Part shown: positions 1 to 64,000 of the stretch, piece by piece | Position numbering within the stretch: position 1 is the stretch's first letter | How the letters are laid out: the number at the start of each line of letters is the position of its first letter | From: Zopfochytrium polystomum | Taxonomy: Eukaryota; Chytridiomycota; Chytridiomycetes; Chytridiales; Chytridiaceae | Reading direction: 5' to 3' | Assembly (NCBI GenBank): GCA_025765615.1 | Contig: JAIVFJ010000106.1 | Coordinates: 1 to 64,000 of the forward strand | Length of the DNA stretch: 64,000 nt | Notes under the pieces: model-generated | What the model saw: the letters and a program-made list of their open reading frames with translations, nothing else | The model's database searches: none | Told to the model about the DNA's origin: nothing | Program-made: the position numbers and the translations under genes

Positions 1-2247
1 TCCCCCGCACCGCCCTCCTCTTGCTGCTTCCTGCGCAACTCCGCGTCCTGCACCCGCAGCACCCGCCGCAGGATCTTGCCGCTCGCAGACTTGGGGATCG
101 CGTCCGTGAAGATGATGCCGCCGCGCAGCCGCTTGTGCTGCGACACCTTGGCGTCGATAAACTTGTGCAGCTCCGCCTCCGTCACCGTCACGTTGGCTTT
201 CAGGACCACGTACGCGCGCGGAAGCTCGCCCGCGCGTTCGTCGGGAATGGGAATGACTATTTTTCGGAAGAGTGAGAGAAGCGAGCATTACGGGAAAAGA
301 GGGGGCTTCGAGTGCCAAACAGAGAGGGGGGAAAAAAATCACCTGCCGAGTCCGCGACCGCCGGATGGGTAAGCAGGTACGCCTCGAGTTCCGCGGGGGC
401 GACCTGCAGGCCCTTGTACTTGATCAACTCCTTAATGCGGTCGACAATGTACACAAAGCCGTTGCGGTCAATCACGCCAATGTCGCCGGTGTGCAGCCAG
501 CCGTCCGCGTCGATCGTCTCCGCCGTCGCCTTGGCGTTGTTAAGGTACCCCTTCATGATGTTTGGACCGCGCAACCAGATCTCGCCTTCCTTGCCCACGC
601 CGACATCCGCACCAGTGTCCGGGTTCACGAGACGAGCCTCGACGCACGGCACGAGCATGCCCGACGCACCATCGGCGTACTTGGCTGTTGATGGGGAAGC
701 TTCGAATTTAGCAAAGCAACTACAACAAAAAGTAGTCTCTCTTTAGTGTAGCCTTTCCGAAACTTAACTGTTTGTGGACATTGTAGCGAGCGGAGAAGTC
801 TCCGTCATGCCATACCCCTGGATGATCGGCACGCCGAGCCGCTTCTTGATTTCCTGGGTTACGTCGCTGCTGAGCGGGGCCGCGCCAGAGAACAGCAACC
901 GCAGCTTGGGGAACTTATACTTGTCGACAATCGGGCTCTTTGCGATCGACAGCGCGATCGGCGGGACAATGTGAGCGGTGCCGACTTCGTACTTTGCGAG
1001 CGCGTTGAGGAAAGGCTCAAACTCTAAACATTTCCATCCATTGAAGTGTGCAAGTGAGTGTTTGCGTGCTTTTCTGTCATTGTTGTGGAGGTGGGCCAAG
1101 GGGTGAAAGCGAACTTCTTACCAAACTTTGGGAACACGACGAGACGGTACCCTTGGTGCGGCGCAATGTGCATAAGCAACATCAGGCCGTAAATATGGTA
1201 CATGGGCAGGACGGCGATCCAAGTGTCCTCGTAAATCTGCGCCTTGAAGTACTCCATGTACTTGTAGTACTGCAGCACGTTCGACACCATGTTCCTGTGG
1301 GTCGAAACGACGCCTTTTGAGCGGCCGGTCGTGCCGGAGCTGTAGCAGAGGAACGCGGCGTTGTTGGCGAGCTCCTCCTTTGTGTAGACGATCGGCGGCG
1401 GCGCTTCGACCGAGAAGAGCGAGCGAAATGGCACGTACGGGCCAGCCGACTCGTCGCCAAACAGGAAGATGCGGTCGTCGGGGAGGCCCGCCTCCGCGGC
1501 CGCCTGTTGCGCCGCCTCGAGCACGGAGAGCGCGGTGATGAGGTACTTCGCGCCAGAGTCCTTTAGCTGGAATGCGAGCTCGCTCGCCGTGTACGTCGGG
1601 TTGGCCGGGCTGACGGTGCCGCCCGCTTTGATGATGCCATGGGTGGCGATAGGGTAGCTTGGGGCATTACGATGGGGAAAATGGAAGTGGGATCAGGTCG
1701 ATGCGATTGGGCGATCACAAGGGAGAAAGTCATGTGACGCAGACATCGCCGCGCCCAACAGACGACGCCACAGACGGCGTGAACGCCCCGCCGCCCACCG
1801 CGGCTACAGGGCCAGTGAAGGGGATCACGTCCAGTTCCACCATCCTGTGCCTTGATGTGCAGGTATTGCAGGTCGCGCACACCTCGTTGCCCGATCTACT
1901 ACTCTGTTCACACTCTCCAAACTCACTCAATGTGGTTGGGACTGTAGATGCCGACGACGTCGCCCCTGGCAAACCCAGCATTGTAGTAAAGGCCGGCGGC
2001 AAAGCGGCAAATGTCGTTGTAGGCCTGTGCGTAGGTCCGTGACGTGTCGGTGAGGGGGTCGATCACAAAGGTCTTGTGCGAGTGGGCGCGGCCCGTCGAC
2101 TCGAAGATCAAGGTGGTGATGTCGACTGGAGATGTGAGGATTTACTGGCAGCAAAGGGGGTGGGTGGAGGAGGGTCGTTGTGTGCTTACCGTCGGGGACA
2201 ACAAAGTTGGGGACGCGGGACTTGAAGACGATCTGGCGCGGTGCCAT
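1..2247 (-). CDS. 4-coumarate-CoA-ligase-like AMP-forming acyl-CoA synthetase (3' end beyond window)
   Basis: Adenylates a carboxylic acid with ATP and transfers it to CoA; the substrate cannot be read from sequence. All core motifs of the AMP-binding family appear in order over six exons. The P-loop YSSGTTGRSKG is near 1340, the A5 motif GYGMTETS near 810, the A7 motif GWLHTGD near 500, and the hinge/A8 region IKYKGLQVAPAELE near 400. The catalytic lysine motif PKSASGKILRR is near 70, so only a few C-terminal residues are missing. The start is the ATG at 2247 (MAPRQIVFKSR...), which matches the 4CL N-terminus; exon 1 then ends at a GTAAGC donor. The family is known for hydroxycinnamate, fatty-acid and luciferin-type substrates. 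No PTS1 can be checked because the C-terminus lies outside the window. Family call is firm, substrate unknown. Confidence 0.9.
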
Positions 2248-3611
2248 GGCGTGCGTGCGGTGGTGGGCGGTCGGTTTGTGGGTGTGGTGGGTTGGTGAGA
2301 AGGGGGCGAGTGCAGATGGAGGCGGGGCAAAAAAGGACAGATCTTTCTGTTCTGCGGCAGATTGGAAGTAAATACGGAAATTGGAAAGAAATAGAAAAAA
2401 CAGGAGAGAAAAAGGAGAAACCAAATAATAATATCTTTTTGGTTGCGGCTGTCTTTTTTTGGAAATTGAAACCTTCTTGTGTGGTGGCTCCTTCTCACTC
2501 TCTCTGTTTCTCTGTCTCACTCTCCCTCTCTCTTGCTCTCTCATACTCTCTGTCTCTCTGTCTTTCCGTTCACCTCCACCTCCGCTCTGGTCCCGCCCCG
2601 TCTGTCTCGTTTTCCACTGCTGTCACACAACAGAAAAAATCGCGGATTTCGTCAGAGACCGAGGAAGTGCCGAAGAGTTGTGCGAGATGATATCGTCGTC
2701 GGACCTCGCGCTTTCCCGCGACGAGCAGTCCGACGATACTACTGCCGCTGCTGCTGCTGCTGCTGCTCCTGCTGCTCAGCGCATTAATACTGTGAACGGA
2801 ATCCTCCGTCTCGGCTGTTTCCTACAGCGGAGACGTTTGGACGGACCTGAGTGGAAACAGGCGGCGAACTTACGAAACACGAGGTAAAAAAGGCACAAGC
2901 CTTAACGGACAAGAAAAAAAAGCAAGATTCCTCTCCCGTTTCTTTTCTCCGCCCAACGGGCTAGAATGGGCGGCGTTCCAAAATGGCTCGCCGCCCTCCT
3001 GGGTTCAGCCATTCGTCCAAAATCCCGAGGGTATGCCTTGCAAAAAAAAAAAAAAATTTCGCGGATTTCGACCACCCACAAACACTACCGCTCGGAAGTG
3101 CGAGTTAACACGTGCCGCTCGTCGGAATCCACTGCACGGATTTCGCCGCTCCATGGCAAGGAGTATCCACCCGTCTTCGCCCCATTCGAATCGCGGCAAA
3201 TCCTGCCCGCACCACCAAAGGAGGGCGATGTGTCGTCGCGGAGAATTTGGCGGCGCTGCCAGCCTGCAGTCCTTCTCATCGCTGCCGAGAATCTTTGCGG
3301 CACATCAAAAACTGCGAGCCACCAAGGCTTCTTGCTACTCTGACTGGGGGATGTATTGGAGAGTACCGGTCGATGCGAAAAGTCAAACACGCAACAAAAC
3401 GGGGGCAACCGTTCCCAATCGTTAAGGTCAACAAACAAGAAAATAAATCGGCACGCACCTCTTGAAACATGCTGGTGAGAACCCTTGCCATTCCAAAGAG
3501 AAAAAGGGGCTCGAAAGGAAATGAAGCACTCGCCTTGGAACTCCGTCAAAAGCAGGAGGAGTTTTTTTCTTTTTAAACGAAAACAAGCACCTCAAGGGTT
3601 GGGGAAAGAAG
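2248..3611. other. Intergenic stretch with CT-rich tract and GCT repeat; no recognisable gene
   Basis: A pyrimidine-rich tract (CTCTCT/CTGTCT) runs about 2500-2566 and a GCT-type triplet run about 2741-2777. An ATG at 2688 opens a 66-codon ORF whose alanine run comes from the triplet repeat. A 154-codon ORF lies on the minus strand at 3085-3549. Neither resembles a known protein and neither shows convincing splice structure, so I do not call them genes. Confidence 0.4.
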
Positions 3612-4345
3612 CTAGCAAAGGAACGTCATTCGCGTCTGCCAAAGGGCCTTGGGCGACTTTGGCAGGCCGGCCAGCAGCGCCTCGACGTCGCTCTCGAGCG
3701 CGAACCGCTGCATGGCGTGCGCGAGCGCGGCCAGGTTCTCGCCGAGCACGCGGGCTCCGGGGCCGCGGAGCGAGGCGACGGTGTCGCAGGACTGGTGGTA
3801 GCAGGCTTTTGGGGGCGGAGGGGGGCACGACCAACTTTCGGTGCTCTAGGACCGAAAATGACTCACGTCTGACAGTCGCCGATCGGACACACAGGTTTCA
3901 TGAGGCGAACGCACCACCCTAACCGATATTTCGACACAGAAAAAAGGAAGAAGTACTTACCTCGAGGGAAAATGATAGAATCTGTGCGGATCATATGAAA
4001 AGAAAACAAGAGGAAACACCGTCCTTATATCCACGCTAGGACGAAGAGAGTTTGGGTTATAAAAATAAAGCAGAAGGTTGGATGAGGGGGCGACGCTCAC
4101 CATCCGTGGAAGTCGACAAAGGGTGGAAGTTGACAAAGGTGGGAGGTCACTACGGCGCGGACGAAAAGAGATATCGAGCCAAAAAAAAATAAAATAGAAA
4201 AGGTGGGGAAGGGGGGGAACCTTGACGCCACCAGCGAGCGAACGCGATCGGCGCGGGCATTGAAGGGTTGCTAAGAATGGAAGCTGCAGGAATCGACTCA
4301 CCTCGTTAGCCGTGTAAAGAAAAGAAAAACAAACAAACAAACAAA
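3612..4345 (-). pseudogene. Relic of an M28-family aminopeptidase (C-terminal part)
   Basis: The last open segment (about 3800 down to the stop at 3612) reads CYHQSCDTVASL followed by an alanine-rich helix. This matches the end of M28 zinc aminopeptidases (aminopeptidase Y type), where DPCYHxACDT is diagnostic. Further upstream, near 4230, the bases could encode a degraded form of the family motif RVRFAWWGAEE, but only by mixing frames. Short blocks flanked by GTGAGT/GTAAGT donors lie between, yet the expected zinc-ligand motifs and GRSDYxPF block are not found, and nothing M28-like lies upstream to 5.3 kb. I infer a decayed or 5'-truncated gene. A heavily spliced real gene with sequence errors is possible. 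Confidence 0.4.
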
Positions 4346-5711
4346 ACGAACAACGGGATATCGCACCTCAGGCGTACCTCAGGTAACCAAAAGCGATCCG
4401 GAGAATGATGGGTAACAAAACGAGCGCGAGCGCGAGAGGTAGATACCTCCATGGGGTCAACTAACCGACCAATGAGTTAGGGGCGAGCAGCGAGGAGAAG
4501 CTCGAGATCACCCGAGATCATGGTCGTCAACGGGAAATGAGATAGGCGAGATGCCCTTTCAAATCGCAGTACCACAAGCAGAACGATCACAGAGAGTCTG
4601 GTATTCTGTGCGGTACTCGGCCGCCCACTGGGCTTTGCCGGGGACCGATCGTGTCCTCGACACATAAGATTTATGGTGACCGATCGCGAGAATAGATCAA
4701 GTCGGGGCGCACGCACACAACTTTCTTGAGGCCGTCCTTCGCATCGCATTAGATGCAAAGGCCGCGACTCAGGGGGACGGCGCAAGTCACACGGGGGACT
4801 TTGCGAGTGGTCGAGAGGAGGGTTGTGCGAAGGAGGCGGGATGGGCTGGGGATGGGTTGGTTTGCAGGATAGGGCCAGATGGAGGATCGAGAGGATCGAG
4901 AGGAGCAAGGGGCGCAAAGCGAGGGAGGCAAGGCTTGGTGGGCGACCGTGAGACAATTTTTTCACTGCTGTGTCTGAGGCCTGGTCTTCGCGCATTCGAA
5001 GGAGACAGAACCATAAACGCTATAAAGGCGGGACTTTCCAAGAACAACGGATAACAAGCACCATAATATCCGAAGCCCGGAACGGCAAGCATTTTTTTTT
5101 TGGGACTTCCGAGGCACAAATCGGCACCAGACAGGGCTTCGGCCATATGAGTCATTACTTGTTTTAGGTTTTCCCAATTCGTCGATACATAAACGATCAA
5201 CCTTCGTAGATGGCATTCAGACACATTTATCGACTTGATTTGCCTGGACCAATACCAAATCCACTGGTCTGCACTCTTTATGATGCCTTCATTGAGGCAA
5301 CTGAATTCCACTACGTCTTCTCCCACCCAAACACGTTAGGCAACAAACTTAAAAGAGCGTCACGCGGAAATAAAGTGAGGGGATCCCAAATTTGCAGTGG
5401 AACGCACGCTCAAAACAAAGGAGTATAGAATAAGAGAGAGCAAGCCAAAGAGCGATAGGGTGGAGGGATGGAGACTAAATATAGGAGGGTCGAAGAGATT
5501 GAGGGCAAGAGGGAGGGTGAGTTCGGAGCGGGCTTAGGGGAGGGTGGGCGTTGTAGGGGGGGATGTGAGTTGTGAAGGAGGGAAGGGAAGGCTGTGGGAC
5601 GGGGGAGAGAAGGGGGTAAACAGCGGAGAGAAGGAGCTGTGCTTTAGGAAGCGAGACGAACAAGTGGATGGGTGGGTGTCGAGTCTGCAACATTCAACAC
5701 AAAACAAGGTA
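4346..5711. other. Intergenic, no gene seen
   Basis: Overlapping ORFs of 60-180 codons exist on the minus strand (for example 4787-5326), but none resembles a known family and they lack conserved splice structure. Composition is mixed, with A/T runs (5092-5101) and G-rich repeats around 5460-5600. It lies downstream of importin beta, so part may be its 3' UTR. Confidence 0.4.
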
Positions 5712-8700
5712 TCAAATCGTGCCGACGGCCTTCTGCTTCCGGAGTCCATTGCGCAACCATCTCATCGCCTCTTGAGCTTTCGAGTTTGGAAAGCGTTGGA
5801 ATGAAGCCTTGAGAGACTGAAGGAGTTTTTCGATCCACGGCGCCGAGTACAACGCCTTCAATTGGCCAGGTGGAAACGCTTCGGCAACATCACTGAAAGT
5901 TGAAAGGATTAACAGACGGGACGGGATGAAGGAAGTGGCTGTATTTATCAGAATACATACCCAGCAAGGCCAGCCATCACTATATCCGAGGTATCATAGT
6001 GATTAGGATCCAGCACGATCGACTCCATGAAGCTAAACATCGCGCCCAAGTGGGGCGCAAGAGCGGCGGCTAGAATATTGACACAGTTGGCGCACGAAAG
6101 CTTTCAAATAAATGTGACCAAAAACTTACGTGTTGGTCCGAGTCCATGCACGATACCGACGTACGCTTCCAAAATGCCTTCTCTCATCACATTCGCGTAC
6201 TCATATTGTTCCTCCTGAATGGCATTTGTTAGAAAAAGTATTCAAGGTGGTTGCGACATCATTGCATACAGTTTGGGACATCATGGTCGTTTTTGCGACC
6301 ACTTCGTTGATAATGAGCATGACCTGCTGAACGTAAGCGGAGAAGTCACCGCTGAGGGCAATGGCAATGTCTCCAAACGTGCTTAGAATTGTTGGCTTCA
6401 CATTCTGGTCCAAAAGTGGACTCTGCGTTGGTAGTTCAGCAAGCGTTCGCAAATCGATCAACACCGTGAGCCTTAATCCCTCACCTGCAAATTAAGCGCC
6501 AAAAGGTTCATGTAGTCGTCGGTGTACTCGCGGAACAGTTCGGTCAAAGCGCGGCTAACGTCTCCAACAACCCCGACGGAAATATTAGACAACTGCGATT
6601 CTTGAGGGTTCTGCAGCGCAGCTTTCAAGTGAGGATGGAATTCAGGCATGTATCGGTTAAAGTCCTGATCGGCAGCTTCAAAAAATATAAGTTTACACCT
6701 GTTTAATATGGGACAAGAGTATTAATTACCTCCCGCGATAGCACTAACAACCATAAACGCGTCCTCAATGACAGTAGAGCTCCGAGAAGCCCCACTTAGA
6801 AGGTGCAAAACCGTGAGCATGATTTGGTCAGTGAAAGAGAGGGAGAGCTTTCCCATTCGCCGGACGACACTCGTGAGAACACTGCACAAGTTTCCTTGAA
6901 GCTCCTGAAGAGAAGATCGGTCGTCTGCGTTCACTAGCTGAGACTGCATCTCGATCGTTGCTTGAAGTCGTTTAACCATTTCTGCTGCAAGTTCTGTCAC
7001 AATCGGGAAACAATCTTTTGCGCAAGTTCCAACGAGGTTTGCGATGGCTTCGTAGACAGTAGCTCGTGCGTTCGCGTCCCTGCCTGTTGGTCTGGAAGCG
7101 TCAACAGATTGTAAAAGGGCTGTAATAAGGTGCTGGAAGTACTCGGACAGTTTGTAGGTCTGCATCACGTCTAGATCATCTGATGCAAACTCCGCAAGAT
7201 TCAGAATGCACTGAATTGGAGTTTCTTAGTCAAGAAAATAACTACGCAAATATTACAAACCCAAGCACAGTTTGTGGCAACTTTCGACGGCTCCGCAAGA
7301 CCATCAATCAGTGCAGCAACAAGGGCGCGAAGGTGGTCAGGTTTGATGCTTTGCAGTGTAAGAACTTCGCAGATGCGACCAAGCGCCCAGGCGGTGGTGT
7401 CCTTTACTTGAGGATGGCTGTCTTGCATCATGCCAATAAAGTGGGGGGAACGAGTACTCGAGGAGAGTGGTAAGATTGTTTGGGTCCGGGCCGTCCAATA
7501 TGGAACCAAACGCCATGACTGCAGCTTCACGATAGTGCCAATCGGTGCTGTTGATGTGATTTTCGACCCAAGGGACAACAAGGCTTAGGATGTCGGTCTC
7601 GATAACTGAAGCCAACAAAGACAAGCAAGTAGCCGCAGCCATGGGCACATTCCATTCATCCTCGTCATCGTCCTCTTCCTGGAACGAAGGTTACCACAAA
7701 TTACAAAGAGCAGTTGAAACTTTACCTTCTTTGTCATTAAAAATAGAAGGTGTGGGGTGAGCTGGCTCGCGATGCTTTTGGCAAAGCCGAAAAAGGGAAG
7801 TTTGTCCGATTCACTCAATGATTGGTTCTGCTGAAGAATGCTCGACTCCTCCTCGCACACCGTTGACCAGAATTCCATTGCTTGCAAGGCAACGTTCGTG
7901 TTCTCGCTGGCCATGTTTTGCAGTGTCAACCCATACAAAGCTTCCTGCATATACAGTTGCATCTTCGAGTAGTATATCTGGACAATGTTGCAAAGGCATT
8001 CAAAGGCTTTCTCTTGGATGTTTGCGTCTGGTGCTGTTGCTGCTTCGCAAACCACCATCATGATGTAGTTGCGGTCGCCCTTTGACATTGTTAGCCGAAA
8101 ATGGGGGAATGCATTGGTCTCACCTCTCGTTCGAAGTTTGCTTCAATAAATTCCAGAGAATGATTCAATGCGGTAAGCGCTGCGATTCGAACTCTGGCAC
8201 TGATTTACATTTGTTAGTGGATGAACACTTCAAGTGGAGAAAGCTACGAACTTGGGCTCATCCTTTTGGGCTCCCTTTACCACAACAGTCAGTATTCCGT
8301 CGGCTTGACTTGCAAGCAATTTGGGGTTCTAAATGAACGTGCAGGATGAGTACAGCAAATAAGAAAGCAAACATGAAAACAATGAACTCACAAGGGTTTC
8401 GCAGACGTAGCCAATCGCTTGGAGCGTGCATTCGCGGGTATTACTGTCGGGACTTGACATATTTGTTTTCAAATACGAAAACAGCTGATCCCATTGCCCA
8501 TTTGGCAGCTCGATTTCCGCAACAGCCGCGATCGCCTGCGCCGCCGCACCTCCAGCACGAACAGTCGCAGAGGAGAGAGTTTGTAGGAGCTAGAAACAAA
8601 GATTTGCTCATCAGTTGTATCGAACGGAAGAAGACTTTCGACCAAGAGGGATGCGCCAGGGCCAAGCGTTCACGGGAAGAGATAACTCACGGTCTGCTTA

Positions 8701-9509
8701 ATTTGCGCCCTGAATACCCCGTCGATCGCCAACCACCTATCATACAATCCTGCCCTGGTGACCTCGTCCTTCGCCGTTAACGCATTCTTCAAAGCAATAC
8801 CGGCTGCAGTGCGGACCTCGGGACGACCTTGTTCGTTGGAGAGCTCTTGACAAAGCATGGCCATGTAGTTTTGCTGGGGTCGTGGAAGCGCGCACCGGGC
8901 GAAAGAGTATGGGTTAGTTGAGATCATGCATTGTTAGCTGGGTAAAAATCAGTCACGCTTACAAAGTCGGCAGCGAGGGAAACAAGCTGCTGCTCGGCAT
9001 CGTGGCGGATAGCGGGATCTAATAGCAAAAAATGTGAGGAAAGGGTCGGAGTGCCAAATTCATCCGTTTAATTCAACTCTGTCGCGCGTATGGGGAGAGT
9101 GAGCGAACGACCGTTGTTCGCCTCCACAGCAAATGGGCTTGCGAAGGTCGTCCGATCGAATCGATCTTTATGAAATCCACTAGCATCTTTCTTTATCCCA
9201 AAAGTGCATCGCACCTCGGGTACGACGCATTGTCGCTGGAACGCCATCGTCCAATCGGCCCGCCACCGCAACCACCACGAGAAATCGCGGTATTGGCTGC
9301 CGCATTCCTCCAGACTATCCGTGCAAACTTCAGAAGCATCCGATTGGTCGCTGGAGTTGGGGATGGGGGAAACCTCGCAGGTTCCCACAGCTGATAGCAC
9401 CAACCGCCCCACCCACGGCAACAGTAGCGCGAAACGCACGGTAAACTACAACTTCCTTACCTGGCGAGAGCGAGTGGGCCAGCAGCTCAGCGACGGCCGT
9501 CATGGTCAT
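5712..9509 (-). CDS. KAP95: Importin subunit beta-1 (karyopherin beta, Kap95)
   Basis: Nuclear import receptor that carries importin alpha/NLS cargo through nuclear pores and releases it on RanGTP. The protein is a superhelix of HEAT repeats. The N-terminus MTMTAVAELLAHSLSP is followed, after an unusually long first intron (about 9020-9463), by DPAIRHDAEQQL. The RxAAGIALKNALTAKD block is near 8800 and VKDTTAWALGRICE near 7400. The C-terminus has DVAEAFPPGQLKAL...WIEKLLQ, ending at a TGA at 5712. The gene has about ten exons. Between EYSFP and HFIGMMQDSH (7443-7448, six G on the plus strand) one extra base breaks the frame; removing it restores the family sequence. The start was chosen at the first of two close ATGs (9509 and 9503). 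Confidence 0.93.
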
Positions 9510-10273
9510 ATCTTCTATTCAAGCGGAATCGTTGAACACTGTATGCGTTGTCGCTCGAACCGACCGCCAAAGGAGATGAGCGGCGGCGTTAAGGCAGAGT
9601 TCGGTTGACAAGGCGTGAATTTTGCGGTTGTTTCGCGAAGCTTCGCCTCCGTTGCTTTCTTTCGTTGCCTTTTTTTGACCAAGCTCCGTGCCAAGCGTCA
9701 ATGGCAAAGCAGTAAGTTTCTGATGGCGCATCGACAATGCTCCGCCAATCGCGTCTCAGACTGTTAGTCTCAGCCGGGCTGAAAGGAGCAATCATGCTAT
9801 GTCCGAAGTCTTTCAAAACACTCTTGGTGCACTCCCCAGCATAGCTGCAGCCCGCAGCCTGTGCAGCGTTTATACTTTCCAGTGCGCGCGGGCACTTCTG
9901 TAATCTGTAATAGCCCGCGCCAGGTTTACGCGACTGGATCACAGAAACCACTTTTCCTTTCAAGACGAAGTGGTTACATTCAATAATCGTCGGATTATCC
10001 GAGGGTTCTTTTTTTCATCAGCATGAAGTCAAATCGAAACGGCGATACATTGCCCCCAACACGCACTTAAAACGTGAAAATAAAATGAGGGCGGAAGGAA
10101 GTCGGAAAGAAGAAATGAGGCGTGAAGAAGAGGAAGCCACTCAAGATTACAAGTGGTGGAAGGAAACAAAAGAATGGGGGGAAAGGGGCAGATATCTGAG
10201 AAGAATAACAAAAGGTCCCATCATGCAAACTAAAGTAAGAAAGGGGAAAGGCAGCAGTTGTCCCACTTTCGGA
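9510..10273. other. Intergenic between divergent promoter side of importin beta and bestrophin 3' end
   Basis: A 124-codon ORF on the minus strand (9589-9963) ends within 100 bp of the importin start. It has no recognisable domain or family motif, and it might be only a long open frame in the 5' region. The rest is A/G-rich (10080-10260). Nothing else is seen. Confidence 0.35.
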
Positions 10274-11743
10274 CTACTGAATCACCACGCTGCTCGGTGT
10301 CCCAGTCAGCGAAGCGGCGACGGCGGCCTCTTCGGCCGCCTTCTTCTTCCTCCTGCTCATGCTGTCCATCAGTCGCCGCAACATGCTCTCATGGTCGACG
10401 CCGGCGGCCTCGGCCACGCCGCCCGACTGGTACGCGTCCGTCTCGATCACGTCGTCGACCTCTGCGCGGATTGCCTCGCAAAAGGCGTCGAGGTCCAAGT
10501 CGTTCGCGTCGTACCCGAACGGGTTCTCGATCTCGAGTCCAATGTTGTCGATGCCAAACAGCGTGAACACGGCCATCATGACGGTCGGCACCGTGATCCA
10601 CCCGAGCCCCTCCATGATCTGGAACGGCAGAGCCAGTGTGTACAGCAGCAGGATCTGCTTGAGGTGCAGCGCGTAGGCTAGCGGGATCTTTGTCGTCAGG
10701 ATGCGGTCCAGGTTCGTCATGGCGTCCACCAGCGTCGTGATGGACGCCAGGATCGGGTTCGCGAAGAGCGGGTTGACGGTCGGGGGCGTCGCGGCTGTCA
10801 GGCTATAGTGGATCTGCGCCGTTAGAGTCTGCGCAATGACCAGCGGGATGTTGGTGCAACCGCACGAGTAGTCGATGGCGTGGTCCGACTCGTCCGCGAC
10901 GAGGAACTGCGGGAGGTGGATGGAAAGCACTTGTGAGGCCTGGTGCAAAAGAAGCGGCCGTCGCTCAGAGTGCTTGTCCATCGTGGACGAAAACGACTCG
11001 GTCCGTTGAAGGGAGACACCGGAGCCGGAGCGCTCGAGTTTTCCGTGTCCATTCCCGGAAAGGTTGCCATTGCCGCTGCCGTTCCCGCTCGAGTAGTGTG
11101 CGTGGTTCGCCTTTTTGCCGGCGCCGACGTGCGCAATCGTCTTGGAGGTGCGAGTGTCCAGGGCGAGGACCACGTCCTCCAAGTCTTCGTAGCCGGCAAC
11201 GCCGTGCTCGCCCCTCAGGTGGTGCTTCACGGCGGCGGCAAAGCCGGCCAGCAGGCGCAGGGTGGCGACGCGCTTCGCCTTGTCCTCGACGGTTTTGTTT
11301 GGGAACGCCGAGGCGATGAGGCGGACGCACGCGCGGGTGTGCGAGGTGATGGTGGACCAAAGCTTGCGGCCTTCCCAGTACCGATCGTATGAGAGGTTTG
11401 TGCGGAAGGCCATGAGGAGACCCAGGACGATGGTGAGGACCGGTATGAGGTACTGCGGGATGGTGAGCGGCACGTGGAGCACCTTGTAGAGGAAGCACAG
11501 GACAGCGGCGTAGACGCCAAAGAACGCGACGTAGGGCAGGGTAGACGGCAGCACGGAGCCATGCCACCTGAAGAAGACGACGCGGCCCTCCTCGAAGGCG
11601 AGGCGTGCCGATGTGGCGGCAGCGGCAGCGGAGAGCGAGCCAAACGACGGCGAAGAAGCCGCGGCAGGACCCGACGGCACTGGAGGTGCGGTGTGGTAAG
11701 CAGACGAGGACGACGAGGACGTCGAGGACTGCGAGGAAGCCAT
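10274..11743 (-). CDS. Bestrophin-family (RFP-TM) chloride channel
   Basis: A single-exon, 489-residue membrane protein of the bestrophin/UPF0187 family, anion channels of the plasma or organelle membrane. After a Ser/Ala-rich N-terminus of about 50 residues comes RVVFFRWHGSVLP, then hydrophobic helices around residues 68-110. Next is the family signature RTNLSYDRYWEGRKLW, a helical cytosolic part with a Gly/Asn/Ser-rich insert (about residues 200-240), and a second hydrophobic pair around residues 365-400 (IMEGLGWITVP). It ends with IENPFGYDANDLDLDAFCE, the conserved bestrophin C-terminal block containing acidic residues. The reading frame is unbroken in GC-rich DNA. Ion selectivity cannot be read from sequence. 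Confidence 0.88.
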   Translation of the reverse strand: MASSQSSTSSSSSSAYHTAPPVPSGPAAASSPSFGSLSAAAAATSARLAFEEGRVVFFRWHGSVLPSTLPYVAFFGVYAAVLCFLYKVLHVPLTIPQYLIPVLTIVLGLLMAFRTNLSYDRYWEGRKLWSTITSHTRACVRLIASAFPNKTVEDKAKRVATLRLLAGFAAAVKHHLRGEHGVAGYEDLEDVVLALDTRTSKTIAHVGAGKKANHAHYSSGNGSGNGNLSGNGHGKLERSGSGVSLQRTESFSSTMDKHSERRPLLLHQASQVLSIHLPQFLVADESDHAIDYSCGCTNIPLVIAQTLTAQIHYSLTAATPPTVNPLFANPILASITTLVDAMTNLDRILTTKIPLAYALHLKQILLLYTLALPFQIMEGLGWITVPTVMMAVFTLFGIDNIGLEIENPFGYDANDLDLDAFCEAIRAEVDDVIETDAYQSGGVAEAAGVDHESMLRRLMDSMSRRKKKAAEEAAVAASLTGTPSSVVIQ

Positions 11744-12023
11744 TATCTTGTTCTCAATTTTTTGTGGCCCTCGATTGCTTCTGGAATGCGCGTCTCCGGC
11801 AGTCAGTCAGTCCATTCCATCCAATCTGCCCAGTATTTATAAGTAAATTGCAAAAAGAAAAAGAAGGGAAGGGGAGAAAGAAAATAGGGGATCAGGATCA
11901 CATTCATTGGTCATCGTTTGGATTGTTTTTCGGTGCCTTCGCCACCACACAATCAAACTAAACATAAAAAACACTTCGTTCGAAAAACTCCTGCTCATCA
12001 AATAAAGTCACGTGTGTCCCCCC

Positions 12024-12829
12024 ATGGCTGCCACTTCGTCTCTGTTCCTTCGACCGTTTGTGATGCGCCAGCCGACCCTCTCACCCCTTCGCGCCCGCTT
12101 CAACACCACCGCCGCCGCCGGCGGTGCGAGCGATCCGCGTGACCCCGCGTTCTACAAGTTCTGGACGACCGTGCAGACAAGGTTTGTGCTTGCGCTGGCC
12201 CTATTTCATGTGGCGAGCGTCTGATTCGCATCTCCAGGTGGAGCGACAATGGTCCGAGTCGACGCAGCCTGCTCTAAGTGGAAAAGTGCTCGTTTGTCCT
12301 GTTTGGCTGATTGCGCGATGGCGCCCTCTCTTCCCCACGCGCAGACCAGTACGGCCACGTCAACAACTCGGTCTACTACCACTAGTAAGTAACCCGTTCG
12401 ATCCAACAAACCTAGATCCACGATCTTCATCCATCCAAGCGACTCGTTGATTCACGCAACCCTCTTTCGTTCCCTCACAACGGAAGCTTTGACAGCATCG
12501 TCAACACTTACCTCATCGCGAACTGTTCCCTCCGACCGCCTCACACGTTTCCCCGCGGCCTCGTGGTTACCTCCCACGCCGCATACCACCGCCCCGCCTC
12601 CTTCCCCGAAACGCTCCACCTGGGCCTCGCCGTCGAAAAGATTGGAACGTCCAGTGTCGCGTACAGGGTGGGTGTTTTCAGCGTCGCTGAAAACAACGTC
12701 AAAGTGTGCTGCGTCAGCGGTGGCTACACGCATGTGTTTGTGGCAGAGGATGGACGGCCTGTTAAGGCGCTGCCTGATGAGATGAGGTTGGGTTTGGAGA
12801 GTGTTCGCGCGATAACGGCCAAGCTGTAG
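12024..12829 (+). CDS. Mitochondrial hotdog-fold acyl-CoA thioesterase (4HBT/YbgC type)
   Basis: Hydrolyses acyl-CoA thioesters. The four exons are 12024-12181, 12238-12251 (only 14 bp), 12345-12384 and 12487-12829. The joins preserve phase exactly and rebuild RWSDNDQYGHVNNSVYYHYF, the YbgC/4HBT active-site block with the catalytic Asp (D of DQYGHVNN). The second half has the strands and AxYHRPASFPETLHLGLAVEKIG typical of the fold. The N-terminus is rich in Arg, Ser and Thr with no acidic residue in the first 30 positions, which fits a mitochondrial targeting peptide. Substrate chain length is unknown. Confidence 0.88.
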
Positions 12830-13529
12830 GTTGATTGAATACACAGTTTATAGGAAGAAGGCCACCACTATTCAATCAGTTTGAACTCTACCGCCTTCGA
12901 TCAATTTCATCTCCAACGAATAAAATGACGTGGGACAGGCGCGAACGCCCGTGACCCACAGGGAAAAAATTATGCCGTCTCGTTCGCCCTAAGACGAAGA
13001 GTGCCAGCACGGGCCCCGCGTTTGTGCAATGGAAGCGCCGCACCAACAGGCATTGGGCCTTCTTGATCACCCACTGCCCCAGCCAGGTAAGTATGCCTTT
13101 TCTCAAAGCCGGGTAGGGGTATTTATACCCACCCGATGGGAACTGCGGACTGCGGAATTTAATTCCCCGATCTGACTTGTCCAACTCCAACCCGTTTCTG
13201 CCCGAATGCAAAAGCACCTGACGTTGAGTTGCTTTTGTGGTTGGCAACCAGTGGGGGCGCATCAAACGAAGGATGTTGCTGGTGCCATGTTGTTCACTTA
13301 TCAATGGTTTGTATCAATGTTTTTCCATGGCGCTTTTTGCAGTTTGAATCATTTGCGTGCAGATCGATGTAGTCTGTATAGACTAAGTGTCCATTCAAGT
13401 GCACATTCAATTACATCTGTTGCGTATTCTTCAAATCTGGTTGGACATTTCATCAAATTCTTTTCCATAAAGAAAAAGCTGTCAAAACATACTTTACTTT
13501 GACGTGCATATTTAACCGTAATGAAAGCG
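12830..13529. other. AT-rich intergenic flank of a repeat island
   Basis: No gene recognised. A minus-strand ORF (12888-13304) has no family match. GC content falls after about 13300, marking the start of the AT-rich island that holds the LTRs. Confidence 0.4.
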
Positions 13530-13979
13530 CTATGAGAAGTTGAAATGTCTCAGGACAAACAACTGGTGAGTCGGTTTCTTTATAATGGATTCCTTCAATT
13601 TGAGTGAAGTCTTGCGCATCTCCTCGTACTTGAAATTGATTGACATAACCATCTGGAGTTTTTTCAAGATCAAATACTCATCTGCATTCAATGAATACAT
13701 TGTTTCCAATATCTTCGCAATTGAATTCCTTTCAGTCCAGGAGTTGATCTTTCTTAACAATGCCAATAAGAAGAACTTGGCATTAAGGATTCAAATCGAC
13801 TGGCTTTCGCTTGTTTTTCTTTTGCTCAGCCTGTACAGCCACCGTGGTGTGTTCCGACCTATACCAGGTTGGATGCGCGACTGCGATCCACCACTGGCGC
13901 CAGTGGAGATCGCACCAACGGCTTGTGATCCTCACTCCAACACAGAGATAAACAAGTTGACGAGGTGCAGCATGTTGTT
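13530..13979 (-). mobile_element. Retroelement-like internal relic next to the left LTR
   Basis: Immediately downstream (minus sense) of the left LTR is a leader of about 180 bp. It contains CTGGTATAGGTCGG, loosely like a tRNA-derived primer site but not adjacent to the LTR end. An open segment to 13530 then includes INSWTERNSIAKILETMYSL. The pattern of Trp, Ala and Ile-x-x-x-Leu spacing resembles copia-type Gag (UBN2) polyproteins but is too short to be sure. Codon use is AT-rich, unlike host genes. There are no protease, integrase or RT motifs. I infer the 5' remnant of an LTR element; it could also be unrelated AT-rich DNA. Confidence 0.35.
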
Positions 13980-14287
13980 TGTCAGGAACATGGCAGGACA
14001 GGGCAAGGCAGACAAGGAACTGATAGGAGTAATGATTGTATTGGAAACAATAATTCACTTGAGGGATGGGACAGGTCCCCCATCCCCCTTTTATACCTTT
14101 TGAGAGTCTTCCTTGTCAAGACTCAAAGAAAGTTCCAGAAAGAGCAATTAGTAATACAATGATACCAATGATACCAATGACAACAAGACAAGTCAGGAAA
14201 GCAAAGGATGTTCCAGAAGGTTCCACAAGGTTCCATGAAGGAATGTTCTAGAAGGTTCCAGAGGTTTCCAGAGGGTGATTCATAACA
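13980..14287 (-). mobile_element. Left LTR (308 bp, minus orientation), inverted relative to the right copy
   Basis: Read on the minus strand it starts TGTTATGAATCACC and ends CCTGACA, the canonical TG...CA of LTRs. It aligns along its whole length with the right LTR in inverted orientation, with a few substitutions. It carries a heat-shock-element array, a TATA box (TATAAAAG, 14088-14095) and a leader. Its flanks (TTGTT at 13975-13979, CTATT at 14288-14292) are not a target duplication. It is therefore either one end of a larger truncated element running leftward or an old rearranged copy. Confidence 0.75.
14211..14268 (-). promoter_or_regulatory. Heat-shock-element array in left LTR
   Basis: Trinucleotides GAA and TTC alternate at exact 5-bp spacing (14211, 14216, 14221, 14231, 14241, 14246, 14251, 14256, 14266), the nGAAnnTTCn arrangement bound by HSF trimers. 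A few units are imperfect (CAA at 14226, GAG at 14261). It lies about 115 bp upstream, in minus sense, of the TATA box. HSF binding is inferred from the motif. Confidence 0.65.
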
Positions 14288-14362
14288 CTATTGTCCACTC
14301 CATTTGTCTATGTGTGTCTACTTAATTGGATTTTGTCCATTGTTGTTATGAATCACCCTCTG

Positions 14363-14470
14363 GAAACCTCTGGAACCTTCTAGAACATTCCTTCATGGAA
14401 CCTTCTGGAACCTTCTGGAACCTTCTAGAACATTCCTTCATGGAACCTTGTGGAACCTTCTGGAACCTTC
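14363..14470 (+). promoter_or_regulatory. Long 5-bp-phased heat-shock-element array in the solo LTR
   Basis: Twenty-two consecutive 5-bp registers start at 14363, 14368, 14373 and so on to 14468. Eighteen hold a perfect GAA or TTC; the exceptions are CTC (14368), TCA (14393, 14438) and TTG (14448). The units form three alternating blocks: 14363-14390, 14398-14435 and 14443-14470. A further three-unit HSE (TTC-GAA-TTC) lies at 14536-14548, about 33 bp upstream of TATAAAAGG at 14581. HSF trimers bind three or more such units, and longer arrays bind cooperatively. Function is inferred. Confidence 0.75.
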
Positions 14471-14580
14471 TTTGCTTTCCTGACTTGTCTTGTTGTCATT
14501 GGTATCATTGGTATCATTGCATTACTAATTGCTCTTTCTGGAACTTTCTTGGAGTCTTGACAAGGAACACTCTCAAAATG

Positions 14581-14587
14581 TATAAAA
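14581..14587 (+). promoter_or_regulatory. TATA box of the solo LTR
   Basis: TATAAAA followed by a G-rich run, positioned downstream of the HSE array and conserved in the inverted LTR copy (14088-14095, minus). Transcription would start about 30 bp downstream, inside the LTR. Confidence 0.6.
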
Positions 14588-14696
14588 GGGGGATGGGGGA
14601 CCTGTCCCATCCCTCAAGTGAATTATTGTTTCCAATACAATCATCACTCCTCTCAGTTCCTTGTCTGCCTTGTCCTGTCCTGCCCTGTTCCTGACA

Positions 14697-16141
14697 ATTG
14701 TTAAATGTCTTCGACCCTGCCTGCTGTGGTAATCCCCGACCGCTTTCTGCCTGTCGGCCTCCTCTGTAGACAAACTTCTTCACCTCCAAAAGTTAGAGAG
14801 ACAGGCGTACTTTGTCTGTTGCCCACGGTCTCAACTTCCTCTGTCGCCCACAGGGTGTCCATTCAAGGGGCCACGGCACAGCAGAAGGGCAAGAGTCAGG
14901 CGGTCCATGCCTGTCCCCACAGCCATCTCCACTGCACAAAGGCCCCTTCATGGGACCACCCTGCCGACCAGTCTATGCCCCAGTCACACTCGTTGCTCCT
15001 TCATTGCAACGTAAGAATTTGCCCGATATAAACAGCCAGCTGGAGTCGCTTATACCCATTGCACCTCACAATGCTACACTCTGTAAATGACAAAGTTACT
15101 TGCTGACAGCGGCACAAAGGATCAGCAGTTAGGCAAACTGAGACTTCGCATTTCGAAGCCTGGCGGCGAAATCCCCTGTTGACGGCCGGTTTGGGACGCT
15201 ATACGACAGTCTGGAGCAGCATAACTCTTCATACATCAAAAAAAATTACCGTGCTTCGCTCAAAGTGGCTCGGATATGCGCTGGTTAAGCCAAACTGCCA
15301 ATCCTTACTCGCTGCCCCTCTTCGCACTCCAAATCAAATTCACAAGACAGAAGGGACATGCTGCTTGGGAGGGCGAATCACCCAGGCGGTGAATTGGAAA
15401 TGTTACGCGAAATTCTGTGATATTGTTTAGTTTCCTCTCCTAACAGGTTTCAAGCGATTTTGATAAGGGGGTCCAAAAGACAGACTACCACTACCTCCAA
15501 CCACAATTTTGTCCTTTCTTGTGTGACAAGTCACCCCTGCTGGACACCAAATTGCTGTCAGTTCTCTCTATTCCGTTCTCCAACACTCCCCAAAGGAAAA
15601 GACCACCAAAACTTCAATTCTCAGCCTGAAATTTGGCACACAGTCGCTCTTCAACGGTGCCAACTTGCTATTCTGATTTCAGAATTTTTCGTCCGTCAAT
15701 CAGCTTGCAACAAGCATTGTGTGCAACACACATCTTCTATCCAGGACCATTTCTCCATCAAGTACAGCATCAAACTACTCCTAGAGTCACTATTTGTCAC
15801 TGCCGCAGTGTCAAGCAACTCTTCCGAAATTTCCAGCTACTGTTTTCTCCTGCAACAGTATCAACACAACACGCAACGCAATGTCGTCCAACCTAAACTC
15901 GTTTGTTGGCATGTTCACTTGCAAGACGCTGACAGAATTCAATGACTTTATTACAACCTTCAGATCAAGGTTATTGGCAAAAAGGGAATTCAGGACCTAA
16001 CGCAGACGGACGTATTCCCTCTTGAGAGACCTTTCTGCAACAAGGAATCCTACCATATGTGCAATGCACACGTCTTGAGTGAACTCCAACAACGCATCAG
16101 GCCTTATCTTTTTCAACACAAACAACAGGGGTTTGTTCCCT
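14697..16141. other. AT-rich island right of the LTRs; retroelement-like fragments, no intact gene
   Basis: An ATG at 14705, nine bases after the LTR end, opens a 108-codon ORF (to 15031) rich in Ser, Pro and His with no family match. At 15883-16001 a 39-codon ORF contains LTEFNDFITTFRSRLLAKREF, which has the flavour of a Gag N-terminus but stops at once. The remaining sequence is low-GC with no coding signal. I regard it as decayed repeat DNA. Confidence 0.35.
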
Positions 16142-16954
16142 CTATTTGCTTCTCTTCTCACCAACAAATAAGTAAATATCCTCTGGCGACTTCCACTTTG
16201 GGTCCATTTCTGATTCCTCAACGTGCCGAAACCTGAAGCGTTCACCAAACAACCTGAAGAACCTCGCCTCTTTGTCAAAGTCTCTTCGCTCGTATCCCAG
16301 AAGCACTTTAGAGTTAGTTGATGCCACAGCTGCTAGTGTGGCAATAAGTGGTTCGTAAAGGTGCTCAACATACACGCAGTCGGAAACAAGAATAAGGTCA
16401 AATGGACCGCTCTCTGCAACGAGAGAGTTTGCTGCATCCATGTCACCCCACAACAGGGAGCGAACGCTGAACGATGGTGGCGCCAGTTTGCAGCTATTTA
16501 GGCCAGCCTCTGCGTCTGCCTCAGGGTTGGCATCGTACGGCATCGATTTCGCATTATGAGCAAGTAAAGGGACTACAGTTGGCTGGTCAGTCAGCACTGC
16601 ACCAATCGCAATTTCCGGCAACTTTTGCTGAGAGCAGTAAAAGTGCATGATGTGTGCACTGATTATCCCCAATATGCCGGTTCCAGCCCCGATATCTAAG
16701 ATGGTGTAGGCTTTTGGCTTGATGAGAGAAGACGGACCTTCCACCACAGCCAGTTGTGATGGAAGGAGCGAGCCTACTGAACGTTCGATGTACTTTGCAA
16801 GAATGAGAGAAGCATCCCAAACAGTAAGTCCCAGCTCTGCAACGGTCGTATCCTGGCTGATTGATAGCTCTGTTCGATCGTCGTTAAAGGTGTAGACATA
16901 AGGAACCAATCTGGTGGCATCCAGCAGAGCTGCTTCCTTGGCCATCTTCTCCAT
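16142..16954 (-). CDS. METTL21/EFM-type class I SAM-dependent protein (lysine) methyltransferase
   Basis: Single-exon, 270-residue protein. The family signature is complete. GLTVWDASLILAKYIER (about residues 43-59) precedes the SAM-binding motif I ILDIGAGTGILGI (about 84-96). Motif post-I has VLTDQPTVVPLLAHNAK (about 121-137), followed by a WGD (about residue 176). The D-x-x-Y block LILVSDCVYVEHLYEPL is near residues 192-208. This family methylates lysines of chaperones and translation factors (Hsp70, VCP, eEF1A, eEF2); the substrate here is not readable. The start MEKMAKEA is the first in-frame ATG. Confidence 0.87.
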   Translation of the reverse strand: MEKMAKEAALLDATRLVPYVYTFNDDRTELSISQDTTVAELGLTVWDASLILAKYIERSVGSLLPSQLAVVEGPSSLIKPKAYTILDIGAGTGILGIISAHIMHFYCSQQKLPEIAIGAVLTDQPTVVPLLAHNAKSMPYDANPEADAEAGLNSCKLAPPSFSVRSLLWGDMDAANSLVAESGPFDLILVSDCVYVEHLYEPLIATLAAVASTNSKVLLGYERRDFDKEARFFRLFGERFRFRHVEESEMDPKWKSPEDIYLFVGEKRSK

Positions 16955-18595
16955 AGTGTTATGTTGTCCACTGAATTACACTGGACTGGGTTGCGGTTGA
17001 GGAGGCAAGGTTTCTCCAGTCAACAGAAATGAGACAATTGAAGCTCAAATCAAATTGGGATCCTCCTTGAAAAATAGCGCTCCTCGCGATGCAAGGAGAT
17101 AGGGATCAGTGCAGGTGATAGGTGATGCACACCGAGCGGTCTAATGGGGAAACAGGGCTTTTGTGACAGTGAGTAACTCTGCTTCGCGCCGAGCGGAGCG
17201 GCGCCAGGACAGTAGAAAGGGGAACACGTCAACTAGAAAGAGTGGAAACCATCCGCCGCCATAGTCGCGACGCTTCCACCGCCCACCACCACAGCGCCCT
17301 CAGAGTGCCCACCGCCGCCAATGCGAATGCGGGTGCGGTTCCACCATCGCGTGGGGAGAGGGAAAGAGGGACAGGGAGAGGGAGTTGGCGCAGAGAGAGA
17401 GAGAGATACAGGGAGAGAGGTGATCGTGCACTGCCGCCCGCAGAGAGCGACCACTCACCTTTATTTCTAAGCCAAAAATCTTTGGCATCCGCCATAGCTG
17501 ATGGGAAAATGCTGCTTCCTGCTAAGACTGCTACGACCGTTTTCCCCCCACAGCGTCTGTCGACGCGTACTTTGCGGAAGAATCAATGTCAAGCAGATAC
17601 CCAAAGGACGCCAATGCCGAGAGGCAGCGGGCGGAATTCTGCCTGGACGTATTGCACTAGAAAGCAACAACACCAGCTCCTAAAGACTGCTCCAGCGTTC
17701 AATCGCGTTTTGAGTTAGGTTGAAACGCATCCTCAACGACAATCGGTGGAGAGATGCACTGTCGTAACCGTCGAGATCAAGTTGTCGTCGAAAAAGTACT
17801 GAAAGGGGAGTCGAGGTTGTCAGCCAAACATTCAGTTGTTCTACAAACAGGCTGAATTCACAGCGGAGTAGGCCAGAAGAAAGTTTGCACCTCTCTCTAC
17901 TTCGTATCCGAATTAACGATCCGGAAGACTTTGAATCCTGGCGGCTGAAGATCGTTTCACTGACGTCGGAGCGAACATTTGTTTTGAACGAAAACACGAT
18001 TCCAAAAGGAAACGTCGAAGAGATCTTCAGTCTGGTTGATTAATCCACTCGACAACAAAAGCTGAATTCCACTATAGCGAGGATGGAGGTAGCCGCGTCG
18101 GACACTCACATGACGCCAGAGCTAACGAGAAGCAGCTTCGTGCCGCAATGGAGGACATTAACTTAGCCTTGGCTCTTTGGAACGCAAAAATTCGTCGCTG
18201 CCATTGAGCAGCATTTCAAGGTTTTTTACCCTTGTGAATAAATTCAGTGATCAAACCTTTTCTCACTGGGAGGAACCGAGTCCAAGCCGTCGACGAAGCT
18301 GAAAGCCGCCCTGATGGTTCGAGGGCACGAACGAAGCGGATAAGTCTTTACATTCCATCTTAGGCAGTGATTTGCTTTCCCAGAAATTGAAAGCAATTCC
18401 GTCGCCTCTTCCCCAGTCGAACCAAGTAGGATGTGAGTCTATTCAGCTCGCCCACGCTCAATCTGACCAAGAAGATCCGGTTTTAGCGGGCACAAAAGTA
18501 CGCCAGCCTGCAGGCCGAAAGAAGGCTCCTGCTGGGGAAAGGGAATTGATAAAGAATCCTTGAAAAAAATTTTCGTGACGTGACCGAGCAAAGAA
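16955..18595. other. Mostly intergenic; possible broken or multi-exon coding region at 17552-18190
   Basis: A G/A-rich repeat (GAGAGAGA) lies about 17395-17410. Between 17552 and 18190 the plus strand shows successive short segments with protein-like composition in different frames. Examples are YFAEESMSSRYPKDANAERQ (17567 on), a Lys/Arg-rich block at 17717-17764, RINDPEDFESWRLKIVS (17906 on), and AMEDINLALALWNAKI (18143 on). Stops separate them and no convincing GT-AG joins connect them all. I do not recognise the protein; it may be a decayed gene or one with many insertion errors. Confidence 0.25.
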
Positions 18596-20195
18596 ATGGG
18601 GGCCTCGTACATAAGATTGTGGGAGTTACACGGAAGCGACGTTGTCAACGACTTTTTCGCTCGATCTCGGTGAATATCCGCAACAGCGATCACTGGCAAG
18701 CTAACCATAGGCTTGGAGATAGCGAAGCGGAGGCGCACCGAGAGCGCGAGTACAACGCGGCTGTGAAGCTGGCTTCACGATGGCGCGGCTTTTGGGCGAG
18801 AAACTGCCTTGCAAAAAATCGGTTTGAGACACAACCATTTTCGTGATCAGCTCTTTAACCAAGGTGCTGCCAGTGCCGCAGCAGTTAAGATTCAACGGGC
18901 ATATCGCGACTACGAGAGGCGCCAAGCAACAGCAAAGAGGGCACAACGGGAAATCGAAGAGGCTAAACGGGCCCTGCACAATACTATGGCTACTCAGATC
19001 CAAAGAACGTAGGCGCTCCTCCCAACTTTTTCGTTGCAGGCACTGATCCGATGATCAAAAGCTGGAGGGGATATATCAGCAGAAAGAAGATTTTCGACTT
19101 TCGGGCGAGGAAGCAGTACATTGACGAAATTACAAAGCGGGTATAGGAAGAGAAGAGGACTCAAATCTGCTTCAATTAAGTAACACCGAGAAAACGTAGA
19201 TGGCAGATTTGCGGGTATCCTTGGCTGAGCACGCTGCACTACAACGAGCTCAAGATGAGGCTCGACGCGAACGCCTTGTTCGCGAATCGCTAGATCGCCT
19301 TGCCGGTACAAGGCATCACTGGCTGGGAACACGTGCTGTACCAGGAGTCATGCATCGAGTCGTATCAGCACAAGTCGTGAACAACACCTCAGATCCAACA
19401 ACTGCTCGAAATTCGAAACTAAGACGGCCACCTTTACTGCAGCCGCCATTGCAAAAGATGGTGGAGTTGGAAGAGGAGCTCGATCCGTACGAAGGAGGGA
19501 CGCATGACAAGCTCCCGCGAATTGGAAAACTCCCTGAAGCAGCGTTGAGGGAGAGTCAGGGCTTGAAGAATTGGGTTGCACAAACTGTGGGGAGAAATCC
19601 GCGGGGCATCAGAGTGAAGCCAAAATTGGATATAAACGATGTTAGCAAGTTAGTCGAAAAAGAGGCCCAAGGACCATTCTTGGTAAACTCTGTTTCTGAA
19701 GAGGTCCGTCGAACTTACACAAGCTTCAGCCGAAACCACTCCTCGAGAAGAAGAAGGCAAAGCCTCTTCGTCCAACGTTGCGTGTTCAAACCGACTTCTA
19801 CGACACTAAGAACTTCGTAAGGGACGAGAAACAAAGGGAGGCTGCTCGAAGAGGTGATTAAGTCACTGGCCTTGAAATATTAAAAACAAGTTGCTTCGCA
19901 GTTTCCGACAAGGTGTTTGCAACTGTCAAGCACGTAAAACATCACCATCCAGATTACTTCCTTGCTGAAGAACCATACCGCGTCGCAAGAAAGTGAGTTT
20001 GTCCTTCATTGAAATAAACTTGCTGAGGCTCTTTTCAGGATCTTTAGGGAAGAAGACCGAACCAAGTTCGTTGCACCGAGGGTATGAAATTTCTTCGAAT
20101 TCATCTCACGCTGTGGGTACTGAATCAGAACCATTTTGTAGGATTTCAAAAACGTTCTCGCGCCCATTCCTCTTTTCGATAATGTGGAATACTGA
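18596..20195 (+). CDS. SPATA17: SPATA17-like IQ-motif axonemal protein
   Basis: Orthologue of spermatogenesis-associated protein 17, an IQ-motif, calmodulin-binding protein of motile cilia (placed in the central-pair C1a projection in algae). It starts at ATG 18596 (MGASYIRLWELHG). Eight short introns of about 40-60 bp rebuild three IQ motifs: EYNAAVKLASRWRGFWARN, AAVKIQRAYRDYERRQA and TQIQRTWRGYISRKKIF. Then come HHWLGTRAVPGV (human HYLLSTKQIPGI), the QGPFL...LRPTLRV block joined across a 47-bp intron at about 19685-19731, and DYFLAEEPYRVARK. The end is DFKNVLAPIPLFDNVEY with TGA at 20193-20195. Length and motif order match the animal protein except a somewhat shorter C-terminus. It implies the organism builds flagella. 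Confidence 0.88.
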
Positions 20196-20496
20196 GATCC
20201 AAAACTTTTGCTTGCTTCATAATAAACCAGCACTGTAGCCCTTACTATTTCGTCCCCAACGGGCAGCACATAGCCCGATGAGCCTGTGACCCAACCTCTT
20301 GGTGGAACTTGTATACATCGATCAGAGACCACAGCATGAGCTCCCCGCTGCTGCTTGGAGCGACTGTTCGCCCATCCCAGGTTGGCTGCATGGAAACCAG
20401 CTCCGTGCCAAGAGACGCTGTGTCATTCGCAGCCTCACCGACCGGACGCGATTGTCGGCGCCTTTCCAAAAAGGGGCAAACAAAAAAGTAACAACA

Positions 20497-20540
20497 GAAA
20501 AGAAAAGAAAAGAAAAGAAAAGAAAAGAAAAAAAAAGAAA
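20497..20540. repeat. (AAAAG)n microsatellite
   Basis: Perfect pentanucleotide run that degenerates into A/G just before the GEMIN2 start codon, so it probably lies in its 5' UTR or core promoter. Confidence 0.85.
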
Positions 20541-20542
20541 CG

Positions 20543-21842
20543 ATGTTTGCCAGCCCGCGACGAACTGCGCCAAGGGACCACGACGAAGACGATGGCGTTG
20601 GGCTGCGGAGATTCCTTCCCATTGACGACTACCTCATGGATGGCGCGGACGATGAGGACGACGACGAGGACGATGCAGATGATGGTGCGGCGTTTGACAC
20701 GCCTCAACCTCCCGAGGACTCAAACGGCAGCCGACTCAGCTTCCCACACCAACAAACTAAACAAACGGCGAGTGCCCCGACCTCTGCACTTGACTACATT
20801 CGCCGTGTCAGGTAATGACCCAGACCACTCCAGTCATTTAACTTACTTATCTCTTTTTTCGGGTTAGAAAGGAAGCAGCAGCATGTCCAAACGTCATGGT
20901 CGCCGCAATAGCCCCGCCACCCCCGGCACCAGATTCGATGGCGGCGGACGTGCGTGCACAATTCTTCGGGCGTTTTAACCACGAGTCCGAGTCGACTTTA
21001 CCATGGTTACTTCGCCCCAAGCGAGAATGGGTTACCGCGACAATGGAAGAGTTCAAACGATTAAGAGCGGTGAGTTTCACCCTGCACATCTAATTATGAT
21101 TGAACAGCATCCAACAGGTTGTTGAGCAGCTAGTGGCGCAGTCGGTAAGGGACGGCTCCAACAATCGGCAATGGCCACGCCCAAATCAACCTGCTTTATG
21201 GAAAACAGTTCTTTACGGTGACACCAAGGATCAAGTTGAAAGTGGCGAATCTTTGACGGCATTCCCTGAAGACGTCGTGGACCGCTGGCCCATTGCGGAG
21301 ACTTTTCCCCTCTTGCCGCTGGTTTCCCAGCTTGATAATGTAATCGCCGCTGCCTCTCTTCATGGATTACTGTCTTACCGCTCCTGCTTTAGAATCAAAC
21401 CTTCTACTTATTGGAAAAACACATCTTATGGCTCTCCCAAGACTACGAAAACGGCGAAAAGTGCCTGTCGCCTTTGCAGATGGAGTGGATCTTTGCACTG
21501 CTTTGTCGGGTAGAGACCCCGCTGTTTCCCGAGCAGACATCGATTTTACGCGCCATCTGCCGGAGATGTCGGAAATTCCGAGCGTTATTGATGAAAGAAG
21601 ATTGGGCTATTTTGACGAACGCCAAGAAAGGCCCACGGGAGGATACATCGAGCGGAGTACCAGCCGAGATGGAAGTTGTTAGCGATGAAGATGGAGAAAT
21701 CGCGGACGACAGTGAGATTGCCGGACATTCAGTATTGTGCTTCAACACGCCCGAGGAAGCCGAGGCGAATCCCCAACTAATGGGGTTGCGGCTCATAATT
21801 GCCATCGTTGCATCGTTTTTCGGACAGGCAGACCTTAGGTAA
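20543..21842 (+). CDS. GEMIN2: Gemin2 (SMN-complex / spliceosomal snRNP assembly factor)
   Basis: Gemin2 binds the Sm pentamer and SMN to assemble spliceosomal snRNPs. The N-terminus MFASPRRTAPRDH is followed by FLPIDDYLMDG, a long Asp/Glu stretch, and then ALDYIRRVRKEAAACPNV, the diagnostic Gemin2 motif, rebuilt across the first intron. Three introns split the gene (after about 20812, 21069 and 21336). The last, of 63 bp, joins LPLVSQLDN to NQTFYLLEKHILWLSQ, followed by SPLQMEWIFALLCRVETPLF and CRRCRKFRALL. The end LRLIIAIVASFFGQADLR matches the family C-terminus. Intron-rich organisms retain this factor. No gap or break seen. Confidence 0.9.
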
Positions 21843-22253
21843 GAGTTTCGGTCGCCGTAACGTTTCAAAATTTTCCTTAACATTTGCAAAAGTGACGGGT
21901 ATCGGTAGGAAGCGATTAAGGCTACCGAATATTTCGACAGGCAAGGACTTCAGCGCGTGAGCAAGTACCACTGGTTGATGGACGGACCCCAATGCCGTTC
22001 AATTCCGAGTTCACCTGAGAAAGTTCTCGTGGGGCGACCTCGAAACAAAATGTGTCAATTTTCGAGCCAAATGCAAATTGATTCCCTCAAACAAAGCTTT
22101 GATGAAAGATACGAAACGAGACCATTGTGGTTCGTCTTTTTTTTTTTGTTAACATCGCGTTTATGACGCCCCTTGGGGCAAGTTGCACGAAAAGACCATA
22201 TTTTGTTGCATCCGTCCTTGTCACGTTGCTTAGACCACCCGCACACGGAAACC
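21843..22253. other. Intergenic spacer GEMIN2-uS3m
   Basis: No coding signal; an open frame upstream of the ATG at 22254 continues back to about 22173 without a closer ATG. A T-run lies at 22138-22148. Confidence 0.4.
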
Positions 22254-22982
22254 ATGTCCACATCGCGCGGCGGCGATATCTACCTTCGCTACATAACCCA
22301 GCTGGAGAAGATTAGCCGGACGGCCCCAAAGGCAAGCATCCTCTTTTTGCCGCTGTTCTTTTCCCGATCTTGACGAATCTCAAAAACCCAGGCCAAGCCT
22401 CCCAAAAATCTCAACATGCACCTGATCGTCAAATCCCCCTTCCCCGAAGCGCCGGCCGCTCCCCTCACACTTCCAGTTCACATGACCAAGAACAGCACCC
22501 TGACACCCCCGACCACCATCGCCGATCAAATCAACTTGATGGAAATCCAGCGACGATCAGACATATACTACGCGTCGGCGCCGAACGCGAACAAGGAGGC
22601 CGACCGGCTCCAGATGCGCATCCGGGAAAAGCTCGGCGACGACTCAATAGACTCGCCGTCGTCGTCGTCGTCGGTCAGCGCTTCGACTCCCGGCGACCGA
22701 GAAAAGGCCGTGCTGACCGACATTCCGCTTCCAACAGCGCTCACGAGGCACATTTTGCAGCCGTCGACGATTTACCTGCAGCAAACGGCGGTGGGGCGCG
22801 TGACGGGGTTCCGGATTGAAGTGAATGGGCGGCGAGGGACGCGTGCCAATCGCCAGGTCATGCAGCATGGGAAGCTGGCGACGAACCAGACGGCAAAGTC
22901 CTTCGTGGACTATGGGAGGGCGGACTTTTACAACAAGAAAGGTTCTACTGGTGTGCGTGTGTGGATTGGGTACGGCCGGTGA
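22254..22982 (+). CDS. Mitochondrial small-subunit ribosomal protein uS3-like, nuclear-encoded
   Basis: The C-terminal part (VTGFRIEVNGRRGTRANR ... VDYGRADFYNKKGSTGVRVW) matches the layout of the ribosomal S3 C-terminal domain: G-x-(I/V)-(R/K)-I-x-V-x-G-R, then a DYG-x-A and GV-(K/R)-VWI. The N-terminal half has HLIVKSPFPEAPAAP and a Ser-rich linker. The intron is of GC-AG type (donor AAAG|GCAAGC at 22331/22332, acceptor CAG at 22391); removing it fuses TAPK to AKPPKNLNMH. In most fungi the mitochondrial uS3 (rps3/VAR1) gene is in mtDNA, so a nuclear copy is notable. The family call rests on the C-terminal 55 residues only. Confidence 0.68.
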
Positions 22983-23038
22983 GGCGTTGGCGTGACAAGT
23001 ACCCAACAAAAGAAAAACGATTCAAACTCCTGACTGAA

Positions 23039-23533
23039 ATGAGGAACCCCATCGTCGTCCTTCTCCTCATCGTGCTCGCCCTCTTTGTGGCTGTCGCCAG
23101 TGTGGCACAATCGACGGACGCTATCGGTATGAACAGGCTCCCCTCCAGCCTTTTCGTCCCCGCTACTCGCTGATCGTGCTGACGACGATCTCATTAACCG
23201 AATCACAAGAGTTTCGGTCCTACATTGTTGTCTTCAAGGATGGTGCCGCCACATCAAAGGTGAACGAAGTCCTCACAGCCATCAAGGACCTCGGAGGGAA
23301 AGTCAAGACTCAGTTCAAAATTATCCACGCCTTCTCAGTCGGTAAGATGAAGAAGAGATCCGCTCAGGCGGAACTTCTTTTCGCCGTACTAAAAATGGAC
23401 TACCTTGCCCACAGACTTCCCCACCGCCTTCTTTGACAAAATCAAGAACTTCCCGCAGGTCGACTATGTCGAGGAGGATGGCCAAGTGTTTGCCCTTAAC
23501 AAAGACGACGACGACGACGCTCACGCCATCTGA
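23039..23533 (+). CDS. Secreted peptidase inhibitor I9 (proteinase B inhibitor / subtilisin propeptide type)
   Basis: Small stand-alone I9 protein. A clear signal peptide (MRNPIVVLLLIVLALFVAVA, cleavage probably after SVAQS) is followed by SYIVVFKDGAATSKVNEVL and a Gly-Gly turn. KTQFKIIHAFSV leads into FPTAFFDKIKNFPQVDYVEE, the full I9 fold, and a short acidic tail (DDDDD). Two introns fall in the expected places (after A-I and after AFSV). I9 domains fold and inhibit subtilases; stand-alone fungal ones inhibit vacuolar protease B. No subtilase lies in the window, so the partner is unknown. The signal peptide suggests a secretory or vacuolar route. Confidence 0.87.
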
Positions 23534-23693
23534 GAGGCTCACACTCAATCCGTATTAAAAAAGCAACCTCTTGTTCGTGTTTGAAGCATCTTTCGTGTTT
23601 GAAGCGTCTTGTACACACAACGTCCAAAACGGTTTTTAGTGTCCAACAAAAGAAATATATCCTGCCCGTGTCCAAATGCGACGACCAGACATT

Positions 23694-26600
23694 TTAACTC
23701 AGTTTTTGCGCCAACGTATCCAGAAAAGTCCGATATTTACGTATAGCCAGCCACAGCCCTCCGACGCAAAATGTAGCAATGACCAACTCCAACACGAATA
23801 ACTGCGCCGCAGCAAACAGAAACTTCGGCGCAAAGACCCGCCAAACCATCAAATGTCTCCGGAACCAACCCGCCATGGCGGTGGCGATAGTTGTGATGGT
23901 ACCAAGGCCGGCGACGAATAGCAAGACGGTAGTTTGCAGTTCTTTAAACACTCGTGGGCCCGTTGATCGCGTTACTTCTCGTTTCCAGGTCGCCAGCAAG
24001 GGTGCGGCAAAGGCAAAGAGGAGAGGACCCGCGAAAGTATTGAGAACCATCACTACAGGGCTTATCGTCCAGTTCACCTGCTTGAGACCAACAACCGAAA
24101 CCTCCCACTGCATGGAGGAGAGCGTTGTTTGATGGCCCGTTGCAAAGTAGTACCGTTGGCTCAACAGGAGGAGAACGACCGTGTGCAAAAACAGCAATCC
24201 GAATGTGCTTTCGTCATCCTCCGTCTCAGGCGTCAAGTCGGTTTGGCCGGGCTGCGAAAGAGAGTCTCCCACATTGCTGCCTTTTGCTACCCCTGCCGCG
24301 GCTTGCGCTGCTGCGACGACCCGTTTTCGAGCCTTGTCCTTTCCCGCGGCTTCCTCCTTTTCCGAATCTCTCATCGCTCTGATGGCCTTGCCCCTTGCCA
24401 TTCGCAGCTCAGCGTGGATCTCTATCAAGCACAGCACTTGCAGGAAACCAACGCCAATCATCACGCCACCCATGGGCTTCTGAAACATCGCGAGGATCAT
24501 GTACGCAATGGCGGTCATAACAAGCATGGGTGCGCCCAGCACGTTGCGAATGCCGAGAAGCAGAAGCTGCGGAGTGTCTGGGCTGGTCGGGGCTCCCTCT
24601 CAGCTGCCGCAGCGACATGCACGACGGCTCGGACCCCCACAGATAGAGCGAAAGGAAGCTCAGCGAGAAGAAGCCCATCTTCGCGACCCAGAATTTTGTA
24701 AGCTTGAGCCCACCGCCGCCAGCGACGGACGACGCGGATGCGCTCGAGTCTGCGGCGGCCGTTGCGTTTCCGAGATCGGGCCTAGCCGCGAACAGGTGGT
24801 ACCCGTCGACCGTGTCTAATGCCCAGTAGATTACAGCTGCGACGAGTCCGGCAGGAACGCAGTACGCGCCGACAAAAGCCGCGCCAGGGGCATCCAAGCT
24901 CTCCGTGTCGCTTAGCAGGGTCCGCAGGGAGGCGCAGGCCACCACCATAACAACCACAAGGGCAAAAACGGAATGGGGTGCTGCGACTGACGCATTGGGT
25001 AACGCATTGAAGGTTGGTGTGCACAGATGCATTGACTCTTCCCGGCAAACAGTGGAGGCTGCGCTGAGCCGACCTAAAACAAGGAATACGGCTGCATAAA
25101 ATAGAATTGTGCTCCGAGACTGCCGCGTTAAGGCAGAGTGCTTCTTACTATCCCCGGACGATGATGATGGAAGAGTGTCCGTAGAAAACGCTTTCAGGAG
25201 AGTGTAAATGCCGTACGCTTGCAGGATATACAACGTGACGGATTCCTCCAGGATTGTGTAACTGTCGGAGGCGGGGACAAGTGCAAGCAGCGCAAGAAGA
25301 GCAAACGCCATGACTGCGTCTGCCGAGGGAATCCAGCGCCTTTTTGACGAGTAAATATTTCCGACAGCCAAAGGCAATCCCGCCGCTTCAGTATCCTTGC
25401 GTTTGGACAGGTCGGAGCTTGTAACGATGAAACATATATACGCGAGGATGGCACCCACCGCCGCAAGAAAAATCGACTCGTGGAGAACAGACATCACCGA
25501 GTCAGTTCCGTGACCGCCAAGCGCTGTGGCAATTACGTTCACCAAAGTACCTACGAGCCCCGTGGCCGCTCCGACAACCGCACCCACGACGCCGCCAACC
25601 GCAAAAGCAAGGGCTTCCTTTGCTGCTGACGCACCATGCCTCCAAACCGAAGACACCATCACGAAGCTTGCAAAGACAGCAAGGAGCAACTCGACAACTC
25701 CAATGACAATCAAGGGAATGTCGAAGCGGGCCCAAATCTTGCGTGCAGCCGTGAGCGAACGCCGCATGAAGCGGACGTACAGGAGATGTGCTTGCCGTAA
25801 AGCAGCAGTCGCTTGTTCAGCGTTCGAGGCACCCTGCGCTTGCATGAAGGAGGCTTCGGCCTCGTTAAAAAGCTGCGCAAGCGCGGGCAAGGCAAACTCA
25901 GCGGAGACGCCCCGCTTGCGAGTGTAAGCCTCCAGGTATTCGTGCAGCTGCCGTGCGTTCAAACGGGTCGTCACAACCAAGTTTTCAAGGCGATTACGCA
26001 TGTCTGCGTCTGAAGAGTGGGCGGAGTGAAAGAACAGCTCAGGAATGACTGTACCAAGATTGCCGAAAGGAATGGGCAGTCCTATGAGCAGCGCCAGGGT
26101 GGGGACCAAGTCAATCTGAGGAACGGTTCGGAATCCGTCGACTGACACGAATGGATCGTCTGATTCTTCTGATTCGACCTTGTCCATCTCGTGTAGCACG
26201 GTGAAAAGAAGGTCGCGCGACGCATCGTCACCAGTAACGCTCGACGTCCCAACCCACACGCCGCCTCTACTGTACATAAACAGTCCCGCATTCACCTCAT
26301 TTTCACTGTCCCCGCCGTGATCCCCTTTGGGGTCCATCCCGTGGTCTCCAACGACAATTGCAATCGTCTCATTGTCCAGCGACTCGAAGACACGCGTGAG
26401 CCAACCGTTGACCTGGGTAAGCTTCAAGGCCATGGGAAGGGTGGAGGGCCCAAAGCTGTGACCGGCGTGGTCCACGCCGAGGAAATGGGCGACGGCAAGA
26501 TCCCAATCCTTTGGATCCCGCTGCAGGGTCGGAAACAAATGATGGACGCATCCTTCGTCGACGGTGTTGAGGTCCTGCACATTGAACGACGGGTACGGAT

Positions 26601-27396
26601 GTGCCTCGGACAGCTGCGTCGGAAACAGCCCCACCCACGTGTCGTCGCCCATGAAGACGACACGGCGACCGAGCCGGCGGAGCTGGTCGATCAGGTTATC
26701 TTCGGACACGACGGAACCACCAAAGCTGTTGCCGACGTCGACAAAGGTGGGCAGTGTTCCGGTTGTGAGTGCTTTCAGACGCTGCAGCGTCGTGGTTGGC
26801 GGGTCGGCTCGTACCCGAAGAAGTAGGCTGTTCTGGGGCTGCGAGGTCAGTAGCTTGTGGAAGACGGGCAACTTGTTGATGTAGTGCGGGATGAGGGACG
26901 GGTCATTCTCGGCAGCAGCTTTGGCGGCGAGCGATTCGTTGTATACTGTAAAGTCGAAGCGGAGAGCGTCCATGATGATTAGAACAGCGCGCTGGTAGCG
27001 CGGCTTGTGCCAGCACTGTCCAGCTTCGGATTCCGCTTCAACTGGAGGAACGGGCACATCGCGATCGATTCCCAGAGAGTCACTAGACGATAGCGAGGCG
27101 GCAGGTGAAAAAGTGCAGTTATTGAAATCGTCCAGCTCGAGGCGAGAGAGCAGGAACCCGCTTGTGAAGAGGAAAATGCCCGCCAGATGCAGGACAAGAA
27201 TGGCGATGACTGAGAACCCCAGGCGCGTCATGACGGTCTCTGACACGGACAGCGGTCGCAAGTCGAGCTGCCTCTTAGCAAGAGCCACCGGCAGCTTCTT
27301 GGGGCCGCCCCTCCCAGGACCGGCGACGGCCTTGCCAGTCGCGCTGGCTGCCGCCACTCCGGCGTTTGCCCGCCTCGCGTTGCTTCGTGGGAGCAT
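23694..27396 (-). CDS. GPI13: GPI ethanolamine phosphate transferase 3 (PIG-O / Gpi13)
   Basis: ER-membrane enzyme that adds ethanolamine phosphate to the third mannose of the GPI anchor, the group later linked to protein. The N-terminal TM helix is followed by the alkaline-phosphatase-like luminal domain. Metal-site motifs are RAVLIIMDALRFDF, the nucleophile region TTTLQRLKALTTGTLP, HFLGVDHAGHSFGP and IVVGDHGMDPKGDHGGDS. About a dozen TM helices follow, with the PIG-O signature ATGHQTTLSSMQWE near 24090-24150. The first in-frame ATG is 27396. The coding is nearly intronless, but near 24590-24615 the frame shifts by one base between LYLWGSEPSC and TPQLLLLGIRNVLG. I treat this as a likely single-base insertion. 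The expected size of about 1,200 residues fits. Confidence 0.92.
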
Positions 27397-27591
27397 CGAA
27401 TCGATCGGCTTCTGACAAGGACTCCATAAGGTTGCACGCGCTGAGCAGTCAGGACCCTCCAACTTTCTTTATTGTTAATTACACATGTTATTCGGCTGGG
27501 CCAGCTTAACTGGGCTAGCCACATTCAGGCGGATTGGGAGGAAGTGCTCCCGTCTACAATTCGCTTGACCACCTGTCAATAGGTGAGCAAA

Positions 27592-30500
27592 TTAGTCAAC
27601 AGCCACGAAGACGGTTTTTGAGCAAAGCGCACAACGAACCGATGGTTCCAGAGGGAAGGGTAGCGCGCAGCGCTTGGACGCGCTCTGAAGCATTTCCAGC
27701 GACAGAGACAGCAGCTGCTGCTCGTCGGTTGAATTTAGCACCGCAGACGAGGTGCCTACTGCTACCCAATTCTGAAGAGTGAGCTGAATTATCTGGACCA
27801 AATGATAGCCCGCTGTCGACAGCCTGGCTTGCCGAAGCTCTTCGACGAAACACTGGGGAACGGCAGAAAGTTTAGAAGTGCAAATACGCGTCGGACTCAT
27901 TCTTCACCTTAAATACGATACGCGCAACTGCGCACAAAAATCCGCCACTTCTTTCCAGCTCCACCGGACCATAGTAATCCGGGCGGTCCTGCAAGAAGCC
28001 ACCCATCGAATCAAACAGCGACGTTGGAGTCGCGCTGGCGGCGTTTCCGCCCTTCTTCTTTCCAGAGTCACCCGTGAGCGGAGACGAAAAGGCTTCATTG
28101 CTAAAGTTTCGCTTGATGTTGCCGATGCCGAGAGCTGCTGAAAGGAATCCAGGCGGTGGCTTTTGCGCCACGTATGAGGAGGTGCGAGGGGGCGGCGCGA
28201 CTCGCGTCGAAGTTGAAGAGCGGGCAGGTGAGGTTCGCACTGGTGTCGACGACGGGGATTCTGACGGGAAGGCAATGATAGGATTGCGACGGGGAGACGT
28301 ATCTATTGAAACAAATCAAGTTAGCGAATTGTCTCATACTCGGGGATTCATTCTCATTCACCTCTGACCGGCTTTTCTGGTGACCGGACTTCATCACAAA
28401 CTAGCCGGACTTGCACACCGATGCCGTCTAGTTCGCGAATCACCTCTTCCCATTCCATGGGAAGCGCATTTGGTTCGATTGCGGCCATCCAATCATGCTG
28501 CAGCATGTGTCTCCGGACAAGCCTGGAAAGGCGCGTTCCCGACACAAAGACGTACCTCGACGCCAATAGCTTCCAATATCCAGTTAAAACATGGTTGCCA
28601 ATAGCAGAAACTTTTTTGAGTGGAGCATACCTGTGCGATCTCTCTCCATCGCGTCGCGACAACCCTCCCTTTTGTTATCACCTCTGATCTTTTACGTGCC
28701 CACACGTCGTCCAGTTCGGCTCCGCCGGATCCCCACTCTCTTGTGCCGCTCCTGGAGTGAGAGGGCATCCCCGTGCCAGCACCATACATCACGCCAATAG
28801 AAGTCGTGGCCGACGCGACAGTACCGCCAGAAGCTGTTACAATCACTAGATCTTTGGCTCCGGGCACCGGTTGTGACGCGTGGCGAGCATGGCGAAGGGA
28901 GTCCCCTGAACTGCGAGTCGTGGACGAACTCGTGGCCTTGGGAGACAGTTTTTTGGCCGCGTTGACGACCACTGATGAGGCGAATCCATTGTAGATCGTC
29001 TCAACTGCCAACGACGAAAGGTCAAAGGCGGCTTTGGAAAGAGCAAGAAGCAGATGAGGTGAAGGGGGCGTGGAAACTTTCGTGAATTTGTGCTCTCCCA
29101 GAGTCTAAAATAAATTTGGTCAGAAACGTGACGACAAGGTGCGGCGTACCGTAAAATAAACCGCCAGCTCGGTCCAAAAAGAGTCTACACCGCCGATCAA
29201 ATGATCCAATACAGACTGTGCGGCAGCGTCCTCTTCCTTTTTGATTGTTTTAAAACTGAGTCGCGGGTCCACGAAGCGCTTGCAACGGGCGTCAGAAGAG
29301 ACATGTGCGCGCAGTAAATGGGGGAAATACCTCCAGAAGAGGAAAGGCAGAGTTTATCATTTGCGTCTTCAGAGCTTCGATGACTTTTTGGAGTATTGCA
29401 GCGGTTTCTTTCGGTTGATCCACGAGTTCTTTAAGGGACTCTGCGAACAATTCTTGAGCGAATGCCCTCCCGCATAAACGAACCGATCTCGAGAGCTTAC
29501 CCAGAAATGCCGCTTTTGCCCCACTCATAGCAGACTTGACTACGCGGGCGAGATAATCCCGAGCGTAACTCTCGAACCGGTCGTCAAAATCAAGAATCCT
29601 CACGAGCCCCACAAGTGGGCGCATATCCGCGCCGATTTTCTCCAGTACCGTGATGGAGTCCGTTGGGTCGAATGTACTATTCAGTGCATCCTTCAAACGG
29701 GGAGGTACCTGTCAAGAAATGCAAAACGGAATCGCTCCTGCGCTTACGGGAATAGGAATCAGCCTGTCAATGACCTCAAAGTAGTCCTTTAAGAGTTCTG
29801 CCATTCCATCGATCAAAGCAGCGCGTGCTTGATCCCGTTGCTAAAGTTCAATCAAAATGAGCAAAAGCCACTCCGAAACCACAAAGTCAGCACCTCGGCC
29901 GTCAGTTTTGCTCTGTTCGTCATTGGTTCTCCTGCAGGTCCAGCCAATACGGGTGTCGCGGCTATTACACTGTCCGAGGAGGACAAGCAGACTTCATGAA
30001 ATTTGAGGATGAAGTCGGACAACGCGCGAAGGAATGTTGAGTTGAAGTAGTCCAGCTGGGCGACAATGAGTGCAGATGGAGGACTCCCTTCTTGAGCGAC
30101 CGAGCCACTCGTATCTGGTTCGGGCTGCTTCATGGAGAAGATATGCTTCTGGGCTTGCAGGCAAGTTCTCTTCAGCTGAATCCCAGCGCTATTGTGGATG
30201 CGAGTCGAAAGAGAATTATTTGCATCGGAAATTCTTGATCATCACCCCGAGCAAAGGACTGGTCACTTACGTCCGTATGTACTCGGTTGCCAGGTCGGAT
30301 GGAGCTTGCAATCCAAGTCCAAACAGCAATCCAGCGCACTCGCTGATGTCATACACAGAAGACTAGATAATTGCATTCAAATTATTCAATTGATCAAACT
30401 TGAGAGTATTCCAACGAGCCCACCTCTTCGCTGGTCATTTTGGCGCGAATCTTGGAGGCGACTTGGTTCATCGTGTATTTGCATTCTTCTTGAATCTTAC

Positions 30501-31698
30501 TGAAAATTGACTGGTTTTTGTAATGGTCAAGCAGTCGCCACGTGGCAAGGTGGAGTTTGACAGCCTCTTCGTATTTATGAGCCTGCAAGCACATCTCGAG
30601 CCGTTGAGGAAGGTCAAAGACGAAATTGAGCTGAATAACGGCAACTGTCACTGTCAGTGCTTCTCGGTGAAAATGTGTTTCGATAAAACCTTTCGCAGCA
30701 GGGTATGCACGCCGTTCAGCTGGCGAATCCGTCCACGCTTGTCAGAGAGGCCGCTGTTGATTTTGTCGCTCTTTTGGGTGATCGTGTCCATTTTCTGCTG
30801 CAGCTGCGCCATTTGGGCGTCCATGTTTTCGACTTTACCTTTCATCTGCAAAAATGAGCATGGCACTGATCACGATCGGCAAGCTGAGCATTGAAAAGAA
30901 CGGACTCAACTGCTCGAATCGTATCTGCCGCTGCTATGAACTTGTTGTAGTTCCCGTAAACAAGAGTTTTCATGCTGCCGTCGAGGTCTTTTATCTCTAA
31001 AATATGAATATGTTTGTGCCAATGAATTCCAAAATTCACCAAAGACGTTCGGACCTGCAATCAGCTCGTTGTCCCGCTGGATAAGCTGATTCAAGCTCAT
31101 CTCGTTCAGGCATTTACTCGCAAAAGTTTCCGGCAAAAAAAAAGGCGAATCTTATGTGGGGTGATCGAATTTAGACGCTCGGCTCACGCGCCCTGCCGTC
31201 AAAAGTCGAAAACAGGGGACAACTAGTCTACGGAAACGTACCCATGTCCATCGGATTCGGCCCCATGCTCTTCAGCCTTCCCGTCTTCGACCCGAACCCC
31301 GGCGACCCGCGATCATCATCGTTCGCGTCGTGGGACCCAGCCTCGCTCCCGTTATCCCCAACTCCGCCGCCGCCGCCACCGCTGTCGACCGTCGCGGCGC
31401 TGAGACCATAGTAGTTCTTCAGCAGACTGCGCGCGCCGCGCTGGCGGCCGGTCGCGGTACCTGTGCCGCCGGGTGTGCCGACGGTCCCGATCGAGGACGC
31501 GACGGACGCGGATTTGGCGAGGTGGTGCGGGGTGGCGGGTGGCGACGAGAGATCGTCGGACGAGCCGAGGGCGCCGGCGGTGTGGGAGTGCGGCGGCGAG
31601 GTTGCGGGCGACGCGGTGCCCGGCGAGGGGAGCGCGGGCGACGGCAGGGAGGACGTTGTTGTCGGTGTCGCGGATGAGGCGGAGGCAGGTGAGGCCAT
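27592..31698 (-). CDS. VPS51: VPS51, subunit of GARP/EARP tethering complexes
   Basis: Tethers endosome-derived vesicles at the trans-Golgi (GARP) or recycling endosomes (EARP). The Ser/Pro/Thr-rich N-terminus starts at ATG 31698. The conserved RSLLKNYYGLS precedes the core: LNQLIQRDNELI, IKDLDGSMKTLVYGNYNKFI, then the coiled coil MKGKVENMDAQMAQLQQKMD and LNGVHTLLRK. The mid region LPQRLEMCLQAHKYEEAVKL is the helical Vps51/COG-like part. The C-terminus has CFVEELRQARLSTAGYHLVQ and ends at a stop at 27592. About twelve exons are joined by short introns, and frames agree throughout. It lies 195 bp upstream of the GPI13 start, on the same strand. Confidence 0.9.
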
Positions 31699-31965
31699 TG
31701 GTTCGGGGTTCGGCTTTTGGTTTCTTGAGGGTCGGTTTGCTTGGAAATATTGGCGATCTTGCTGTTTCTCTCTGCTCCACAACACCAAAGCCTCCTGCTG
31801 AAGTGTTCCACTACTGGGACTCTCACGTGGTTGATGGACTACCCAACAATATTACGTCTGCGAGAAAATTCAACTCTCCCCAACATTGGCAATATTATGC
31901 CAAGCTGTTATATTTTCAATTGCACTCTTGACAAGTTGGCAAACAGCCAAATTCCATGTTATCAG

Positions 31966-33115
31966 TCAGCTCATAATGGCTCTTCGCTGTCTCAATCTGT
32001 AACATCAAATTTCAAAAGAACTGGCCCCCCTTTACTTCCTGCAAGATCATCTTTTTGCTTCGCGAGAATCACCTTCGTCAGACTCAGCCAAGTTGGCAAT
32101 ATCGTCCGTATCACTCTCAGAAGTTCCACCACCGCGAGTGAGAGCTGAAGTCAAATCCTGCGGTTGGAGGAAAAGCAGACGGGCATTCTCCGCCAAGTGC
32201 AGGTTCACCATCTCAAACATTAGCCTGAGCGACATCGCGGCTCGAATGATTGTTGGTCTTGAGTACGGCGTGCACCACCAGAATACTTCAAGTTCATTGT
32301 AGTCGTCGAGGTTGGACAACGCAACAAGGACTGGATAGGATGAGAGGGAAGATGCAGCCAGTAGCTCAGCAATAGCCTGCGGCCCGTGACTCGAAATCTT
32401 ACGCCGTGGACTTCAGGTGAAAAACAACTGTCGCTGCCTTGGCGCAACCTGGTTTGGCCGCCGTTCCTGGATTCGAATTTTGGTTCTTGTTGTCGGTTTG
32501 CTTGAAGAAAGCGGGCTCACCACTTGCCTTTGAAGATTGTGTCGAACACATTCGCTGTGAGCGCATTTCCGTCTTAATTATATCGATGCAGTGCAGCAAC
32601 TGAAGGTTTTTACGCAAGTAGTAGAGGCAGTCGTTCCGGTTTGTCGGGAGCTTTCCGGCAGTTGTTTTCATCGAGAGTCAATCATTTGAAAGGGTAGGAC
32701 TTGCAGATGAACTGTCCTCTGCGTTGAGTAAAATTTGCTCGGGAGCGAATTGTGATTGGATCTTGGGCTTCCTCAGCAACTCAGTATAGAAGTATGGTTG
32801 CACTTTGGAAATGGTAATTGCAGGCTTCGCCACCGTCGAATCTGGGGCTGAGAAGGGCGGCAAGTCAATCCCCAAAAGGGAAGGACAACAAAATCCATAA
32901 ATCTATACAGTGCGAACGCTTTCGTTGTTTAGTCCGTTTACTTTGCGTGTCCCTGAGCCTATTCCGTGGTTCCAATAGCCTGTTAAGCTCGCTCTGGAGT
33001 TCTTTGCGCCAACTTTATGGATCGTTGCGGTCAGGTTGTTTCGTAAAAGGGGAAAGGGATTTTGAATCGGCAAGAGTCGCTTCGATTTGATATACCTCCG
33101 ATGAGACATACTCTA
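31966..33115 (-). pseudogene. Dispersed gene-family copy A (possible Crinkler-like), degraded
   Basis: Nucleotide similarity to the copy at 51970-53371 is visible over several hundred bases, strongest at 32040-32400. It encodes a diverged VLSNLDDYNE...FWW block, then PTIIRAAMSLRLMFEMVNLH and QDLTSALTRGG. Upstream fragments LLHCIDIIKTEMRSQ and NPGTAAKPGCAKAATVVF match copy B, but stops and frame changes interrupt them. The order (nuclease-like acidic/Lys pattern, then 'AELLAAS..SYPVLVVLSNLDDY..FWW') resembles the C-terminal part of Crinkler proteins in chytrids and glomeromycetes. That assignment is from memory of the pattern, not a search. Confidence 0.45.
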
Positions 33116-34479
33116 GCGGGTTAGTGTCCGATTCGGCCTCCCAGTAAGTACTTCTCAAGACGAAGTGTGATAAACCGAGACAAATTCGTGGGACTGCATT
33201 GAGCCAGAGTAACAGAGCCAGTCACGCTAGTTCATAGTATGGGGGCGCGGAACACCTTTATCCTCACTGCTAGGAGTGCACAGTTGTCGCAAGGTGAAGT
33301 TGGTGATGTCGAGCTTTCAAGCCGACAAGGTGCTGGAGTTTTTTAAAGGCCATTGCTCCGTTACCAATATTCGGCGTTGAGGCAAATACAAAGAAAGGTG
33401 GGAACCGAATGCGCACATACAGGAAAGAGGACAACGCGCTCAAAACAAACTTTTTTTATTATTTTTTGGGAAAGGGGATTGGGCGACGAAACAGAAGACA
33501 TTAGGGCCGGGGGAATGGGAGAGTTTTGCGGGACAGGGGTCAACGGAGATCAAGCAAAAGAACGAAGGAACAGGGTCGGAGGGCCGCGGGAGGCGTGCTA
33601 GCGAGCCCTCAAAGAAAGTGAAGCGACGAGGTCTGTGGGAGGTGCGAGGCAAGAAGCGCTCGTTGCGAACGAAACATAACATGAAACAAAATCATTATTT
33701 ACAGTGAAAACTCAAAAGGCGGGGATGCGTGTGGTCGGGGATGCGTGCGTGGCTGGGGAATGAAACAGGCGGAGCGATTTGCCAGATGGCAAACCAATAA
33801 ATAGGAAGAGAAAGAAGAATCGACGGGTGCAAGTGAGAGAAGCTGGCGAAGGGATTGGCGGATCGGTGAGAAGGGCTTGGGGAGATTGTACACGTTCCCG
33901 TAGAGGAAAGGAACGAGAATATAATAGGGTTGTCTCCAACCGCGATAAAAGAAGCGAGTTGCCAGGCAGCAAGCTCGGACTGCATTGAAACAATCAATGC
34001 AGGCGAGCGAGCAATAAGTAACGAAGTAAGGGGAAAAAGCGCGAAAAGGGATGGTGCGAGGCAATAAGTAAGTGGACCAAACCAGTCCATGATGAGGGGA
34101 AAAGCGTGTAAATAGTACAGAGCTATAAAGGAGGAAGAACGACGTTGCGCGGGGGAGATTATGGGTGAGAGTGGGGAATGAACGCAATAAGTACATCGAG
34201 TAACAGCCAGACGGTTTTAAAGAAGTTTAGATTGAAAACAGACTCGACAATAAGTAGAAGTGTGCGAACACTCTTTCCTCTACTTCCCATTCATCATCGT
34301 CGTAACTTGGCCTCCATAGCTCCTTCCTCATCAAAAATAGCATCGCTCGAGCAGGACTTGGCACGATGCGACACCGTAATAAGTAGCGCCAAAAATAGCA
34401 CCGATCCCCGAAGTACTCCACACCGAATACAACCACCGACACCCGTCCGCTGCTCAGTATCGTCTTGCAGACCCGTCGC
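33116..34479. other. Intergenic, no gene seen
   Basis: Long antisense-looking open frames (33695-34196, up to 165 codons) are Phe/Leu/Ser-rich with no family match and probably fall in the 3' flank of the phosphatase gene. An A-rich 3' region lies about 33440-33470. No RNA gene found. Confidence 0.4.
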
Positions 34480-36524
34480 TTACGCACATTCTTCCAGCAT
34501 CTCCTTCTCAAACTTCATCAATGTCACCATGAAGCCAATGTTGGGGACGATTCCGCTCCTTTTGTTCCGAACATCATCATATGAGGCCTGTAGAGACAGC
34601 CGCTCGGATTTTATGAGGTGCGCCATAACAATCATGACGGAGCGAGATCGTCCAGCCTTGCAGTGGACGAGAATGAGTGGGTTGGGGTGAGTAGCGCGTG
34701 CGTGGTCTGCAAAGTTGAAGGTCAGTTTTTGAAGTCGCAGAAAACGAAAACACTCTTACCAATGAATGCAACGCCAGCTTTGACGACGTCGGCGACACCC
34801 TCTTGGTCGGGGTCGTCCCAAATGCCGAGGCTCTTATACACTATTCCCTGGTCGTCCCGGCCCAAGCCGCACGCCGGGTCCACCTCCTTTGCCATGTTCA
34901 AAACATGGGTGACCCCCATGTCTTTCAGACGCTCGACCGCGTCAGGCGAAGTCGGGATGCTGTCATCTCCGAGTAGAAGGTACGGCCTGATTTGCGAGAA
35001 GGGTGGAAGCGCGGCCGCGGGGGTGGACGGGTGGTTCGAGGGCTGCAGGACGTCGTTCAGGTTGAGCGAGGTCAAAGCGGCTGGCACCGTCTCGTTCGCC
35101 GCAACGGCAATTGCCGCATTTGTGTGAGGCGAAGGCGCGACGCCAGCAACGGGGGATGTGTCGATCGAGAAGCGAGGAAGCTTCTTCTTGCCGAGCGGAG
35201 GCTGCGCCAGAGCGACTGGCATCACCGTTGCGGGCGAGGACAGGAGCGAGGACATGGCCGAAGGGGCAGTCGTGGCGGACCATGGAGAGGGCGTCGACGT
35301 GGAGGACAGGGCCGAGGTCGGAGAGGCGGTGCAAGGGACGCCAGGGAGCTGGGTGGTCGTGATGCCGGGGAGCGCGCGGTTGATCATGGGCAGACACGAG
35401 CCGGCCTCTGGGGCTGCCATTAGCGGCCACGGTGGGCGTCGTCGCGTGGATGGACGGCGTCACAGGCGACACTGCGGCGTCGGTGGACGGCGACTGGAAT
35501 GCTCCGACGAGCGGAGACGACCCCATCACGTCCGCCGCGGAAACTCGCTCGCCTTCGACCAACGGAGATGCAACGGGCAGCTCTGCGACGGCGGCAAGAC
35601 CAACGCCGAGCAGCGCCACGTCGGCGCTGACGCCAGCGACGCCCCACTTGCGTAAAACTTCTGCAACGAGACCAGCCTCTTCGCTCCCAGCGTCCTCGTC
35701 GACGACGACGGCCGCGGTTCCGTTGGCGGCTTTCCAGCGGGCCAGAGCTTCGCGGCTTTCAGGCCCGGTCAGGAAGCTCTCCATCTGAAAGCTGGCGCCG
35801 ACACCCTTGCGGAATCGTTTGACGATCAGGGGCGGGAGAGCGAGGTTGACCGAGTTGGTCAGGCGAAGCTCGGCGAAGGACGACCGTTGGCGGATATCGA
35901 CGATCAGGGGAAACGCAGATGCTGCTGCAGTCGGTGCATTTCCGATGAGGTCCTTTGACAGTCGAAGGATTTCAATGAGATCGTTGGCACCGATTGTGCG
36001 AACAGCGGTGGCGTTCGAGCCGATCGCGTGACCCGCAGGACCTGGAACGATGACCTTTGCGCCTCGAAGACACCACGCGAAGACGACGTATTGCTGTTCG
36101 TGGGCATAGCCAGCTTGCGAAGGGTCAAGTTGCTGAAGGATGATCCGGCCGCATCTTGATCCTCCTTGGGCTGCAGGCTGGAAGCATCGTCGATCGTCGC
36201 TGACTGGTAAACGAAGGACGGGGAGGATCCGCCAGAAGGGCCTCGGCGGTGCTGGTTAGAGGTGGATGGAATCGCCAGCTGCTGCTCCGGGTGCGCGACA
36301 ACGGGGCTCGCTATTATGCCCAGGCGAGCCTTGACGTCGCGGCTAACGGGGAGCTGTGCGGAGTGAGCCGACTTTGAAGGGGCGCCGGCGGCGGCGGAGG
36401 CAGCCATTTGGCGGCCCGCCACAGATGATGATGAGGTACTGCTGCTGGTTAGCAAGTCAGAGGAAGGGGAGGGAGGGATGGGGAGCTCAATAGAAGCAGA
36501 GAGAGTGGCAGGTGTAGAGGGCAT
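34480..36524 (-). CDS. Rhodanese-like plus dual-specificity phosphatase (MAP-kinase-phosphatase type)
   Basis: A likely MAPK phosphatase. A Ser/Pro-rich N-terminus from ATG 36524 leads into a rhodanese/Cdc25-like domain (IGANDLIEILRL..., LIVDIRQRSSFAELRLTNSV). A Ser/Thr/Pro linker follows, then the DSP domain: IRPYLLLGDDSIPTSPDAVE, GVTHVLNMAKEVDP, and the active site VHCKAGRSRSVMIVMAHLI with catalytic Cys and Arg, ending at EKEMLEECA. Introns near 35360-35410 (49 bp, RGRL|LPGV) and 34705-34760 join cleanly. A third frame change, near 36130-36220, is best explained by an 80-bp intron (GTTTAC donor) but is not certain. The DSP substrate is unknown. Confidence 0.82.
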
Positions 36525-36656
36525 TGTTTCTTAGGTGTTGGGAGGAAGAAGGCCTGTGAGTTCTAGTGGTAAGTTTCTCTTGCTTTCTAGTTTAAACTTT
36601 ACAGCAACAATCACTGCTCCGCATGCCTCTCTCTGTCTCTCACTCTCTTCATTCAC

Positions 36657-36697
<41 letters not shown>

Positions 36698-36851
36698 ACA
36701 CGCTCTCTCCCTCTCTCTCTCCCTCTCTTTCTCTTTCTCTTTCTCTGTCTCCAATCCATCCGCCGCCAAATTGTCCCCTGATTTGAACAGCGGCGCACAC
36801 TGCAACACCCCTGGTCTTTTGCTATGTGATTTTGGCGGCGCGAATCAACCG

Positions 36852-36888
<37 letters not shown>

Positions 36889-36903
36889 GCCTGCCTGTCT
36901 GTT
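36657..36903. repeat. Microsatellite cluster: (CA)n, CT-rich tract, (TCTG)n
   Basis: (CA)n spans about 36657-36701, continues into a CT-rich tract to about 36750, and (TCTG)n spans 36854-36903. All lie in the divergent promoter region between the phosphatase and the isochorismatase-like gene. Alternating purine-pyrimidine tracts can adopt Z-DNA, and length polymorphism is expected. Confidence 0.9.
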
Positions 36904-37062
36904 CGTCTTTCGCACTGTTTTCACGATTCTGGCTGTCAACAGAGCCAATCAGCTCGCGTGTGGCGGTCCCTCAAGTCCCGTGACCGTCCTTCCCCCCAAC
37001 ATCGACCTTGTCACTCCTTGTCGCTTGCCGCAGCTCGCTGACCCCGCGCCGCCGCCGCCACC

Positions 37063-38134
37063 ATGTACCGATCGGTCCGCATCACTCCCCGCGAACACCG
37101 CCTTCTTCCTCTGCGACATCCAGGGCAAGTTCAGGCAAGAGTCGCTCTCTCTCTCTTTCTCTCTCTCCTTCCTTCCTCTTCCTCCCCCTCTCATTCATTC
37201 TTGTGGCGTCTTCTTGCTGAGGACCAACCAATCGCCTTCTCCTCTGCAGAGCCCACATCTACAAGTTCGACCAGATGGTGGACACGGCATCAAAGATGGT
37301 GAGCATTGTCGGATTCCAAGCTCCATTCCTTCGTGTCTCACGCGTCGCTGCCTGCCGCAACCAAACAGGTCAACGCCGCGTCAATCCTCAACGTTCCCGT
37401 AGTTGCCACGGAGCAGCACCCCAAAGGTTGGCGTGCATGCGGTTACCCGTGTCTCTCTTCAATCATCCTGACTCATGGTTTACGCGATGCAGGTCTCGGC
37501 CCAACCGTCCCCGAGCTCAACGTCTCAAAGTTTGCAAAGCTGGTTGCGCCGAAAACGAAGTTTTCAATGTGGATTCCTGAAGTCGAGAATTTCGTCAAAA
37601 CGAGCCCAACTAGTATTGAAAATGTTGTGCTCTTTGGGATTGAGGTACCTTGAGCATTATTTGACTCGCGTCTTCTTTATGATCTGAGACGTTCCCCAAA
37701 GAGCCACGTTTGCGTAATGCAGACCGCTCTCGACTTGATCCAGAACGACCTCCATGTTATTGTCCTTGCGGATGGCGTGTCCTCCATCAACAAGGGTGAA
37801 ATTCCCATTGCAATCGAGGTATGCATAGCCCTCGGCGGTCAATAACAAGGGGGTGATTCATTTTATTAATCTCACGCTCGTGAAAATTCAAACTGCAGCG
37901 CATGAGAGACGCGGGAGCTTCCATTTCCTCGTCGGAGTCGGTGCTGTTCCAACTCATGGGTGATGCGAACCACGAAAAGTTCAAGGAGGTGCAGAACCTG
38001 GTGAAGCAGGTGGGTATCGGCGGTTTCCATCTTCAATCGTGATTGTAGTTCGCAGTCCGACTGACCAAACGCCTTCCCAGACGAAAGAAAAGACTACCGC
38101 ATCGCTCAACGCGTTCTCCTTGTCCAACCTATGA
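37063..38134 (+). CDS. Isochorismatase-like hydrolase (ISOC1/2 type)
   Basis: Cysteine-hydrolase-fold protein of the ISOC family; the physiological substrate is unknown. It begins at a Kozak-like CCACCATG at 37063 (MYRSVRITP). Then the frame must skip one C in the CCCC at 37087-37090 to give [14 protein letters not shown], the family N-terminus with the catalytic Asp. The first intron is GC-AG (donor at 37135). Later exons give [46 protein letters not shown] with the nucleophile Cys, [10 protein letters not shown] and [20 protein letters not shown]. It ends at TGA 38132-38134. Six introns are used. Human ISOC1/2 share every block in this order. Confidence 0.85.
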
Positions 38135-38280
38135 ATTGATTGAATGAATATACTCAGCAACGAAGATGGCCACGAAATGAACTCGTGGCCAAGATTACAT
38201 GTAACTGGTATTGGGTCTCCAAATGCGAAGCCAGCCGGTTTTCCCTTTTTTGCATAGGGATTGGTGATAATCGAAAAGAC

Positions 38281-39678
38281 ATGTCCTCATCTTCGTCGGT
38301 GTCAACGCACGAAGAACCGGACTTGGACTGGGAGGACGCGCTCCTGCGAGACTCGATCGCCTTCTTCACGGCCCGCGATGACGCCGTCGCGGAGCCGGCC
38401 GCCGTCTCCATTCCTCTGCCGCCTTCAAACAAGGGCTACCAGCTGCTCGAGCGCCTCGGATGGCGCGCGGGCAACGGGCTTGGCCCGACCCACCGGCAAG
38501 GACGGACGGAGCCGGTGCCCCACTTTTTCAAAACCGACCTGCAAGGGGTGGGGAAGCAGCGCGAGGTGGAGGAGATGGCCGACGCGAGCACCGCGAAGAG
38601 AAAGATGATGGAGAGCGAGATTTTGGCCGTCGAGACGGAGGAGCAGCGCGTGAAGCGGGAGGTAACAACAGAGCGGGGAAACTGCCCTGTTTCCCTTTTT
38701 TTTCGTCGCCTATGTTGTTTTTTTGGCTACCTTCTCGCTGTTGCTTCTTCGTCTCGCTGCCCAAAAAACCCTTCTTTGATTAGATTCGCCTCCAAAAAGA
38801 AGACCAGATTAAGGAGGAGATCAAGACTGTGACCGCAGCCTTTTACTGCGAACTGTGCGACAAGCAGTACAACAAGATATCGGAATACGAGAACCATCTT
38901 TCCAGCTACGACCACCATCACAAGAAGGTATTACGAACAATTGGCTGGGTCACATTCAAGCTAACAAACCCACATATGCGAATGTAAAAAAATATAAAGC
39001 GGTTCAAAGAGATGCAGGAAATGACGAAGCGCAACATGCTTCCAGGGACTGGTGGCGGCGCAGCCAAGAAACGAAGCCGAGAGGAGCGCGAAAGGGAAAG
39101 AGAAGAGAAGGAACTGAAGCGCATCCAGGACGCCATGATGGAGAGAGAGAGAGCCCGAGGAGGCGGCGTTGTAGCGTCAGCTGGATTCAAGCCGGTCTCG
39201 GGATTCTCTCCGATCGCCCCTGCCGACGCGAAATCAGCTTCGTCTTCGGCAGCGCCGTCAGTACCCGGCTCAGGCTTCAAGACTATTGGCGGATTCAAAC
39301 CCATCGACCCAGCGCCTGCCTCGGCCAGTCATTTCGCAACCTTACCGCCGCCTCCGCCTCCTCCGCCGGTTCCTGCGAGTCGGAGCGGCTTCATGGAAGT
39401 ACCCCCACCGCCGCCAGCGTCCTCGCCGAGAACGCAGTCGTCATTTCAATTGGCGGGCCGCGTTCCTCCGACCTCCAAGCCCGGTGCTCCGGCCTATCCG
39501 GGCGGCACTGCCGCCTCCGCCACCGCCGCCTCTGCCTTCGCAAGCGCCGCCGCCACCGCCGCCTCTTGACGCGCGTCCTCCTCCACCTCCCCCGTCGCCA
39601 GCCGGAGGCAGCAATGCGAGTCGATGGGATGCAGGAATCAAGCGCACGGGGTTTCGTTGGACCGGGCGCGGCCGTTGA
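38281..39678 (+). CDS. G-patch and C2H2/U1-type zinc-finger protein (GPATCH8-like)
   Basis: An RNA-processing factor by family. An acidic N-terminus (EEPDLDWEDALLRD) leads to the G-patch (YQLLERLGWRAGNGLGPTHR). A charged helix follows, then a U1-like zinc finger FYCELCDKQYNKISEYENHL with the second His in SYDHHHKKR. This is the GPATCH8/ZNF804 arrangement. Next are an Arg/Glu-rich coil and a proline-rich tail. Two introns (38661 on and 38928 on) join cleanly. The ORF in frame ends at 39569. Skipping one base near 39495-39512 instead continues into a Pro-rich tail ending FRWTGRGR with a stop at 39678, which looks more natural. I give the longer span, and this end is uncertain. Confidence 0.8.
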
Positions 39679-39923
39679 AGTTTGGATTGTTTTCGGGTTG
39701 CGGGTGTGCTTGCCGTCGAAACAAAAAAAATTCACACCACCACCGTTCGCTTTTTTGTAATATTGCTTGTATCATTCCCTGTTGAGCTTGTTTGGCCATA
39801 TCTGAGGCATGAATGGCAAAGTTTGGACTCTCACCTTGATTTCTTGCTTTGTTCGCCCGATTTAGGAGTTCATGCTTGCACTTCCATGTTGTTGTTTCGG
39901 CTGGTTCCCAAAACAAAAAAACT

Positions 39924-40374
39924 TCATTCGCCGCGCCCAAACTCACCGACGAAAAACTCAATCATGGCCTCGAGCGCGCGATCCCGCACAGCCCCCACCA
40001 CCGGATCTCTATCGTCGCCACGCACTGCAAACCCGTGGGCGTCTGCCAGCAACAGTGGGTACCTGCCTCCAAAGCACCCGACGGCGCCGACCTCGTCGCC
40101 GCCACGACCGGCCGCCTCCGCGCGGCCACGGAGGCCGCTGACGACGGGGAGGGTGTGAGCGTCGTCGTGGCGCGGGAGCCAGCGGAGGAGGGACATAACT
40201 GCGACGATAGTGCGTGCGGGCCTTTGCGGCGGCGGCGAGGAGGGATGTCGGGTTTTCGTGGAGAAAGTCGACGTGGGAGGGGTGGAGGGGGTCGCCGTTG
40301 AGGATGTCGGGGACGACGGGCGTGTGGCCGGTGTGGGTTGAAAGGCTTGGTTGGCCGGTGAGATTGCGATTCAA
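39924..40374 (-). pseudogene. Internally deleted dienelactone-hydrolase relic
   Basis: Three pieces of a dienelactone hydrolase (alpha/beta hydrolase, Cys-Asp-His triad) are visible in order. First is TGHTPVVPDILNGDPLHP (N-terminal third). Then, after a +1 shift near 40150-40200, EVGAVGCFGGRYPLLLA, the nucleophile-elbow block with the Cys, is joined without gap to DAHGFAVRGDDRDPVV, the block with the catalytic His and the C-terminal helix. About 90 residues normally between the Cys and His blocks, including the catalytic Asp, are absent at DNA level. The N-terminus is also short. I infer a pseudogene. A minimal hydrolase is unlikely without the Asp. Confidence 0.65.
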
Positions 40375-40708
40375 GAGTCATCTCATGTTCTATTCATCAA
40401 AATGTCTGTGAGGATGCAATGCAGTGCAGGGAGGCCTGCGCGAATCATTGCACGGTGAGCAGGCGGTCGGAATGTGCCACTGTGTACTCCTGCGAGGTCA
40501 CTGGCCAAGGACTCCTAACAATCATCCACTTTGGACAGCAACATAAGAGCTTTGAACAAAAATCTGTAAACGGTATGAGCAGTCAACAAGCAAATGGAAA
40601 ATCACAAAAATGGGAGACGCGCAGGTGGGGTAAAACGACCAAGAAACAAAAACAAGAGGCAGCTGGAAGGAAGATGCAGTTGGTGGTGTAAAGGCGACAG
40701 CGACTTTT
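40375..40708. other. Intergenic spacer
   Basis: No coding signal recognised. A small ORF (40419-40691) has no family match. It is the 3' flank of the permease gene. Confidence 0.4.
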
Positions 40709-42463
40709 CTACTTCGACTTCAGGTATTCTTCCTTTCCGTCGTCCACCGCAATCTCGTCGCGCGCAGTCGCTACCCTGCCGCCCGCCTCGTCTTCAAACA
40801 CATACTCATCCTTCTCGTGCCAACCCTCCTTCATCATGCCGGGGCTGGGCCAGATGGTCCACAGGATATAGTACGTACCGGACGCGACGATGAATCCCAA
40901 AAAGTACGCAAGGTGGTACATGTTGGTGGCGGCGTCCGAGATCGGGGACGACACGGCGCCGGCGAAACCGACAATGTTGATGAGTATGCCGGCGATGTAG
41001 GCGGCGTACGCCTTCCACGAGACGCCAAAGGTGTACCAGTAGTCGTGGGTGGTGTCGTTCGAGTAGAGCATCGCGACGTTGAGCTTGCCGCGGCGGATGG
41101 CGTAGTAGTCGCAGAAGAGCACGCCGGAGATGGACGACAGGAAGACCGAGTAGGACGAAAGGTAGAGGGTAAAGTTGTTTGAGGAGGACAGCAGGGTCCA
41201 CGGGCACATGCAGAGGGCGATTGCGGCGCAGATGAAGCCGCCGCGGCGGATGGAGATGTAGCGGGGGAGCAGCTGCGGTCATGTCGGAGCCGGCCGAGAC
41301 CGAGTTTGCGGCGATGTTGACACCGATCTGGGCGAGCACGAAGCAGGCGGAGATGAAGAAGACGCCGAAGCGGGTTCGCGCCGGACGGGTTGTCGTCGAG
41401 GAGCTTGCCGAGGAGGTCGATGGGCGACCAGATGGTTTCGTTGTAGATGACCGTGCACTGAAGACGAGACGACGATGCCGACGAACGAGACGATGCCGAA
41501 CGTCAGCGGGATGGTGATGAACTTGGGGCCACATGGCGTCCGAGGGCTTGCGGGCGAAGCGGGTGAAGTCCGGGTCGTTCACAATCAAGGTCGCAAAGTT
41601 GGCGATGCAGGACATGATGGAGGCCAAGAAGGTCCACGACCATTCAGAGCCAGAGATGGTAGCAGGTTGGCTGAGGATGGGGCCGAGACCGCCAGCTTTC
41701 ACCACGGACCAGACAAAGAAAACCATACCGCCGATGGGCGTGAGGATCATCTTTGCCGTGAACAGGTGGCGAATCTGGTGAACGGGGAACCAAATGGCGG
41801 GAAGCGAGATGGCCCAAAAGATGAAGAAGCTGAGAAAGTCGCGCGTGGTGACTCCGGCGGACTCGGGGAGGCTGTTAGGGATGTCGGCGTACGACGGGAA
41901 GATGGACCGCAGCAGCTGCGTGATGCAGGTCCCGCCGATCCACGATTGGACGCCGTACCAGACGCACGCCATGGCCGCACGGTTGAGGACGGGCCAGAGC
42001 GCACCGTAAATGCCGAAGGAGGACCGGGCGACGACGGGGAATCCGATGTGGTGGACGGCACCAGACCGCCCGCCAAGCGCGACCATTACTCCAGTGAAGA
42101 TGTATCCAATCCAGACCGCCAGCCAAGCCTGCCACCAGTTGAGGCCTGCAATCAGGAAGCCTGACGTAATGGTCCAGGTAGTGATGTCTATTTGGGATGA
42201 TCAGGAGCGGTGGGGGGGCGAAAGGAGAGACCGAGCAATTCATGGTTAGGGCTTGGGAAACAAAAATTTTCGTGACGTTCTGAGTCTTGACACTCACTGA
42301 AGCCGTCCGAGATCCAGAAGCCGACAAAGTTGTACGCGCGCCACGTCCGGCGGGCGGGTTCGACGGGTTTCAAGTCGTCGTTCTGGAGCATGAGCTCGGC
42401 GTTGGTGAGACCTGGCGCGTGCTCGGCCTCGATGTTAAACTTGAGCTTGTCCATGATGCCCAT
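40709..42463 (-). CDS. NCS1-family permease, Fur type (uracil/allantoin/uridine class)
   Basis: Plasma-membrane symporter for nucleobases or hydantoins. The N-terminus has NDDLKPVEPARRTWRAYNFV, the Fur-type signature. Next come HHIGFPVVARSSFGIYGALWP, AMACVWYGVQSWIGG, PESAGVTTRDFLSFFIFWA and MILTPIGGMVFFVWSV. Near the end are NIAANSVSAGSDMTA, RYISIRRGGFICAAIALCM and GVLFCDYYAIRRGKL, with a total of about 12 TM helices. The frame needs one base skipped at about 41522, 41458, 41374-41376 and 41270-41277; each restores conserved family sequence. Substrate specificity is inferred from the neighbour: a racemase acting on hydantoin-like compounds starts 915 bp away in the opposite direction. One intron follows ISDG near 42190-42297. 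Confidence 0.85.
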
Positions 42464-42799
42464 TTTCGAGCGTTGTGGTTTGTGTTTAGTTTGTATGTTT
42501 TCGAGGCGAGTAACAACGTCCGGTGCCCGTCGGACTGTGAGTGAAGAGGCTCGTCAACAAGGTTGGGTCGGGAGAGAGCGGGCGACGGTCGCGGCGTGCT
42601 GCTGTGCTGGACAACGCACTCTGCTCTTTATACGTCGTGGGGGAACGGGAGGTCCTTGGGGGGTGGTGGTGGTCGGGAATCGTAGCCCAAGATTAGATAC
42701 CCCTTTTGGTGTTTGAATGAATGGCCGGCCATCCATGTAAGTACAACGGAAGAAATGATTGCTTGTTTGATCGCCGCCGGGCCGCCCCGCCCGGCCGGC

Positions 42800-42989
42800 C
42801 TTATCGCGTTCGTATCATTCGTCTCCCTCCATCATTGAATTCGGATAACGCAGAGAGGCAGAGGCAGAGGCAGAGGCAGAGAGGCAGAGGAGGAGGAGGA
42901 GGAGGGTGTAATGGGGAGAGACAAACAGCAAGGGGAGGGAACCCCCTTTTTTGGTGTGCGCTTTACACGGAAATAGTTGCGGTTTGATA

Positions 42990-43021
<32 letters not shown>

Positions 43022-43195
43022 AAGCCGAGGCCGCCCCCGCCGAGCCCCGAAGACAGACAGACGGCAAGGGATGGTTGTGTGTGTGTGGGAGGGAGGCAGA
43101 AAAGAGACTGCGCGGGAGACAGAGAGGCAATGAATGCGATAAGCAAGCAGCCCCGCAGTCCGCACTAATCAGATCTTCGACGCCCCTCCGATAAC
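42800..43195. promoter_or_regulatory. GATAAG sites in the divergent permease-racemase promoter
   Basis: GATAAG occurs at 42986-42991 and 43138-43143 on the plus strand and at 42800-42805 on the minus strand, plus GATAAC at 43190-43195. Fungal GATA factors (Gln3/AreA type) bind GATAAG and mediate nitrogen-catabolite repression of allantoin and purine catabolism genes. By chance fewer than one such hexamer is expected in 915 bp counting both strands. Regulation itself is inference. Confidence 0.5.
42854..43019. repeat. Purine-rich repeats: (GAGGCA)n and (GA)n
   Basis: GAGGCA-type units run about 42854-42890 followed by GGA units. (GA)n spans about 42991-43019 right after a GATAAG. They lie within the divergent promoter and may act as nucleosome-poor DNA. 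Confidence 0.8.
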
Positions 43196-43377
43196 ATGCA
43201 ACCCGTCAAACACGCGCTAAGCCCCCTCCCCCTCGTCATGTCTCGTGAGCTTGTTGGTCGAGGAAGGCTGTAACGATGCCATTGGTCGGAGTCCAACAGC
43301 ATTTTGCATCTCGCTTCAACTAACCTCAAAAAGACATCCATCAGCCTGAGCCTGACCGAGTATCAGTATCGGTGAAG

Positions 43378-44154
43378 ATGAAGCGCGTCCTCGTCGTCAA
43401 CCCAAACTCCACACACGCCATGACCGCGGCGCTCGAGGAGCAGTTTGCAACCCTCCGCCACCGGTTTCCCGCGTCGGTCCTGTTCGATTTCTACACCGCC
43501 CCACCTGACGCTCCTAAGGCGATCGAGGGCTCGGTCGAATCTGTCCACTCTGCCTCCGTAGTATATGCCGACCTGACGGGTGCAACGCCCGAGGGTCGCT
43601 TCCTCCGCGCCGATGGGACTGCCGTAGTCGGGCTCAGCGTCTACGATGCCGTCCTTGTGGCCTGCTACAGCGATCACCCTCTCATCAACATGCTTCGCGA
43701 GCACTTCATCACAGACAGGAAACCTGTTCTTGGCATCATGCAAGCATCGCTTCTCCACGCGCTCGCAATAGGCTGCCGTAGAATATCGGTCGTGACAACC
43801 GCCAAACGGTGGGAGCCTTTGCTGCATGCGGGCATCCTCGCCACGGGGGTTTCACCCGGCTTCTTGGCGTCTGGAAGCTGCTGCACTTTTCCGGGTGTCC
43901 TTTCCACGGGGCTGGGCGTTCTGGAGATGGAGTCTAAACCAAGAGAGGAGGTTGTCGCGAGAGTCGCGGCTGCGGCGGTGGCGATGGTGCGGGAGGCTGG
44001 GGCGGATGCGATCTGCCTGGGTTGTGCGGGGATGGTGGGCCTGAAGGAAGGGGTGGAGGATGCGCTCGGTGGAGCGGGGATGAGTGGGGTTGCCGTCATT
44101 GACAGCGTTCTCGCAGGTCTTCACTTTGCATCTGGCCTTGCGTGGGTACACTGA
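43378..44154 (+). CDS. Asp/Glu/hydantoin racemase family protein (DCG1-like)
   Basis: Cofactor-independent two-cysteine racemase family (hydantoin/allantoin racemases, yeast Dcg1). Single exon, 258 residues. MKRVLVVNPNSTHAMTAALE is the family N-terminus with the NPN. ACYSDHPLINMLRE carries the first catalytic Cys, VLGIMQASLLHAL follows, and AICLGCAGMVGLKEGVED carries the second. ATG 43378 is used. Its divergent partner is an NCS1 permease. In budding yeast DCG1 sits in the DAL cluster with the NCS1 allantoin permease DAL4, so uptake plus racemisation of allantoin or another hydantoin is the natural reading. Substrate not proven. Confidence 0.9.
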   Translation: MKRVLVVNPNSTHAMTAALEEQFATLRHRFPASVLFDFYTAPPDAPKAIEGSVESVHSASVVYADLTGATPEGRFLRADGTAVVGLSVYDAVLVACYSDHPLINMLREHFITDRKPVLGIMQASLLHALAIGCRRISVVTTAKRWEPLLHAGILATGVSPGFLASGSCCTFPGVLSTGLGVLEMESKPREEVVARVAAAAVAMVREAGADAICLGCAGMVGLKEGVEDALGGAGMSGVAVIDSVLAGLHFASGLAWVH

Positions 44155-44287
44155 AGCTGAAGATGGACCTGGGCATGTAAGAAATAATAATTGTTGGTCC
44201 CGTTATTAGCGTGGACTTCTGGAAGGAGATTCTTACTTTTTCGGGCCCCATCCAGGCAGTGCGCGTGGACCAGGAACTCACCCAGCG

Positions 44288-47200
44288 ATGGCGACTCCAG
44301 GCGGCGCTGGCCTTGTCACCGCCCTGCAGAACGATCTCGCGACCCTTGCCAACGAGGCAAAGCGAAAGCATCCGGATCTCAAAGAGGTGAGGGAGGCGGC
44401 GGCGGCGGCGGCGGCGGCTGCCAGCTACAGCAGGCGACGACCTGGCTGCTTGTTGGTTGTTCGTTTCCCATGCACGACACCCGTCAGATTTTGCGGTTTG
44501 TGGCACTGACGGCGTTCCTTCGGCGATCATCGTCAGGCTGCAGATCGCCTCAACTTCATCCTCAAGACTCTGAAGGAGAAGGCGCCGGCGTCTCCGACCT
44601 CGCCGACCGCAGCGCCTGAATTTGTAGTTAAAGGTCAGTCTGAAGCAGAGGGAAAGTCATCTTTTAACTGCGATTGTCAGAGCTGGCGAAATCGGACGAC
44701 GTACTGCGCCCTTTCTTAAAAGCATGCGACACGAAGAACACGAAGCTTCTCCCGGTCGCCGTCGGTTCCCTGCAGAGAATAGTCATAAATAAAGCTCTAC
44801 CAGCGGTGAGCTTACTCCTACTGCCTCACGCCAGTCAGCCGATTGTAATTGGGTTTAGACCGCTGTGCCGTCCATCATTCGAGCGTTCGGAGACTGTTAC
44901 CAGGTCGGTGATCAAACAATTCAGGTCAAGATACTCCAAACAGTCCTTCCGCTTTTGACGAACTTCAGTAGTCTTCATGGCACAGTAGTGGGCGAGGTGA
45001 GTCCGTCGCGTCTGCGCCATTTCCAACGGAGCCAACCGTTCTAGCAGTCTCTCGTCCTCTGCATGAGGCTGATGGATCCAAAGTCGCCCATGGTACATGG
45101 AACAGCCTCTGCGACTCTGCGGCAGCTGGCAGTTTTTGTGTTCGACAAGGTAGTTGCGGAGGACAAGAGCGTGGCCGAGAAGGGCACGGCCTTCGGATCA
45201 GCCGAGCAGCGACAGTCCGGAGTACTGCTCCCTTCCATCGCGGACGCGTATGTTCTATTTCAAGTTAGTTGTCGATAATGAGAAGCATAAGCGCAGGCGA
45301 ATAACGAAGGGTTGCTTACAGGATCTGTGTCAGCTGGCCAACGGAGAACCGCCAAACTTTTTGCCCATTAGCGCTGTTCCCAAGAACCTTGTGCTTGAGC
45401 TAATCGACGCAATTCTTTCCAGTCACTGGAGCTTGTTTCAGTCGGTTGGTTTTTGTTTCATTTGTTGAATGATTAGTTCCTAATGAATGTCGTCCGTTGA
45501 CTGCTTTCTCCTTCAAAACAGCACATGGAGCTGTTCTCACTCCTCAGAGATCGTATCTGCCCAACCCTGTTGAAAGCTTTCAAGGAAAATGGCGATTTTT
45601 TTTCGTCCGTTCGTGTACTGCGGGTCGTTTCTATTATAGTTAAGCACTTTACCAGTACCCTTGTAAGTGTTGCTCCAATTCAGCACCCTTCCACCTTTGT
45701 CTCGTCTCATCAACGTTATCATTTCATACGTTAAGTCGACAGAATGCGAAATCTTCCTCTCCATGCTCACCAAACTGCTCGATCCGGAAACAAATGTCCC
45801 TCCATGGCAACGCGTCCTCGTTCTCGAAGTTTACCGAGGCCTGTGCTCGATGGATGGATTCATACAATCCATTTTCAAAACTTACGACCTCGTCGAAGGA
45901 GCTGAGAGCTCAGCGCCATCCCCTGTGCTGCAGCGGCGTGTTTTTACGGAGTTGGTTGAAGGCATCGCTCGAGTTGCAGTGGGTGAGAAGCCTGGCGTAT
46001 TACTCGGACCGAACGGAATCCTGGCGACAGCAGTTCCAGAAAGTCCTGTTGCCGCAGCTGTTGGTGGAGGAGCACAAGGAAACTCTTCGGGTGGCGGCAA
46101 TGGTGGTGAAGGCTACGCCTTTTCAATTTCCAGTGCCTCTATGAAAATGCAATGGTCTGTCCCTAAAACTTTGCCTGCCAGGCCGTATTGCTCACTGATT
46201 CTGTCTTTTTAGCATTGATCAGCTTGACAAAATCGATCCACCTGCAATCCCAGACTTCTATCCAATGTTTCTGGCTTTGCAGTGCGTCCTGCAAATCGCG
46301 GACCATCAAGCCACATTTATTCTTCCATCGATACTTCCAACCACTGGGCCCACCTCTTCCGATACCCCCACTGCAGTCGACGAAGTTCCGGCGCCGGCAC
46401 GAACTGCATCCCGGGAGGACATCATACTTGCAATCGAAATGGCGAATGCGTCCTTGAATCCAATTATCGCTACATTCTCGTTTCTTCTTGCATCGAATCA
46501 GGTGGACGATGATCTATTCCATGCCCTGCTTTCGACATTCCAAGGGTTTACAGCCATGTTGGGGTTGCTCGGATTGAGCTCGGACCGTGATGGTTTCCTT
46601 GCTACTTTGTGCAGATTAGCAGTCCCTGTCGGAACACCGCTGTCAAGCGAAGCTAGCGCTGCGCTGCGAGCCTTGACCGGTCTTTGCCCAGCAGCAGCGC
46701 ATATGGCAGCTGTTACTCCAGGGGTTTTCTTTGTTCGAGGATTTGGCGGTGGATCCGGCACAAACAACCTTCCCACAGCGGGAGGAAACCTTCCTTCAGT
46801 AGTCATATCGACTAGCGGGACGCCGACTTCATCATCGTCCTCGTCTATGGGTAGTCCTGGCAATCTTGCTCCGCACCATCAATTGCTCGGTGATCGCAAT
46901 GTGGCTTGCATCTGTGCACTCCTATCTGTTTCAACTAGCCTTGCCTCCGTGCTGGACGACGTTGCATGGTTTCCAATTCTCGAAGCGCTGCAGGCAGCAG
47001 ATGGCCATGTGTCGGCTGGAAAGCTTGGCGGCAGGAGAGAATCGACTTTGAGCATTGGAACTCCGGCTTCCAACGAGCAGATGCGAGAGTTTGGAAGATT
47101 GAGATCCTCCTCCCTTCTTGTGCCGGCAGGAAGTACTTTGGGTGCCCCTTCATCCATTCAAACTGGTACCACCTCAACTGGACCAGGCAGTGGACTCGAA

Positions 47201-50200
47201 AATCAGTACACAGCAGTTGTAGCCGCGATAAGAAAGTTCTTCGATGACTCTTCTGCCCTCGACGAGAAGAGCTTCGCTGCTTTCGTAAACGCCCTGTGTC
47301 ACTTAGTCACTGATAGTGCACTTTCGCAAGTTCCACCGCTGTCATTGACCTCTGTTTTAGTGTCGAACGTGCTCCGTGAATCTTCGTCAACTTCATCGAG
47401 CGGCAACTTGTCCGCACCAATATCTCCACCACAGCCAAAGGCGGCTGCACTCACGGACGACCGCGCGTCTTCGTTTGCGATTCATCGCCTTCATGACGTC
47501 GCTATTGCCAATCGCTCGCGCCTTGTTCTTTCGCCGTCAGGTCTCAAAGTGTACGCCACTATTGCCAACAAACTGACGGACGTCAGTCACGCACCAACGG
47601 GTGCATGTTCGACTGCCATCCGAAGCCACGCCTGCACGTCGTTTGGAGAGGTCCTGGAAACTGCCGTACGAGAAGCAGACCTCAAATCTTCGACATTGCC
47701 TGATATTGAGCTGGAAGTCCTCGCTCCATTGCGCCGCTTCATGCTCTTGGACTCCGATGTCTCTTCTGTCCCCGCCGGCGCTCCCGCAATACCGAATTTC
47801 GAGCTGCATCAGCCGGTAGTTCGCGGACTTTGGGTAGTCGACGTTCAAAAATCTGGTATGGAGACGTTGAAAAGGATACTGGAGGCCAGAGGTCGGGACC
47901 TCAAAAAAGGCTGGGGCCTGGTGTTCGAGGTCATTCGTAGTGTTGTGGCAGGTGCACCTGGAGGTGCCGCTGGTGGTTTGCCTAAACGAGCAAAAGCGAA
48001 GGCGGCTACCACAGGAAGCGGTGGCAGTGGGGCAGTCAACGGATTTGTTGGGGGGGTGCTGTCGATGCCTGTCTCTGAAGGCGGGATGCTTGCCGGCGTA
48101 AGCATCGGCGGAACCGGCGACTCTGGAGGCTCTGGAAAAGCTGCCGTCCACGTTCGCGCAGGTTTCGCGGTCTTGGAGCTCATTTGCGACAATCTATTGG
48201 AATGGCTGGTTCCTACTGTGCTATTGGAATGCATAGAGACTTTGGGGTGCTTCGGGTCGCAGCCCGACGACGTGAACATTAGTCTCACGGCGATTCGGTA
48301 TCTTTGGTCAGTCAGCGATAATATCCTGAATCAAAGGCTGGCCGCGGAAAGCAGCAAAACTGGTGAAGAGCCATCGAGCGGTCATCCTGGCGCAACTCCC
48401 ATGCAACCTCGTGAGCGCAAATCGTACACCGGGCGGGCAAAGTCCGAAGAGGCAGTGAAAGAAATCGTCGCATCGTTTGGAGACAAACCGACAGCAGAGG
48501 TTATGGATGTTCTGTGGATGCATTTGCTGGCCCATTTGTCCCAGCTCTGCTCTGACCCACGACCAGACGTTCGCATCAGTGCCAACCAAACTCTGTTTAG
48601 GACAATCTCAACAAACGGCCGCCGACTTACGCTTGACGCCTGGGGAGAGTGCATATGGAACGTACTGTTCCCCCTTTTGGAGCGAGTCAAAATCTCCAGT
48701 GAGCGCGTGGAGCTTATTGGACGACTTACGACTGCAGTCTCTGAAACAGGATCTGCAAGCCCCACGGCTGGCGGCGGAGCGAGCCGTAAAGGAGGCAGAA
48801 ATAACAATGTCTCCAAGCAATGGGATGAAACAAAGACGAATACTCTGACTGGAGTGACCACATCGATCATTAGTTTCTTCCCAGTGCTGGTCGAACTGGG
48901 TGAGGACTTCGACCGCGCTTGGGGACTCTTCCATGATTACATTCGAACATGGTGTCTGGAGGGCAGCCCGGAAGTCGCCACCGCGGCCGTCCGGTCGCTT
49001 CGTACACTCGTCAGATACCCCAAGGACTTGCCTGCTGCTCCAGACGGCTCTCCCGGAAAAGTGCTTCCGAATGTCGAAGTCCGGCTCAAGGACTTGTGGC
49101 GTGCTTCGTGGGACACGTGGGAAGCGATTGGACTGGGGATAGTAGCTTGCGCAGATGAGAATATTGGAGGGTCAGGAACTCCACGAGAAATGGTCAGCCG
49201 GTCGGGATCCATTGGAAGCGTGCGAACGGCCAATGGAAACCTGAACCCAAACCAGCTACTGCACGGCCCGTTTGCTCAGGAAACACTCACCGTGTTGGTT
49301 TCTGTCTTTCCTGACATCTTCGACGTCATCAAAGAAACCTTTTCGCTATTCGAGCTCAAGCGCCTCTTGGCAGTGCTGAGCGCGTTGCTTCTTTATCACA
49401 CAAACCCAGCCCCGGACGCCCTGCCGTCGAAAATTCGTGCCGACAACATCTCCGACATTGACAACGTTACCCCACTTCAGGAGGCCACTCTCTCGCTGGC
49501 CGTCGGTGCGGCGGCCTCGTTTGACGCAATCAGAGGTGCTCCGGAAGCCATCATTTGCACGGTGGCTGGCTTCATTCGCCTACCGTTCCTGCGACTGAGC
49601 CAAACTTCATCCGCAGCCCAAGCAGTTCGAATCCAACCCGCAGGCGGTATGGACAAAGGCTTCACGTACATGGCTCTTGCGAAGCGATCGCTCCAGCAAC
49701 TGGTTGCTCTGTTTGAAAAGCACGGCGGCATGGCGACGATTTATTCTGGAGGCTCCTTCGAGACCGTTGTAGAGGCGTTGGATGTTCCGATGCGCGCAAA
49801 GTACGATTGCCCAGCACCTGGGGTAAAGGACTCGACGCCGCTGTGGAGATGCGCCGCAAACACTGCGGTAACGATTGTGGAACTGGGATTGAAAAACTTG
49901 GATCGATTCGTGCCAGGTTCGTTGTGTCGAATCCGTGTTTGCGCTGACTGATTTTTCGTGTACTAATTTATATTTTCGGAAGACCTTCCCACCGAAATTC
50001 TCAATTCGATTTATTGCAAAATCCTGGATCTTTTCGACGGGTTTCTTCTTCCATCAAGGTTCGGTAAAGTTTAGTTTTAGTCTGGGACTGGGGCTAAAAT
50101 ACTTTATTCTAGCGCCCCTCCGAGTCAGCTGTCTCCAGAAGACCTCGCAGTGGATACCGACTTTGACATTTCCGTTTTCGAAACTTTTCAAACGGACGTC

Positions 50201-51505
50201 ATTCAGCACATGGGTCAAGCCCACGTCGCAGATGACCTTATAGTTGGCCTGGTCCGGATCATTGTCCGTTGCTCGACTTTATACATCCCACACGTTCCAT
50301 CGCTGGCTTCCGCAGCATTGCATTCCAGCGCGATGGCGACCTCCTCACAATCTATTTCACAAGCGGGACAAATGCTCATGGTGTCGACTTCCGCCACAGC
50401 CCTCGAAGCCACCCCCGCACTGGAGAGCTCGAGCGAAGCACCCGCCACCGTCGCGTCTCCCCAAAGTTCGAGGCCCGGGTCAGGCAAGCCTGCCTCCTCG
50501 GGCGGCGGGACGACGGGCACCGCGATGGTCTCATCGCCACCACCGTCGCGACCAGGGTCGGGCAGACCGCGGCTATCGACAAGTGAGGCCCATCGCCGCA
50601 GCCTGATTGTCGCCCCGAAAAAGTCGGCGACACCGTCCGCAGCAGTGAGTCAAACGGACTTGATGGGCAGCCGAGGCGCATCTGTGCGCAGCTCGATGCA
50701 CGCCGGGAACGAAGGGACGGGTGCCGCGAGGACGAGTGTTGTCGGCGGCGCCTACGCGGAGCCCATGAAAGTTCTCGGCGTCGATGTTGTGCCGGTGGGA
50801 AGGGAGAAGTTTGCAAAGCGGTGTCTGGAGTGCTTGTTGCGGTTGTGCGCAGAGAAAGACGCAGGCAATTTTTTTTTTTTTTTTTTCGTTGATGCCTGGT
50901 TCCGTGAGGTGCTTATTTGGTTTCCTTTCTGCAGGCTCTGAAATTGCCAGACGGGTAGCGACGGTCGCTGCGCCTTACTTTTTGGAAAAAGCCAAAGAAG
51001 TGATTGGCCGGTACTGTGAGGACCGTCCACTCTTCGGTCGCATTCCGCTTCCAAGGTTTGGATTCACCCAAAATTATTAATTGAAAGATGGCTAACACCT
51101 GCAAAGGATAAGAACCGACGAAATCATTCTGGTGTTGGCACGCATTAAAGATCTGCAGATGTTCCCAGGAATTTTGACAGAGATGATCGAAGAGAACAAA
51201 ATTCGTGAGTCCCCGTTTATTGCTGAGACACGATGCTTCTGACACAAGTGCACTTTCACCTCCCTTTTTGTACCCCGCCCAAAGACCCGCTCAGATCCCA
51301 CGTGCTTTCCGGGAAAACAGCCCACCTGTTTGTTCTCTACAGCCAATTGTGCGAACTTCTCAGCGTCGTTGCGAAATCAGGTCGCGCCGGCGCATCAAAT
51401 ATTGGCATCGCTGACTCGGAGGAAGCGATTGTGGTGGATTTGGCGAGGGAGTGCCTGCGGCGAGTTGGCGTGGAGCTGGGGATTGAGGTTACCGACAGGG
51501 AGTGA
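44288..51505 (+). CDS. MON2: MON2 homologue, large Golgi/endosome HEAT-type scaffold
   Basis: Mon2 is related to the large Arf-GEFs but lacks a Sec7 domain. It works with Dopey proteins and flippases in endosome-to-Golgi traffic. The N-terminus (LVTALQNDLATLANEAKRKH) is followed by ELAKSDDVLRPFLKACDTKN and DAYVLFQDLCQLANGEPP. Then come TECEIFLSMLTKLLDPE (DCB/HUS region), a 3.7-kb exon with LTAIRYLWSVSDNILNQRL and LAHLSQLCSDPRPDVRISAN, and LDAWGECIWNVLFPLLERVK and KQWDETKTNTLTG. The C-terminal exons have YFLEKAKEVIGRYCEDR and IILVLARIKDLQMFPGIL, ending at TGA 51503-51505. About fifteen introns are used. A Ser/Pro-rich insert (50330-50700) is lineage-specific. No frame break was seen. Confidence 0.92.
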
Positions 51506-51969
51506 TACCCTTTCATGTGTTGTTTCGGGAAATATAAGAAATGACTTTCAAATGAAGTCACCCAAGAAGGGTCTACTATTACACACACTAACCCCAAAAA
51601 CCAGTTTCAGGCAGCTTCACACGCCCGCTCCAACGACTTTGTCTGAGCGGAATCACTGTTCGACCACTACTGCGGCCCTTCGGCGGACTTGTGCCTGCAG
51701 GCCGCGTCGTCAACTCAATCCTTCAGCACAGCACTACAGTGCGGCCGGCGACTCCGACTCAGTTTATGGCCCATATAGGCGCCCTGACCGGCACGCTCCT
51801 TGCCGCAAGATCCTTCAGCGCTGGACACCTGCTCCTACTGATATCCGCTTAAATATCCAACTCTCCTTACCAATGGCAAAATTGTAGTAAAATATGGCTG
51901 TTGTAATTTTATTTTCAGTTGGAGTATTACTATTTACAAACTATGAAACACCCGAATACATACATAGTG
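51506..51969. other. Intergenic, 3' flank of MON2
   Basis: No coding signal recognised; AT content rises towards 51950, where the dispersed repeat family begins. Confidence 0.4.
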
Positions 51970-53371
51970 TCAGTCAACCAGCTGATAATCGCTCTTCGGT
52001 GCCTCAATCTGCATCATCAAGTTTCGTAAAAACTGACCTCTCTTTACTTTCTGTAATATCATCTTTTTGAAGCCTTCGCGAGAATCACCTTCGTCAAACT
52101 CCGCCAGGTTGGCAATTCCGTATGACTCTCAGAAATTTCAGAACCGCGAGTAAAAGCTGAAGTCAAACCCTGCGGTTGAATAAAACGAGACGGGCATTCC
52201 CATTGGCATCGTTTTCTTGAAATACTCGCCCCATTTTTAGGTCGCCTTGGAGACGGAGCCAAGGCACCTCTCCATCAGAAGCAAGTGCAACTTCACTACC
52301 TCAAAAATTAGCTTGAGCGACATCGTGGCTTGAATGATTGTTGGTTTGCAGTACGCCGTGGTCCACCAGAATACTTCATTGTAGTCGTCGAGGTTGGACA
52401 ACACAACAAGGACAGGATAGGATGAGAGAGAAGACGCAGCCAGTAGCTCAGCATAGCCTGCGGCCCGTGACTCCGTAGGCATCACGTCAAAAACACCTGT
52501 TGCTACATTAGCACACCCTGGTTTCGCTGAATCCACCTCGCTGATCATAATGTCTGCCGTTCCTGGATTCGCATTTAGTTTTAGTTGTGTTGCGTAAAGG
52601 AAACAGGCACGCCACTTGCCTTTCATCTTTGTGTCGAACACATTCGCTGTTAATGCAGCTCCGTTTTGATTGATGTCGATGCAGTGCCAGCACCGAAACT
52701 GTGGGTCTTTACGCAAGAAATCCAGGTACGTCCGGTTTGCCGGGAAGCTTTCGGGGACCCTGCTTTCACCGAGCTCCATCTACTGAAAAGGAGGACTCTC
52801 CGAAGAACCGTCCTCTGCGCTGCACACGACGTTCTTGGGAGTGACTTTGGACTGGACGTTGTGCTCTTCCAGGAAGTCGTCCCAGAAGTCTGAGTGTTCT
52901 TTCGAAGTCGCAGTGGATCGCAGAGTGCCGTCGCTGATAGGCTCTGCAGCTGGTTTTCGCCAGGTTGGGCCCCGAAAACGAAGGACGGCAAAATTCCTAC
53001 ACTGCGAAGGCTGTCGTTGTTTTGTCAGTGCAACAAGCAAGTCCACGAGCTTATTCCGTGTATCGGTGAGATCTTCGTACCACTTCTTCGGATCGTCATT
53101 GTAAAGTTGCTTCATAAACGCCGATTTCCATGCTGATTCAAGGATCGGCGAGAGGCACTTCAATCTGATTCTCTGCCTCACGTCGTTTGCGCCGCACTCT
53201 TTTGTGCTGGTCAGGGTCGCTTGTCAAAAGAAGCAAGACAATAAGCATATGCGGGGTCTTCGACTGGTCTTCGTCCATCAAAGCGGGTAACTTGCGTTTT
53301 ACATCATCACCATCACCACTCTTTTGCTTCTTTGGCCGCTTTGGAGGCATATGATCGAACGAGCGAAGCAC
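51970..53371 (-). CDS. Dispersed gene-family copy B (possible Crinkler-like), better preserved
   Basis: Longer copy of the family seen at 31966-33115. The N-terminal segment MPPKRPKKQKSGDGDD (start about 53350) is Lys-rich. After a +1 shift near 53150 it continues with SPILESAWKSAFMKQLYNDD, RNFAVLRFRGPTWRKP and KEHSDFWDDFLEEHNVQSK. A plausible 51-bp intron (GTCGTG...TAG, about 52780-52830) leads to MELGESRVPESFPANRTYLD, FRCWHCIDINQNG, YAELLAASSLSSYPVLVVL and SNLDDYNEVFWWTTAYCKPT. The tail near 52060-52260 is out of frame. The layout resembles Crinkler C-terminal domains with restriction-nuclease-like folds. I cannot confirm this without a search, so function is open. It may be intact apart from sequence errors. 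Confidence 0.45.
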
Positions 53372-53646
53372 AGACTCTTTGGTTGGGTCGCGAAACGGAA
53401 AAAAAAAATAATATAAAGAAGTAGAGCTTTGCCAATGTTCTCTATATGGTGCAATTTCCGCTTGTCGGAGATTTCGGTTGGCACGAAGGACAGAGTTTCT
53501 GTGCTTCGCTCTTGATGCTTTCTCTTACAAGACACCAGTAATCGCGCACTGCGTCCTTAAAAAAACAAGCTGACTGACAAAAGCCACCCAAAAAGGGTCT
53601 ACTGTATAATACACACTAGCCCTAAAACCGCCAACCCACAGCAGGG

Positions 53647-54318
53647 TCATATCGGCTTCAGCACCCTTGCAGTCTTCCTCTTTGGCACCGGCGCGTGATC
53701 GTTTTCCCGAACATAGAAGCGGCGCAACAGCATGATCGCCTCCTCCCGAAACAGCCCGCCCTCGGCCTCGTACGGCGGGTCGCCGTCGCCGTCGCCGTCC
53801 GCCGCCGACTCAGCAAGGACCGCCGCGTCGTTCACGTCAAACACGGAACCGCATCCCGCCGAAGCGCTCGTTCGAGCATCCGTAGTACGCTTTGCGGATG
53901 CGCACGTGGCGGAGCGCCGGACGCGCACATGACGCACGGCTCGACGGTCACGTAAGAGGTCGCAGAGCGCCAGGACGTCCCAGGGCGGCGGGAGGCCGCG
54001 GTCCGCTACGCGGCGGGCGGCGGCGGGGCCGCCTGCCTCCAAGTCCCCGTCCTCGGAGGCGGCGGCCGCGGCGAGAAAGTCGGCACGGATGGCTGCGATG
54101 TTTGCGGCGATTTCGTCGATGGCTTCGAACTCGGCGTGGCGGGTGCCGTTCAGGGTCTCGTTGGTGCGGTTGCGGCCGCGGGCGATCACCTTGCCGCCCA
54201 GGACAAAGACGCAGCCGACGGGGACTTCGCCGACGTCGAGCGCCTCTTCGGCCAGCCCGAGGGCCTCCCGCATGAATCTGACATGGTCGTCAGTGGGAGC
54301 AGCGGGCTTTGAAGCCAT
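53647..54318 (-). CDS. TAD2: tRNA adenosine-34 deaminase catalytic subunit (TAD2/ADAT2)
   Basis: Converts A34 to inosine in tRNA anticodons together with TAD3. MREALGLAEEALDVGEVPVG and VLGGKVIARGRNRTNETLNG lead to the zinc/catalytic motif TRHAEFEAIDEI. The second zinc motif (TVEPCVMCAxALR) is present only after skipping one base at about 53954-53957. A further base must be skipped in 53911-53920 and one at about 53852, after which GCGSVFDVNDAAVL follows. Three single-base insertions within about 105 bp restore the original frame, so the uncorrected ORF is open for 223 codons but would lack the PCxxC motif. TAD2 is essential in eukaryotes, so sequence error is likely. It ends at 53647. Confidence 0.88.
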   Translation of the reverse strand: MASKPAAPTDDHVRFMREALGLAEEALDVGEVPVGCVFVLGGKVIARGRNRTNETLNGTRHAEFEAIDEIAANIAAIRADFLAAAAASEDGDLEAGGPAAARRVADRGLPPPWDVLALCDLLRDRRAVRHVRVRRSATCASAKRTTDARTSASAGCGSVFDVNDAAVLAESAADGDGDGDPPYEAEGGLFREEAIMLLRRFYVRENDHAPVPKRKTARVLKPI

Positions 54319-54348
54319 TTTGTTCCTTTAATTTTGTTTCGGACAATT

Positions 54349-54783
54349 TTAGTCTCCCATGAGTGCGCAGCAAACAGGTTCTGCCAAGCCTGATATACGC
54401 ATTTGCTCCTCATTTATCGCGTAAATCTGTAAGTTTGTGGATGGAGTTAGATTCCCGATCTTCACGGTCGTTGGATCAAGGCCCTCGTGTTTAATTCTCT
54501 TCTCGAAAACACACAGTCCGCCAACCAGAGGCACGCCTTGCAGGCTGTTGCGGTGCAGTGAAGATCCCTCTTCACTCTCTTTCGGATTTTGTTCAGTTGT
54601 GGGGGTCTCAAAAGGACTGTCTAGGGCAAATTGTCTCGAATTATTCAAGCAACTCCTTTTTTGTCTCACGATAGTACAGCGACAAGGATGGCGGGCCCCG
54701 CCACCGCCACTAAAATCGAGAGCGTCGGCATCGTCGTCGTCCTCTCTTGCCGGTGCGGGCAACCCGAGCGGACTGCTGCGCAT
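54349..54783 (-). CDS. Hypothetical protein
   Basis: A 144-codon ORF starting at ATG 54783. It has an acidic patch (AREDDDDADALDF), a Gly run and a Ser/Glu-rich middle. The C-terminal part GLCVFEKRIKHEGLDPTTVK...YAINEEQMRISGL is protein-like with even codon use. I do not recognise it. It lies between TAD2 and a divergent ORF at 54921. It could also be the last exon of a larger gene. Confidence 0.35.
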   Translation of the reverse strand: MRSSPLGLPAPAREDDDDADALDFSGGGGARHPCRCTIVRQKRSCLNNSRQFALDSPFETPTTEQNPKESEEGSSLHRNSLQGVPLVGGLCVFEKRIKHEGLDPTTVKIGNLTPSTNLQIYAINEEQMRISGLAEPVCCALMGD

Positions 54784-54920
54784 TGTAAGCGGCAAGACCA
54801 GCGGGATACATCTCGCCGCGGAACGTTGCGTGCGTCAGACCACTCTTTGCAGGGCTGTGCAAAAACTGTTCTTAACCCCCCCCCCCCCTCCTCCACCCCT
54901 TGAATCGAACCAGTTACATC

Positions 54921-55392
54921 ATGGAGGAAACACCAACCCACCACGCCCGCATCGTCGGCCTCCACAGCTACCCGGAGCTCAGCAATGCCCGAATTATCGG
55001 CGGCGGCGGCGGCGGGCCGTCTCCGGGCATCGCGGCGCTGCACGCGCAGCACTTCCCAACCTTTGCGCTTCTCCCGTCGACGCTGTACGCAGGACGAGCG
55101 CGGCGATCTCAAGGACGCCCGTTTGTCGGCGGCGCTGGGACCGGGGATGCGGATGATGCTGCGCGTGCCGGGGAAAGTGCCGGCGAACGTGGCGTGGCGG
55201 CGGGTGCTGGTCAACCCGGCGGCGGTGGTCGGCGTGTTTGAGAGCGAGGCGATGCCGGGGACGACCACCCTCGTGGTCGAGTGCCACCAGGGCGGGGAGT
55301 CTGGGACAGCGGTCGTGAGGGTCGGGGTGACGTTGGAAGTTGAAGAGGTGATGGCGATCTTCGCAAAGGCAGCGGGGAGTGGTGGGTCGTGA
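54921..55392 (+). CDS. Hypothetical small protein with one apparent frame break
   Basis: ATG 54921 opens METPTHHARIVGLHSYPE-like sequence (MEETPTHHARIVGLHSYPEL), a glycine run, then ALHAQHFPTFALLPSTLY. Skipping one base at about 55087-55092 continues as QDERGDLKDARLSAALGPGM, LRVPGKVPANVAWRRVLVNP and FESEAMPGTTTLVVECHQGG, ending SGGS at 55392. The two halves together make a compact protein of about 155 residues. No family recognised. The antisense frame is Ser/Pro/Arg-rich and less protein-like. Confidence 0.4.
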
Positions 55393-55476
55393 GCGCTAAA
55401 AGGAAGGACCATAGTGTTCGATTTTTTTTTTTTCTGCCCCCCCGATGTTGACAGTGTACCGTATGTATCGTGACCC

Positions 55477-57211
55477 TCAAAGCCGAGCGGCTTTTAAACG
55501 CTTCAAATCCTTGACAAATGACCGGAGGTCATCGACTAGCAGATCGGGAACCTCCAGGGCAGCAAAGTGGCCCCCGTCCTTCATTTTCGTATAACGTACC
55601 AGGTTGTGCTGGAACGAGCAAAGAACGAACGATAAAAAAAAGTTTTAGCCAGGAGCGATCGGCGCTTTTCCAAAGCACTCACGTTATATTGCAGCCACTC
55701 TTTGGCGGGTCGCGACAGCTCACGTGGGAAGATTGCGATTCCGGCGGGCTGCTTTACATGCGCTACAGCAGCAAGAGACGTGAGCGAATGATCCCAGGGT
55801 GGTTTTATACGCAAGACTTACTTAAATGCACCAGATTGAGCGGAGTCTCCTCTTTGTAGAGCCTGAACGAAGTTGCAATCGTCTCGGTGAACCAAAATAT
55901 GGAGACGATCGTGAGAATGTCGTCAATGAAAGCTCTAGTGCAAATGGAAATGAACGGTTAAGAGACGCAATTTAGTTCAGAAGGGAGGCGACTACGTACT
56001 CTTTTTTGTTAAATGAGGCCCACATTTTTTCGCCCAGCCAGGCGAGCAGTCCCGCGGGAGAATCGTTGAGCCCCACGCCCAGAGTATAAGGCTTCGTCCC
56101 TTGGATGCGGTAGTATCCCATTTCCTCTGCAGCCCACTTCTCAAGGTCTCGAAGGCTGTTAGCATCCTCTTTCGAGAGAACGAGGTCGTAGTTTAACGCC
56201 AAAAGTGGAATCTTTGGAAGATACGAAAGGCTTAGCGGCGGAACCGGTGAGAACGCCATGTTCAAGTGATAAGCTGTGTGAGGGATGGGGAAATGGAAGT
56301 GATACGAAGAGCGGTTCAATCCACGCGAGCGAGGCCGCTGATGCCAGGCAAACCTTTGCACCGTTCCGGATACATCAATGCCAAGGTTCTGGCGATGCCA
56401 GAGCCCCAGTCGCCGCCTTGGGCAATGAACGTCTTGTACCCGAGGATGGTCATCAGTTCCGCAAAGATGCTCGAAATATCCTTCAGGTTGAACTTTGGCT
56501 TCGTACACTTTGACGAGAACGCGTAGCCCGGGACAGACGGGACGACCACGTGGAACGCAGGAAGCGAGGGATCGGATGGCTCTGCGAGGGTGTCAATGAC
56601 CTTGTGGAACTCGTAGAACGAGCCTGGCGCGAGAAAATGACAGCCGTGTGCGTTAGCAGAATCCAACGAGGCCATTGGTGTTCCCCGGCCGCGATCGATT
56701 CACTGTAGCATACCAGGCCATCCGTGCGCTGCAATCAACGGAATCGCGTCAGGGCGGGGTGAAGGACGGTGGACAAAGTGTATCGTCAGGCCTTGGATGT
56801 CGACAGTAAACTGCGGCATCTTGTTAATGCGCTCTTCGTGATGGCGCCAGTCGTAATGGTTCGTCCATCGATCGAGCAGCATCAGGAGGTCTTTCCGAGG
56901 AATGCCTGATCGAGGAACCGGGTGGGGGAAGTAAGACGTGCGGGACAGAACAGGGTTTGAGGTCCCCGTCGCGCGTGGGTTGCATGGGTTGATGCGGCCA
57001 TCACCAAAAACCAACCTTGCTCGAATCCGGGGCCACCCCCAAAAGTGTGCGTCGACAGAGGGCGAGAAGAGCTCCCACCGCGTCCGCTGGTGTCGACCTC
57101 GTCGGACACGGAGTCGGGGACGCGGGCGGAGCGTAGGCGCGCCTTCAGGTCGTCGACGGCGCCATCGGGGATGTGGACTTTGAATGGCTGCGGCACGGGG
57201 GTGTGCGTCAT
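55477..57211 (-). CDS. Epoxide hydrolase, microsomal (EHN-domain) type
   Basis: Alpha/beta hydrolase that opens epoxides with water. The EHN N-terminal domain (PFKVHIPDGAVDDLKARLRS, then IPRKDLLMLLDRWTNHYDWR) precedes the hydrolase fold. HGWPG is the oxyanion-hole motif. FIAQGGDWGSGIARTLALMY has the nucleophilic Asp, and the cap includes LLALNYDLVLSKED and YYRIQGTKPYTLGVGLNDSP. The end DGGHFAALEVPDLLVDDLRS carries the catalytic His, with a TGA at 55477. About eight introns, and every join keeps phase. ATG 57211 is used; the in-frame codons upstream lack an ATG. Related fungal enzymes act on xenobiotic or fatty epoxides; the substrate here is unknown. Juvenile-hormone-type hydrolases share this layout. 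Confidence 0.9.
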
Positions 57212-57442
57212 TTCTGGCTCCACCCGGTGGTCGGATAAAAATTGCGCCGCGCAGCAAGCTCGCAGAACAGGTTGTGTCTGGTTTGTCTGTCCAACCCACG
57301 GGACCGTCCGCCATTTCTCACTCCACCGTGTCCGCTCGGCAAAACATCAAGCCGCTGCAACGCCCGGCCCAGAAAACACCCCGCCTCTCTCTGGAAGGTG
57401 GCAAAATATGTAGGATGAAGTGCTGCCAAAACACTGCCGAAG

Positions 57443-59075
57443 TTACTCTGCGTCAAGAAATGAGGATTGTGCCATCGCACCGTAGTGTGCTCGGTCATCC
57501 TCTTCAAGCATGGAAAATTGAGACTTGAGCAGGCTTGTTATCTCGGAGGCTGTCATGTCCGGGTTCTGCGAAAACGCAATTTTTTGCCTTTAGCTTTGGC
57601 GCAACGGTACTGAGATGCTGATCCAACCTGCTTTCGAAGTTCTGGTCTCCACTCCTTTGCGTACATGCCATATGCCGTTGCTGGCCCCGCGGCAGTCTTC
57701 CGACGCTTTGCTTGTTGTTCGTGAACGCGCTCCTCTTCTCCGGCATTGTCGCCTTCCTCATCGCTTTCGACTGTCAAGTTGACAGCAGATGCTTTGCGAA
57801 CCAGCCGCCTCCGACGTGGGTCTTGTATCTTCTTCGCCGTTTTCGTCTCGCTCCGACGGCGTCTGTCGCTTCTTTGCTCGCCGCAACCGATCGCGCCGCT
57901 CCTCAACAAGTCTCTTTCGTTCCGCGTCGGTAATGCTCGAGGCAGCTGTCGCTTTCACCCGGCTCCTCAGCGAACGGCTCTCCAAAGACGACGTCGCGAC
58001 AGCGCTCAAGCTGCTTCCGAGCTCCGACCCACCGCCGCCTCGCTGCGCATCATCCCGCTCGGAGCCGCCCGCATCGAGGCTCACGCTGCTGCCGCGCTCG
58101 CGCCGCGACGAGGCATCCGTCTTCCTCTTCCGGCCCGCCGCCGGCTTTCTCCCCGCCGCCGCCGCCCCGTCCGCGCCGCCCCCTCGCCTGCCGCTCGCAG
58201 CCGATGCGCCCGCATCCCCCACCGGCCGCAGCTCGGCCCCAGATCCGCCGCTGCCGTACGTCTCGTCCATCCACGCGCGGACGGCCGCCGCGTCGTCGTC
58301 GTCAAAAGCCCCCTAGATCGTCCGACTCGTCCGAGAACGCGGCGAACCCGGCTCCCGCGTCCCGCCACCGCCGCGACCTCGCCGATGCCGCCGCCGCCGC
58401 CGCGCCGCGGTTCCCGTGGCTGTCGCCGGCGTCCTCGCCCTCGTCGTCGGTCCACCGCTCGGGCGGCGGCGCGTCGGGCTCCAGGGTCGTCCCGCTCGGC
58501 AGGGAGCGCGGCGGCTCTGCTGACTGCTGGTTCGCCTGCGGGATCGTTGCTGCCGTCGCTGCCGCCGCCTCCACCGCTGCCGCCGCCACCGCCGTCGTCG
58601 CGGATGCGGAAGCGCACGGGGAACTGGTCGATCAGCAGAGTGACGACGTCGCCATCCTTGATCTGCACGAGCTGGGATTTCGGCAGATCGCTGGTGCCGT
58701 TGAGCCGAGATGGATTGACGCCATTCTAGGGAGTTCATAGGGGCGGGGGGAAGGGAAGAGAGCGAGCATAAAAATCGGAATCGGGGTTGGGGTTGACGGT
58801 GGAGGTGTGTGTTGGCGGTGTACCCTCACGACGGTGACAGTCCGCGCCAAGAGGTCGACGGTGCACGTCACTTGCTTCCTGCTGACTCTGCAAAACAGCC
58901 AGGTTGTGGGGTTGAGACGGAGCTAAGCCGATCCCGGCAACACCCAGAAAGACCAAAGAGTTGCTCTCCGTACTGGTTACTGGAGATGCCTTGCCACTGT
59001 CGGCCCAGGACGTGCGTGCCGCTCGTGAGGACAACCGGCTCCGAGCCTTCTAGTGTTGCTGTGACTTGGAACATT
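57443..59075 (-). CDS. FHA-domain plus C-terminal HMG-box protein
   Basis: A probable nuclear phosphothreonine reader and DNA-binding protein. The FHA domain starts at MFQVTATLEGSEPVVLTSG with HVLGR. It then has SRKQVTCTVDLLARTVTVV (the SR-x-(Q/H) signature) and NGVNPSRLNG, the PNKP/aprataxin/APLF-like loop, closing with IKDGDVVTLLIDQFPVRFRI. A long low-complexity Gly/Ala/Arg/Glu linker in very GC-rich DNA follows. The C-terminus TAYGMYAKEWRPELRKQ, joined over an intron to NPDMTASEITSLLKSQFSML and DDRAHYGAMA, has the helix pattern of an HMG box. One-base skips are needed in 58570-58602, at the T4 run 58304-58307, and in or near 57800-57880. The linker frame is therefore tentative. It ends at 57443. 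Confidence 0.72.
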
Positions 59076-59652
59076 TTTGGCTCATTGGGTGGCACCAAGC
59101 TCGTTCGCTACGTCGACATTTGCCGTGCTACTCAAAATTGACCGTGCATCTGAAGCGAACGATGTGGTGTGGTGTTCCGAAAGGATTCGGACGGCAATGT
59201 GTCCGACAATCCGTCCGGCGTGCATCAGTAAAAAATTCCTCAGCAGTTGGGTGGAGACGCGCCAAACATTGGTCAATTTCCGATTGCGGTCGCTCCTTAA
59301 AGTTCACGTATTACAAATAGTGTTTGGTTATGCAACGCCAAAGTATCAACCGTAACATGGAGGTGGACAAATGCGTTTGCGTCCAACTCCAATGCCTCGG
59401 AACTGTGGGTGCCGTTTTTGGCAACTCCGCGGCTCAAATCCGCCGCGGTTGTCTCCCTGCCAGAAGTTGAAAGAAGAAATCCGCGGTTCTTCCAGAAGTC
59501 ACAAGACCTATCCAAGACCTATCGAGTGGAGCCACCAGGACCCATTTGGATGTCCGCGAATCGCCACCGGGGGCGGCAGAGAAAGTTATAAAGAGGCGGC
59601 GCAATCTCCAGTCTCCCAGAAGCACATCGAGAAAGAAAAAACGATCAGAGAG
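59076..59652. other. Intergenic between divergent FHA/HMG and ALDH genes
   Basis: Two consecutive minus-strand ORFs (59297-59515 and 59082-59276) have protein-like composition but no recognised family and different frames. The plus strand shows no TATA box near the ALDH start. No call made. Confidence 0.35.
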
Positions 59653-61463
59653 ATGGCCGCCAACACCACGTTCGACCGGTCGACTCACGTCAAAGTCCAG
59701 TACCAGGGACGCACATTCGAGCTCCCCACCGGACTGTTCATCAACAACACCTTTGTGCCGTCAATCGCAGGCAAGAAGTTTGCCACGGTAAGCCCCCCTT
59801 CGGGCGCCACGATCTTCTCGTCTAAATATTGGTAACAGCACGACCCTGCATCGGGCAAGGTGCTTTGCGAAGTCTACGAGGCCTTCAAGGAGGATGTGTG
59901 AGTATTTGCGGACTGGGTCTCTCTGTGTTTGTTCGCCGCCCGTTGACCTGTCTTGCCTACGAATTAACAGCGATGTCGCGGTGGCGGCTGCCCACAAGGG
60001 CTTCGAAGTCTGGTCCGCATACGAGCCACGGCAGCGCGCGGTTATCATCAACCGGTTTGCTGACCTGATGGAAAAGAACCTCAACCTTCTCGGTAAGTCT
60101 ACTGTACACTATATAAACGCAGACCGTAACTTTCTGCATCCAACACGTCCTTCCGTCGCACCGATCACCCCAAACGCACCAGCCGAAATCGAATCCATGG
60201 ACAACGGCAAGCCCGTGACCCTCGCCACGGCGGTCGACCTCAACGGGACGATCAACTGCTACCGCTACCAAGCAGGGTGGGCCGACAAGCACCTCGACGG
60301 CAAGGTCGTGGACATCGGGTCTGCCGACCGGTTCGCGTACACGCGCGCGGAGCCCTACGGCGTATGCGGGCTGATCGTGCCGTGGAACTTTCCCCTCAAC
60401 ATTGCGGCGTGGAAGCTGGCGCCGGCGCTGGCCATGGGGAACGCCGTGGTGCTCAAGACCAGCGAGAAAACCCCGCTGTCGATGCTCAAGATTTGCGAGC
60501 TCATCGTCGAGGCCGGGTTCCCGCCGGGCGTCGTCAATGTGCTGTCTGGGTACGGGCCTACCGGTAAGGAGGAACAATCTTTTTTTGAAGGCATAAGTCG
60601 AGCTAACTATTCCTTCGTTCTCGTCCTACCATTCGCCTCATCCATCCCGCAACCTAGCCGGCGACGCAATCGCGCGACACATGGAAATCTCCAAAGTATC
60701 CTTCACCGGCTCGACGGCGACTGGACGCAAGATCCTAATCGCGGCGGCCGAGTCGAACCTCAAAAAGGTCTCACTCGAGCTGGGCGGCAAGTCGCCCAGC
60801 ATCGTGTTCGACGACGCGGACATGGACCGGGCGGTAGCCGCGGCGGTGATGGGGTTCACGTTCAACCAAGGGCAAGTGTGCTGCGGGGGCACGCGCCTGT
60901 TTGTGCAAGAGGGGATCTACGACGCGTTCGTTGCCAAGCTGCGCGGCGCGGTCGCGGCGCTGCAGGTCGGGCACGGGTTCGAGGCGACGTCGCACATGGG
61001 CCCGCTGGTCGACAAGCTGCAGTTTGACCGTGTGCTGTCGTACATCAAGCACGGGCAGGACGAGGGGGCGACACTGCTGCACGGCGGGTCGCAGGTCGGG
61101 AAGGAAGGGTACTTGGTCGAGCCGACGGTGTTTACGGACGTCAAGGACGACATGAAGATTGCGAGGGAGGAGATTTTCGGGCCTGTCGTGGTCGTGATGA
61201 AGTTCAAGACGGTCGAGGAGGTGGTGCGGCGCGCTAACGACACCCCGTATGGCCTCGCGGCGTCGGTTCATACCAAGAGCTTGAAGACCGCGCACCAGGT
61301 TGCGCACAAGCTGCAGGCCGGCACGGTGTGGGTGAACACCCATAATATGGTGGAGGTGCAGACTCCGTTTGGTGGGTACAAGCAGAGCGGCGTGGGTCGC
61401 GAAAACGGCGAGTACGCGCTGCGGGAGTACACCCAGATCAAGGCTGTCCTGATGGATTTGTGA
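59653..61463 (+). CDS. NAD(P)-dependent aldehyde dehydrogenase (ALDH1/2 class)
   Basis: Oxidises aldehydes to carboxylic acids. From ATG 59653, four exons give FELPTGLFINNTFVPSIAGK, DPASGKVLCEVYEA, VWSAYEPRQRAVIINRFADL and ESMDNGKPVTLATAVDLNGT. The oxyanion/cofactor block GLIVPWNFPLNIAAWKLAPA and the Rossmann GSTATGR (VSFTGSTATGRKIL) follow. The general base is in LELGGKSPSIVFDDADMD, the catalytic Cys in NQGQVCCGGTRLFVQEGIYD, and EEIFGPVVVVMKFKTVEEV, VWVNTHNMVEVQTPFGGYKQ and SGVGRENGEYALREYTQIK complete the fold. Length is about 500 residues as expected. No targeting peptide is evident, which suggests the cytosolic form. Frames are intact. Confidence 0.94.
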
Positions 61464-62614
61464 GAAAGAAATAGCGATTAAGTAAATAAACCTTTGTTTC
61501 CTGAACTGTGCGCTGCCCGTTAAGAGTTCCGGGATTCGGCCTCTTTTCGATGCCTTTTTGTGAGAAGAACTGAATTTTAAGCACCCACTACAATCTGAGG
61601 ACTCTAATGGTGCATGATGTTGTCCGCATGCAAGCTTTTCTCACGGGATGGTGCGCTCATTTAACGGGGCTGTGTCACAATTTTTTGTTTCTCCGTGTTC
61701 GGAGCGTGCATTGAATTTGTCAGGAAAGTTCGAACTGGCGTCGTCGTCATCGAACAACCCCTTTGCGAACACACACCCTGCCTCCAGGATTGCTAGAACT
61801 AAACTTCCCACAAAAATGCCATCTGCTGATCAAGATAATACAAAAGCTGCACTAATTAAATCGAAACCATTACGAATGTTGGCTGCTTTTGACTTCTTCC
61901 AACACGTGGCTCTAAATGGGTCGGTGGTGACTAAGAGAGCACCTCAGTAGTAGGGGAAAATCCAGAGCCACAACTGTCAATACAGTGCGTCTATTTTTGC
62001 ATGAACTGTGAAGACAGCGCCTTGAGATTGAAGCCGAGGCCAAGGCGGCTCCAAAGGTGCTGATTCGGCGACGGCGAAGCAGGAGGGGGAGGAAAAGGAA
62101 GAACGGAGAACCCTTTCCATGCATGATACCTTCTCTTCCTACGTACAGCAACTAGTGCCCAGCGATCCAATCCCTTTCTCACTTGCGTGAGTGCTTTGAC
62201 CAGCTTGACCACTCCGCTGCTTGCCTGGCATCGCGCTCGTCCCTGCCATATTTGCTTTTTTTGTTTTGTATTTATTTTTTTTTTTTTTTGTTTGTTTGTT
62301 TGTTTGTTTGTTGTTTGTTGTTGATCCCGGCGCACGTGCGTGTGACTTTTTGATTTCGCGGCTTGTTTGTCTCGAACACTTACTTATAAGTTGCAAACGA
62401 ACGGTCTGGAACATTCTGGACAGGGGAAAGGGGCGCCGGGACACGTGCGAAGCCCCCGACCCAGAGGCTGTATAAAAAGCCTGGTGTCTCCCCCCCAAAA
62501 GGACGCAACAGTCTCATACTTGGTATTGCTCTCTACACCCCCCCCCTCTACCCACACACACTGCACGAAAAAAGACTAGAAACAAAACCCTCACACACAC
62601 CCACACACACAAGA
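61464..62614. other. Intergenic region and Hsp70 upstream region
   Basis: No gene recognised in 61464-62300; small ORFs lack family features. A T-run and (TTTG)n microsatellite occupy about 62276-62318. The last 250 bp is the Hsp70 promoter and 5' UTR with pyrimidine runs (CCCCCCC at 62538-62546 region). Confidence 0.5.
62404..62478 (+). promoter_or_regulatory. Hsp70 promoter: heat-shock element and TATA box
   Basis: At 62404-62421 GAA (62409-62411), TTC (62414-62416) and GAC (62419-62421) are spaced 5 bp apart, preceded by TCT at 62405. This is a three-unit HSE with one imperfect unit. TATAAAAA lies at 62471-62478, 137 bp upstream of the ATG at 62615. The layout mirrors the LTR promoters at 14 kb. 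Confidence 0.75.
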
Positions 62615-64000
62615 ATGTCCTCCACTAGCACGGCTGTCGGAATCGACCTTGGCACCACGTACTCATGCGTAGGTGTCTGGCAAAACGAAAGAGGTATGTT
62701 TGCCCACCATCCGTTCCCTTTGGCATCCCAACTCACCCAATGCCCTCCTCCGTTTCAATCACAGTTGAAATCATTGCGAACGATCAGGGGAACCGGACAA
62801 CCCCATCCTACGTCGCCTTCACCGACACCGAGCGGCTGATTGGCGATGCCGCCAAGAACCAAGTCGCAATGAACCCCACCAACACCGTATTTGACGCCAA
62901 GCGGCTCATTGGCCGACGGTTTGCCGACCCTGAGGTGCAGTCGGACATGAAGCACTGGTCATACAAGGTCGTCGACCGGAACGGGAAGCCTGTCATTCAA
63001 GTTGAGTACAAGGGCGAAAAGAAGCTATTCACTCCCGAAGAGATCTCGTCAATGGTCCTGCTCAAGATGAAGGAGACCGCAGAAGCTTACCTCGGCACCA
63101 ACGTCACCAACGCCGTAGTCACCGTCCCTGCATACTTTAACGACTCGCAGCGGCAGGCAACCAAGGACGCCGGTGTCATTGCCGGCCTCAACGTCCTTCG
63201 CATCATCAACGAGCCAACAGCAGCAGCAATCGCCTATGGCCTCGACAAGCAGCACAAGGGCGAGAAGAACGTCCTCATTTTTGATCTCGGCGGCGGAACC
63301 TTCGACGTTTCGCTGCTCACCATTGAAGAAGGCGTTTTCGAAGTCAAAGCCACCGCGGGTGATACGCACCTCGGAGGCGAAGATTTCGACAACAGACTTG
63401 TTGAGCACTTCATCCAAGAGTTCAAGCGCAAATTCAAAAAAGACCTCTCCACCAACCTCCGTGCTGTCCGACGGCTGCGAACCGCGTGCGAGCGCGCCAA
63501 GCGCACCCTGTCAGGCTCGGCTCAAGCTTCGATCGAAATCGACTCACTTTACGAAGGCATCGACTTCTACTCGTCCATCACCCGTGCACGCTTCGAAGAA
63601 CTCTGCCAGGACCTCTTCCGCTCGACGCTTGAGCCCGTCGAGAAGGTGCTTCGCGACGCCAAGATGGACAAGAGCGCAGTGCACGACATTGTCCTCGTCG
63701 GCGGCTCGACCCGCATCCCGCGCGTGCAGAAGTTGGTGTCGGACTTTTTCAACGGCAAGGAGCTGAACAAGTCGATCAACCCCGACGAGGCCGTCGCGTA
63801 TGGCGCAGCAGTGCAGGCAGCCATCCTTTCTGGCGTCAACTCTGAGAAAACAAAAGACGTCCTGCTCATCGACGTGACGCCCCTTTCGCTTGGAATTGAG
63901 ACGGCCGGCGGAGTGTTTACGCCCATCATCAAGCGCGGCACGCAGATCCCTGCGCGCAAGTCAGAAACGTTCTCGACGTACGCGGACAACCAGCCAGGCG
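62615..64000 (+). CDS. HSP70: Cytosolic Hsp70 chaperone (SSA type), 3' end beyond window
   Basis: ATP-driven folding chaperone. [20 protein letters not shown] starts the ATPase domain (phosphate-1 loop). One short intron (about 62693-62763) follows NER, an early intron. Then come [136 protein letters not shown] and the linker [19 protein letters not shown]. The lack of a signal or transit peptide and the GLDK rather than ER or mitochondrial signatures indicate the cytosolic form. The window ends early in the substrate-binding domain. Frame is intact. Confidence 0.96.

Follow-up and report, generated by a model that had tools for sequence, protein, structure and literature searches.

A long run of GAA and TTC triplets lies inside a long terminal repeat (LTR) in DNA of the chytrid Zopfochytrium polystomum, and it raises two questions: whether the LTR is a promoter read by heat-shock factor (HSF), and what kind of mobile element carries it. 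We analyzed the 64,000-nucleotide stretch that contains the LTR (the window), together with further copies found in the genome.

Structure of the window LTR and its heat-shock elements

The array is contained in a 353-bp solo LTR on the forward strand (14344-14696). The LTR has TG...CA ends and is bracketed by exact ATTGT repeats, at 14339-14343 on the left and 14697-14701 on the right, which bears out the claim of a first-pass annotation that this is a real solo LTR insertion. It belongs to the class with 269 bp between the LTR start and a motif in the R region. A target preference for ATTGN, read from this copy and loci L022-L024, was rejected as an artefact of including ATTGT in the search query. 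A second LTR of the same family, 308 bp long, is found on the reverse strand (13980-14287; TATA box at 14095-14087 and self-primer at 14060-14050). The two LTRs are head-to-head (inverted) and 56 bp apart, and the flanks of the second, AATAG and AACAA, contain no matching target-site duplication (TSD).

A grid check places 22 registers every 5 bp across 14363-14470, and 18 of them are exactly GAA or TTC, confirming the phase and the count given by the annotation. The imperfect registers are CTC at 14368, TCA at 14393 and 14438, and TTG at 14448. HSF trimers read the alternation of GAA and TTC. This alternation breaks off at each TCA, and the array accordingly consists of three heat-shock elements (HSEs) of 6, 8, and 6 registers; the annotation's single 5-bp grid stands, but its reading as one continuous 22-unit HSE is rejected. 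HSE A (14363-14390) has five perfect registers, all eight alternating units of HSE B (14398-14435) are perfect, and HSE C (14443-14470) again has five. With three or more inverted nGAAn units that keep the 5-bp register, the sequence belongs to the heat-shock element class. A fourth one, HSE D (TTCTGGAACTTTC, 14536-14548), contains three perfect units and lies outside the tandem array. It is followed by a TATA box (TATAAAAGG, 14581-14589) and by the 11-nt sequence AAGTGAATTAT (14616-14626), which begins 35 bp after the start of the TATA box. All of these features are on the forward strand.

Such patterns are rare elsewhere in the window, where a single perfect 3-unit run (at 9632) and none longer was found outside the two LTRs. 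Across the genome (80.16 Mb), the perfect 6-unit pattern occurs at 1,004 places versus 0 for the reversed pattern, and the 4-unit pattern at 2,281 places versus 15 for the reversed control. Chance is excluded as the source of the HSE arrays of this family.

A chromovirus family with many copies

Full-length copies of the element are 5.3 kb long, such as L009 (TSD CAGGG) and L010 (TSD CCTTT). The pol open reading frame (ORF) of L009 encodes 1,239 residues in the order protease, reverse transcriptase (RT), RNase H, integrase, and chromodomain. This is the gypsy order; the integrase-before-RT order of copia elements was not found, and copia membership is rejected. The chromodomain (PF00385, E 3.5e-16) occupies residues 1176-1226 of 1239, at the C-terminus of the integrase. 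The gag frame, 307 residues in length, matches Retrotrans_gag (E 1.5e-12), and its zf-CCHC match (E 0.005) is below the cut-off of that model. Gag overlaps pol, which is in a different frame, by 85 nt (L009:5912-5996), and a programmed frameshift is the likely explanation.

In full-length copies, the 5′ LTR is followed by TC and then by ATAATTCACTT. Read in reverse complement, this sequence is identical to AAGTGAATTAT in the LTR. The match covers 11 of 11 nt in all three full-length copies checked, and none of 4,429 interior 11-mers used as a control behaves in this way. The primer-binding site (PBS) is thus complementary to the predicted 5′ region of the element's own RNA, as in self-priming elements of the Tf1 type. 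Judged by these features, the element is a Ty3/gypsy chromovirus with predicted self-priming. The self-primer further suggests that the RNA starts 35 bp after the TATA box. Both features were located in 89 of 91 LTRs; 82 of these share the 35-bp spacing, and the other 7 have 33-36 bp. Since the self-primer gives a start without using the HSEs, the array, the TATA box, and the predicted start can be said to stand in promoter order.

Among metagenome relatives of pol, P0003 is 70% identical over 76%, and P0004 and P0009 are each 61% identical. Among the viral_contigs, 10 stretches matched a pattern of pol relatives and 0 were confirmed. One further copy, L012 (G000:C310:3000-12000), has identical LTRs and a TSD (AGTGT), lacks integrase matches, and carries RT and chromodomain in one frame; it is a shortened form and possibly non-autonomous. 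Separately, the integrase matches at G000:C40:112143 and C61:155803 lie in open frames 3,741 codons long and belong to another, very large retroelement family.

The annotation had expected a family of LTRs sharing the array and had named the absence of other genomic copies as the observation that would count against it. The genome search found further LTR copies and full-length elements: the R-region motif (at most 2 mismatches) occurs at 2,232 places (1,099 + 1,133), with 0 for the reversed control, and the LTR-PBS junction at 325 + 347 places. These copies hold most of the HSEs inspected. Among 50 listed 4-unit HSEs (50 of the 2,281 places, contigs C1 to C5), 49 belong to the chromovirus family; 45 are no more than 400 bp away from a listed LTR motif, 4 more are in one copy (L129), and the sequence of the 50th (C3:472629) was not read.

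Part of the family is very young. The 5′ and 3′ LTRs are identical in all four elements compared (L009-L012, of which L011 is without matching flanks and L012 is shortened), and 63 of 150 scored integrase matches (150 of 838 candidates, counted by hand) fall in an open frame whose length is exactly 1,255 codons. L013 also has two identical LTRs, but its flanks assign them to different elements. Older copies exist too, and in the 308-bp class they depart from the class mode by as many as 11 differences.

For LTR statistics, 93 motif hits in the loci used gave 82 LTRs with both ends (11 dropped), and L029 was dropped as a duplicate of L059. A sample of 52 LTRs was taken in list order from contigs C1-C6; since exact motif matches head the list, it is biased toward well-preserved copies. 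Solo LTRs are common in the family, and 17 of the 52 sampled copies have matching 5-bp flanks. We note two tandem arrays of shortened elements on contig C6, one with family LTRs every 1,725 bp (4 copies, 235465-240640) and one with LTRs every 3,171 bp (5 copies, 360044-372728). Opposite-facing pairs are also present among the listed places, head-to-head on C1-C6 and in the window and tail-to-tail on C1, C2, and C5, which suggests insertion beside older copies.

Probable promoter function and alternative explanations

On the basis of this arrangement, the LTR is quite probably an HSF-responsive promoter, with the array as the upstream activating region of a young self-priming chromovirus. Host HSF trimers would bind the HSEs in U3, roughly between -250 and -70 relative to the RNA start, and bound HSF would act on the TATA box to give genomic RNA from about 14616; the first 11 nt of this RNA would serve as the primer for reverse transcription. 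In this way, proteotoxic or heat stress would turn the element on. Array length varies mostly in steps of 45 and 10 bp, which preserve the 5-bp register; of 60 LTRs measured, 55 have an array whose length is a multiple of 5 (including the added loci L119-L128; 2 LTRs were unmeasurable). Solo LTRs such as 14344-14696 would remain as loose HSF-responsive promoters. We infer HSF binding, heat induction, the RNA start, and any effect on neighboring genes, and we take heat rather than another HSF stress to be the probable cue.

The HSF domain (PF00447) has 14 matches in the genome, and when the domain of locus L030 was compared with solved structures, it matched HSF1, HSF2, and HSF4, with HSF2 the best (E 2.2e-26). 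The Hsp70 gene in the window has a forward-strand HSE (GAAnnGTCnnGAAnnTTCnnGAC, 62399-62421) with 5 registers, 3 of them perfect, and a TATA box (TATAAAAA, 62471-62478); the annotation was right that the LTR array is far longer. Among 16 Hsp70 loci scanned, 4 reached an upstream ATG, and all 4 have an upstream near-consensus HSE of the array's spacing, consisting of three perfect units and one degenerate unit. We read the C-termini of these four as cytosolic-type, and two of the four, L039 and L040, appear to be copies of a single gene. The promoters of the other 12 loci were not located because the start codon was not reached.

Four of the HSF-domain matches are near-whole domains, which together with the partial ones would allow for several readers. 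The binding may be of the HSF type with a cue other than heat: an HSF-domain protein might activate the LTR during sporulation, encystment, or oxidative stress. We consider this improbable, though a reading to be kept in mind; the spacing shared with the host's cytosolic-type Hsp70 promoters argues instead for heat as the cue of the HSF-responsive promoter.

A second alternative is a neutral minisatellite, in which a chance 10-mer with TTCnnGAA was tandemly duplicated within U3 and the 5-bp register simply follows from the repeat period and has no role. Tandem Repeats Finder does report the array as a tandem repeat with periods of 10 and 45 bp, so that its registers are not independent of one another. 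The distance from the LTR start to the R-region motif is 179, 224, 269, or 314 bp (45-bp steps), with other values between, and length differences of 45 and 10 bp among the classes are to be expected from slippage or unequal recombination. A short array of 65 bp is found in 36 of the 60 measured LTRs, and a long array is therefore unnecessary for spread; 2 of the 60 have an array of just 20 or 31 bp.

Against a neutral origin, HSE D is no part of the tandem repeat, and the array sits just upstream of the TATA box and the predicted RNA start. All 52 sampled copies keep an HSE of at least 3 units: the longest alternating run is 3-8 units in 52 of 52, compared with 1-2 after one mononucleotide shuffle of each U3, and L129 contains 12 alternating units in a row. 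The number of units on the best grid is 4-26 per sampled LTR and 1-7 after shuffling, with the 5 poorest copies (4-7 units) within the shuffled range.

Selection on the HSE cores is only suggestive. Variants present at two or more loci number 1 in cores and 6 in spacers, and single-locus variants 21 in cores and 13 in spacers (91 LTRs; Fisher p=0.036, omitting the 4 degenerate registers with 1 single and 2 shared variants). The counts are unchanged after merging loci within 10 kb (72 clusters). This stricter test speaks against a neutral array, but the cores-versus-spacers comparison is post hoc and fragile, and when the degenerate registers are counted as cores, it fails (p=0.14), as a neutral repeat would predict. 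Set against the remainder of the LTR, the cores give p=0.12. Single-copy variants in the 308-bp class alone number 7 in cores versus 2 in spacers; in the 353-bp class there are 0 in cores and 5 in spacers. Taking both sides together, we regard a neutral repeat as unlikely and prefer the HSF-responsive promoter.

The window pair itself lies between a thioesterase-like ORF on the forward strand, ending at 12829 (a weak match, E 1.3e-4), and a methyltransferase gene on the reverse strand, ending at 16142. Because these flanking genes are convergent, the LTR pair is not placed to drive either of them, and read-through would run antisense into them. A third alternative, in line with the annotation's suggestion of genes put under HSF control, is that the present importance of the LTRs to the host lies mainly in enhancing or promoting neighboring genes, in a rewired heat regulon. 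The abundance of solo LTRs and a precedent described for Caenorhabditis Helitrons (in parts of PMC6927752) speak for it, yet the convergent setting of the window pair counts against it, and we hold it to be a doubtful account. Elsewhere in the window, a bestrophin gene has chytrid proteins as its best named relatives, at 36-47% identity.

CpG depletion and comparison with known systems

The element is nearly free of CpG. The window LTR contains 0 CpG versus 16.2 expected, and the 4.6-kb interior of L009 contains 10 versus 262.6 expected. Overall, CpG in the element is at 0.03 of expected with the frames intact, compared with 1.07 in the host window, and 0 of 1,251 sampled host windows of 353 bp had 2 or fewer. 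CpG is absent from 80 of 91 LTR copies; a further 10 carry a single one, and 1 copy carries three. In the element, TG and CA reach 1.47 times their expected level, and 46 of the 47 pol arginines are encoded by AGA or AGG, as methyl-CpG deamination under coding constraint would give. The integrase core of the family has a CpG ratio of 0.07, compared with 0.68 and 0.51 in two short integrase pieces of other retroelements. The genome contains 19 C5-methyltransferase matches, but several of them are grouped on the short contigs C421 and C638 and could be foreign.

More speculatively, one family may join an adjustable HSF promoter (4-26 units) with near-total CpG loss, which would leave it inducible by stress and almost hidden from CpG methylation, and its roughly two thousand LTRs, holding almost all perfect multi-unit HSEs, may act as an HSF sink and a heat-responsive promoter network. 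We offer this combined picture tentatively, as a possibility that would more probably fail than hold.

In plants and worms, HSF capture by heat-responsive transposable elements is an established phenomenon. In ONSEN (COPIA78) and other Brassicaceae COPIA elements, as described in parts of PMC3907296 and PMC5059998, the LTR promoter contains adjacent nGAAn units read by host HSF, the ONSEN element having been enlarged by duplication of a proto-HRE; the cluster has four nGAAn units in ONSEN and six in TERESTRA of A. lyrata. The annotation had drawn the parallel with ONSEN, which holds in function but not in descent, as the protein order is that of a gypsy chromovirus rather than copia. The best reading by analogy is that the chytrid LTR promoter would work like that of ONSEN in an unrelated element. 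According to these accounts, both have HSE clusters in the LTR, and CG sites are absent from the chytrid LTR as from the LTRs of ONSEN 1 and 2. The chytrid LTR differs in having 18 of 22 registers plus 3 units rather than four nGAAn, and in retaining 14 CHG sites, whereas the ONSEN 1 and 2 LTRs are described as without CG and CHG sites (PMC3907296). ONSEN is also a plant copia element with proven heat induction, in contrast to a chytrid gypsy element for which we infer the heat response.

Among fungi, TCN3 and TCN12 of Cryptococcus are likewise LTR retrotransposons with putative HSEs (two in TCN3 and one in TCN12), and their mobility is reported to be temperature-dependent in a 2026 paper (PMC12810828), which describes HSF capture by heat-responsive transposable elements as undescribed in fungi. 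MAGGY of Magnaporthe is another fungal LTR element, reportedly activated by heat shock, copper, and oxidative stress (PMC3978060, citing Ikeda 2001); it is likened here by description rather than by LTR sequence, and the term HSE is absent from the main text of that source. Self-priming connects the element to Tf1 and Tj1 of fission yeasts, whose PBS is complementary to the 5′ part of their own RNA (as outlined in PMC4600332); the likeness is drawn from this signature. The Helitrons of Caenorhabditis are animal DNA transposons, unlike the chytrid element, and resemble it as a family holding a large share of a genome's HSEs; the sections of PMC6927752 consulted describe dense clusters and almost two thirds of C. 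elegans HSEs. Helitrons supply up to 96 HSEs to one gene (PMC6927752), so a denser HSE cluster than the chytrid array is already on record for a transposable element. Judged by titles and abstract openings, the papers turned up by literature searches described no HSE-array LTR in a chytrid.

The natural variants in array length make the dose-response to HSF sites directly testable, and a nearly CpG-free, coding-intact element in a CpG-normal genome makes escape from transposon methylation testable in a chytrid. The chytrid family adds a gypsy-type case from a fungus. Its HSE arrays are longer than those of the LTR cases described in these sources, and its motif is present in about 2,200 copies, of which many are young. 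It belongs to a known kind, the HSE-bearing transposable elements represented by ONSEN, the Helitrons, and, putatively, TCN3. What is new is the gypsy chromovirus, the chytrid host, the array length among LTRs, and the copy number, joined with CpG loss.
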